A stretch of DNA of 43,155 nt from a bacterium (GTDB lineage Bacteria > Bacillota > Bacilli > Lactobacillales > Streptococcaceae), in assembly GCA_905221505.1 (NCBI GenBank), contig CAJNDL010000013.1, positions 1 through 43,155 on the forward strand, read 5' to 3'. Within the stretch, counting starts at the first letter, position 1, and each line of letters opens with the position of its first letter. The translations under genes and the position numbers were made by a program. The notes beneath the pieces are model-generated. The model worked only from the letters and a program-made list of their open reading frames with translations, was not told the origin of the DNA and made no database searches. Positions 1 to 43,155 of the stretch are shown here, one piece after another.

Positions 1-59
1 CTACCTGTTCGCTCACAATAAGAGAGAACTTTTTTACGAAAATCTATTGAATATGCCAT
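1..59 (-). CDS. IS630-family transposase, N-terminal fragment (runs off the window)
   Basis: Translation from the ATG at 59 begins MAYSIDFRKKVLSYCERTG, which I recognise as the start of the orfA-type transposase of IS630-Spn1 found in pneumococci. It is identical in protein to the copy at 43040, with a single T/C difference in this stretch. In IS630-Spn1 the transposase is usually split over two overlapping frames; only about 20 codons are visible here, so intactness cannot be judged. The upstream truncated gene reads into this ORF in frame. Confidence 0.8.
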   Translation of the reverse strand, partial: MAYSIDFRKKVLSYCERTG

Positions 60-107
60 AAGAAGATTATACCACATTCTGTACTGTTTTTGGTTCATTT
101 TACTATA
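1..107 (-). mobile_element. IS630-Spn1-like insertion sequence, one end
   Basis: The minus strand from about 107 down to 1 matches, with few differences, the plus strand from 42992 to the right edge of the window: the same inner sequence GTGGTATAAT, then the same transposase start. The element's outer edge is placed near the TATAGTAAA-like terminal motif (about 99-107). IS630-family elements insert at TA dinucleotides, which fits the local TATATA. Only the end that carries the transposase start is present; the rest lies left of the window. Confidence 0.8.
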
Positions 108-167
108 TATATTCCATTCTGAATTTGTAATGTCGAGGATTTGTTGCACATCATTAATTTTCATCAT
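108..167 (-). pseudogene. Truncated fourth gene of the peptide locus, cut by IS630
   Basis: An ATG at 167 lies 1 base past the stop codon of the MFS exporter, with GGAG about 6 bases upstream, so it looks translationally coupled as the next gene of the operon. About 20 native codons (MMKINDVQQILDITNSEW...) precede the insertion-sequence end. There is no stop codon between this start and the transposase ATG at 59, and the two are in the same frame (36 codons apart), so a fused reading frame runs out of the window. The original product cannot be recognised from 20 residues. By position it could have been the maturation, immunity or regulatory gene of the locus; this is inference. Confidence 0.55.
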
Positions 168-168
168 T

Positions 169-1395
169 TTACTCCAATTCATCATTTGTGAGATTAATTT
201 TAAAAATCCAAGGAAATACAAAGAGAAGCAAGAGTAGCACGAGACCTGAGAGAGTGAAAATAGAGGCCACGTTCATTGTATCAAATAAGAATCCAAAGAG
301 TAACATGCTTATTGGTAAAAATGCCTGTGTTAAAGCATTTAAGACAGCAAAAACTCTACCTTGAAATTCTTGTGGAATTTTGAGAATTGACCAACTAGAG
401 ATTAGTATATTGCATATTGTAATTGATAAACCAACTACAAGAAAATAAATAATGAGAATAGCAATCCAGCTACTTTTGGACAAATGTAAGATTAATAATA
501 ATCCCAGTAAGCAGGTTGTGAACGCAACCATAGCAATGGCATATCTAGCAATATTCAAATTACTTTTCGTACTTATTTTCGAAGCAATAACTGATCCTAA
601 TAAGAGTCCAAAAGCTAAGACACTATCGTTCAATGCATAAGATTGATTGGATAAAGCCAACTCTTTAATTTGAAGAAATGGGAGACCAACATTTACTATT
701 CCAAGTATGAAATTAATCATAAGGACAAAAATTAATCCAAAAACAATTTTTTTATATCTAAAAATAAACTGGAAACCTTCTTTAGACATTGTGAGTATGC
801 TTGAGTCATCTTCTGAACTTTCTTTTACCTTATGATGAAATTCAACTTTCCAATAGATTACTAGGACTAAAAATTCTATAAAAAATTCAATTAGCATGAT
901 ACTAGATAATGAAATTTTGTCGAAAAGAGCAACTGCTATTATTGGGGATAAAATCATACTAGCTGCTTGAATTAATTGTAATTGTGAGCGAAATGATTGA
1001 ACATTTTCCTCTCCTACCAACCCAATAGTAGCAGCATTTAAGGTAGTTGATAAAAATTGATCTGAAATTTTAAGTAAAATAAGTAAGACTATAATCTGAG
1101 TGTAATGGGATGTGATGTGAGTGTCACTTAGTATAAAGAACAGTAGAGCGAAACAACTGACGGTCTGAGAAGTTTTTATAATAAAATTTTTATTGTATTT
1201 ATCTATAATACTTCCTAAAAAAGGAAGGAGTAAAACTGCTACTATAGGTCCAATTATTTGAGAGAGGCTGTATAAAAATACAGAATCTAAGTTTCTTAAT
1301 ATATAAAGACCAAGGATAAAGGAAAGTATCGTACTTCCAAATTGTCCCAACGAATTTCCGATGAGTAATTGTATTTTAAGATATTTTTTTCTCAC
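169..1395 (-). CDS. MFS exporter, probable peptide or drug efflux
   Basis: This is a 408-residue hydrophobic protein with about twelve predicted membrane segments, the usual size for MFS exporters of the MFS_3 / macrolide-efflux type. It starts MRKKYLKIQLLIGNSLGQFG and carries a short charged loop IIDKYNKNF after the first segments, where the family has its G-x-x-x-D-(R/K) motif. I chose the GTG at 1395 because AAGGA sits 9 bases upstream. The frame stays open to an ATG at 1461, but that has no ribosome site and would overlap the protease by 86 bases. With GTG the overlap is 20 bases, consistent with coupling. By context it would export the product of the peptide gene at 2199-2318 or protect against it. 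The substrate is not shown by sequence. Confidence 0.8.
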   Translation of the reverse strand: MRKKYLKIQLLIGNSLGQFGSTILSFILGLYILRNLDSVFLYSLSQIIGPIVAVLLLPFLGSIIDKYNKNFIIKTSQTVSCFALLFFILSDTHITSHYTQIIVLLILLKISDQFLSTTLNAATIGLVGEENVQSFRSQLQLIQAASMILSPIIAVALFDKISLSSIMLIEFFIEFLVLVIYWKVEFHHKVKESSEDDSSILTMSKEGFQFIFRYKKIVFGLIFVLMINFILGIVNVGLPFLQIKELALSNQSYALNDSVLAFGLLLGSVIASKISTKSNLNIARYAIAMVAFTTCLLGLLLILHLSKSSWIAILIIYFLVVGLSITICNILISSWSILKIPQEFQGRVFAVLNALTQAFLPISMLLFGFLFDTMNVASIFTLSGLVLLLLLFVFPWIFKINLTNDELE

Positions 1396-2143
1396 TAATG
1401 ACAATCCTTTCTTTTGAATTGATAAAATAAATGGTATAATCTTGTAAGCTATCAGTTCCAAGCTTTACTTTCCATTGAAAATTAAAGGATCGTATAAATA
1501 TATTTTTAACGAGGAGTTTTTCTCCGCTAAATGTAAAAATCAAGTGATTTACTTTTGCGATTTTGTTCAAAGCAAAACCATTTATCCCTAAAACAAAGTT
1601 CATGCTCCGTTTTACACTTTTTTCACTGAGTCTAAAATCATCAGAAATAAAGGAATTATTGGCACCTAAATCTAGCAGGGTGTGATAAGAATTACCATTG
1701 TAATCTAATAAAACAACTGCTTGTTTTTTTGATATTATCGGAATACTTGCGACAGATTTTGGTGGTTGGATAGAACCTATATAAAAATATTTATTTTTAA
1801 AATCAATAGCAAAGTCAAAACGCTGTAGAATATCCCATCCAAGTACACCATCAATGGATAAATAATAAAACATTACATTTCTATCTTTAATCAAAAATTC
1901 AGTATTTGAGATAATTTCATTCTCGATTTTAATTTCTGGTATAAAATATGCATGTTGAATGATTTTATTTTTACCGACCCCTTTTACGAGTATTTTATTT
2001 GATAACTCTATTTGAAAGTTTTTTAAGTCTTTATTAGGAGCCAAGAAACTTTTTTCTGATCCGGTATCAACTAAAAATGTATAGTATTGTTCAGAAATTT
2101 TAATTTTAATTGTAACTAATTTATTTTTATAAGAGAATTTCAT
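1376..2143 (-). CDS. Retropepsin-like aspartyl protease
   Basis: This 255-residue soluble protein has two aspartyl-protease half-sites in one chain. The first is VDTGSEKSF, with Asp26-Thr-Gly; the second is LDLGANNSF, with Asp158-Leu-Gly. Between them is IDGVLGWDIL (98-107), the G-x-L-G-x-D hydrophobic motif that follows the active site in retropepsins. The pairing suggests a pseudo-dimeric protease made as one chain; the second motif has Leu where Ser or Thr is usual. No signal peptide is seen, so it is probably cytoplasmic. The open frame reaches 2260 inside the peptide gene, but the first plausible start is the ATG at 2143, just after a hairpin and with a weak ribosome site. Lying between a 39-codon peptide gene and an exporter, it is a natural candidate for leader removal. 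Confidence 0.75.
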   Translation of the reverse strand: MKFSYKNKLVTIKIKISEQYYTFLVDTGSEKSFLAPNKDLKNFQIELSNKILVKGVGKNKIIQHAYFIPEIKIENEIISNTEFLIKDRNVMFYYLSIDGVLGWDILQRFDFAIDFKNKYFYIGSIQPPKSVASIPIISKKQAVVLLDYNGNSYHTLLDLGANNSFISDDFRLSEKSVKRSMNFVLGINGFALNKIAKVNHLIFTFSGEKLLVKNIFIRSFNFQWKVKLGTDSLQDYTIYFINSKERIVISEKKIS

Positions 2144-2156
2144 AATAAACAAATCT

Positions 2157-2191
2157 AAAAATTTAGAGCTTTGATTATTCAAAGCTCTAAA
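2157..2191 (-). terminator. Terminator-like hairpin (attenuator) between peptide gene and protease
   Basis: On the minus strand a perfect 12-bp stem TTTAGAGCTTTG / CAAAGCTCTAAA with a 6-base loop is followed by five T. It starts 7 bases after the peptide gene's stop codon and ends about 14 bases before the protease ATG. Such partial terminators commonly keep precursor-peptide mRNA in excess over processing and export genes. Confidence 0.75.
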
Positions 2192-2198
2192 TACTATA

Positions 2199-2318
2199 TT
2201 ACCACTTGATTTTGATAGTAACTTCACCAAGTGATTCGATTTCAACCACAGAAGAATCAACTGAAAAATCAGTCAAAAGTTCGGCTTTTTCCATTAAATC
2301 TTCTTTATTAGATTTCAT
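2199..2318 (-). CDS. 39-residue peptide, candidate RiPP or signal-peptide precursor
   Basis: An ATG at 2318 is preceded by a perfect AAGGAGG 9 bases upstream and opens a 39-codon frame ending in TAA at 2199. It begins MKSNKEDLMEKAELLTDF and ends SLGEVTIKIKW. The N-terminal 32 residues are acidic (many Glu and Asp); the last seven are basic and end in aromatic Trp. A charged leader followed by a short distinct tail is how precursors of ribosomally made, modified peptides look. There is no Gly-Gly leader site and no signal peptide. It is the first gene behind a near-consensus promoter and is followed by a hairpin, a protease and an exporter. I do not recognise the family. The precursor role is inferred from size, order and expression signals. 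Confidence 0.65.
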   Translation of the reverse strand: MKSNKEDLMEKAELLTDFSVDSSVVEIESLGEVTIKIKW

Positions 2319-2348
2319 AAATTTCAACCTCCTTAAATTAATAAGCCT

Positions 2349-2376
2349 ATTATAAAACACTTTTATTTTTTGTCAA
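2349..2376 (-). promoter_or_regulatory. Strong promoter of the peptide locus
   Basis: The minus strand carries TTGACA (2376-2371), a 16-base spacer and TATAAT (2354-2349); both boxes are consensus. Transcription would start about 20 bases before the AAGGAGG of the peptide gene. A pair of direct repeats, TTCAGAATT at 2480-2488 and 2499-2507 on the plus strand (19 bp apart, two helical turns), lies about 105-130 bp upstream and could be a regulator site. Confidence 0.7.
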
Positions 2377-2559
2377 GAATTTTTTGAAAATTTAGACAAA
2401 ATTATAAACGAATGATTGTTACCTAGTTTCATTTTAAAGTTAGCTTTCACATTTTAATCACAGAATCTCATAAAAATAGTTCAGAATTGATTGATAATTC
2501 AGAATTATTAGTATATAATATATTACGAAGTTAGATTTTAAACTTAGGTGATAGAAGGA

Positions 2560-2723
2560 GAGATAGACCAACGGAAACCATATTGTAACCTAAAGACTTT
2601 CTGACTTCCCTCAATTTCCCTGAAGATACGAAAGCTAAACAGTGGAACTCGTGTCACATACACTGGTACCTTGACTGGATTTTGGAATTAAAAATCCTCA
2701 AGATACTTTCTTTTATCCTTTAG
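2560..2723 (+). pseudogene. Possible coding remnant upstream of the small secreted protein
   Basis: From about 2587 the plus strand has a stretch of roughly 45 codons without stops and without a start codon. It reads like protein (for example DFLTSLNFPEDTKAKQW) and stops at a TAG near 2721. Stops lie directly before it in the same frame. I read it as the degraded tail of a former gene at the edge of the AT-rich island, but it could be chance. I cannot name the parent. Confidence 0.25.
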
Positions 2724-2741
2724 TTTATAAGGAGAACACCT

Positions 2742-3005
2742 ATGAAAAAAACTGCTATTTCTATCTTTGCTCTCCTAGTGTTAGGAGTTAGCTGCCTGTT
2801 TCTATTCAGCCAGCAAAGCTATAAAAAAACGGTCGTTCAATACTATGCTAACGACCAGAACCTGCCCAATAGGATAACTTATAGTGAATATAGCGATAAA
2901 CGAGAAGCCAACTACGGTGGCACTCTAAACATCACGTCTATCAAACAAGCTAATGACGGAGTTTATGCAACCTATGAAGGGCAATTGACACCTCTCCAAT
3001 ATTGA
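2742..3005 (+). CDS. Small exported or membrane-anchored protein of unknown function
   Basis: An 87-residue protein starting MKKTAISIFALLVLGVSC, with an N-terminal hydrophobic segment over residues 5-24 that could be a signal peptide or anchor. A Cys at 18 is present, but the preceding GVS is not a good lipobox. The rest is polar and probably extracellular, with YGGTLNITSIKQ about two thirds along, somewhat like small YxeA/DUF1093-type secreted proteins; I do not claim membership. The ribosome site AAGGAG lies 8 bases before ATG. A hairpin terminator follows at 3015-3050, so it is probably a one-gene unit. Confidence 0.7.
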   Translation: MKKTAISIFALLVLGVSCLFLFSQQSYKKTVVQYYANDQNLPNRITYSEYSDKREANYGGTLNITSIKQANDGVYATYEGQLTPLQY

Positions 3006-3014
3006 TAAATTGAT

Positions 3015-3050
3015 AACCAGCCTGTCTTGATCTAGTCATGCTGGTTTTTA
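3015..3050 (+). terminator. Intrinsic terminator after the small secreted protein
   Basis: AACCAGC (3015-3021) pairs with GCTGGTT (3040-3046) and is followed by a T run on the plus strand, 10 bases past the stop codon. Confidence 0.7.
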
Positions 3051-3128
3051 AGTTCATTCTAAATCCTTACCTATTCTCCCCAACTGTGCTATACTTAATT
3101 TAGTACATTCTTTTAGATTGGAGCTAGT

Positions 3129-3758
3129 ATGAAAATCCATAAAACCGTGAATCCTGTTGCCTATGAAAACACCTATTACCTGGAAGGTGAAAAGCACCTT
3201 ATCGTGGTAGATCCTGGTAGCCATTGGGAAGCCATTCGTCAGACTATCGAGAAGATCAACAAACCAGTCTGCGCCATTCTATTGACCCACGCCCATTATG
3301 ACCATATCATGAGTCTGGACTTGGTGCGCGAGACTTTTGGCAATCCTCCTGTCTATATCGCAGAGAGTGAAGCCAGCTGGCTCTATACTCCTGTCGATAA
3401 TCTCTCTGGGCTTCCTCGCCACGATGATATGGCGGATGTGGTCGCAAAACCTGCAGAACACACCTTTGTCTTTCATGAAGAATACCAATTAGAGGAATTT
3501 CATTTTACCGTTCTACCGACCCCAGGGCACTCTATCGGCGGTGTTTCTATCGTCTTTCCTGATGCTCACCTAGTCTTGACGGGAGATGCTCTATTCCGCG
3601 AAACCATCGGACGGACCGACCTTCCAACTGGTAGTATGGAGCAACTCCTTCATAGTATCCAGACTCAACTCTTCACCCTACCAAACTACGATGTCTATCC
3701 AGGGCATGGTCCTGCTACGACCATAGCTCATGAAAAGACCTTCAATCCTTTTTTCTAG
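3129..3758 (+). CDS. Metallo-beta-lactamase-fold hydrolase (glyoxalase II-like)
   Basis: A 209-residue soluble protein with the metal-binding motif THAHYDH (residues 55-61), then TPGHSIGGVS (third metal His), TGDALF (bridging Asp) and YPGHGPAT near the C-terminus. This is the HxHxDH pattern of the glyoxalase II-like branch, which usually holds two metal ions and hydrolyses thioesters or similar bonds. The true substrate is not shown. The start ATG has TTGGAG 7 bases upstream. In pneumococcal genomes a close relative sits beside pepO, as here. A strong hairpin terminator shared with pepO lies downstream. Confidence 0.85.
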   Translation: MKIHKTVNPVAYENTYYLEGEKHLIVVDPGSHWEAIRQTIEKINKPVCAILLTHAHYDHIMSLDLVRETFGNPPVYIAESEASWLYTPVDNLSGLPRHDDMADVVAKPAEHTFVFHEEYQLEEFHFTVLPTPGHSIGGVSIVFPDAHLVLTGDALFRETIGRTDLPTGSMEQLLHSIQTQLFTLPNYDVYPGHGPATTIAHEKTFNPFF

Positions 3759-3818
3759 CAAGATGATGACAATGACTAACACAATTTAAGTAAACTATCC
3801 AGCAAATCTTTCCATTAC

Positions 3819-3865
3819 AAAAGGCATCCTGTCAAGGTTTTCACACCTGATAGGATGCCTTTTTC
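3819..3865. terminator. Bidirectional terminator between the MBL-fold hydrolase and pepO
   Basis: AAAAGGCATCCT and AGGATGCCTTTTT form a long stem with A and T runs on both sides, between two convergent genes. It can serve both strands. Confidence 0.85.
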
Positions 3866-3885
3866 TGATGACGAGATTTTTTGCC

Positions 3886-5778
3886 TTACCAAATAATCAC
3901 GCGCTCTTCTGGTGAACGCCACATACCGTCGCCTTCTTTGACATCATAGGTTGTAAAGAAATCATCGAAGTTTGGCACTTGCACATTGACACGGAGTTTG
4001 GCTGGTGCGTGTACATCGACACTTGCCAAAAGTTTCATAAATTCTGGACGACCTTTCATGCGCCAGATGCGACCGAAGTTATGGAAGAACTCTTCTGCTG
4101 AGAAGTCTGCTTCTCGTTTAGCTGCTTCAAGAGCTGCAGCGATTCCTCCCAAGTCAGCCACGTTTTCTGATACAGTCAATTTACCGTTGATAGTTGCACC
4201 ATAAGAATCCTGTCCATCAAACTGGTCAATAACTTTTTGTGTTTTCTCCTTGAAGGCAGCATAGTCACTCTCTGTCCACCAATCCTTGAGGCTACCATTT
4301 TCATCAAAGGAAGCTCCGTTGGTATCAAAAGCGTGAGAAATTTCATGGGCAATAACCGCCCCAATCCCACCGTAGTTAGCAGAAGATGACTGATGCAAGT
4401 CATAGAAAGGTGCCTGTAAGATAGCTGCTGGGAAGACAATCAGGTTCTTCTGTGGATTGTAGTAGGCGTTGACCATATGAGCAGGCATGCCCCACTCCTT
4501 GTAGTCTACAGGCTGATTCCACTTGCTCCAACTGTGCTTGATTTCCACACGCGCAAAGGCTAAAGCATTGTCAAAAAGGCTAGCATTTTCATCGACCACC
4601 TTGTCCTTGTAGCGTTCTGGCAATTCTTCTGGGTAACCGATATAAGGCTTGATGACATTGAGTTTGACAATGGCCTTGTCACGAGTTTCAGGAGTCAGCC
4701 AGTCATTTTTGGCCAAGCGTTCCTTATAGACATCAATCATAGTTGCCACTTTTTTCTCCACGTCTTCCTTAGCTTCTGGGGAGAATTTTTCATGGGCATA
4801 CCAGAGCCCCAAGGCTTGTTTGAATGGACCTTGTGCTAGCTGGTAGGCTGCCTTGACCTTGTCTTTGGCTTCTGGAACTCCTGAAAGCGCACGGCTATAG
4901 GCACCTGACAAGACACGGATTTCTTCTGTTAAGTAGCTGGTTGAAAGATTGACAACACTCAAAATCAAGGTTGCCTTGAGAAGAGGCCAAGCTTCTTCAC
5001 TATAGAATTGCTCTGCTGCTTGCCAGAAACGTTCCTCGTCTACGATCACCTTGTCTGGCACTTGTCCAAGAACTGCTTGGAAGAAGTCATCCAAAGGTAG
5101 GGCAGGCGCAAATTTCTTGAAGTCTTCATATGAGTATGGATGGTAGAGTTTAGCATATTCTGAACTTTCTTCATTAGAGAGCACCACTGTCGCAACTCGA
5201 CGGTCCAATTCTAGTCTTTTCTCTAGCAAGTCTTCAATTTCTTCATCAGAGAAATCATAAGCCTTGAGAAGATTTGCGCTAGATTCTTTCCACAAAGTCA
5301 ATAGCTCCTCGCGCTGAGGATGGTCTTCAGCATAGTAGGTCGTATCTGGCAAAATCGTGCTTGGAGCACTAGCCCATAAAACGTTGATTCTGGCATCCAT
5401 AAAGTCTGGCGATACACCAAAAGGAAGAAAATTAGGTTTGCCAGCAAGCTCAAACTCTGCTAGTTTGGCAGTGAAATCCGCAAAAGTCTCCAATTCTTGG
5501 AATTCTTTAAGGAGAGGTAATACAGGTGTGATACCATCAGATTCTCTCTTGTCAAAATCACGAACTAGACGGTGATATTTGACAAAGTTTGCCAAGATAG
5601 CATCCTCAGGCACCTCTTCTCCTGCCAACCACTTGTCTGTTGTCGCCAACATCAAGTCTTCAATTTCCTGGTCTAAATCCACAAAACCTCCAGTTTGAGA
5701 CTTATCTGCTGGGATTTCAGCAGTCTTCTGCCATTCCCCATTGATTGCATCATAAAAATCATCTTGATAACGTGTCAT
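3886..5778 (-). CDS. pepO: Endopeptidase O (M13 neprilysin family)
   Basis: A 630-residue zinc metallopeptidase of family M13. The catalytic HEISH (478-482) supplies two zinc His and the catalytic Glu; ENVADLGG (538-545) supplies the third ligand; NAYYNP upstream of them is the substrate-binding motif of the family. PepO cleaves oligopeptides and, in pneumococci, is also reported to bind host plasminogen and complement factors, although it has no obvious signal peptide. I start at MTRYQDDFYD; the frame extends 20 codons further without a ribosome site. It is divergent from psaBCA, an arrangement conserved in oral streptococci. A cre-like sequence lies just upstream of the start. Confidence 0.95.
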   Translation of the reverse strand: MTRYQDDFYDAINGEWQKTAEIPADKSQTGGFVDLDQEIEDLMLATTDKWLAGEEVPEDAILANFVKYHRLVRDFDKRESDGITPVLPLLKEFQELETFADFTAKLAEFELAGKPNFLPFGVSPDFMDARINVLWASAPSTILPDTTYYAEDHPQREELLTLWKESSANLLKAYDFSDEEIEDLLEKRLELDRRVATVVLSNEESSEYAKLYHPYSYEDFKKFAPALPLDDFFQAVLGQVPDKVIVDEERFWQAAEQFYSEEAWPLLKATLILSVVNLSTSYLTEEIRVLSGAYSRALSGVPEAKDKVKAAYQLAQGPFKQALGLWYAHEKFSPEAKEDVEKKVATMIDVYKERLAKNDWLTPETRDKAIVKLNVIKPYIGYPEELPERYKDKVVDENASLFDNALAFARVEIKHSWSKWNQPVDYKEWGMPAHMVNAYYNPQKNLIVFPAAILQAPFYDLHQSSSANYGGIGAVIAHEISHAFDTNGASFDENGSLKDWWTESDYAAFKEKTQKVIDQFDGQDSYGATINGKLTVSENVADLGGIAAALEAAKREADFSAEEFFHNFGRIWRMKGRPEFMKLLASVDVHAPAKLRVNVQVPNFDDFFTTYDVKEGDGMWRSPEERVIIW

Positions 5779-5780
5779 CT

Positions 5781-5795
5781 TGTTCTCGCTTTCAT
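5781..5795 (-). promoter_or_regulatory. Possible CcpA (cre) site before pepO
   Basis: The minus strand reads ATGAAAGCGAGAACA, one mismatch from the cre consensus WTGNAANCGNWNNCW, ending 3 bases upstream of the pepO ATG and next to a TATAAA that may be its -10 box. Confidence 0.35.
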
Positions 5796-5892
5796 TTATA
5801 CTTGTTTTTAGCTTAACAAAAATTAACTGGGAATGCAATTAAAAATGAACTGATATTTCCTAGTATTTTCAGTTATTATTTTAATTTTTTTG

Positions 5893-5930
5893 AAAATTAA
5901 CTTGACTTAATTTTTTTTTTAATGTATATT
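5893..5930 (+). promoter_or_regulatory. psaBCA promoter with PsaR-type manganese operator
   Basis: TTGACT (5902-5907), a 17-base spacer and TATATT (5925-5930) form the promoter. A perfect inverted repeat AAAATTAA-N6-TTAATTTT (5893-5914) covers the -35 box. This matches the known type of operator bound by the DtxR-family Mn regulators PsaR/ScaR, which repress the operon when manganese is plentiful. The regulator gene itself is not in the window. Confidence 0.8.
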
Positions 5931-5954
5931 AAGAGACAGGAGGAATACAAGTTT

Positions 5955-6677
5955 ATGATACGTATCGAAAACCTCAGTGTCTCCTACAAAGAAACGTTGG
6001 CACTTAAGGATATTTCACTAGCGCTCCATGGACCAACAATTACCGGTATCATTGGTCCAAACGGCGCTGGGAAATCAACATTATTAAAAGGTATGCTGGG
6101 AATTATCCCACATCAAGGTCAGGCATTTCTCGATGACAAGGAAGTTAAAAAATCCTTACATCGAATCGCCTATGTCGAACAAAAAATAAATATCGACTAC
6201 AACTTTCCCATCAAGGTCAAGGAATGTGTCTCTCTAGGACTCTTTCCCTCTATCCCTCTCTTTCGCAGTTTAAATGCTAAACATTGGAAGAAAGTGCAAG
6301 AGGCCCTTGAAATCGTCGGTCTAGCTGACTACGCTGAACGTCAAATCAGTCAACTATCTGGAGGTCAGTTCCAGCGGGTCTTGATTGCCAGATGTTTGGT
6401 TCAGGAAGCCGACTATATCCTCTTGGATGAACCCTTTGTTGGGATTGACTCTGTTAGTGAGGAAATCATCATGAATACGCTGAGAGATTTGAAAAAAGCT
6501 GGGAAGACGGTTCTCATCGTCCACCACGACCTCAGCAAGGTTCCCCACTACTTCGATCAAGTCTTGCTTGTCAATCGAGAAGTGATTGCCTTTGGTCCAA
6601 CCAAAGAAACCTTTACCGAAGCCAATCTCAAAGAAGCTTACGGTAATCGACTCTTTTTCAATGGAGGTGACCTATGA
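5955..6677 (+). CDS. psaB: Manganese ABC transporter, ATP-binding protein
   Basis: A 240-residue ATPase of the cluster-9 metal importers. Walker A is GPNGAGKST (34-42), the Q loop is near Gln76, the signature LSGGQ is 134-138, Walker B is YILLDEP (154-160) and the H-loop His is at 190-191. It powers Mn(II) uptake with PsaC and PsaA. I use MIRIENLS as the start because AGGAGG lies 11 bases upstream; the frame is open for 11 more codons, but those overlap the promoter. Its end overlaps psaC by four bases. Confidence 0.97.
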
Positions 6678-7522
6678 TTGCAGAATTTATCGATGGATTA
6701 CAAAAATTCCATTTCTTACAAAATGCCTTGATAACAGCCATTGTCATCGGGGTCGTAGCTGGAGCTGTAGGATGTTTCATCATTCTACGCGGGATGTCAC
6801 TCATGGGAGATGCCATTTCACATGCTGTCTTGCCAGGTGTAGCCCTCTCCTTTATCTTGGGCCTTGACTTCTTCATCGGAGCCATTGTCTTTGGACTACT
6901 AGCTGCTATCATCATTACCTACATCAAGGGAAACTCGATTATCAAAAGCGATACCGCCATCGGCATTACCTTTTCTTCTTTCTTAGCCCTCGGTATCATC
7001 TTGATTAGTGTCGCTAAAAGTTCAACTGACCTTTTCCATATTCTTTTTGGTAATATCCTGGCCGTCCAAGATACGGATATGTTTATTACTATGGGTGTAG
7101 GAGCAGCCATTCTCTTGTTGATCTGGATTTTCTTCAAGCAACTCTTGATAACATCCTTTGATGAACTCTTGGCTAAGGCCATGGGAATGCCTGTCAATTT
7201 CTATCACTACTTACTCATGGTACTCCTAACTCTCGTATCTGTGACAGCCATGCAAAGTGTCGGAACTATCCTGATTGTAGCCATGCTGATTACCCCAGCA
7301 GCAACTGCTTATCTCTATGCTAATAGCCTGAAAAGCATGATTTTCCTTTCCTCAACATTTGGAGCGACAGCTTCAGTTTTGGGGCTCTTTATCGGCTATA
7401 GCTTTAACGTTGCGGCAGGTTCTAGTATCGTGCTCACAGCTGCTAGTTTCTTTCTCATTAGCTTCTTTATCGCTCCAAAACAACGATATTTGAAACTGAA
7501 AAATAAACATTTGTTAAAATAA
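6674..7522 (+). CDS. psaC: Manganese ABC transporter, permease
   Basis: A 282-residue integral membrane protein of the ABC-3 (ZnuB/MntB) family with about eight or nine hydrophobic segments spread from residue 15 to the end. The conserved stretch [19 protein letters not shown] (near 37-55) is the typical family region that forms part of the metal path and the ATPase contact. The start codon overlaps the psaB stop. It forms the Mn channel of the PsaABC importer needed for growth and oxidative stress resistance. Confidence 0.97.
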
Positions 7523-7553
7523 GGGGCAAAACCCCAATAAATTGGAGGATCTA

Positions 7554-8483
7554 ATGAAAAAATTAGGTACATTACTCGTTCTCTTTCTTTCCGTCATTGC
7601 TCTTGTAGCATGTGCTAGCGGAAAAAAAGATGCAGCTTCTGGTCAAAAACTAAAAGTTGTTGCTACAAACTCAATCATCGCTGATATTACTAAAAATATT
7701 GCTGGTGACAAGATTGATCTTCACAGTATCGTTCCTGTTGGCCAAGACCCACACGAATACGAACCACTTCCTGAAGATGTCAAGAAAACTTCTGAGGCAG
7801 ACCTCATTTTCTATAACGGTATCAACCTTGAAACAGGTGGCAATGCTTGGTTTACAAAATTGGTAGAAAATGCCAAGAAAACTGAAAACAAAGACTACTT
7901 TGCAGTCAGCGAAGGCGTTGATGTTATCTACCTTGAAGGCCAAAACGAAAAAGGCAAAGAAGACCCACACGCTTGGCTCAACCTTGAAAACGGTATGATC
8001 TTTGCTAAAAATATCGCAAAACAATTGAGCGCGAAAGACCCTAGCAATAAGGAATTCTACGAAAAAAATCTCAAAGAATATACTGATAAGCTAGACAAAC
8101 TTGATAAGGAAGCTAAAGAGAAATTTAACAACATCCCTGCTGAGAAAAAACTCATCGTAACCAGCGAAGGATGCTTCAAATACTTCTCTAAAGCCTATGG
8201 TGTCCCAAGTGCCTACATCTGGGAAATCAACACTGAAGAAGAAGGAACTCCTGACCAAATCAAGACCTTGGTTGAAAAACTTCGCCAAACAAAAACTCCT
8301 TCACTCTTTGTAGAATCAAGTGTGGATGACCGTCCAATGAAAACTGTTTCTCAAGACACAAACATCCCAATCTACGCACAAATCTTTACTGACTCTATCG
8401 CAGAACAAGGTAAAGAAGGTGACAGCTACTATAACATGATGAAATACAACCTTGATAAGATTGCTGAAGGATTGGCAAAATAA
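7554..8483 (+). CDS. psaA: Manganese-binding surface lipoprotein
   Basis: A 309-residue cluster-9 substrate-binding lipoprotein. The signal peptide ends in the lipobox LVAC, giving lipidated Cys20. All four known metal ligands are present: His67 (PHEYE), His139 (DPHAWLN), Glu205 (TSEGCF) and Asp280 (FTDSIA). It captures Mn(II), and zinc competes. The start MKKLG follows GGAGG by 6 bases; the longer frame adds four residues without reason. A BOX-type repeat begins right at the stop codon. It lies 31 bases after psaC in the same operon. Confidence 0.98.
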
Positions 8484-8588
8484 TACTCTTCGAAAATCAA
8501 ATTCAAACCACGTCAGCGTCGCCTTGCCGTACTCAAGTACAGCCTGTGGCTAGCTTCCTAGTTTGCTCTTTGATTTTCATTGAGTATA
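8483..8588 (+). repeat. BOX-type repeat (A-C form, no boxB) after psaA
   Basis: About 106 bp beginning TACTCTTCGAAAATC and ending TTTTCATTGAGTATA. The ends are complementary and the middle has a CTTGCCGTACTCAAGTACAG core. I recognise the outer parts as boxA and boxC of the pneumococcal BOX family. A second copy, same orientation relative to its host gene, is at 38628-38735. Confidence 0.85.
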
Positions 8589-8596
8589 AGCCTCTG

Positions 8597-8632
8597 AAAA
8601 ACGTCATTCTCACACGTGAGATGACGTTTTTT
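8597..8632 (+). terminator. Terminator between psaA and tpx
   Basis: AAAACGTCAT-T-CTCA pairs with TGAG-ATGACGTTTT around a CACG loop and is followed by a T run. It probably ends most psaBCA transcripts, leaving tpx to readthrough or its own promoter. Confidence 0.8.
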
Positions 8633-8713
8633 CTATGCCCATATTTCCAGTCAAATCATTGGAAAATTCTGACTGTTTCAGCTAAAATGGAAGAAAAAAG
8701 ATTGGAGTATCTT

Positions 8714-9205
8714 ATGGTAACTTTTCTCGGAAATCCTGTGAGCTTTACAGGTAAACAACTACAAGTCGGCGACAAGGCACTTGATTTTTCACTCACTACA
8801 ACAGACCTTTCTAAAAAATCTCTATCTGATTTTGATGGGAAGAAAAAAGTTTTGAGTGTCGTTCCTTCTATCGATACAGGTATCTGTTCAACTCAAACGC
8901 GTCGCTTTAATGAAGAACTGGCTGGACTGGACAACACGGTCGTATTGACTGTTTCAATGGACCTCCCTTTTGCCCAAAAACGTTGGTGTGGTGCTGAAGG
9001 TATTGAAAATGCCATCATGCTCTCGGACTATTTCGACCATTCCTTTGGACGTGATTATGCCCTCTTAATCAATGAGTGGCACCTATTGGCACGCGCAGTC
9101 TTTGTCCTCGATACTGACAATACCATTCGCTACGTTGAATACGTGGACAATATCAACTCTGAACCAAACTTCGAAGCCGCAATTGTAGCTGCTAAAGAAC
9201 TATAG
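8714..9205 (+). CDS. tpx: Thiol peroxidase
   Basis: A 163-residue atypical 2-Cys peroxiredoxin. The peroxidatic Cys58 lies in DTGICSTQT and the resolving Cys92 in KRWCGAEG. It reduces hydrogen and organic peroxides using thioredoxin. Also called psaD because it follows psaBCA. The true start is the ATG at 8714 with GGAG 6 bases upstream; the open frame runs back to 8546 through the terminator and BOX repeat, which cannot be coding. Lying next to manganese uptake fits a shared role in peroxide defence, since these bacteria make much H2O2. Confidence 0.96.
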
Positions 9206-9207
9206 AA

Positions 9208-9259
9208 AAAAATCCTCTGTCACAAAGAGTTTCCTGCTCTTTGAAACGGAGGATTTTTG
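9208..9259. terminator. Bidirectional terminator between tpx and the ABC permease
   Basis: Nested hairpin: AAAATCCTC/GAGGATTTT outside and CAAAGAG/CTCTTTG inside, with A and T runs on either side, between convergent genes. Confidence 0.85.
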
Positions 9260-9299
9260 AATACTAGTAAATAAAAGTTCAATCAGAAAAACAATCGCC

Positions 9300-12008
9300 T
9301 TACTCTACAGATTTCAAGGCTTCTAACATATCAACTTTTCTCAGATGATGATTGACAAAGAAACCAAGTACAGTCAAAATGATGCTTACTGCTGCTACTG
9401 GGATTACGTAGACCTCCCAACCTACCTGTGGATAAAAGAGAATAGTCGCAGGCGAAATCATTTGAATCAAAAACTGGTGTAAATAGAAACCTGAGAGCAG
9501 ACCAAGTACGATTCCCACAAGAGATAGTACAATCGTCTCACGGTAAATGTAGAGGGTGACTTCCTTATTATGAAAACCAAGCACCTTGATAGTGGAGAGT
9601 TCACGGATTCTCTCAGCCACGTTGATATTGGTCAGATTGTAAAGGATAACGATAGCTAATAGAACTGATACAATAACTAAGATGGTCATGGTCTGATTGA
9701 GTGAACTTGCGACCGAGTCAAAGAGTCGAATGGCTGAAGCATTCTGGACGACGCTAGACACCGCAGCTTGATTCATAAGCAAGCCTGCCTGCCTTTCGAT
9801 ACTAGGCGCACTAGTATCCTTTAGCGTAACCAAATAAGTGTTGGCTTGGGGTAGCTGTCCGTAAAGTTGCTCATAACTGGCTTGACTCATATAAATAAAG
9901 TGACCAACGTAGTTCTCAGCAATGGCAGCGACCTTTAGTTCCTTACCTTCAATTTCTAGTGTCTGTCCAGCCTTGACACCTGCCAGCTGGGCTAGTTTAG
10001 CTGTAATAACGACGCCATCGTTTAATGTCAGCTCCTGCTGATGATTTTGCAGATGGATAAAGGGTGTCAAATCCTCCTTCTCTGTCATCATAAGGGTAAT
10101 GGTCTGAAGGCCAGCCTTGCCTTTGAAATCCTTGTCTAGAGTCTTAGAATAAATTTTCTGGTAGGCTTGGATATCCTGCCCTTTCAACACTTCTTCTAGC
10201 TCTTCTTTTTCCTGATTGGTCGCACTAGGATTTTCAGAGACAATCATTTGATACTGTTGGATTTGTTGAAACTGTCTAGACGGAACTCCTGCTACAGAGG
10301 ATTGGATTCCCAAGCCTGCAAAGAGCAGAGCGACTGAACCTGCCACACCAAAGATTGTCATCAACATTCGCTGTTTATAACGGAAGATATTGCGGGCTGT
10401 TACCTTATGGGCAAAACTGAGACGACGCCAGATAAAACCGATGCGCTCTAGTAAGATTTTAGCTCCTTTGACAGGTGGTTTAGGCAGTAAAAGTTGGGCT
10501 GCTTCGTCGTGAAGTTCCTTCCTAGCCACCAGATAGGCTGGTAACACACTCGCCAACCAACTCAGACCAAGTGCCAGTAAACTATAGCTCCAATAGAACT
10601 GAATCTGGGTTTCTCCCACCACCATGCCTTTTGTAATGACACTTGAAATCACACTGGCTAGCAAATAATGACCAAGTATACTGCCTAGAGCTGTTCCGAC
10701 AGTCCCAGCTACTAGACCGTAAAGGAGAAACTTGGCGATAATATCCTTACTACGATAGCCCAAGGCCTTAAAAATCCCTGCATGAGTTCGCTCTTCATCC
10801 ACAAAACGAGTCATGGTGGTAAAGGTTACCATAGCTGCTACGGCATAAAGTACCACAGGAAAGATATTGCCCACTGCCCGAATACTGGCTGAAGCATTGC
10901 TGTACATGAGATAGCCTTGAACGCCAGGCATGGTCTGACGATTATATACTTGATACTTGGGCTCAGCCAAATCATCCAAGACTTGCTGATGTTTGTCTAA
11001 TTTTTCCTTTTCTTGGACTAGATTTTGTTCAGCCTGCTTTAGTTTATCTTCTTCCTTGCTTAATTCCTGCTTCGCTTGGGTAAGTTGAGCACGGACCTGC
11101 TCTCTCTGAGCTTGAGGCAGCAAGGCTAATTGACTTTCCTGAGCCTGTAAACGAGCTTGAGCAGTTGCTAAACGACGCTTGCCTTCCTGCAAATTACCCT
11201 GTGCTTGGTCAAGTGTCTCTTGCCCCTTATCGATAGATTCTTGTCCTTCTTTTTTCAAGACTTGCAGACGTGCCTTGCCATTATCTGATAAAGCTTGTTC
11301 AAGGTCTTCCTGATGTTGCTTGGATTTTTCTTCATAAGCTGATGAAAAGGCATTTAAACCTGCTAAATCTTGATATTTCAAACGACCTATATTGTAGACT
11401 TTCTGATCAAACTGGCTAGGCAAAATCACCCCGTAGGCTGTCAGAGTCCCACTTCCACTTCCTGAGTATCCCATATCTCGCTGGGAGAGGATTTCAGCTG
11501 AATCCACAAAACCAGTAATGGTAAAAGTATGGTCTTTTAAAGAGGAATGACTGCCTTCTTTTTCTTTAAAACTAATCTCCTGTCCTAATAGATATTGCCC
11601 TTGCAGATGACTGGCCAAAGCAATTTCCTGGTCTGACTGCGGAAGTCGTCCCTCTCTTAGCTGAAAGGTTGAAATTCGCTCTGGTTTGGAGTACAGCCGA
11701 ATAGCATCCTGGCCATTATCCATAGCCACATCTGTCAAATAGCCAAACTCGACCTCTGCGCCCTCTATATGTTCTAGTTCTTTTTGATCTGCTTGATCCA
11801 AACCATAGTTAGACATGACTGCCAAATCCAAGGTTTTAGCAGTTCTTAAATAGTCATTAGCTGTCTCCTCCATATTGGGGCTGGTTACTTTGAGACCTAC
11901 TAGGGCTAGAGAGCCCAACATCATCAATGTCAAAATAGATAAAAAACGCCCCTTGGAGCCTGTAAAGGACTGAATTAAGTCCTTCCAATAAGTTTTTCGC
12001 TTAATCAT
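9300..12008 (-). CDS. FtsX/MacB-type ABC permease with extracellular coiled coil
   Basis: A 902-residue permease with two FtsX-like membrane domains (about residues 370-480 and 775-900), a first membrane segment near 20-40, and a long extracellular region. Residues about 205-340 are Gln/Glu/Lys-rich with heptad character (KRRLATAQARLQAQE, KLKQAEQNLVQEKEK), a coiled coil. Such type VII ABC systems do not transport through the membrane in the usual way but transmit ATP-driven motion to the outside, moving lipids or peptides or activating hydrolases. The substrate is unknown. Start MIKRKTYW has GGAG 7 bases upstream and lies 1 base after the ATPase stop. A homologous pair is at this place in pneumococci. 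Confidence 0.85.
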   Translation of the reverse strand: MIKRKTYWKDLIQSFTGSKGRFLSILTLMMLGSLALVGLKVTSPNMEETANDYLRTAKTLDLAVMSNYGLDQADQKELEHIEGAEVEFGYLTDVAMDNGQDAIRLYSKPERISTFQLREGRLPQSDQEIALASHLQGQYLLGQEISFKEKEGSHSSLKDHTFTITGFVDSAEILSQRDMGYSGSGSGTLTAYGVILPSQFDQKVYNIGRLKYQDLAGLNAFSSAYEEKSKQHQEDLEQALSDNGKARLQVLKKEGQESIDKGQETLDQAQGNLQEGKRRLATAQARLQAQESQLALLPQAQREQVRAQLTQAKQELSKEEDKLKQAEQNLVQEKEKLDKHQQVLDDLAEPKYQVYNRQTMPGVQGYLMYSNASASIRAVGNIFPVVLYAVAAMVTFTTMTRFVDEERTHAGIFKALGYRSKDIIAKFLLYGLVAGTVGTALGSILGHYLLASVISSVITKGMVVGETQIQFYWSYSLLALGLSWLASVLPAYLVARKELHDEAAQLLLPKPPVKGAKILLERIGFIWRRLSFAHKVTARNIFRYKQRMLMTIFGVAGSVALLFAGLGIQSSVAGVPSRQFQQIQQYQMIVSENPSATNQEKEELEEVLKGQDIQAYQKIYSKTLDKDFKGKAGLQTITLMMTEKEDLTPFIHLQNHQQELTLNDGVVITAKLAQLAGVKAGQTLEIEGKELKVAAIAENYVGHFIYMSQASYEQLYGQLPQANTYLVTLKDTSAPSIERQAGLLMNQAAVSSVVQNASAIRLFDSVASSLNQTMTILVIVSVLLAIVILYNLTNINVAERIRELSTIKVLGFHNKEVTLYIYRETIVLSLVGIVLGLLSGFYLHQFLIQMISPATILFYPQVGWEVYVIPVAAVSIILTVLGFFVNHHLRKVDMLEALKSVE

Positions 12009-12009
12009 G

Positions 12010-12711
12010 CTAGTACTCCAAACTGTCAATATCCTGAGCCTGCTGGTTGATCACCACATCCTTGACACTAGCATCATGCATATGAATCACGCGATCCGCA
12101 ATAGGAGCTAGCGCGCTATTATGGGTCACGATAATCACCGTCGCTCCCTTTTGACGAGACATATCTTGGAGAATCTTCAAGACTTGCTTACCCGTCTGAT
12201 AATCCAAGGCTCCAGTAGGTTCATCACAAAGGAGGATTTTAGGATTTTTAGCTACCGCGCGTGCAATGGAGACTCGCTGTTGCTCCCCTCCAGAAAGCTG
12301 TGCTGGAAAATTATTGAGACGATGAGCCAGACCTACATCTGTCAAAACCTGCTCAGGATCCAAGGCATCTGTCACGATTTCAGAAGCCAGTTCCACATTT
12401 TCCTTAGCTGTCAGATTGGACACTAGATTGTAAAACTGAAAAACAAAACCGACATCATTTCTACGGTAATTGGTTCGCTGGTGGGAACTATAGTCTGCAA
12501 TATTGACACCATCAATCCAGATTTGCCCCTCGTCATTGGTATCCATTCCCCCAAGAAGGTTAAGAACCGTTGACTTGCCTGCACCTGATGCACCAAGGAT
12601 AATCACCAGCTCTCCTTTTTCAATCTCAAAATTCACATCACGATTGGCCACAATCTCCGTGTCACCAACCTGATAACGTTTGTAACAGTGTTTCATCTCA
12701 ATATAAGCCAT
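12010..12711 (-). CDS. ABC transporter ATP-binding protein (MacB/LolD type)
   Basis: A 233-residue ATPase: Walker [10 protein letters not shown] (40-48), signature LSGGE (139-143), Walker [13 protein letters not shown] (159-170) and switch His in IIVTHN. The DEPTGALD form is typical of LolD/MacB/FtsE-like ATPases that work with FtsX permeases. I start at MAYIEMKH because a GAGGG site lies 8 bases upstream; three more codons upstream begin with GTG. It is the partner of the next gene, with only 1 base between them. Confidence 0.9.
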
Positions 12712-12802
12712 CAGACTCACCCTCTCTCAAACAAATTACTTCCTATTACCATTATAACGCTTTTTCAACTAGTTGGAAACTGCTTACATTCTCAAATCCT
12801 TC

Positions 12803-12830
12803 AAAAAAGGCAGTCTCAAACCACTGCCTT
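12803..12830 (-). terminator. Terminator after the GH95 gene
   Basis: On the minus strand AAGGCAGT and ACTGCCTT form a stem followed by TTTTTT, 12 bases past the stop codon of the fucosidase. Confidence 0.8.
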
Positions 12831-12841
12831 CCATTATCTTC

Positions 12842-15253
12842 TTAAAAATAAAACTGAACAAAATCGCCTTTTGCTGTCGCTACTGAAATACAATCTTTCC
12901 CCATGCAATTCACTTTTGCTTTTTCTTGATTGACTTCAATTACACTTTTTTCAATACCTGGATAAGAGACTCGCAAATCTCCTCCACTTCTTGATAAAAT
13001 GGTCATCTGTAAGAGTTTTTTATCCTCCCACTGCATGCTCACTTCAAAATGTCCACGTGCCATTAAGCCTGAAACAGAACCTGTTGACCAGGCATCAGGT
13101 AGGGCAGCTAGAGGCACCAGATAAGCTGTATGAGACTGGAGTAACATTTCTGCCATGCCACTAGTAGCACCAAAATTACCATCTATCTGAAAAGGTGGAT
13201 GGCTACACCAAAGATTGAGCAAGGTGGATGTCTTTAACTGCTCTGCTAATAATTTATGGGCTCGATTGCCATCTCCCAAACGTGCCCAGAGATTGATCTT
13301 ATTAGCCTTGGACCAGCCTGTTCCTCCATCTCCACGATCATTGAGACTAGCACGCGCCGCATCAAGATACTCTTGTCCCTTATAGCTAAAGAGAGTTCCA
13401 GGATAGAGCCCCACCAGATGGGAAGCGTGCCGGTGTTGGGCCTCCACCTTCTCATTTTGAAAATGCTGTTCTTCCTCCTCATACCACTCCCTGATTCGAC
13501 CAGATTGAGTAATTTGCAGAGGATTTAGTAAATCAAATTTTTCTTTGACTTCAGTCAACAAGTCCTCATCCAGCCCCAATTCTTGAGCAGCCTGAATAAA
13601 ATCATGAAATAATTGCCAAATCAGAGATTGGTCGTAGGTATTGCCAATCGAAATCGGCCCATGTTCTGGAGAATAAGACGGAGAAGATACCCAACGCTGG
13701 GCCTCCTTATCCTCATGTAAAAAAGAATTCCAAAAACGAACCGTTTCCCTCAACATGGGATAAATTTTCTCCCTGAGATAGTCTTGGTCCCTGTAAAATG
13801 AGTAGGCTTCATAAACCGTTTGCATCATCCACGCATTGGCAGCTGGTGACCAGCCCCAGTAGTAGTCCCAACCAGGTGCCGTCCAGCCAAAAGGAGTCGC
13901 TTGGGTATGGACCAACCAACCATTCTCCTCACCTTCCTGAGAGACGATTCCTGCATACCTTGCAGCTGCTAGGCGACCATAGACACGCAAATCATCGATA
14001 TAGTTGATGACCGGAAAGGCCGTTTCTAAGAGGTTAGTCACATAGGCTGGCCAATAATTCATCTGCAGATTGATATTCAAGTGATAATCTGAATTCCAAG
14101 GAGGATTGTCGACCGCATTCCAGACACCTTGCAGGTTAGCTGGTAGCGCATCTGGGCAATCTCTGGACGAACTAATCAATAAATACCGCCCATACTGGAA
14201 GAACAGCTCCTCCAAAGCCTGCCCCTCTTGTGGCTTATAATTTTTTAACAAATCATCTGTAGTGGATGCGTCAACTTCGGCCCCCAAATCCAATTGAACA
14301 CGCTGAAATAAAGCTTGGTAGTCCTGAATATGCCTGGATTTCAATTGGTCATAGCCCTTTTCTTTAGCTGTGTCCACCAAGTCTATCACCTGCTGCTCCA
14401 AATCTAGTTCCTTGCGATAATTGCTAGCAGGATTTTGGGCAAAATCCGTCTTAGCTGCCAAGAAAAGATTGGCATAACTGGCTCCTGATATCTGAACCTT
14501 ATCTGACCTGACTCTAATGTCTCCATCCGTTTGCCAAGCGAGACAGCCAGCAAACCGCAGATCATTATCCTTAACTCTTCCCTTCATAAAGATATGAGAA
14601 TCAGTGATATCCAGCTGGCATTCCTTGTAATCAGATTTTTTCTGCTCATACTTTCCATCAGAAGCCAAATCACGGGTCAAGGACAGTTCTATAGTAAAAT
14701 CTAGAATTTCCGATCCTTCCTTAGTAAAGCGTTGAACCAAGAGATCATCTGGAAAACTGGCAAAGGCTTCACGTTCAAATCTCGTTCCCTTATAGTCATA
14801 AGAAGTCGTAGCCAGCGCCTTACTGATATTCAGCTGTCTCTGGTAATCCGTCACCTGAGACAAAGTCGTGCCTTGTAGGCTGAACTCAATGAAAATATCT
14901 CCAAAAGATAGATAGGTTCCATATTGACTCGTTTTTGGCCCGACTAGGTGCTGCTCAGCCAATTCCTTAGCCCGATTGTAATCTCTCTTTTCCAAAGCCT
15001 GCCGAATTTCAGCTAAAAAACCATACTGGTCCTGAAGATTTCCACCCTGATAATCTGAACTATCAGGAAGGGGACCACCAGACCAGAGACTTTTTTCATT
15101 GAATTGAATCCGCTCAGCACCTATAAGCCCAAATACTTTAGCACCTAAAGAACCATTGCCTATCGGTAAAGCCTCTTCTTCCCAGCCCTTGTAAGTGGTT
15201 GAAGCTGGTTGCTTGTAGGCCAATATATAATCTTGTTTTTTATTCCTTATCAT
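12842..15253 (-). CDS. Glycoside hydrolase family 95, probable alpha-L-fucosidase
   Basis: An 803-residue protein of GH95, inverting enzymes that mostly release alpha-1,2-linked L-fucose (some act on galactose). Visible family features are the N-terminal PIGNGSLGAKVFG, the catalytic-domain HLNINLQMNYWPAYVTN with its essential Asn residues, SPEHGP around the presumed general-acid Glu, and QIDGNFGATSGMAEML with the conserved Asp. There is no signal peptide or cell-wall anchor, so it should act on imported oligosaccharides. No fucose transporter or fucose pathway gene is adjacent. Start at 15253 is the first ATG but has a poor ribosome site. A pneumococcal homologue lies at the same place next to gpmA. 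Confidence 0.88.
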   Translation of the reverse strand: MIRNKKQDYILAYKQPASTTYKGWEEEALPIGNGSLGAKVFGLIGAERIQFNEKSLWSGGPLPDSSDYQGGNLQDQYGFLAEIRQALEKRDYNRAKELAEQHLVGPKTSQYGTYLSFGDIFIEFSLQGTTLSQVTDYQRQLNISKALATTSYDYKGTRFEREAFASFPDDLLVQRFTKEGSEILDFTIELSLTRDLASDGKYEQKKSDYKECQLDITDSHIFMKGRVKDNDLRFAGCLAWQTDGDIRVRSDKVQISGASYANLFLAAKTDFAQNPASNYRKELDLEQQVIDLVDTAKEKGYDQLKSRHIQDYQALFQRVQLDLGAEVDASTTDDLLKNYKPQEGQALEELFFQYGRYLLISSSRDCPDALPANLQGVWNAVDNPPWNSDYHLNINLQMNYWPAYVTNLLETAFPVINYIDDLRVYGRLAAARYAGIVSQEGEENGWLVHTQATPFGWTAPGWDYYWGWSPAANAWMMQTVYEAYSFYRDQDYLREKIYPMLRETVRFWNSFLHEDKEAQRWVSSPSYSPEHGPISIGNTYDQSLIWQLFHDFIQAAQELGLDEDLLTEVKEKFDLLNPLQITQSGRIREWYEEEEQHFQNEKVEAQHRHASHLVGLYPGTLFSYKGQEYLDAARASLNDRGDGGTGWSKANKINLWARLGDGNRAHKLLAEQLKTSTLLNLWCSHPPFQIDGNFGATSGMAEMLLQSHTAYLVPLAALPDAWSTGSVSGLMARGHFEVSMQWEDKKLLQMTILSRSGGDLRVSYPGIEKSVIEVNQEKAKVNCMGKDCISVATAKGDFVQFYF

Positions 15254-15268
15254 ACTACCATACTAACA

Positions 15269-15297
15269 TAAAAAGCCTAGAAATCAATTCTAGACTT
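15269..15297 (-). terminator. Terminator after gpmA
   Basis: The minus strand has GTCTAGAA and TTCTAGGC as a stem with a five-base loop, then TTTTT, directly after the gpmA stop codon. Confidence 0.75.
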
Positions 15298-15305
15298 ACA
15301 ATTTT

Positions 15306-15998
15306 TTATTTTCCAAGGTAGTACTCAGAAACTACGTTCAATTTTTCGTCAAATTCGAATACCAATGGTGGGAAGTTAGGGATTTCCACGTCCATGATTT
15401 CGTCATCTGACAAACCTTTGATGTGTTTTACAAGGGCACGGATTGAGTTACCGTGAGCTCCTACGAATACGTTTTTACCATCTTTAAGAGCTGGAGCGAT
15501 TTTATCTTCCCAGAATGGAAGGGCACGTTCCAAAGTCACTTTCAAGTTTTCAGCATCTGGAATTACTGAGTCGTCAAGTGAAGCGTAACGACGGTCTGTG
15601 TGAGCTGAGTGCTCATCATCACGATCCATGTTTGGAGGCAATACATCGTATGAACGACGCCAGATGTGAACTTGCTCATCACCAAATTGTTCAGCAGCTT
15701 CAGCTTTGTTTTTACCAGTCAAACCACCGTAGTGACGTTCGTTCAAGCGCCATGATTTTTCAACTGGAACCCACAATTGGTCAGAAGCTTCAAGAGCCAA
15801 GTTCGTTGTTTTGATAGCACGTTTCAATACTGAAGTGTAAGCTTGGTCAAATTCGATACCAGCTTCTTTGATCAATTTACCAGCGTCAATCGCTTGTTGT
15901 GTACCTTTTTCAGACAAATCAACATCAGCCCAACCTGTGAAAAGGTTAGCTTTGTTCCATTCAGACTCACCGTGGCGAGCAAAAACCAATTTTACCAT
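15306..15998 (-). CDS. gpmA: 2,3-bisphosphoglycerate-dependent phosphoglycerate mutase
   Basis: A 230-residue glycolytic enzyme interconverting 3- and 2-phosphoglycerate. The phosphohistidine motif [10 protein letters not shown] has the catalytic His9; the second active-site His is in [10 protein letters not shown], and ERHYGGLTG is the family motif binding the phosphate. The full length is normal for the dPGM class. Ribosome site AAAGGAG precedes the start. Codon use is strongly biased, as expected of a highly expressed gene. Confidence 0.97.
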
Positions 15999-16087
15999 TA
16001 GATGGATTCTCCTTTAAATTTTCCGAGGTTTCCCCTCGTTTATCTATTCTATTTTACACAATTTTTCACAAAAAAGCTAGTCAAAAC

Positions 16088-16128
16088 CAAAAAGGAAAGG
16101 ACTGTTTGGCAATCCTTTTCCTTATTTT
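16088..16128 (-). terminator. Terminator after the DUF4064-like membrane protein gene
   Basis: AAGGAAAAGGA and TCCTTTCCTT form a near-perfect stem on the minus strand followed by TTTTT, immediately past the stop codon at 16129. Confidence 0.8.
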
Positions 16129-16527
16129 TTATCCTTCAACTTTGAATTTTTTGAGACTTCCTAAAAATAGTGAACCACCAATAATTGCTAGGATTCCTCC
16201 TACCCAGCCTAATACTGGAATCAAACCTACCGCGCCACCTACAATCAGAAGAACAGAAGGAGCCGAACCAACTCGCTCTTCTCCCTTATAGTAAACAATC
16301 GCGATGATTCCCAAAACAAGAATGGCTATTTTTAATACTGTTGGAAGTAGAACACCTGCTATACCTGCTGTTGCTGCAGAAGCTGTTAATTCTGAGCTTT
16401 GAGTCGCTACTGCTGTTGCTGCTGTATTGACAGCTGCAGCCAATAAGAATAATGGTGCAATTAATAAGTAAATACCACCTACTAAACCAACAATACCACT
16501 ATAAAGTGCTAAAGCTTTTGACTTCAT
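16129..16527 (-). CDS. Small four-helix membrane protein (DUF4064-like)
   Basis: A 132-residue protein with about four hydrophobic segments (near 8-35, 60-80, 92-108 and 108-125), rich in Ala, Gly and Ile. It ends in a short basic tail, KKFKVEG. The pattern resembles DUF4064 membrane proteins; function unknown. I chose the ATG at 16527 with AAAGGAG 8 bases upstream. The open frame continues 48 codons further through an AT-rich promoter-like region with poly-A tracts and no ribosome site. It is a single-gene unit. Confidence 0.75.
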   Translation of the reverse strand: MKSKALALYSGIVGLVGGIYLLIAPLFLLAAAVNTAATAVATQSSELTASAATAGIAGVLLPTVLKIAILVLGIIAIVYYKGEERVGSAPSVLLIVGGAVGLIPVLGWVGGILAIIGGSLFLGSLKKFKVEG

Positions 16528-16731
16528 AATAAATCTCCTTTTTATTTTTTTCAAATAGAATTGTATCATATTTGCTAAAAAAAAAAAAGCATTTTCTGAA
16601 ATTATAAAATAAAAACTTGCATAATATGAAATAAAATTAAGCAAATATGTGAAAAGAAATTTCCATTTCACCCTTGCTAGTCTCCTTACTTTTTGTTAGA
16701 ATGATGTCAAAAAATAAAGAAGGTTAACATT

Positions 16732-17523
16732 ATGCCACAACATCTCTTTAAAGAATTGGCTCAACTAGAGCAAGTAGAGGCTCTAGCTCTAGGAGGTTCA
16801 CGGGCTGGACAAGATTTTGACAAAGACTCTGACTATGATGTATATGTCTACCTCAGTGCTCCTCTCTCGCCAGACATACGAAAAGAAATCCTCAGTAAAC
16901 ACTGCACCTATATGGAAATCGGTAATCAATTTTGGGAATTGGAAGACGATTGTGTTCTCAATAATGGTATCGAAATCGAGCTAATTTACCGCTCTTTGAA
17001 CGAATTTGACAAAGATTTACAAGCCGTGGTTTTAGAGCACCAAGCCCAGAATTCTTACACTACTTGTATGTGGTACAATCTGCTCAACAGTAAGATTATC
17101 TACGATCGAGATGGTCACTATGCTGCTCTCCAGAAAAAATACAATCTTCCTTATCCAGCTGAACTGAAAAAGAATATCATAAACAAACAGTCCCTACTTC
17201 TCGACCAAGCTATGCCAGCTTTTTCAAGACAAATTAAAAAAGCACTCAAACACCAAGATTTACTCAGCATCAATCACCGCACTAGTGAGTTTTTCGCCTC
17301 TTATTTCGATTTGCTCTTCGCCTTCAATGAGCAGCTCCATCCAGGAGAAAAACGCATGCTCCAGTTCGCGAAAAACAATTGCTCTCATCTACCTCAAAAT
17401 TTTGAAAACGATATTCAAGACTACTTTCAAAATCTCTACCAACTAGCTCACCAGCAGAAAACAGTCCTAACTTTGGAGCATCTCCTATCAAATCTTAAAC
17501 ACTTGATTGATGAATCCCTTTAG
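16732..17523 (+). CDS. Nucleotidyltransferase-domain protein
   Basis: A 263-residue protein with an N-terminal nucleotidyltransferase fold: GGSRAG (21-26), then DSDYDVYVY with metal-binding Asp34 and Asp36, and a later acidic strand IEIELIYR supplying the third carboxylate. The remaining two thirds is helical with no motif I know. This pattern occurs in antibiotic adenylyltransferases, but also in many housekeeping or toxin-like NTases; no drug-resistance role is claimed. Ribosome site AAGAAGG lies 8 bases before the ATG. Confidence 0.8.
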   Translation: MPQHLFKELAQLEQVEALALGGSRAGQDFDKDSDYDVYVYLSAPLSPDIRKEILSKHCTYMEIGNQFWELEDDCVLNNGIEIELIYRSLNEFDKDLQAVVLEHQAQNSYTTCMWYNLLNSKIIYDRDGHYAALQKKYNLPYPAELKKNIINKQSLLLDQAMPAFSRQIKKALKHQDLLSINHRTSEFFASYFDLLFAFNEQLHPGEKRMLQFAKNNCSHLPQNFENDIQDYFQNLYQLAHQQKTVLTLEHLLSNLKHLIDESL

Positions 17524-17539
17524 AATGCCAACAAATACA

Positions 17540-17583
17540 AGCTCATGAAATCTACTTTTCAGATGATTCATGAGCTTTTTGAA
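17540..17583 (+). terminator. Terminator after the nucleotidyltransferase gene
   Basis: AAGCTCATGAA pairs with TTCATGAGCTT and is followed by TTT on the plus strand. Confidence 0.75.
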
Positions 17584-17651
17584 ATTCAACAATATACAAT
17601 GATGTAAAGCTAATTGAGACAAGAAAACGACAATAAACTTCAAACATTATT

Positions 17652-17697
17652 AAAACGCATCATATCAGATATTCAAAACCTTGATACAATGCGTTTT
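17652..17697 (-). terminator. Probable terminator after ileS
   Basis: AAAACGCAT (one arm) and ATGCGTTTT (other arm) enclose a 28-base loop about 60 bases past the ileS stop codon. The remaining sequence between 17524 and 17758 holds no gene that I can support. Confidence 0.5.
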
Positions 17698-17758
17698 ATA
17701 GACTATAAGACTAGTTGTCTTTTCTTCTCAAATTGAGTTTTCCCTAGACTTTGCAACC

Positions 17759-20551
17759 TTACTTCGCTTCAAATCCTTCTGATACTGCGTCTGCAAAATT
17801 TTCTTCTACAATGCTTGCACAGTGGTCACAGATGACTGCATGGTAGCTGCGTTCTGCTGTTGTTGGGTCGATACGACGGCAACGGTCACATACTTCACCT
17901 GCAGCGCGTTCAACTGTAAAGGCTACATCTTCGAAGCTAACGGCAGCTTCTGGAGCTGGTCCTTCTGCGATGGTCAATTCTGACACAATCAAAAGTTGTG
18001 CTACATTGCTGTTTACTGCTTCGAGTAGAGTTTTCACAACTTCGTTTGGATAAACTGTTAAGTGTGCTTCAAGTGATTTACCGATTACTTTTGCATTACG
18101 CGCTTCTTCCAAGGCTTTTTGAGCTTGTCCACGGAAGTCCATAAAGGCAGCCCATGTATCCAAGATTTCTTCTTGGTTAGCAAATGTCTCTGCTTCTGGC
18201 AATTCTGACAATTGAACGAAGTCTTCTGCTTCAAACTCAAGATATGACCAGATTTCTTCCGCAGTGTGAGGGAGGATTGGTGTCAAGAGTTTGGTGATTT
18301 TGACAAGAATGTCATAGAAAACAGTCTGCATTTGACGGCGTTCCAATGATTTGGCTCCTTCGATGTAGACAACATCTTTGGCAAAATCAAGGTAGAAGGC
18401 TGACAAGTCAACGTTGATAAAGTTTACCAAGGCCTTGTAAATTGTCAAGAATTCAAAGTTGGCATAAGCATCACGAATGGTCTTGACAAGCTGGTTAAAG
18501 CGAATCGTCATGTACTTATCAACTGAACGAAGCTCATCGTAAGCTACTGCATCTTGAGCTGGGTTAAAATCAGATGTATTAGCAATCAAGAAACGAAGAG
18601 TGTTACGAATCTTACGGTAAGTTTCAGAGACTTGGCTCAAGATATCCATAGAGATACGCACGTCATTGCTTGAGTCAACACTTGTTACCCAGAGACGCAA
18701 GATTTCCGCACCAAATTGTTTTTCAACATCGCTTGGAGCAATGGTATTTCCAAGAGATTTAGACATCTTTTCACCTTTACCATCAAGGGCAAAACCTTGT
18801 GACAAGATTTGTTTGTAAGGCGCTACGCCATGGTTGGCAACAGATGTGATAAGTGATGAGTTGAACCATCCACGGTATTGGTCAGAACCTTCAAGGTAAA
18901 GGTCTGCAGGGTAAGTCAATTCTGGACGGTTTACTACAACCCCATTCCATGATGAACCTGAGTCAAACCATACGTCCATGATATCTGTTTCTTTCTTGAA
19001 CTCGCCATTTGGTGAACCTGGATGCGTAAATCCTTCTGGTAATAGGTCTTTGGCATCACGTTCCCACCAGATGATAGAACCGTGTTCCTCAAAGAGTTGA
19101 GCCACGTGTTCAATCGTTTCAGCTGTCATGATCGCTGTACCATCTTCAGCGTAGAAGATTGGAAGCGGAACACCCCAAGCACGTTGACGAGAGATAACCC
19201 AGTCGCCACGGTCACGAATCATATTGTAAAGACGGACTTTACCCCATTCTGAGTGGAATTTCACTTTTTCAATTTCATCCAAGATTTCTTGGCGGAATTT
19301 AGAAACTGAAGCAAACCATTGTGGAACTGCACGCCAGATGATTGGTTTTTTCGTACGCCAGTCAAATGGGTATGAGTGAGAGATTTCTTCTTGGGCAAGA
19401 AGGAGGTTACCAAGTTTTTCAATAACAGTTGGTACAACCTTTTCGTAGAACTGACCTTCAAACTCAGGACCAGCATTAGCCATCATAATTCCACGTTCAT
19501 CAACAGTCACCGCAACTTCAAGGCCATTAGCAACACCAACATTGTAGTCGTCCTCACCAAAACCAGGGGCTGTATGGACAATACCTGTACCAGAGTCAGT
19601 TGTAACGTGGTCACCAAGGATAACGAGTTCATCTACAGCTGTATCCCATGGGTGTTCTGTTACGATGTGGTTCAATTCTTGACCACGGTAAGTTGCCAAA
19701 ACTTGAACGTCAGCCCAACCAAATTTTTCAGACAAGCTATTCAATAATTCTGCAGCAGCGACAAACTTACGAGCTTCACCAGCAGGTTGAACTAAAACGT
19801 AATCAATATCTGCTCCAACAGTCAAACCACGCGAAGCTGTGATAGTAAATGGAGTCGTTGTCCAGACAACGATATAAGTATCTGTATCTAGAACACCTTT
19901 GCCATCTTTTACCTTATTGGCATAGTAAAGAGAAGTTGAAAGCAAGTCATGGTATTCGATTTCTGCTTCAGCGAGGGCTGACTCAGATGACCAAGACCAG
20001 TAAACTGGCTTAGCTCCACGGTAGATATAACCCTTGTTAGCCATCTCACCGAAGACACGGATTTGGGCTGCTTCATAATCAGGAGTCAAAGTCACATATG
20101 GATTTTCCCAGTCACCAGAAACACCCAAACGTTTAAAATCTTCACGTTGTTTATCTACTTGTGAAAGAGCGTATTCACGGCAAAGTTTCAAGTACTCAAC
20201 CAAGTCCATTTCTTTACGTTTGACACCCTGTTTTGCCAAAACTTGCTCGATTGGCAGACCATGAGTATCCCAACCTGGAATATAGGGTGCATAAAAACCT
20301 GACATAGATTTTGAACGAACAATGATATCTTTTGAAATCTTGTTCATAGCGTGTCCAACGTGGATATTTCCGTTCGCGTATGGAGGGCCATCATGCAAGG
20401 TGAAATGAGGTTTTCCTTGGTTCAATTCTTGACGACGTTGATAAAGTTTTGCATCTTCCCATTCCTTTTGCCAAACTGGCTCTTTGGTAGGAAGGCCTGC
20501 ACGCATTGGGAAAGCTGTTTTCCCAAGGTTAAGGGTATCTTTGAGTTTCAT
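17759..20551 (-). CDS. ileS: Isoleucyl-tRNA synthetase
   Basis: A 930-residue class I synthetase charging tRNA-Ile. The HIGH-type motif HVGH (64-67) follows [13 protein letters not shown] is at 595-599; the editing domain lies between them. The C-terminal zinc finger CDRCRR...CDHC is present, which is the bacterial ileS1 form and argues against the mupirocin-resistant ileS2 type. Full length, with AAAGGAG before the start. Expression is controlled by the T-box leader directly upstream. Confidence 0.97.
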
Positions 20552-20569
20552 GGTATCTCCTTTATAAAT

Positions 20570-20800
20570 AATAACAAATTAAAAACCACGACTTCCAAAA
20601 AGGACGAAAATCGTGGTACCACCTTTATTCGGAAAAAGATCTGGTCTTTCTCCCTCTTATCCCGTAACGTGGGGAACGTCAAATCTTACTTCATTCAGAC
20701 TTGATTGTTTGAGAGGATAATCTTATCATTAGGGAATGCAGGACTCACACCATCTCCTGCTCGCTGGAAATATAAGGATAAGATATTGTTCTCAGATCAT
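20570..20800 (-). promoter_or_regulatory. T-box leader of ileS
   Basis: The minus strand carries the T-box sequence AAAGGTGGTACCACGA (20626-20611), followed by a terminator. The terminator stem pairs CCACGA with TCGTGG and ends in TTTTT (20591-20581). Upstream, stem I arms such as ATCTTATC / GATAAGAT and the AGGAGATGG region are visible. Uncharged tRNA-Ile would stabilise the antiterminator by pairing with GGTGG and allow transcription. An ATC in GATTATCCTC is a candidate specifier codon, but I have not folded the RNA. Confidence 0.9.
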
Positions 20801-20803
20801 TTC

Positions 20804-21685
20804 TTATAAAATTGTAACAGATTCTTGCGGTGCCACAAAACCTGGTTCTGAGTTTACAGCTTCAGTAGCTGGTGTTGGCCCTGAGTAATGGCTTGGAGCT
20901 ACCTCTGGCTCTTCATACATTGGACCAACTGGATGAGCAGGCTCTTCTTCAACTTGAGGACTCACTACAGGAGTTGGAACTTCCACTTCCTGTTTAGCCT
21001 GAGCTTCAAATTCAGCCAATTCTTTATTAGCTGCCTCAATACGAGCCTGTAACTCTGTCATTTCTTCTGGAGAAAATTGACGTGTCATATCAATTGGTTC
21101 TTCCTCAACTGATGAAGGAATCGGTTCCCCAAGCACTTCGCTAACAACTTCTTTAAAGGCTTCATCACTTGTCTGAAGATAAGTAGCTGTTGGACGAAGA
21201 ATGTCTTCCCAATCTGAAGATTCAACAATAGCCAACTGACTCTCAATTGTAGATTTGAGACGTTGGTGGAAGACACGACTCTTGTTCTTCAATTCTTCGG
21301 TTTCAACAGCAACTTTCTTAGCATTATCAGCAGCCTGACGAAGAATTTCATTTGCCTTGTATTTTGCTTCTTCCAATAATCGATGTGCATCTTGTTCAGC
21401 CTGATGAATGATATTATTTGAACGATCGTGTGCTGTTTGTTTCACTCTCTCAGCTGTATCTTGGGCAATCAATACAGACTGACTCAACGAATCTTTCATC
21501 TCATCAAAGTAAGACAAACGCTCTTCCAAATTTTTAATATGTAAATCCTTATCATGATTAGAACGAACCAAATCTTCATAATCACGAACTACAATATCTA
21601 AAAATTCATCTACTTCTTCTGGATCAAAACCTCTAAAACGTGTGCTAAAGGTTTTATCTTTGATTTCTAACGATGTAATTGGCAT
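20804..21685 (-). CDS. divIVA: Cell division protein DivIVA
   Basis: A 293-residue protein with the conserved N-terminal membrane-curvature domain (ITSLEIKDKTFSTRFRGFD, with Phe and Arg positions that insert in membrane). A long coiled coil covers residues 30-160, and a Pro/Glu-rich tail of low complexity carries repeated EEEP and PVVSP-type blocks. In streptococci DivIVA localises to septa and poles and links to FtsZ-ring and peptidoglycan enzymes. ATG at 21685 follows GAGGAAAA; a GTG four codons earlier is less likely. Last gene of the ftsA-to-divIVA run; the tail is longer than in some pneumococcal versions I recall. Confidence 0.93.
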   Translation of the reverse strand: MPITSLEIKDKTFSTRFRGFDPEEVDEFLDIVVRDYEDLVRSNHDKDLHIKNLEERLSYFDEMKDSLSQSVLIAQDTAERVKQTAHDRSNNIIHQAEQDAHRLLEEAKYKANEILRQAADNAKKVAVETEELKNKSRVFHQRLKSTIESQLAIVESSDWEDILRPTATYLQTSDEAFKEVVSEVLGEPIPSSVEEEPIDMTRQFSPEEMTELQARIEAANKELAEFEAQAKQEVEVPTPVVSPQVEEEPAHPVGPMYEEPEVAPSHYSGPTPATEAVNSEPGFVAPQESVTIL

Positions 21686-21693
21686 ATTTTTCC

Positions 21694-22479
21694 TCACTTA
21701 CTTAATAATAACTGGACTGTTATTTTTTTCTTCTCTTTTTTAGTTTGTCCCTTATCTTGAAGCAATCTCAAGCGCCCAAATTTTCTCACACTAATCAAGT
21801 CTCCAACTTGAACAGTATAATCTGATTTGTCTACCACATGGTAATTTACTTGGACAAGTTTCCTTTCAATCAATTGGTTTGCTTGATTCCTAGATAGCTT
21901 CAAAACATTTGATAAAAGAACATCTAATCTAAAACTAGACACACATAAATCCAGCTCTCGATACTGTTCTAGCTTATCTATTTTCTCGGTGAAAGGACGT
22001 TCCTCCAGCGAAACGGGTATACGGCCAATTTTCTTTAATCCATCTTGAAAGAGAAGAAGAAACTGCTGATTAATCATAATCTGCGCCCGTTCTTCATCTA
22101 CTAGGATATCTCCAAAAAGTTTCCGTTCAATCCCTAATTGATTGATGACTGTCCCTAAAATCTTAGCATGCGTTAAGTGTTCAAATTTATTGGAATACAC
22201 AATTTCCTGGAGAGATATTTCAAAATCTGAAAACTCTGGTTGGAAATAATCTGGGTATAATAAAACTCGAACATACTCACTCGAGACGAATTCCCCACTA
22301 CTGCTACAAGCAAGACCATAGGTTTTGGCTAAAATTTTTAATAGCTTCTCCTGATGAGGATTGATAAAAGGAGTTAAAAAAGGAGCATAGCTATCTTCTA
22401 CCTTCTTTATCCATTCCATTCCCTTATCAAGAAACGGACGATCTTCTATGGAGAAATGCTGGTAAATCCCTTTATTCAT
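21694..22479 (-). CDS. ylmH: YlmH, S4-domain RNA-binding protein
   Basis: A 261-residue cytoplasmic protein. The S4 RNA-binding domain near residues 180-240 is visible as RLDVLLSNVLKLSRNQANQL. In B. subtilis the homologue acts in ribosome quality control, and pneumococcal mutants have been linked to division. The start ATG overlaps the ylmG stop in the sequence ATGA, so I discard the 22 extra codons that remain open upstream. Part of the conserved ftsA-ftsZ-ylm-divIVA order. Confidence 0.92.
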   Translation of the reverse strand: MNKGIYQHFSIEDRPFLDKGMEWIKKVEDSYAPFLTPFINPHQEKLLKILAKTYGLACSSSGEFVSSEYVRVLLYPDYFQPEFSDFEISLQEIVYSNKFEHLTHAKILGTVINQLGIERKLFGDILVDEERAQIMINQQFLLLFQDGLKKIGRIPVSLEERPFTEKIDKLEQYRELDLCVSSFRLDVLLSNVLKLSRNQANQLIERKLVQVNYHVVDKSDYTVQVGDLISVRKFGRLRLLQDKGQTKKEKKKITVQLLLSK

Positions 22480-22738
22480 CCTATCATCGCCAGAAAACGA
22501 ACTAGGTTTTCTCCTAAAAATCGAATCAAAACAATCGCAACCCAAACAGATAAATCAAGACCCGCTATCTGTAAAGGCAGGCGTTGCAAGGGAGCAAGCA
22601 CTGGTTTTACCAATGCTACAATCCAACGACCTAAACTTGATTCGTAGGCGCCTGGAAACCAAGACATGACAGCAAAGGCTACCAAAATCAGGGAGTAAAT
22701 ATCCACTGCATTATAAATCATACGAATTAAAAAAATCA

Positions 22739-22739
<1 letters not shown>
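22476..22739 (-). CDS. ylmG: YlmG, YGGT-family membrane protein
   Basis: An 87-residue protein with two hydrophobic segments (about 1-30 and 62-85) joined by VKPVLAPLQRLPLQIAGLDLS, the P-rich loop typical of YGGT proteins. The family affects septum or nucleoid organisation in bacteria and chloroplasts. The gene overlaps sepF by one base and ylmH by four, so all three are translationally coupled. Confidence 0.92.
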
Positions 22740-23287
<548 letters not shown>

Positions 23288-23959
23288 CTACTTAAAAAAT
23301 GCTGTACCTATACGAACAAAGGTAGAACCGAATTGAATCGCTTCTTTATAATCACGACTCATTCCCATACTTAACTCGGTCATAGGCATATTGGGAATTT
23401 GTTTTTCTTGGATTTCTCTTTGTAAATCTTGGGTCGCCTTGAAAATTTCTTTCAACTGCTCACTGCTAGCCTCAAAAGGTGCCATCGTCATTAAACCAAC
23501 ATATTCAATCTTATCTAGTCTGGCTAACTCTGGCAAGATTTCCAGCAGTTCCTCTCTCGAAAAACCGTGTTTGCTTTCTTCTTTAGAAATATTTACCTGA
23601 ATGAAACACTTGATGACTCGGTCACTTCTTTTTTGAATTTCCTCTGCTAGCTTAACTGAATCCAAGGCATGGAAATAATCAACGTATTGAATGACATCTT
23701 TCGCCTTACGTCTTTGCAAGGTACCAATCAAATGCCAAGTAACATCTCGATCTTTTAAAGCTTGATATTTCTCCAGAAACTTATCGACACGATTTTCACC
23801 AATATGATGAACACCTAGCGGAAGCAAGGCTTCCGCTGTCGGTACATCTACATACTTGGTAACTGCAATGACAGAGACCGAGTCACTCTCTCGATGAGCA
23901 CTCAGACTCGCCTCTGCGACTTCTCGAAAAACAAGTTCTGTATTTTCTTTTACATTCAT
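23288..23959 (-). CDS. ylmE: YggS-family pyridoxal phosphate homeostasis protein
   Basis: A 223-residue TIM-barrel protein. The PLP lysine is Lys35 in VIAVTKYVD; GENRVDKF and the late motif LSMGMSRDYKEAI with the phosphate-binding region TFVRIGTAFF are typical. The family controls PLP supply and amino-acid balance without known enzyme activity. It lies 4 bases after ftsZ in the division operon. Confidence 0.93.
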   Translation of the reverse strand: MNVKENTELVFREVAEASLSAHRESDSVSVIAVTKYVDVPTAEALLPLGVHHIGENRVDKFLEKYQALKDRDVTWHLIGTLQRRKAKDVIQYVDYFHALDSVKLAEEIQKRSDRVIKCFIQVNISKEESKHGFSREELLEILPELARLDKIEYVGLMTMAPFEASSEQLKEIFKATQDLQREIQEKQIPNMPMTELSMGMSRDYKEAIQFGSTFVRIGTAFFK

Positions 23960-23963
23960 TTAC

Positions 23964-25226
<1,263 letters not shown>

Positions 25227-25239
25227 TTATTTTTCCTCT

Positions 25240-26613
25240 TTATTCGTCAAACATGCTTCCGATCAAGCCACGGAAACGATCTGCTAATTTCGGTTTATTT
25301 TGTGAAGCTTGTTGGAAATCCGCTATTGGTTCTGTAGGCGCCACAGGCTCTACTTCTGGAGCAGGGGCTGGTTGAACAGGCGTTGATTGTACAAACTGAG
25401 CTGTTTTCTGAATCATTCCTCCAAAACTAATTGGTTGATGAGTCAGAGCAACCTCACCCTTGACTGCTCTTTGAGCCAAAAGATTAACTTCTGTCAATTG
25501 TCCAGCGAATTCTGATAGACTAATCACATGCGCAAAGGCTGGATTGCGAATACCAACTTGGTTTGGAACATAGAGTTTCACACGGACACCAAAGACTTCT
25601 TGAGCCAATTCTACCATACCTGGTAAAATAGCATTTCCACCGATCAAAACAATTCCACCTGGAAGATCCAATAAATGTCTTCTTTCTAGATCTTGTTTGA
25701 TTTGTTCAAAGATATGCTTGATTCGTGCGGAAATAATCTCTGACAAGTAATCTTCTGTCACTTCAACAGGTTCTACTTCCCCAATAACCTCTACTTGGAA
25801 GGTTTCTTTACTTGCAAGAGGAGGATAAGCCTCTCCATAGTTCAATTTCAAACCTTCAGCCAACTTCTGAGAAGTTTTCAAGACTTTAGAGATATCCTTA
25901 GTTACATAATCTCCGCCTTCTTGAAGAATATTGGTGAACTGGAGTTCTTGGTTACGGATTGTAGCGACAGTCGTTTGCCCTGCCCCCATATCAATCACTG
26001 TAGCACCAAATTCACGTTCACCTTCGTTCAAAACTGATTGAACCATTGCTAGTGGCGAAATGATAACATTTTCAACCTGAACACCTGCACGCTCAACTGT
26101 CTTACGCAAATTGTGCAAGATAGTGCGAGGTCCTGTATAAAGCAAGCCACGCATTTCAAGGCGAACCCCCATCATGCCCCGTGGGTCACGAATCCCTTGG
26201 AAACCATCCACAATAAATTCTTCAGGAATAAAGGTAATGACTTCACGGTCAGGTGTCATACTCTTTGTCAAAGCTGATTTGACAACATTTTCAACATCTT
26301 GATCCGTAATTTCCTTGGTATCAGATGTTACTGGAATCATCCCTTGAGTTGGTTCTACCTGCAAAAGATTACCAGGCAAGCCGACATTCACTGATTTAAT
26401 CGAAATGCCTGCCTTTTCTTCCGCTTGGGAAATAGCTGATTTGATAGCAGTTGCTGCTGCATCAATATCAACAATAATTCCATCCTTTACACCTTTACTT
26501 TTGGCATTACTCACGCCAATTACATTTAATTCACCATTTCTCTGCTCGGCTACAAGCACCTTGACAGAGCTTGTTCCAATATCTAGACCTGTAAAAAAGC
26601 CTTCTCTAGCCAT
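25240..26613 (-). CDS. ftsA: Cell division protein FtsA
   Basis: A 457-residue actin-like ATPase: FTGLDIGTSSVKVLVAEQ (phosphate 1), VIDMGAGQTTVA (phosphate 2) and GGIVLIGGNAILPGM (adenosine motif). The C-terminal amphipathic helix LADRFRGLIGSMFDE anchors it to the membrane. The tail between about 395 and 440 is Pro/Glu-rich. It tethers FtsZ and recruits later division proteins. GAGG lies before the start. Confidence 0.97.
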   Translation of the reverse strand: MAREGFFTGLDIGTSSVKVLVAEQRNGELNVIGVSNAKSKGVKDGIIVDIDAAATAIKSAISQAEEKAGISIKSVNVGLPGNLLQVEPTQGMIPVTSDTKEITDQDVENVVKSALTKSMTPDREVITFIPEEFIVDGFQGIRDPRGMMGVRLEMRGLLYTGPRTILHNLRKTVERAGVQVENVIISPLAMVQSVLNEGEREFGATVIDMGAGQTTVATIRNQELQFTNILQEGGDYVTKDISKVLKTSQKLAEGLKLNYGEAYPPLASKETFQVEVIGEVEPVEVTEDYLSEIISARIKHIFEQIKQDLERRHLLDLPGGIVLIGGNAILPGMVELAQEVFGVRVKLYVPNQVGIRNPAFAHVISLSEFAGQLTEVNLLAQRAVKGEVALTHQPISFGGMIQKTAQFVQSTPVQPAPAPEVEPVAPTEPIADFQQASQNKPKLADRFRGLIGSMFDE

Positions 26614-26694
26614 TACATCGCATCCTCTCTATCTTCCAAGTTTCTCACTTCGTAATATTCCATAGCTAAACATGGGCATAGCTATTCACAAAAT

Positions 26695-26703
26695 ATTATA
26701 ACA
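26695..26703 (-). promoter_or_regulatory. Extended -10 promoter of the ftsA operon
   Basis: TGTTATAAT on the minus strand is an extended -10 box (TATAAT at 26700-26695), about 80 bases before the ftsA start. No good -35 is seen. The region 26614-26812 shows no gene. Confidence 0.55.
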
Positions 26704-26812
26704 CAAAAAATCTGATTGTGCTTAGTTTTTCCTAAATTTACTAGCCAATTTTTCACTTTTCTTTTACAAGAATTTTTCTGTTCTATGTAGCCAACGACAA
26801 TCTGTCTATTGC

Positions 26813-26845
26813 CAAAAAAGAAAGCTCATTTCTAAGCTTTCTTTG
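26813..26845 (-). terminator. Terminator overlapping the end of the TIGR02206-type gene
   Basis: AAAGAAAGCTTA / GAGCTTTCTTT with TTTTTT on the minus strand; the stem includes the gene's own TAG stop codon. Confidence 0.8.
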
Positions 26846-27536
26846 CAATCATTTTTTCTGCTTCTTGTTCTAAAAATAGTTCCAAGATTTTCTTTGTCAA
26901 AGTAATCGCTGCTGACAAGGCCAGAGAAACGATTAAATAATTAGCTACTAAGCCGTGATCCCCAACCAATGGCGGTTTGGTCAAGAATCCGTAATCTCCA
27001 CCTGTCACTAAATTGACCACAAAAATCAAGGCATTTAGGGCAAAAGTCATGATAAAAATTCTCTTCACATCTAGCATTCTCGCATCGTACTGTCTTAAGA
27101 GATAAACTAGAGAGTTCCCCAAGAGAGCTAAGTGCCCAAAGATAAAGGATAAAATCGCAATGTGTGGGAAAGGATAGGCATCTGGCACTGGATAAACAAA
27201 GGCTGCTAATGTCCCAAATGTTCCTAGCAATGCAAAATACTGCCGATATTTGGACTGACCAGGAAGCAAAAGTACCACAAACATGGCCATACGGCAATGG
27301 TAAAAGGGTAAGCTTTCTGACAGTGGCATATGATTGATCCAGTACCAACCATAGAGAAGGATTAACTGAACAGCCTGTAAAATTTGGAAAAATCGTTGGT
27401 AAACCTTCTTTTCACGATAACGATAGGCTGTATAAAAGGTCAAGGCCAAGAGTGTAAATATACTGACATACCAATAAAGATCAAACTTGGGTGGCTCTGT
27501 TGCTTGGGTCGTAAAGAAAATATCCCATAAATTCAT
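26832..27536 (-). CDS. TIGR02206 / YwaF-type integral membrane protein
   Basis: A 234-residue protein with about seven hydrophobic segments. It has the family's features: an N-terminal short loop, NHMPLSESLPFYHCRMAM near residue 68-85, where the His-Cys pair is conserved, and GDYGFLTKPP later. Its function is unknown. It sits between ftsA and the murF operon in its own unit, with a terminator over its stop codon. Confidence 0.82.
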   Translation of the reverse strand: MNLWDIFFTTQATEPPKFDLYWYVSIFTLLALTFYTAYRYREKKVYQRFFQILQAVQLILLYGWYWINHMPLSESLPFYHCRMAMFVVLLLPGQSKYRQYFALLGTFGTLAAFVYPVPDAYPFPHIAILSFIFGHLALLGNSLVYLLRQYDARMLDVKRIFIMTFALNALIFVVNLVTGGDYGFLTKPPLVGDHGLVANYLIVSLALSAAITLTKKILELFLEQEAEKMIAKKA

Positions 27537-27626
27537 CTAGTATTCCTCATGATTCAAAATTTTCCTGCATTTTATTATACCATGCTATTTGTCAAAAATG
27601 AATTTAGAAATACGATAATCATCTTC

Positions 27627-28238
27627 TTAATCAAGATATTGCTCCCTCTGACCTTGATAAACCTGCCAAAGAATCTCTATTTGCTCCTTGGTAATGCGTT
27701 TTTCAGATAAGGCTGGTAGTTGGTCAATGGCAAAAAATTGAAGGTCAGCGATTTCTTGATTTTCTTGGAATTGTCCATCGAGAAACTTACATTCAAAAAC
27801 AAACTTTGCATATTGTTTACTCTGTAGTTGGAAACGATTGGTATCAAACACAGCTAGCAGTCTTTCAACTTTGGCTTCAAAACCGGTTTCTTCTTCAATT
27901 TCCTTGAGAATATTTTCTGTTGGAGAATAGCCAACCTCACCAAAACCACCTGGCAAAGCCCAACTATCCTCTCCTTGTCCCCTAACCAGACAAATCTTTT
28001 CGTCCTCAACAATCCAAGCACGGACGTCCATTAACGGAGTCGCATAAGCAAAAGTTGGCTTCAAGACTTCTGCCACTTCTTCGGCATCCAGGTCTGATGC
28101 TTGATTCAACATTTCAGATAAAAGGCCTCGCAAGTCTTCGTAGCGCTCACGGTCAAACGGATCCTTTGTAAAGGTTAATCCAGTATCTGTAATGGCAATC
28201 ATTCTTTGCAAATACTTGACAAAATCACTTGTCTTCAT
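27627..28238 (-). CDS. Nudix hydrolase with NUDIX_N domain
   Basis: A 203-residue protein. Residues 1-65 form the helical NUDIX_N domain found in YjhB-type ADP-ribose or nucleoside-diphosphate hydrolases. The Nudix box reads GGFGEVGYSPTENILKEIEE: compared with the general GX5EX7REUXEEXGU, the first Glu is Tyr and the Arg of RE is Lys, while the metal-binding EEE is kept. This looks like the subfamily's own form, not decay. It overlaps the murF end by 14 bases and has no strong ribosome site, so it is probably coupled to murF. Confidence 0.85.
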   Translation of the reverse strand: MKTSDFVKYLQRMIAITDTGLTFTKDPFDRERYEDLRGLLSEMLNQASDLDAEEVAEVLKPTFAYATPLMDVRAWIVEDEKICLVRGQGEDSWALPGGFGEVGYSPTENILKEIEEETGFEAKVERLLAVFDTNRFQLQSKQYAKFVFECKFLDGQFQENQEIADLQFFAIDQLPALSEKRITKEQIEILWQVYQGQREQYLD

Positions 28239-29598
28239 TTTCTAAACTTTCTACCAATTTGGCTAGGTTCATAGAGTTAGAGCCTTTGAGCAGGATTTGA
28301 TCATGAGCCCCAAGGCTTTCCTTGACCTGCTTAACTAGGTCTTCAAATTGGTCCTCGTCAGCTGTTTTCTTGAAGTAGAAAACATGTCCGATTGGGAACA
28401 TTTGACTGGCAAGTTGGGCCAATTCGGCAATGTCTTCTCCGTAGAAAATAACGGTATCCAACACATCTGGCGAGAGACTCAAAATCATCTGGTTATGGAG
28501 CTGAACAGACTGGTCACCAAGTTCCTTCATATCCGCCAAGACAGCGATTTTTTTGCCACCTTCATTGGCTGGAATGGCAGAGAAAGTCTCTAAAATCAGC
28601 TTCATAGCAGTTGGATTGGCATTATATACGTCAGACAGGATATCTGCTCCATTGGCTGCTTTCTTCCACTCGGTACGATTACGCGTCAATTCAAGATTTT
28701 GGAAAGCCTGACGAATCTGCTCCTCTGAAACTCCTTCTTGTAGGGCAACATAAGACGCAATCATAGCATTGGTGGCATTGTACTTACCAGTCACTGGCAA
28801 ATCAAGGGCTTGTTCCAAAAAATTAGCCTTAAATGTCAGACTATCCTTGCGCTCAATCAAGTCTGTTATTTCCAGCTCTGCTCCTTGCCCAAAACAGACT
28901 ACCTTTTTATCTGTTGGCAAATAGGCCTCTACAATCGGGTCAGCTGGTGCCAAAAGCAAAGAACCCGATGCCATACCATCTGCAATTTGCATTTTCCCTT
29001 TAGCGATTTCCGAACGATCTTTGAAAAAGGCCAAATGAGCCTCTCCAACCAAGGTCACGATGGCTGTTTTTGGATGAGCCAATTCTGACAAGAGATGAAT
29101 ATCTCCCAAGTGATCCTGCCCCATCTCCAAGACTAATTTTTCTGTTCCTTCAGGCATATGAAGAACTGTGTAGGGAAGGCCAATCTCATTATTGTAATTG
29201 CCCTGTGTTTTGTAAGTCTTGTATCTTGTTGACAGTAAATGCGCCAACATATCCTTAGTCGTTGTCTTGCCATTTGAACCTGTAACTGCAAAGACCTCAA
29301 CAGCCGTTTTCTCAAGATAGTAGGCAGCTAGTTGTTGAAAGGCAGTCAACACATCATCTACTAGAATGTAAGGATGATTTGCGACCTCTTTCTCAGACAA
29401 GGTTACTGCTGCACCATTTTCAAAGGCTGTTTCGATAAAGTCATGACCATCACGCGCACCTTTAAGTGGCACAAACAAGTCCCCTGCCCTAATCAAACGA
29501 CTGTCAAACTCAGCCTTTTCTAACTGAGCATCCGCAAAAAGACTAACATCATTTTTAGCTCCAACAGCTTGGGCAACTTCGTGAATTGTAAGTTTCAT
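28225..29598 (-). CDS. murF: UDP-MurNAc-tripeptide--D-Ala-D-Ala ligase
   Basis: A 457-residue Mur ligase that adds D-Ala-D-Ala to complete the peptidoglycan stem peptide. The ATP loop is TGSNGKTT (106-113), followed by the family motifs LEMGQDHLGDI and TRNRTEWK. It directly follows ddl, which makes its substrate D-Ala-D-Ala. An attenuator-like hairpin lies between the two genes. Ribosome site AAAGGAG before ATG. Confidence 0.96.
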   Translation of the reverse strand: MKLTIHEVAQAVGAKNDVSLFADAQLEKAEFDSRLIRAGDLFVPLKGARDGHDFIETAFENGAAVTLSEKEVANHPYILVDDVLTAFQQLAAYYLEKTAVEVFAVTGSNGKTTTKDMLAHLLSTRYKTYKTQGNYNNEIGLPYTVLHMPEGTEKLVLEMGQDHLGDIHLLSELAHPKTAIVTLVGEAHLAFFKDRSEIAKGKMQIADGMASGSLLLAPADPIVEAYLPTDKKVVCFGQGAELEITDLIERKDSLTFKANFLEQALDLPVTGKYNATNAMIASYVALQEGVSEEQIRQAFQNLELTRNRTEWKKAANGADILSDVYNANPTAMKLILETFSAIPANEGGKKIAVLADMKELGDQSVQLHNQMILSLSPDVLDTVIFYGEDIAELAQLASQMFPIGHVFYFKKTADEDQFEDLVKQVKESLGAHDQILLKGSNSMNLAKLVESLENEDK

Positions 29599-29610
29599 TT
29601 CTACTCCTTT

Positions 29611-29672
29611 AAAAAGGGTTGAAGTCCGAGAACTCTGATCACCTTACAGTGATGGTTCTGGCTTCTACCCTC
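29611..29672 (-). terminator. Terminator or attenuator hairpin between ddl and murF
   Basis: A long imperfect hairpin on the minus strand: GGGT-GAAG-AGAAC pairs with GTTCT-CTTC-ACCC, with CATCAC/GTGATC inside, followed by TTTTT. It lies 12 bases after the ddl stop and directly before the murF ribosome site. Confidence 0.7.
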
Positions 29673-29682
29673 TCTTTCATTT

Positions 29683-30726
29683 TTATAGCAAATGCGCTTC
29701 GCGCTTGTCAAAACTTTGCTTAGCAAGGTCAACCAAATGCTCTATTAGGTCTGGGTAGCTGATTCCCATATTATCCCAAAGTAGTGGATACATAGACCAC
29801 TGGGTAAAACCTGGCATAGTATTGAGCTCGTTTAGGAAAATTTCGCCCTTATCTGTATAGAAGAAATCACAACGAGATAGACCAAGTCCACCAATCGCAC
29901 GGAAGGCCGTTTCTGCATTCTGACGCATGACAGCTACTACATCATCACTGATCTTGGCTGGAATATCCATAGTAATCTTGTTATCAATATACTTGGCATC
30001 GTAATCATAAAAGGCAACATCTTTGACAACTTCCCCTGGTAGCGTGCTTTTGACATCGTAGTTACCCAAGAGGCCAACCTCGATTTCACGTGCATTCACC
30101 CCTTGCTCAACCAAGACACGGCTGTCATATTGGAAGGCAAGTTTCAAGGCTTGACGGAGTTCTTCTTGATTTTCAGACTTAGAAATACCAACACTAGAAC
30201 CCATGTTTGATGGTTTTGTGAAAACTGGATAAGCCAATTTCTCTTCCACTTCAGCAATTTTAGCAGTCACATCATCACCTTCAACGATAGCCACATAAGG
30301 AACTTGGGCAATGCCAGCAGATTCTAAAACACGCTTGGTCGTGATTTTATCCATGGCAAGACTGGATGACAAGATGTTGCAACCAACGTAAGGCATTTTC
30401 AAAACTTCCAAGAATCCTTGAACAGAGCCATCTTCTCCCATTGGACCATGAAGGACTGGAAAGACCACTGCACCTTCTTCGTAGATAGCACTTGGTGCAA
30501 CCTGCTTATCCCAATCAATGGTTTCATTGGTCATGAGACGGTCTTCTTGCCCCGGAGTCTGACTAAATTCCTGCGTTTTGATAAAGTCACCTGACTGGCT
30601 GATGAAGAAAGTCTTGACTGTGAAACGGTCATAATTGACCGCACGCATGACACTTTCAGCTGAAAGGACAGAGACTTCGCGTTCCGCACTCCGCCCACCA
30701 TATAAAAGAATAATCGTTTGTTTCAT
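29683..30726 (-). CDS. ddl: D-alanine--D-alanine ligase
   Basis: A 347-residue ATP-grasp ligase making D-Ala-D-Ala for cell-wall precursors. [12 protein letters not shown] is at the N-terminus, [12 protein letters not shown] at 93-104, the ATP-grasp core [16 protein letters not shown] follows, and [16 protein letters not shown] is the conserved C-terminal motif. The Tyr found in susceptible Ddl enzymes, not the Phe of VanA types, fits MYP. The start is [10 protein letters not shown]; 27 more open codons upstream cover the promoter region. Confidence 0.97.
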
Positions 30727-30763
30727 ATTATTTGTCCTAATTCTACTAGAATACTCGCTCTTT

Positions 30764-30769
30764 AGTATA
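30764..30769 (-). promoter_or_regulatory. Possible -10 box of the ddl-murF unit
   Basis: TATACT on the minus strand, about 40 bases before the ddl start and after the recR terminator; the -35 region (TTTAAA at 17 bases) is weak. Confidence 0.4.
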
Positions 30770-30823
30770 TCATATTTGCTTGGTTTTTTAAAACTTGAAC
30801 CTGACACTGGTCTTCAATAAATC

Positions 30824-30862
30824 TAAAAAGAGACCGATAAAACAACTGTCGGTCTCCGTGAT
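30824..30862 (-). terminator. Terminator after recR
   Basis: GGAGACCGAC and ATCGGTCTC form a stem on the minus strand followed by TTTTT. It separates the pbp2b-recR unit from ddl. Confidence 0.85.
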
Positions 30863-30901
30863 TTTTGTATAAATGAATTGAGTTTGTTAATTTGTCTACA
30901 C

Positions 30902-31498
30902 TTACAACTCTGTTCGATTTTCAATGGCTCGTAAGAGGGTCACTTCGTCCGCATACTCGATATCTGCTCCCACAGCGAGCCCTCGTGCCAGACGAGTAAC
31001 CTTTATCCCAGCTGGCTTGAGCAGACGCGAAAGATACATCGAAGTCGCTTCCCCATCTGCTGTGGCATTGGTCGCCACAATTACTTCTGAAACCTCACTA
31101 TCCATAAGACGAGTCATGAGACTCTTGAGATTGATATCATCTGGACTAATGCCATTCATAGGAGAAATGAGACCATGCAGGACATGATAGAGGCCATGGT
31201 ATTCTTGGATATTTTCCATAGCCGCCACATCCCGACTATCCTCTAGCACTAAAATCGTTGTCTGGTCACGACTTGGATCGGTACAGATAGAGCAAGGATC
31301 GTCGTCTGTCAAACGTCCACAAATAGAACAGTAGGTCAATTCTCTCTTAGCAGAAAGGAGATTTTTTGCAAATTCATTGACATCGTCATCAGACATCCCA
31401 ATCGTATAAAAGGCCAGACGCGTGGCCGTCTTAATCCCGATACCTGGTAACTTAGAATAACTGTCAATCAGCTTGGCAATGGGTGTTGGATAAAGCAT
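30902..31498 (-). CDS. recR: Recombination protein RecR
   Basis: A 198-residue protein acting with RecF and RecO to load RecA at gaps. N-terminal helix-hairpin-helix [12 protein letters not shown] (17-28), a C4 zinc finger (Cys57, 60, 69, 72) and a Toprim domain beginning [13 protein letters not shown]. It lies 10 bases after pbp2b, the usual streptococcal order. Confidence 0.97.
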
Positions 31499-31508
31499 AA
31501 TTTCCTTT

Positions 31509-33551
31509 CTAGTTCATTGGATGGTATTTTTGATACAGATTGATAATATCACGCGCAATGGAAGGTCCTACACCATTTGTTAGATTGGTATTATGAGGAA
31601 AGACCACTGCCACAGCAATTTGGGGATTATCAGATGGGGCATAGGCCACCGCATTGGTATTGGTTGCTTGCTGACCATCTGCCACATAGCTTTCGGCTGT
31701 CCCCGTTTTTCCGCTAATGGATACCAAGGCACCATTTGAAAAGGCACGGCCAGTTGTCAATCCACTAGTCCCATGAGCAACCTGATAAAAACCTTGGTGC
31801 AAGACACTCATATCGGAGTCGGATATATTGACCTTATTCATCTCAGTCGGTTGCAGTTGCTGAATCAAGTCACCCAGTCCTCCCTTATCATTATTGCCAT
31901 AAATACCTTCAACAATACGAGGAGCCACACGAACACCATCATTTGCAATAGTTGCTACATACTGAGCCAATTGCATTGGGGTATAGTTATCAAACTGCCC
32001 AAAGGCATTGGTGATGTAATTGGCAAAATCATAGTCTTTAGGAATAAATCCAGTAGATTCATCTGGTAGGTCAATCCCAGTCGCAGACCCCAAGCCATAT
32101 TCGCCAAAGGTTGAACGCAGTTTCCCCATAGCAGACTCTAGATTGCTGGTGCCCACAAACATATTAGGTTGATAGGTCTGCCCCATAAGACCTAAGGCTG
32201 TTTGGACCATATAAGTATTGGATGAATACTCTAGAGCCTGAACCGCCGTAATCGGCATTGGCCCAGAAAAGGCAGTATACCAAGAATTAATTGGGGCTGA
32301 ACCTTGAAAGACGATGGACTGGTCTGTCAAGGTCTGGTTTCCTGACAAGACTCCATTTTCCCAACCAGAGCTGATGGTCGCTGCTTTGACAACCGAACCT
32401 GGGACAAAGACATTGGTTACCGTTCCCAAGGAATCCGGCGTCAACTCTCCCGTTTTCAGGTCATGTTTGATCCCTGACATGGATAACACAGCACCTGTTT
32501 TTGGATTAAGGGCGACTGCATACACACCTTCAGAATACTTAGCTCCACCATTTCCCAACTCTGAATTGAAATAACTTTTCAGCAGGGCATCCACGCTATC
32601 TTGGAAGGCCAAATCAATGGTCAGTTTAATATTATTCCCTTTGGTACCATCTTCGATATTTTCGACACTTTCCATGTTACCGTACTTATCTAGATGAATT
32701 TCCTTCACTGATCGTTTACCTTGCAAGGTTTCCTCGTATTGCTTTTCTAGATAAGAGGTCCCCACACGGTCATTTAGAGAATAACCTTTTTTAAGATAGG
32801 CATCTGCTTCTTCCGCTGGGAGACCAGCTTTTTCACTGGATACACTACCTACTATAGAGGAAAGGGAAGTTTCTAGAACTTTTCGATCCCATGAAGTTGA
32901 GATGCTGACGCCGGGTAATTGTTTCGAAGCAGAGGCAATCAAAGCAATCTGGGTATCTGTCAAGGCATCTGTCACAATGGTTCCTGTCGCGAAGTTTCCA
33001 ACGGCATTTAACTGACTAAAAAGATAGATTTCTTTCTTTTCATCCTCTGTATAGTTTAGTTGACTCGCTTGAACGCTATCGACCGCATTGTTATACAGTT
33101 CTGATTCGGATAGGCGATTGCCATCTGAATCCAAGCGTTTCTCACTTGGGAGAGCCTCTACTGTTTTTTTATAGATTTCAGGATCAGCTAAATAGTAATC
33201 TGCCAACTGGCGTTCTGTCAAATTTGGCGAAGTGATGCTCACATATCTCAGTAACTGACTAGCGATTCCTTTTAGATCTTTAGCCGTCATTTTATTACTA
33301 CGCGTAAAGGAAACAACCTGCTTTAACGTATTTTCTACCAAAGGTTTTCCACTAGCATCATAAATTTCCCCACGGGCAGAACTGGTTGTGACCTTGGTCT
33401 GACTAGCTGAGGCTAGCTTTTTTTCGTAAAAATCCTTGTTCAAAACCTGCATATACAACAAACGACCAATAATGGTCATAAAGAGTAAAATGACGATTGA
33501 AAACAATAAATTAAGCCGAATCGGAATCGAATGGCTGTTAAATTTTCTCAT
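31509..33551 (-). CDS. pbp2b: Penicillin-binding protein 2B (class B transpeptidase)
   Basis: A 680-residue division and elongation transpeptidase. It has one N-terminal membrane segment (about 12-35), a dimerisation domain and a transpeptidase domain. Counting from MRKFNSHS, the active-site serine is Ser386 in SVVK, the second motif is SSN at 443-445 and the third is KTGTA near 615. Thr446 is the susceptible-type residue, but Gly476 (AMGKL) and Ser489 (GLGSATG) differ from the Glu476 and Thr489 I recall for strain R6. Both are positions known to vary in low-affinity alleles. The frame is open for five more codons upstream; I use the usual start. Confidence 0.96.
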
Positions 33552-33590
33552 ACAAATCAGTCTCATTTCTAACTTAAAATCTTACTCTTA

Positions 33591-33599
33591 ATTGTACCA
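33591..33599 (-). promoter_or_regulatory. Extended -10 promoter of pbp2b-recR
   Basis: TGGTACAAT on the minus strand about 40 bases before the pbp2b start; no convincing -35. Confidence 0.4.
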
Positions 33600-33688
33600 T
33601 AATTTGAGCAGAAAATTATGGAAAAGAAAGAAGCTTTTTTTCGTTTTTACAGTAAGATACGTTTTTATTTATTCATCCCTATATTATA

Positions 33689-33697
33689 TGTTATAAT
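33689..33697 (+). promoter_or_regulatory. Extended -10 promoter of the RpiR-family regulator
   Basis: TGTTATAAT on the plus strand, 63 bases before the start codon. The 208-bp gap between pbp2b and this gene holds the two divergent promoters and no copy of the CTGAAA-N4-TTTCAG operator, so obvious autoregulation is not seen. Confidence 0.5.
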
Positions 33698-33759
33698 GAA
33701 TGTAAAAGTTCAATAATCTAGTCTTTTTCCAACACGACTCATTTAAAGGAGCCTTCCCT

Positions 33760-34611
33760 ATGGACAAACCAGATATCGCAACTGTCATTGATTCACATTT
33801 TGAAGAAATGACAGACCTAGAGCAAGAAATCGCTCGCTATTTTTTACAAGCAGAAACCATTCAAGATGACCTTTCCTCCCAACAGGTCACTCAAAAATTA
33901 CATATCTCTCAGGCTGCACTAACTCGCTTTGCTAAAAAGTGTGGCTTTACTGGCTACCGAGAATTTATTTTCCAATACCAACATGAGGCAGAAAATCAAG
34001 CCAACCAAGTCTTCAAGCACAGTCCACTGACCAAACGAGTCCTCAGAAGCTATAGCAATATGAGAGAACAAACACAGGACTTGATTGACGAAATCCAACT
34101 AGAACGAATTGCCCAATTAATTGAAGATGCTGAGCGTGTCTACTTCTTCGGAACAGGGAGTTCTGGCCTTGTTGCTCGTGAAATGAAATTGCGGTTCATG
34201 CGTCTGGGTGTGGTCTGCGAGGCTTTGACCGATCAAGACGGCTTTGCCTGGACAACCAGCATTATGGACGAAAATTGTCTCGTACTTGGTTTCTCACTTT
34301 CTGGCACAACTCCCTCTATTTTAGACAGTTTATTAGACGCTAAGGATATGGGAGCAAAGACTGTACTCTTTACAAGTGTTCCCAATAAAGATAGTCAGTC
34401 CTATACAGAGAATGTTCTTGTAGCCACCCACAGTCAGTCATCCTACATCCAACGAATATCCGCTCAACTTCCAATGCTCTTCTTTATCGATTTGATTTAT
34501 GCCTACTTTTTGGAAATCAATCGCGAAAACAAGGAAAAAATCTTTAATAGCTACTGGGAAAATAAAAAACTCAACGGCTATCGTAGACAAAAACGTGTCA
34601 GAAAATCCTAG
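33760..34611 (+). CDS. nanR: RpiR-family transcriptional regulator of sialic acid use
   Basis: A 283-residue regulator: N-terminal RpiR helix-turn-helix (residues about 1-77, with LHISQAALTRFAKKCGF as the recognition helix region) and a C-terminal SIS sugar-phosphate-binding domain from about 120 (VYFFGTGSSGLVAREMK). In pneumococci the homologue next to the nan lyase, called NanR, activates nan genes in response to sialic acid or its amino-sugar phosphates. Its stop codon TAG lies inside a terminator stem that is duplicated 770 bp further on. AAAGGAG precedes the start. Confidence 0.88.
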   Translation: MDKPDIATVIDSHFEEMTDLEQEIARYFLQAETIQDDLSSQQVTQKLHISQAALTRFAKKCGFTGYREFIFQYQHEAENQANQVFKHSPLTKRVLRSYSNMREQTQDLIDEIQLERIAQLIEDAERVYFFGTGSSGLVAREMKLRFMRLGVVCEALTDQDGFAWTTSIMDENCLVLGFSLSGTTPSILDSLLDAKDMGAKTVLFTSVPNKDSQSYTENVLVATHSQSSYIQRISAQLPMLFFIDLIYAYFLEINRENKEKIFNSYWENKKLNGYRRQKRVRKS

Positions 34612-34637
34612 TTTGGCTAAGCCAAACTAGGATTTTT
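34600..34637. terminator. Terminator at the nanR end, left copy of a 35-bp duplication
   Basis: AAATCCTAGTTTGGCT and AGCCAAACTAGGATT form a near-perfect hairpin followed by TTTTT on the plus strand. The first arm contains the nanR stop codon. The same 35 bp, with only two loop bases changed (AA to GG), recurs at 35370-35404. Confidence 0.9.
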
Positions 34638-34672
34638 ATTCATCACCAAACATCCCTCTTCTAGATTATGAA

Positions 34673-35023
34673 TTAGTCGTATCTTGACTTAGTCTTAAAT
34701 AATTTCATGTAATCACTTTTTGAAGGGAGTAAATAAGCAAGTCTGACGGTATCCTCAACAATTGTATATAATACGATGTAATCCTTACTCAAGGTCAACC
34801 CTCGCGTTTGGTAGTGAGGATCTAATTTCTTACCAAATTTTTCATCGGCATCAAATCCAGCTTGGGGGAAAATTTCTAGCCGATTAATATCTTTTCTAAT
34901 ATTGGCTACTTTTCGTCTCGCAGCCTCTACTGAACCAATTTCCTCCGCTATATACTGATATATTTTATCCAGACTATCAATCACTCTAGGAGAATACAAA
35001 ATCCTATATCTTTTATAATTCAT
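34673..35023 (-). CDS. RelE/ParE-family toxin
   Basis: A 116-residue basic protein of the RelE/ParE superfamily. It has YSPRVIDSLDKIYQYIAEE at the N-terminus (the conserved alpha-hairpin), then LEIFPQAGFDADEKFG, TRGLTLSKDYIVLYTI and VRLAYLLPSKSDYMKLF, the usual four-strand core with the C-terminal helix. Family members cleave mRNA on ribosomes or poison gyrase; which applies here is not shown. It overlaps the antitoxin gene by 11 bases. The pair lies between two terminator copies, inside the nan cluster. Confidence 0.85.
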   Translation of the reverse strand: MNYKRYRILYSPRVIDSLDKIYQYIAEEIGSVEAARRKVANIRKDINRLEIFPQAGFDADEKFGKKLDPHYQTRGLTLSKDYIVLYTIVEDTVRLAYLLPSKSDYMKLFKTKSRYD

Positions 35024-35300
35024 AGCGTGTCACGACATCCTCATCTGTCAAGTAATTTCCAGCCTCAATCTTGGCATAACTTTCTTGAACTTCTGCTTGT
35101 AATTGTCTAAACAAATACTCCTTCTCTAATTCCTCTTCACTCAGTAAATCTACTTCATTTGTTACGACAACATTCTTTAAAAATAATCTGAGTGCTGATG
35201 AAAGAGAGAGATTTTGTTCTTTTAACACTTCCATGGCATCATTTACTAATTCTCTATTAGCTTGGAAGGTCACAACTTTACTTGAATTTGCTATAGCCAT
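35013..35300 (-). CDS. RelB/DinJ-family antitoxin
   Basis: A 95-residue acidic-tailed protein. The N-terminal half KVVTFQANRELVNDAMEVL / NLSLSSALRLFLKNVV is a ribbon-helix-helix dimerisation and DNA-binding domain of the RelB/DinJ type; the C-terminal half would wrap the toxin. It should neutralise the toxin and repress its own promoter at 35330-35357. AAAGGAATT lies before the start. Confidence 0.85.
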   Translation of the reverse strand: MAIANSSKVVTFQANRELVNDAMEVLKEQNLSLSSALRLFLKNVVVTNEVDLLSEEELEKEYLFRQLQAEVQESYAKIEAGNYLTDEDVVTRYEL

Positions 35301-35329
35301 TTTATATAATTCCTTTATGTATTTTATTT

Positions 35330-35357
35330 ATTATCTCACAATTATAAAGAAAGTCAA
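35330..35357 (-). promoter_or_regulatory. Promoter of the toxin-antitoxin pair
   Basis: TTGACT (35357-35352), 16-base spacer, GATAAT (35335-35330) on the minus strand, inside the 770-bp segment, so the cassette carries its own promoter. Confidence 0.6.
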
Positions 35358-35369
35358 GGTAACTTGATT

Positions 35370-35404
35370 AGAAAATCCTAGTTTGGCTGGGCCAAACTAG
35401 GATT
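35370..35404. terminator. Terminator at the nanK end, right copy of the 35-bp duplication
   Basis: Same hairpin as at 34600-34637 with loop GG instead of AA. The minus-strand arm AATCCTAG supplies the TAG stop codon of the ROK kinase. The T run on the minus strand is formed by TTTTCTAATC past the stem. Confidence 0.85.
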
Positions 35405-36281
35405 GTTTTGTTCTGAAATGATAATAAGCTCCCAACATCCCTGCTGTATTTTGGTGATGGGCAAATTCTAATCGTGTTTTTTCGGCTAGACTTGGTACCA
35501 AGGAATCTTTTAAAGCTGTGCGGATCTTCGGTTTGAGAATCGCCTCTTGTCCCATGATACCACCACCTAGAATGACCACTTCTGGATTGGCAACGTAGCA
35601 AATATTTGCCAGACCTTTTCCTAGATAGTCTACCATGCGGTCAATACCAGCCATACAAATCTTGTTGCCTTCAGTAGCTTCCTTAAAGATGCGTCGGCCA
35701 TTCCACTGGTCAACTGAATCTCCATGAGCTGCTGCTACATACTCAACCAAGGCTGTCGTAGAGGCCAAGTCTTGGAAAGCTCCATCCTGCATATGCATAT
35801 AACCGACTTCACAGGCCGAATTGCTAAATCCATGGAAGACTTTCCCATCCATAATCAAACAACCACCGATACCGGTTCCAATGGTCAAGCAAAGAGTGAC
35901 ACTCGCCCCCTTGCCTGAACCAGATACTGCCTCAGCCAGACCTGCACAGTTGACATCATTTTCAATCTCACAAGGAATCGCAAAGCTAGTCTCGATTTCC
36001 TTCTTGAACTGAGTTCCTGCATAGTTAGGAATCTGAGGACCAGCGTAGAAAATCTCACCCTTATCAGGATCCACCATCCCCGCAGAAGAAATAGCAACAC
36101 CTGCTACTGGGCCTTTTTCTAAATAGCTGGCTACAATATCTTTGGTCTTTTGTAAGATATGAGGTCCACCTTTATGCGCCTCTGTTGGCATTTCATGCGA
36201 TTCAACAAGTTGGCCTTCTTGGTCAATCAAACCATATTTGATGTTGGTTCCACCGATATCAATTGCAACGTAGTGTGTCAT
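35397..36281 (-). CDS. nanK: ROK-family kinase, probable N-acetylmannosamine kinase
   Basis: A 294-residue ROK sugar kinase. The ATP phosphate motif AIDIGGTNIKYG (6-17) and LTIGTGIGGCLI are clear, with catalytic Asp in EIENDVNCAGLAEA. The ROK zinc motif CxCGxxGC is missing: the corresponding place reads SACEVGYMHMQDG. Position after the lyase argues for ManNAc to ManNAc-6P conversion, feeding NanE. Without the zinc motif it could also be a different ROK specificity. It lies 17 bases after the lyase, with AAGGAGG. Confidence 0.82.
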   Translation of the reverse strand: MTHYVAIDIGGTNIKYGLIDQEGQLVESHEMPTEAHKGGPHILQKTKDIVASYLEKGPVAGVAISSAGMVDPDKGEIFYAGPQIPNYAGTQFKKEIETSFAIPCEIENDVNCAGLAEAVSGSGKGASVTLCLTIGTGIGGCLIMDGKVFHGFSNSACEVGYMHMQDGAFQDLASTTALVEYVAAAHGDSVDQWNGRRIFKEATEGNKICMAGIDRMVDYLGKGLANICYVANPEVVILGGGIMGQEAILKPKIRTALKDSLVPSLAEKTRLEFAHHQNTAGMLGAYYHFRTKQS

Positions 36282-36298
36282 AAATACCTCCTTATGGA

Positions 36299-37216
36299 TT
36301 AGAGGAAGCGCTCCTTAGTTTCACGAATCAAGGCTGCAGCTGCTTCTACAACTGGACGATCTTCTTCAGTCACTGGTGTCAATGGTGAACGAACAGAACC
36401 AATGTTCAATCCTTCATTGATCTTCAAGACTTCTTTAATGACACCATACATATTTCCATGTGCAGCAGTGAGTTTGCCAATGATTGCGTTGATAGCATAC
36501 TGCAATTCACGAGCTGTTTCCAGGTCCTTATCCGCAATCAACTGATTAAGTTTCAAGAAGAGTTCAGGCATAGCGCCATAAGTACCACCGATACCAGCTT
36601 TGGCACCCATGAGGCGACCACCTAGGAATTGTTCATCTGGACCGTTAAAGACGATGTGGTCTTCTCCACCAAGGCTGACAAAGGTTTGGATATCTTGAAC
36701 TGGCATAGAAGAATTCTTAACACCGATAACACGAGGATTCTTCAACATTTCAGTGTATAGACTTGGAGTCAAAGCAACACCAGCTAATTGAGGGATGTTG
36801 TAGATTACGTAGTCTGTGTTTGGAGCTGCAGAACTGATATCATTCCAGTATTTAGCAACTGAGTATTCTGGCAAGCGGAAGTAAATCGGTGGAATCGTTG
36901 CAATGGCATCTACACCCAAGCTTTCTGCGTGGCGAGCAAGTTCCATACTATCCTTGGTATTGTTGCAAGCAACGTGAGCAATGATGGTCAATTTCCCTTT
37001 GGCAACTGCCATGACTTCTTCCAAGATTAACTTGCGGTCTTCAACGCTTTGGTAGATACACTCACCAGAAGAACCATTGACATAGAGACCTTGAACACCT
37101 TTATCAATGAAGTATTGAACCAAAGCACGCGTACGCTCTGGGCTTACTTCTCCTTGATCATCATAACATGCGTAGAAGGCTGGAATAACACCTTCGTATT
37201 TTTTTAAATCTGACAT
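36299..37216 (-). CDS. N-acetylneuraminate lyase
   Basis: A 305-residue TIM-barrel aldolase of the DapA/NAL superfamily splitting Neu5Ac into ManNAc and pyruvate. The Schiff-base lysine is Lys167 (VIGVKNSS), the catalytic Tyr139 lies in YVIYNIPQ, and the carboxylate-binding GSSGE is at 48-52. I leave the symbol empty because nanA also names the sialidase in pneumococci. First gene after the operator-bearing promoter at 37276-37376; TTAGGAG precedes the start. Confidence 0.93.
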   Translation of the reverse strand: MSDLKKYEGVIPAFYACYDDQGEVSPERTRALVQYFIDKGVQGLYVNGSSGECIYQSVEDRKLILEEVMAVAKGKLTIIAHVACNNTKDSMELARHAESLGVDAIATIPPIYFRLPEYSVAKYWNDISSAAPNTDYVIYNIPQLAGVALTPSLYTEMLKNPRVIGVKNSSMPVQDIQTFVSLGGEDHIVFNGPDEQFLGGRLMGAKAGIGGTYGAMPELFLKLNQLIADKDLETARELQYAINAIIGKLTAAHGNMYGVIKEVLKINEGLNIGSVRSPLTPVTEEDRPVVEAAAALIRETKERFL

Positions 37217-37275
37217 AGATTTTCTCCTAAGATTTCTTTTTTCTGCTAGAAGCAGGATTTATTCTTTACGTGTTT

Positions 37276-37376
37276 AGTATACACCTTGTAAAAACCGCTT
37301 TCAACATCTGGTGTACACTTAGATTTTAGTTTCGATATGTATTTGGAAACGTTTAAAGCTTGAAAGTAGTTTCAGA
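37276..37376 (-). promoter_or_regulatory. Promoter of the lyase-kinase operon with candidate NanR and CcpA sites
   Basis: Minus strand: TTGAAA (37304-37299), 17-base spacer, TATACT (37281-37276). A cre-like TTGAAAGCGGTTTTT overlaps the -35. Upstream, TGAAAGTAGTTTCAGA lies at 37361-37376 (plus sense) and AGTTTC at 37328. Spacing to the -35 matches the nanE promoter base for base. Confidence 0.75.
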
Positions 37377-37387
37377 AACAAGCCATC

Positions 37388-38032
37388 CTATTGATATTTT
37401 GCAAAAATTTTCTCCATCAATCCAGTCTGGATAAAAACCAATAGTCCAAACCCAAAAAGTAGGAAGGCTGAGCCACCTAACAGTAAACTGAAAGCTGACA
37501 GATAAAGAATCATCACAATGAGAAAAAGAATGGCTAACATAAGGAAGAACCAAGGAAAGTTAAAACTTGCCAAGATAAGCCCTTTTTGTAGCACTTCTTT
37601 CCAAGTTAAATCATAGCGCGCAGCGATCGGATAGCTAGCCAGCATCACGATAGTGAGGAAGATAAGAATGCCTAGACAAATAGCTTTCACCATTTGGAAA
37701 GGCATAGCTGTCTGCCCCCAAAAGAGATAGAGGTCTAGAAGACTCAACAAAACAATGCCTAACTCAAGCAGACCTAACTGAAGACCTAGTTTCAGATTTT
37801 GCTTGAAAGCTCTTAGATAGATTTTAAAGACAGGCACACGTCTACTCTTCTTAATCTCAAACATGGTCTCGTAGAGGCTGATTTTAGCCACTCCAATCGT
37901 CACGATGGGCAAACAAGAAACGACAAAAAGAAGATTGGCTGTGACGATATCCAAGACCTTTTCACTAAAACGCATGAGAAAGTTGTCTGTATCAAATGCT
38001 GCCTTGATAAGGCTTACTCCTTTTTGTGCCAT
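37388..38032 (-). CDS. DUF624 (YesL-type) membrane protein
   Basis: A 214-residue membrane protein with about five hydrophobic segments. DUF624/YesL proteins are often encoded with ABC sugar importers; their function is not established, but they may assist transporter assembly. The start ATG at 38032 (MAQKGVSL) is preceded by AGGAGG; nine more open codons overlap the end of yhcH. Confidence 0.8.
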   Translation of the reverse strand: MAQKGVSLIKAAFDTDNFLMRFSEKVLDIVTANLLFVVSCLPIVTIGVAKISLYETMFEIKKSRRVPVFKIYLRAFKQNLKLGLQLGLLELGIVLLSLLDLYLFWGQTAMPFQMVKAICLGILIFLTIVMLASYPIAARYDLTWKEVLQKGLILASFNFPWFFLMLAILFLIVMILYLSAFSLLLGGSAFLLFGFGLLVFIQTGLMEKIFAKYQ

Positions 38033-38051
38033 GTTTGCTCCTCCTGATTTT

Positions 38052-38504
38052 TTAATCAATCAAAATTTTAAAGAGATATTTGCGAACCTTCTCTTCCATA
38101 CCTGCATAGCCATTTGGCTGGTGTGGTTCTCCTGGGAAGAAAATTGCAAAATTGTGATAACCCAACAAGAGTTGGTATTTTTCATGACAATGAACAAAGC
38201 CAATGTCACTCGCTTCGTCAAATGCTACTGCTTCATCTTTGATACGTGAACCGTAGCTCGAATATTCATGTCCTTCTACCAGCAAATGCAAGTCTGCATA
38301 GTTCTGATGATGCTCAAATCGATCATTTTCAGCTTGATTGAGGACATTTTCCTGAACAACTAGAAAGACCTTGTCCCCGTCAATCTCATACTTTCCTAAC
38401 TCGAAAGAATCTTTACGATGTTGATAGAGATAGTCGATAGCCTTGTCTAGATTAGGATGAATCCCCTTGTAAAAGGTAATATTTTTCAAATCGTCAAAAA
38501 TCAT
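38052..38504 (-). CDS. YhcH/YjgK/YiaL-family protein, probable sialic acid anomerase
   Basis: A 150-residue cupin-like protein of the YhcH (DUF386) family. GDKVFLVVQE, HHQNYADLHLLVEG (metal-binding His and Glu region) and FAIFFPGEPHQPNGYAG are typical; the last supplies further metal ligands. The E. coli homologue NanQ speeds interconversion of sugar ring forms in sialic acid use, which suits the location. AAGGAAA precedes the start. Confidence 0.85.
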   Translation of the reverse strand: MIFDDLKNITFYKGIHPNLDKAIDYLYQHRKDSFELGKYEIDGDKVFLVVQENVLNQAENDRFEHHQNYADLHLLVEGHEYSSYGSRIKDEAVAFDEASDIGFVHCHEKYQLLLGYHNFAIFFPGEPHQPNGYAGMEEKVRKYLFKILID

Positions 38505-38551
38505 ACTGTTTCCTTCGTTTCTGATAGTTAACTAAAACCATTCTTAAGTTG

Positions 38552-38612
38552 ATAAGTGTCTAACAAAACTTCATAAAGTAACTGCATACCCTCCATTTTG
38601 TAGACACTTATA
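38552..38612. repeat. Short inverted-repeat element between the BOX repeat and yhcH
   Basis: ATAAGTGTCTAACAAAA and TTTTGTAGACACTTAT are inverted copies (one extra base) enclosing 28 bases. On the minus strand it also contains a 22-codon frame, MEGMQLLYEVLLDTYQLKNG with two more codons. It may be a miniature element or the remains of an insertion-sequence end; I do not recognise the family. Confidence 0.5.
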
Positions 38613-38627
38613 ACCTCTATATTCTTT

Positions 38628-38735
38628 TATACTCAATGAAAATTGAAGAGCAAACTAGGAAGCTAGCCGCAGGCTGTACTTGAGTACGGCAAGGTGACGC
38701 TGACGTAGTTTGAATTCGATTTTCGCAGAGTATTA
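38628..38735 (-). repeat. BOX-type repeat (A-C form) after the second permease
   Basis: Read on the minus strand it begins TACTCTGCGAAAATC directly at the stop codon of the permease gene and ends TTTTCATTGAGTATA. It differs from the copy after psaA at only a handful of positions. Confidence 0.85.
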
Positions 38736-39572
38736 TCCTTTGACCGCTCCCATAGTAATACCCTGAGTGAAGGATTTTTGGAAGACTAGGAAGACTGTTA
38801 CGATTGGCACGGCTGCAAGAGCTGCACCTGCCATAATCAAACCATAGTTGGTTGCCATTTCAGCTTGCATGGTCGCAACCCCGAGTGAGATAGTCAAGTT
38901 TTGACGTGAAGTCAACATAACTAACTGCATGAAGTAGTCGTTCCAAGTATTGATGAAAGTGAAGATTGCAAGGGCTGCAAATCCTGGTTTCACAATTGGG
39001 AAGGCTACGCTCCAGAAGGTACGAATCTCACCACAACCATCGATTTTAGCTGATTCAAGCAACTCTGTTGGGATGTTTTCGCTGAATTGTTTCATGAGGA
39101 AAACCCCAAATGGCCATCCAATCAAAGGCAAGATAACTGCCCAAAGTGTATCATGGATTCCCATGAAGTTGACGATACGTACCAATGGTACAAGGACAAC
39201 TTGTTTTGGAAGAGCCATAGCAGCGATGAAGATGGCAAATAGGATACGTTGACCATAGAAACGTTTTTTAGCCAATACATAACCTGCTAGAGATGAAGTC
39301 GCACAAACTAAGAACATGGTTACCAACGAGATAAATACTGAGTTCCACATCCATTGCATAGCAGGGTTTTGCACCATGAGTTGTTGGAAGTTTTCCATGG
39401 TTGGCATTTTAGGGAACCACTGAGGAGGAATAACGATTGTATCAGGTTGTGATTTGAATGCCCCTGTCAAAATCCAGTAGAATGGAAAGATGAACAGCAC
39501 AGTCAACAAGAGCAAAATGATTGTTGAAATAACAGTAAAGGCTGTTAATGGTTTTTTTTCTGTAGATTGCAT
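38733..39572 (-). CDS. Sugar ABC transporter permease (sialic acid, SatC/MalG type)
   Basis: A 279-residue inner-membrane permease of the CUT1 family with six membrane segments. The EAA loop reads ESAKIDGCGEIRTFWSVAFP (near 180-200), the ATPase contact. In pneumococci the homologous SatABC importer is the main route for sialic acid. As in other CUT1 importers of streptococci the ATPase is not encoded here; the shared MsmK ATPase probably serves. AAAGGAG precedes the start. Confidence 0.9.
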   Translation of the reverse strand: MQSTEKKPLTAFTVISTIILLLLTVLFIFPFYWILTGAFKSQPDTIVIPPQWFPKMPTMENFQQLMVQNPAMQWMWNSVFISLVTMFLVCATSSLAGYVLAKKRFYGQRILFAIFIAAMALPKQVVLVPLVRIVNFMGIHDTLWAVILPLIGWPFGVFLMKQFSENIPTELLESAKIDGCGEIRTFWSVAFPIVKPGFAALAIFTFINTWNDYFMQLVMLTSRQNLTISLGVATMQAEMATNYGLIMAGAALAAVPIVTVFLVFQKSFTQGITMGAVKG

Positions 39573-39587
39573 AGCTGTCTCCTTTCT

Positions 39588-40475
39588 TTAGTATTCTACG
39601 TCGTTTCCAAGTACTTTAAATTGAACAAAACTTACGATCGCAATCATGACTGCCAAGAAGACACCAATTGTGTTGGCATAGCCGTATTCTGTCAATTGGA
39701 ATGCTTTTTCGTAAAGGTAGTACATAAGTGTACTTGTTGAGTAGTTTGGACCACCAGATGTCAAAAGTTGAATCAAGGCGAAACATTGGAATGAGTTGAT
39801 TGTTGTGATGATTGCGATATAAAGAGTTGTTGGAAGAAGGCTTGGCCATTTAATCTTCCAGAAAACTTGAAACTCAGTTGCGCCGTCAACACGCGCCGCT
39901 TCAACCAGTGAATTGTCAATATTCCCCATAGCAGCGATATAAAGGATAATCGGCTGACCAACTGAAGTTGTCAAAAGGATAATCATAATCGCCATCAATG
40001 CCCAGTGCTTATCACCAAGCCATGAAATGTTTTGAGAAATAATATGACTTGACTTGAGTACAAAGTTTAGAATCCCTGATAGTGGGTCATAGATCCATTT
40101 CCATACAACTGTTACGGCAACACTACCCGTTACAACAGGAAGGAAGAAGACGAAACGGTAGAAGGATCTGGCAATGGCATTTTGATGATAGGTCTGAGAT
40201 GCTACAAAGAGTGAGAATAGAACAACAACTGGTACAGATCCAATAACCAGGATAACCGTGTTAATCAAAGACTTCATAAAGACAGGGTCTTTAAACATAC
40301 GGATATAGTTGTTTAAGCCTACAAACTCAAAGTTTGTCATAGAATAATTAAAGAAACTTGTAATGAATCCCATCACCATAGGAGCCAATACAAAGATGAC
40401 AAAGAAGAACAACACTGGTGCTAGGAAAGCGTAGGAAATCACTGTTTCCCGCATACGAATTTTATTGACTTTCAC
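39588..40475 (-). CDS. Sugar ABC transporter permease (sialic acid, SatB/MalF type)
   Basis: A 295-residue CUT1 permease with six membrane segments and the EAA loop EAARVDGATEFQVFWKIKWP. I use the GTG at 40475 (MKVNKIRMRE) because GAGAGG lies 8 bases upstream; the GTG three codons earlier overlaps that site. Forms the channel with the next gene, 15 bases away. Confidence 0.88.
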   Translation of the reverse strand: MKVNKIRMRETVISYAFLAPVLFFFVIFVLAPMVMGFITSFFNYSMTNFEFVGLNNYIRMFKDPVFMKSLINTVILVIGSVPVVVLFSLFVASQTYHQNAIARSFYRFVFFLPVVTGSVAVTVVWKWIYDPLSGILNFVLKSSHIISQNISWLGDKHWALMAIMIILLTTSVGQPIILYIAAMGNIDNSLVEAARVDGATEFQVFWKIKWPSLLPTTLYIAIITTINSFQCFALIQLLTSGGPNYSTSTLMYYLYEKAFQLTEYGYANTIGVFLAVMIAIVSFVQFKVLGNDVEY

Positions 40476-40612
40476 AGTCGGCACCTCTCTTTCAAATAGA
40501 ATAATTTTTTGACTTTCTTGAACTGTTTTAAAATCAAAATGAAATTTTTTAAGATTCGCTTATGTAAGAACTTCATTTTAATTTCGTGACAGTTCCTTAC
40601 ATTTCAAACAAA

Positions 40613-40659
40613 ATCCTCCCTTTTCTTACATAGACTATGCACAGGGAAAAGGGAGGGAT
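40613..40659 (-). terminator. Stem-loop between binding protein and permease genes
   Basis: CCTCCCTTTTC and GAAAAGGGAGG (11 bp perfect) enclose a 19-base loop, 17 bases after the lipoprotein stop, followed by ATTTTGTTT. Such elements leave more mRNA for the binding protein than for the permeases. Confidence 0.7.
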
Positions 40660-40675
40660 CAATCTGATTTAGTGC

Positions 40676-42074
<1,399 letters not shown>

Positions 42075-42117
42075 TTTGTTCGACGCATCCACCACTCTCC
42101 TCTGTTTTAAGATTGTG

Positions 42118-42816
42118 TTATTTAAGACCAGCAACGAAACGTTCTGTAATCTCTTTTGGTCTAGTAATAGCGCCACCAACAACGATGCCTCTCACTCCAT
42201 ATCCCAGGATTTGTTTGGCTTGTTCTGGTGTATGAATTTTTCCTTCTGCAATGACATCCACACCAGCATCACAGAGTTTTTTGATTAATTCAAAATCTGG
42301 GCCATCCACTTTTGGACTGTAAGATGTATATCCTGATAAGGTTGTTCCGACAAAGTCAATTCCTGCTTCAACAGCTGCTAGTCCTTCTTCAAAAGTACTT
42401 GTATCAGCCATCAAGAGCTGGTTAGGATATTTCTCCTTGACCTGACGAATGAACTCTTGAATCTCCAAACCATCGTAGCGTTCACGCTTGGTACAATCCA
42501 AAGCAATCACCTCGATGTCGAGTTCTGCCAATTCATCAACTTCTTTCATCGTAGCAGTGATGAAGGGCTCTTGCGGTGGATAATCTCGTTTAATTATCCC
42601 AATGATTGGAAGGTTTGTGACCTCCTTGATTTCCTTGATATCGCGAACACTGTTTGCTCGGATACCGACTGCTCCACCTTGCTCAGCCGCTTTGACCAGC
42701 AAGGGAATGACTCCTCCCGCTTCTGTATAAAGCGGTTCGTGAGGAAGGGCCTGACAAGAAACGATGATTCCATCTTTGATTTGTGCAATCAAGGCTTCTT
42801 TAGTAATCTGTGGCAT
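42118..42816 (-). CDS. nanE: N-acetylmannosamine-6-phosphate 2-epimerase
   Basis: A 232-residue TIM-barrel enzyme converting ManNAc-6P to GlcNAc-6P, the step that links sialic acid to amino-sugar metabolism. Conserved [11 protein letters not shown] at the N-terminus, GIIKRDYP (catalytic-site Lys), [24 protein letters not shown] and EGKIHTPEQ are clear. First gene of the operon nanE-satABC; AGGAAAGAGG precedes the start. Confidence 0.95.
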
Positions 42817-42850
42817 CCTCTTTCCTCCTTTTCTTTGTTCTTATGGGTTC

Positions 42851-42950
42851 ATTATATATCATTTATTAAGCGCTTTCAATAGTTTGTGGTAGAATAGATT
42901 TCAGTTTCAAAAGTATTTTATAGAACAGCCGTTTCTGAAAGTAGTTTCAG
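42851..42950 (-). promoter_or_regulatory. Promoter of the nanE-satABC operon with candidate NanR and CcpA sites
   Basis: Minus strand: TTGAAA (42879-42874), 17-base spacer, TATAAT (42856-42851); a cre-like TTGAAAGCGCTTAAT overlaps the -35. Upstream, the perfect inverted repeat CTGAAA-GTAG-TTTCAG (plus sense) lies at 42935-42950 and AGTTTC at 42903. Layout is identical to 37276-37376. Confidence 0.8.
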
Positions 42951-42991
42951 ATAACATAAATATCCGTATATACAACCAAATAAACTAAAAC

Positions 42992-43155
42992 TATAGTAAA
43001 CTGAACTAAAAACAGTACATAATGTGGTATAATATTCTTATGGCATATTCAATAGATTTTCGTAAAAAAGTTCTCTCCTATTGTGAGCGAACAGGTAGTA
43101 TAACAGAAGCATCACAGATTTTCCAAATCTCACGTAATACCATTTATGGCTGGTT
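42992..43155 (+). mobile_element. IS630-Spn1-like insertion sequence, one end
   Basis: Terminal sequence TATAGTAAACTGAAC, then the inner promoter-like GTGGTATAAT and the transposase start. It faces right and runs out of the window. It lies about 135 bases upstream of the nanE promoter, so whatever regulated or accompanied nanE on that side has been replaced. Confidence 0.8.
43040..43155 (+). CDS. IS630-family transposase, N-terminal fragment (runs off the window)
   Basis: ATG at 43040 opens MAYSIDFRKKVLSYCERTGS followed by ITEASQIFQISRNTIYGWL, which is a helix-turn-helix DNA-binding start typical of IS630-type orfA. Thirty-eight codons are visible. Identical over its first 19 residues to the copy at the left edge. 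Confidence 0.85.
   Translation, partial: MAYSIDFRKKVLSYCERTGSITEASQIFQISRNTIYGW

Follow-up and report, generated by a model that had tools for sequence, protein, structure and literature searches.

Peptide-acting enzymes of the trans-isoprenyl-diphosphate-synthase-like (trans-IDS-like) type are represented by ComQ, ChrPC and PalQ, and all those characterised target tryptophan, according to sections of a 2026 review (PMC13290415). Ord1, a Trp farnesyltransferase (PDB 9v4i) treated in the same sections, differs in that it acts on free Trp. In Paenibacillus alvei, PalQ prenylates the C-terminal Trp of the precursor PalX, and activity is lost when alanines are appended to the precursor C-terminus; in PalQ the motifs comprise D89/D93, Q197 and D200/D204, and the D200A/D204A double mutant retained activity (passages of PMC10853753). 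Aspartates of the second motif are therefore weak functional evidence. Short streptococcal peptides that adjoin processing genes are a feature of the RaS-RiPP and SHP/Rgg systems.

How does the locus described here compare? It lies at the start of a streptococcal contig of which 43,155 nucleotides, termed the window, were analysed (CAJNDL010000013.1, assembly GCA_905221505.1). The favoured interpretation, with a probability of roughly two in three, is that of an oral-streptococcal RiPP locus whose product would be a short peptide prenylated on its C-terminal Trp, a variant of the ComX/PalX kind with putative chemistry. Searches of open-licence PMC papers listed none that describes a streptococcal locus of this kind.

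The whole set of elements, i.e. promoter, ribosome binding site, peptide frame, hairpin, protease gene, MFS gene and the first codons of a fourth gene, is on the minus strand, and GC content is 0.29-0.31 across positions 1-3000 vs 0.36-0.47 in the later kilobases, which agrees with the single-strand, AT-rich locus of the preliminary description. The consensus promoter and strong ribosome site proposed there are also present. The promoter (TTGACA-16-TATAAT, 2376-2349) matches the consensus at 12 of 12 positions and is the sole such match in 3.2 kb, where promoter-like sites as a whole number 18 vs 16.3 expected; the Shine-Dalgarno sequence AAGGAGG (2334-2328) precedes the peptide ATG. The hairpin, which had likewise been pointed out, is terminator-like and occupies the spacer between peptide and protease genes (2192-2161), with 14 pairs followed by a T-rich run. 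Its folding energy is -17.3 kcal/mol (z -4.8), and none of 200 shuffled sequences was equally stable; a loose terminator scan gave one terminator-like site vs 1.1 expected. A hairpin at this position would probably keep the precursor mRNA in excess.

The complete set recurs in Streptococcus mitis SK642, and thus it is not a chance assembly; the locus is real, and mostly unannotated. A genome scan with the protease found two loci, and the one in SK642 is complete and matches the window in gene order, with peptide, protease, MFS protein and then a fourth protein of 280 aa (SK642 contig positions 9980-10822). The SK642 promoter has a spacer one base longer, its Shine-Dalgarno equivalent is AAGTAGG, and the peptide-protease spacer is identical at 58 of 58 positions.

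The precursor gene (2318-2199, minus strand) encodes the 39-aa peptide MKSNKEDLMEKAELLTDFSVDSSVVEIESLGEVTIKIKW, which ends in Trp, as had been reported of the 39-codon frame. Compared with SK642, 113 of 117 bases are identical, and the four differences comprise two synonymous and two amino-acid changes, with no stop; both peptides end KIKW. Conservation of the peptide frame, which the preliminary description had asked for, thus holds in SK642, the only further intact locus that could be compared as DNA. A protein search with the 53-residue open frame gave four clusters. Three of these (P0052, P0053 and P0055) end KIKW; the fourth, P0054, ends KIK and lacks the terminal Trp. The longest contigs of P0054 and of an intact-enzyme cluster, P0038, are of the same length (11,789), so these two may share a locus. 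P0055 comprises 199 contigs and an intact-enzyme cluster, P0010, 226, comparable numbers from contigs that may or may not be the same. A terminal Trp is uncommon by chance: it occurs in seven of the 182 window frames of at least 30 aa, the peptide included, and in one of the 36 of at least 150 aa. The peptide has no NCBIfam match to the NHLP leader (TIGR03793), and neither it nor its SK642 counterpart has a Pfam match to the ComX precursor family (PF05952).

The second gene (2143-1376, minus strand) encodes a 255-aa protein in which the preliminary description had recognised a two-lobe, retropepsin-like protease. The family holds: PF13650 scores 38 bits (cut-off 24.3), PF00077 (33.9) and PF13975 (32.1) are also above cut-off, and by these models and its DTGS motif the protein is classed as a clan AA retropepsin-like protease. 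The sequence fits two lobes as well, with DTGS at residues 26-29 and DLGAN at 158-162, both invariant in five aligned sequences, and with the second motif reading DLG; the AlphaFold2 model, however, is poor (pLDDT 53), and the two-lobe architecture is for this reason putative. The gene is identical to that of SK642 at 729 of 768 bases. Leader cleavage by a retropepsin-type enzyme is inferred from the position of the gene. The available text of a review of RiPP leader proteases (PMC10885120) has no mention of aspartic or aspartyl proteases, aspartic peptidase or retropepsin.

The third gene (1398-169, minus strand) encodes the MFS transporter that had been proposed, with 409 aa and a match to PF07690 (E 1.3e-24); it reaches no NCBIfam cut-off. 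It is identical to its SK642 counterpart at 1211 of 1230 bases. It is a probable exporter, and it perhaps has an immunity role as well.

Of the fourth gene, the window has only the start (167-105, minus strand). The preliminary description had seen a stub of this gene. A gene start is indeed there, but the gene is not merely cut by the window edge: the match to SK642 stops at base 105, and the rest of the stub resembles P0048 (30 of 37 identical) across its junction and the beginning of its transposase. P0048 is the same gene running into an element at a different point and carries PF01710, PF13518 and PF12728. PF01710 is the HTH_Tnp_IS630 family. The window gene is thus broken by an IS630-type element, the end of which occupies positions 1-110, with a boundary placed to within a few bases. 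Judged by the P0048 sequence, the gene has been struck by an element at a second point elsewhere. The suggestion that a modifying enzyme might be the truncated fourth gene is supported by the whole gene of SK642, whose product resembles a tryptophan prenyltransferase of trans-IDS type. Neither the proposed modification, prenylation of the terminal Trp, nor the IS insertion had been named in the preliminary description.

The SK642 enzyme is predicted, in a confident model, to have the trans-isoprenyl-diphosphate-synthase fold. DxxxD and QxxDDxxD motifs are present in all 11 aligned sequences, and GGKxxRP and RRG in none, whereas the chain-elongating IspA-type synthase of the host has both of the latter. 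Strict DDxxD is also absent (0/11), the first motif reading D[KNH]xxD. In 11/11 sequences, down to 39% identity, the first motif keeps its outer Asp and the second motif every Asp. A Gln before the second motif is no criterion for a Trp transferase as opposed to an elongating synthase, since host IspA also has one (QVRDD). The enzyme has no Pfam or NCBIfam match above cut-off.

Likeness to PalXQ is found in an isoprenoid synthase superfamily enzyme with equally spaced DxxxD and QxxDxxxD, in Trp as last residue of the precursor, and in the presence of enzyme and precursor within one short locus. PalX, however, carries an NHLP leader and is encoded near the histidine kinase PalP (passages of PMC10853753), whereas the streptococcal precursor, with 39 aa, belongs to no known family, and its locus has a protease and an MFS gene and no adjacent kinase. 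The PalX-PalQ collection used for comparison came from one Bacilli family, probably Paenibacillaceae by its size and content, in which 170 of 197 genomes have the NHLP family. Among its 30 best loci (26 parsed by script, four by eye), Trp is the final precursor residue in 17, the penultimate one in 12 and the third from the end in one. PalQ enzymes picked by homology (phmmer, two seeds) came from 24 of the 30 loci, as 23 full-length enzymes and one fragment, and the motifs are present in 23/23; motif counts from another set of 23, selected by a pattern that itself included the motifs, carry no weight. The streptococcal enzyme aligns colinearly with PalQ, both motifs in register, with a score of 30.9 over 216 columns vs a mean of 14.8 and a maximum of 24.3 in 150 column shuffles, and scores 31.1 over 207 columns against the homology-picked set. 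With an hhalign probability of just 14%, the alignment speaks for the register of the motifs but does not prove a common family. The score does not single out PalQ either, since ComQ too exceeds all 150 shuffles (30.3 vs a maximum of 21.3), there over 56 columns and off register. With hhalign at 12% for ComQ, no sequence family joins the enzyme to ComQ or PalQ.

The Bacillus ComQXPA system is similar in having an enzyme of isoprenoid synthase fold and a small precursor with Trp near the C-terminus (ComX frames L007, L008, L010 and L011). In ComQ, sampled in the six of nine ComX loci where the enzyme was found, DDxxD is present in 6/6 and QxxDDxxD in 1/6; in the streptococcal enzyme the pattern is reversed, at 0/11 and 11/11. 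The locus has no PF05952 match and no adjacent ComP or ComA, and with the reversed motif pattern this rules out ComQXPA membership. No kinase, ComA or other regulator was seen by eye among frames at positions 4500-14500 of the SK642 contig, and none was found in a Pfam scan of the six genes flanking the insertion described below, two of which have no match of any kind. The available text of a ComQXPA census (PMC4008528) does not mention streptococci, Lactobacillales or Gemella. As to the streptococcal systems, the locus differs from RaS-RiPP and SHP/Rgg loci in lacking a radical SAM enzyme and, as far as seen, an adjacent Rgg gene; its protease and MFS protein are of other families, and the fourth protein is of another fold. 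RaS-RiPP, lanthipeptide, C39-exporter and SHP/Rgg assignments are ruled out in that no such gene is present in the locus. The available text of a further review (PMC13361665) mentions neither prenylation nor aspartyl or aspartic proteases nor MFS.

The locus is an accessory insertion. In genome G169, assigned to S. pseudopneumoniae through its match to the second protease locus, the site between rel and an 87-aa gene is empty. Homology on the rel side ends at SK642 position 11252 and on the other side resumes at 7684, points that are adjacent in G169; the insertion in SK642 therefore measures about 3.57 kb. The window shares the near junction, with a flank at 2377-2460 and homology to the empty site starting at 2460; the rel side is beyond the window end. 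In genome G001 the site is taken up by another gene, in which choline-binding-type repeats were recognised by eye. Elsewhere in G169 there is a relic of the locus, with a piece of the promoter, no peptide, a protease tail, an open 411-aa MFS frame and a truncated enzyme. A second relic, in G1131 of another Lactobacillales genus, has an open MFS frame (61% identity), only the tail of the protease, and an enzyme with an internal deletion; a promoter- and ribosome-site-like stretch (by eye) is present, with no peptide after it. The MFS frame is thus open in SK642 and in both relics; the window also has it open, though alongside open peptide and protease frames. An open MFS gene in both relics fits immunity, and chance or recency could also explain it. 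A protease standing mostly without a small gene upstream had been named as evidence against the proposal; in this small sample, the intact protease has the peptide in 2/2 loci, and where the protease is truncated (2/2) the peptide is absent.

Genome searches with the enzyme alignment, over overlapping samples, gave matches in two of 284 genomes of the genus, four of 395 of the order (the two genus matches, G1131 and G1056), none of 398 of the class and one of 398 of the phylum; the genus of G1131 gave one of two and its family two of 76. The phylum match (G458, E 1e-4) is in a frame that looks by eye like a U32-type peptidase, and the G1056 match (E 7.5e-4, one internal stop) has no significant locus neighbour; both were judged to be chance. 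Among proteins, the distant relatives of the enzyme (P0041-P0051) include one from Gemella (Gemella sp. zg-1178). No relatives of the enzyme were found in IMG/VR, in plasmids (queries P0005 and P0051) or in phages (query P0047).

Could the fourth enzyme instead be a terpene synthase or small-molecule prenyltransferase, with the MFS protein exporting its product and the 39-aa frame a separate gene? The class I isoprenoid synthase fold and its motifs suit terpene cyclases too, and MFS proteins are frequent exporters of small molecules. This is nevertheless unlikely, as no other isoprenoid gene is present among the frames of the 3.6-kb SK642 insertion, and neither the protease nor the Trp-ending peptide would be accounted for. 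Less probable still is a 39-codon frame that serves as an attenuation leader for a protease-MFS-enzyme operon rather than as precursor. A stable hairpin with a T-rich run does lie right behind the frame, but hairpins are common downstream of RiPP precursor genes, the 39 codons have no regulatory-codon run, the frame is conserved in SK642 with two of its four differences synonymous, and the peptide ends in Trp next to an enzyme of prenyltransferase fold. Processing and export of an unprenylated peptide, with the fourth protein a binding pseudoenzyme, is the least probable of the alternatives: the first aspartate motif is without its second Asp, and the P0054 variant lacks Trp, but the invariance of the remaining Asp residues across the 11 sequences argues against a pseudoenzyme.

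A ComX-like pheromone with a receptor elsewhere in the genome would be a variant of the prenylated RiPP, with overlapping odds, and is a real possibility if not the one favoured. ComX is itself a pheromone, and the PalX cluster includes a histidine kinase gene (passages of PMC10853753). Against it are the lack of a kinase or regulator in or next to the SK642 insertion and the open MFS frames in relics without peptide and intact enzyme, as for a self-protection gene. As no receptor gene adjoins the locus and the MFS gene survives in the relics, there is a slight lean to a bacteriocin.

Under the prenylated RiPP interpretation, the enzyme would take a host-made prenyl diphosphate, the genome having an IspA-type synthase, and hold it via metal at D87/D91 and the D201-D209 region. 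The prenyl group would move to the Trp39 indole, and a ring closure like that of ComX and PalX would probably accompany the transfer. The retropepsin-like protease would remove the acidic leader to give a short basic tail such as VTIKIKW, and the MFS protein would serve as exporter of the lipopeptide and perhaps also as self-protection for the producing cell. The product might then act on neighbouring bacteria, as a bacteriocin by slight preference or as a pheromone. In the window strain the Trp-prenylation step would be lost, since the IS630-type element interrupts the enzyme gene.

More tentatively, and with the balance somewhat against it, these loci may represent a new class of prenylated RiPP in oral streptococci and Gemella, with a precursor family that has neither NHLP nor ComX leader, new C-terminal-Trp prenyltransferases, a retropepsin leader peptidase and an MFS protein for export and immunity. 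Strains that lose the enzyme by IS insertion or deletion would then be immune non-producers. The locus is directly testable because it is small and the intact strain SK642 is public. If the interpretation is correct, the streptococcal branch would add an enzyme family for site-specific lipidation of Trp, and a dedicated protease would be gained, where that of ComX is called unknown (passages of PMC10853753). It would also mean that a lipopeptide of this kind is produced by bacteria of the human mouth.

The tail of the window's peptide contains a stretch, VTIKIK (2202-2222, minus strand), that is found identically in the N-terminal strand of the neighbouring protease, as LVTIKIKI (2096-2119). 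Could the tail be a mimic of the protease's own strand? From the sequences this is possible, and so is an origin of the match in composition. At least six consecutive residues in common with the protease were seen in 1 of 3000 shuffled peptides, a test made post hoc, the match having already been noticed. VTIKIKI is retained in protease P0004, and the peptide of the intact Streptococcus mitis SK642 locus carries ITIKIK at the position of VTIKIK.

NHLP precursors with a terminal or near-terminal Trp are common in one Bacilli family. The NHLP precursor family was matched in 170 of its 197 genomes, and in the 30 best loci (L023-L052), from which the position was taken, Trp is the last residue or lies one or two residues before the end. 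Enzymes of the type of PalQ, a peptide Trp prenyltransferase of Paenibacillus alvei, adjoin most of these precursors.

The site beside rel (window 2460-3100; L053, 3804-5581; L054, about 4340) differs between strains: it can hold the prenyl-peptide locus, it can hold instead a gene whose repeats are of choline-binding type, or it can be empty. In the relic of G1131, a genome of another Lactobacillales genus (L018, 9700-10100), a promoter- and ribosome-site-like stretch leads into mid-protease, a layout that one joint deletion of the peptide and the putative first protease lobe would produce.

The Shine-Dalgarno sequence 5' of the peptide gene is AAGGAGG in the window (2328-2334) but AAGTAGG in SK642 (L001, 7812-7822), and thus the level of peptide expression may differ from strain to strain.
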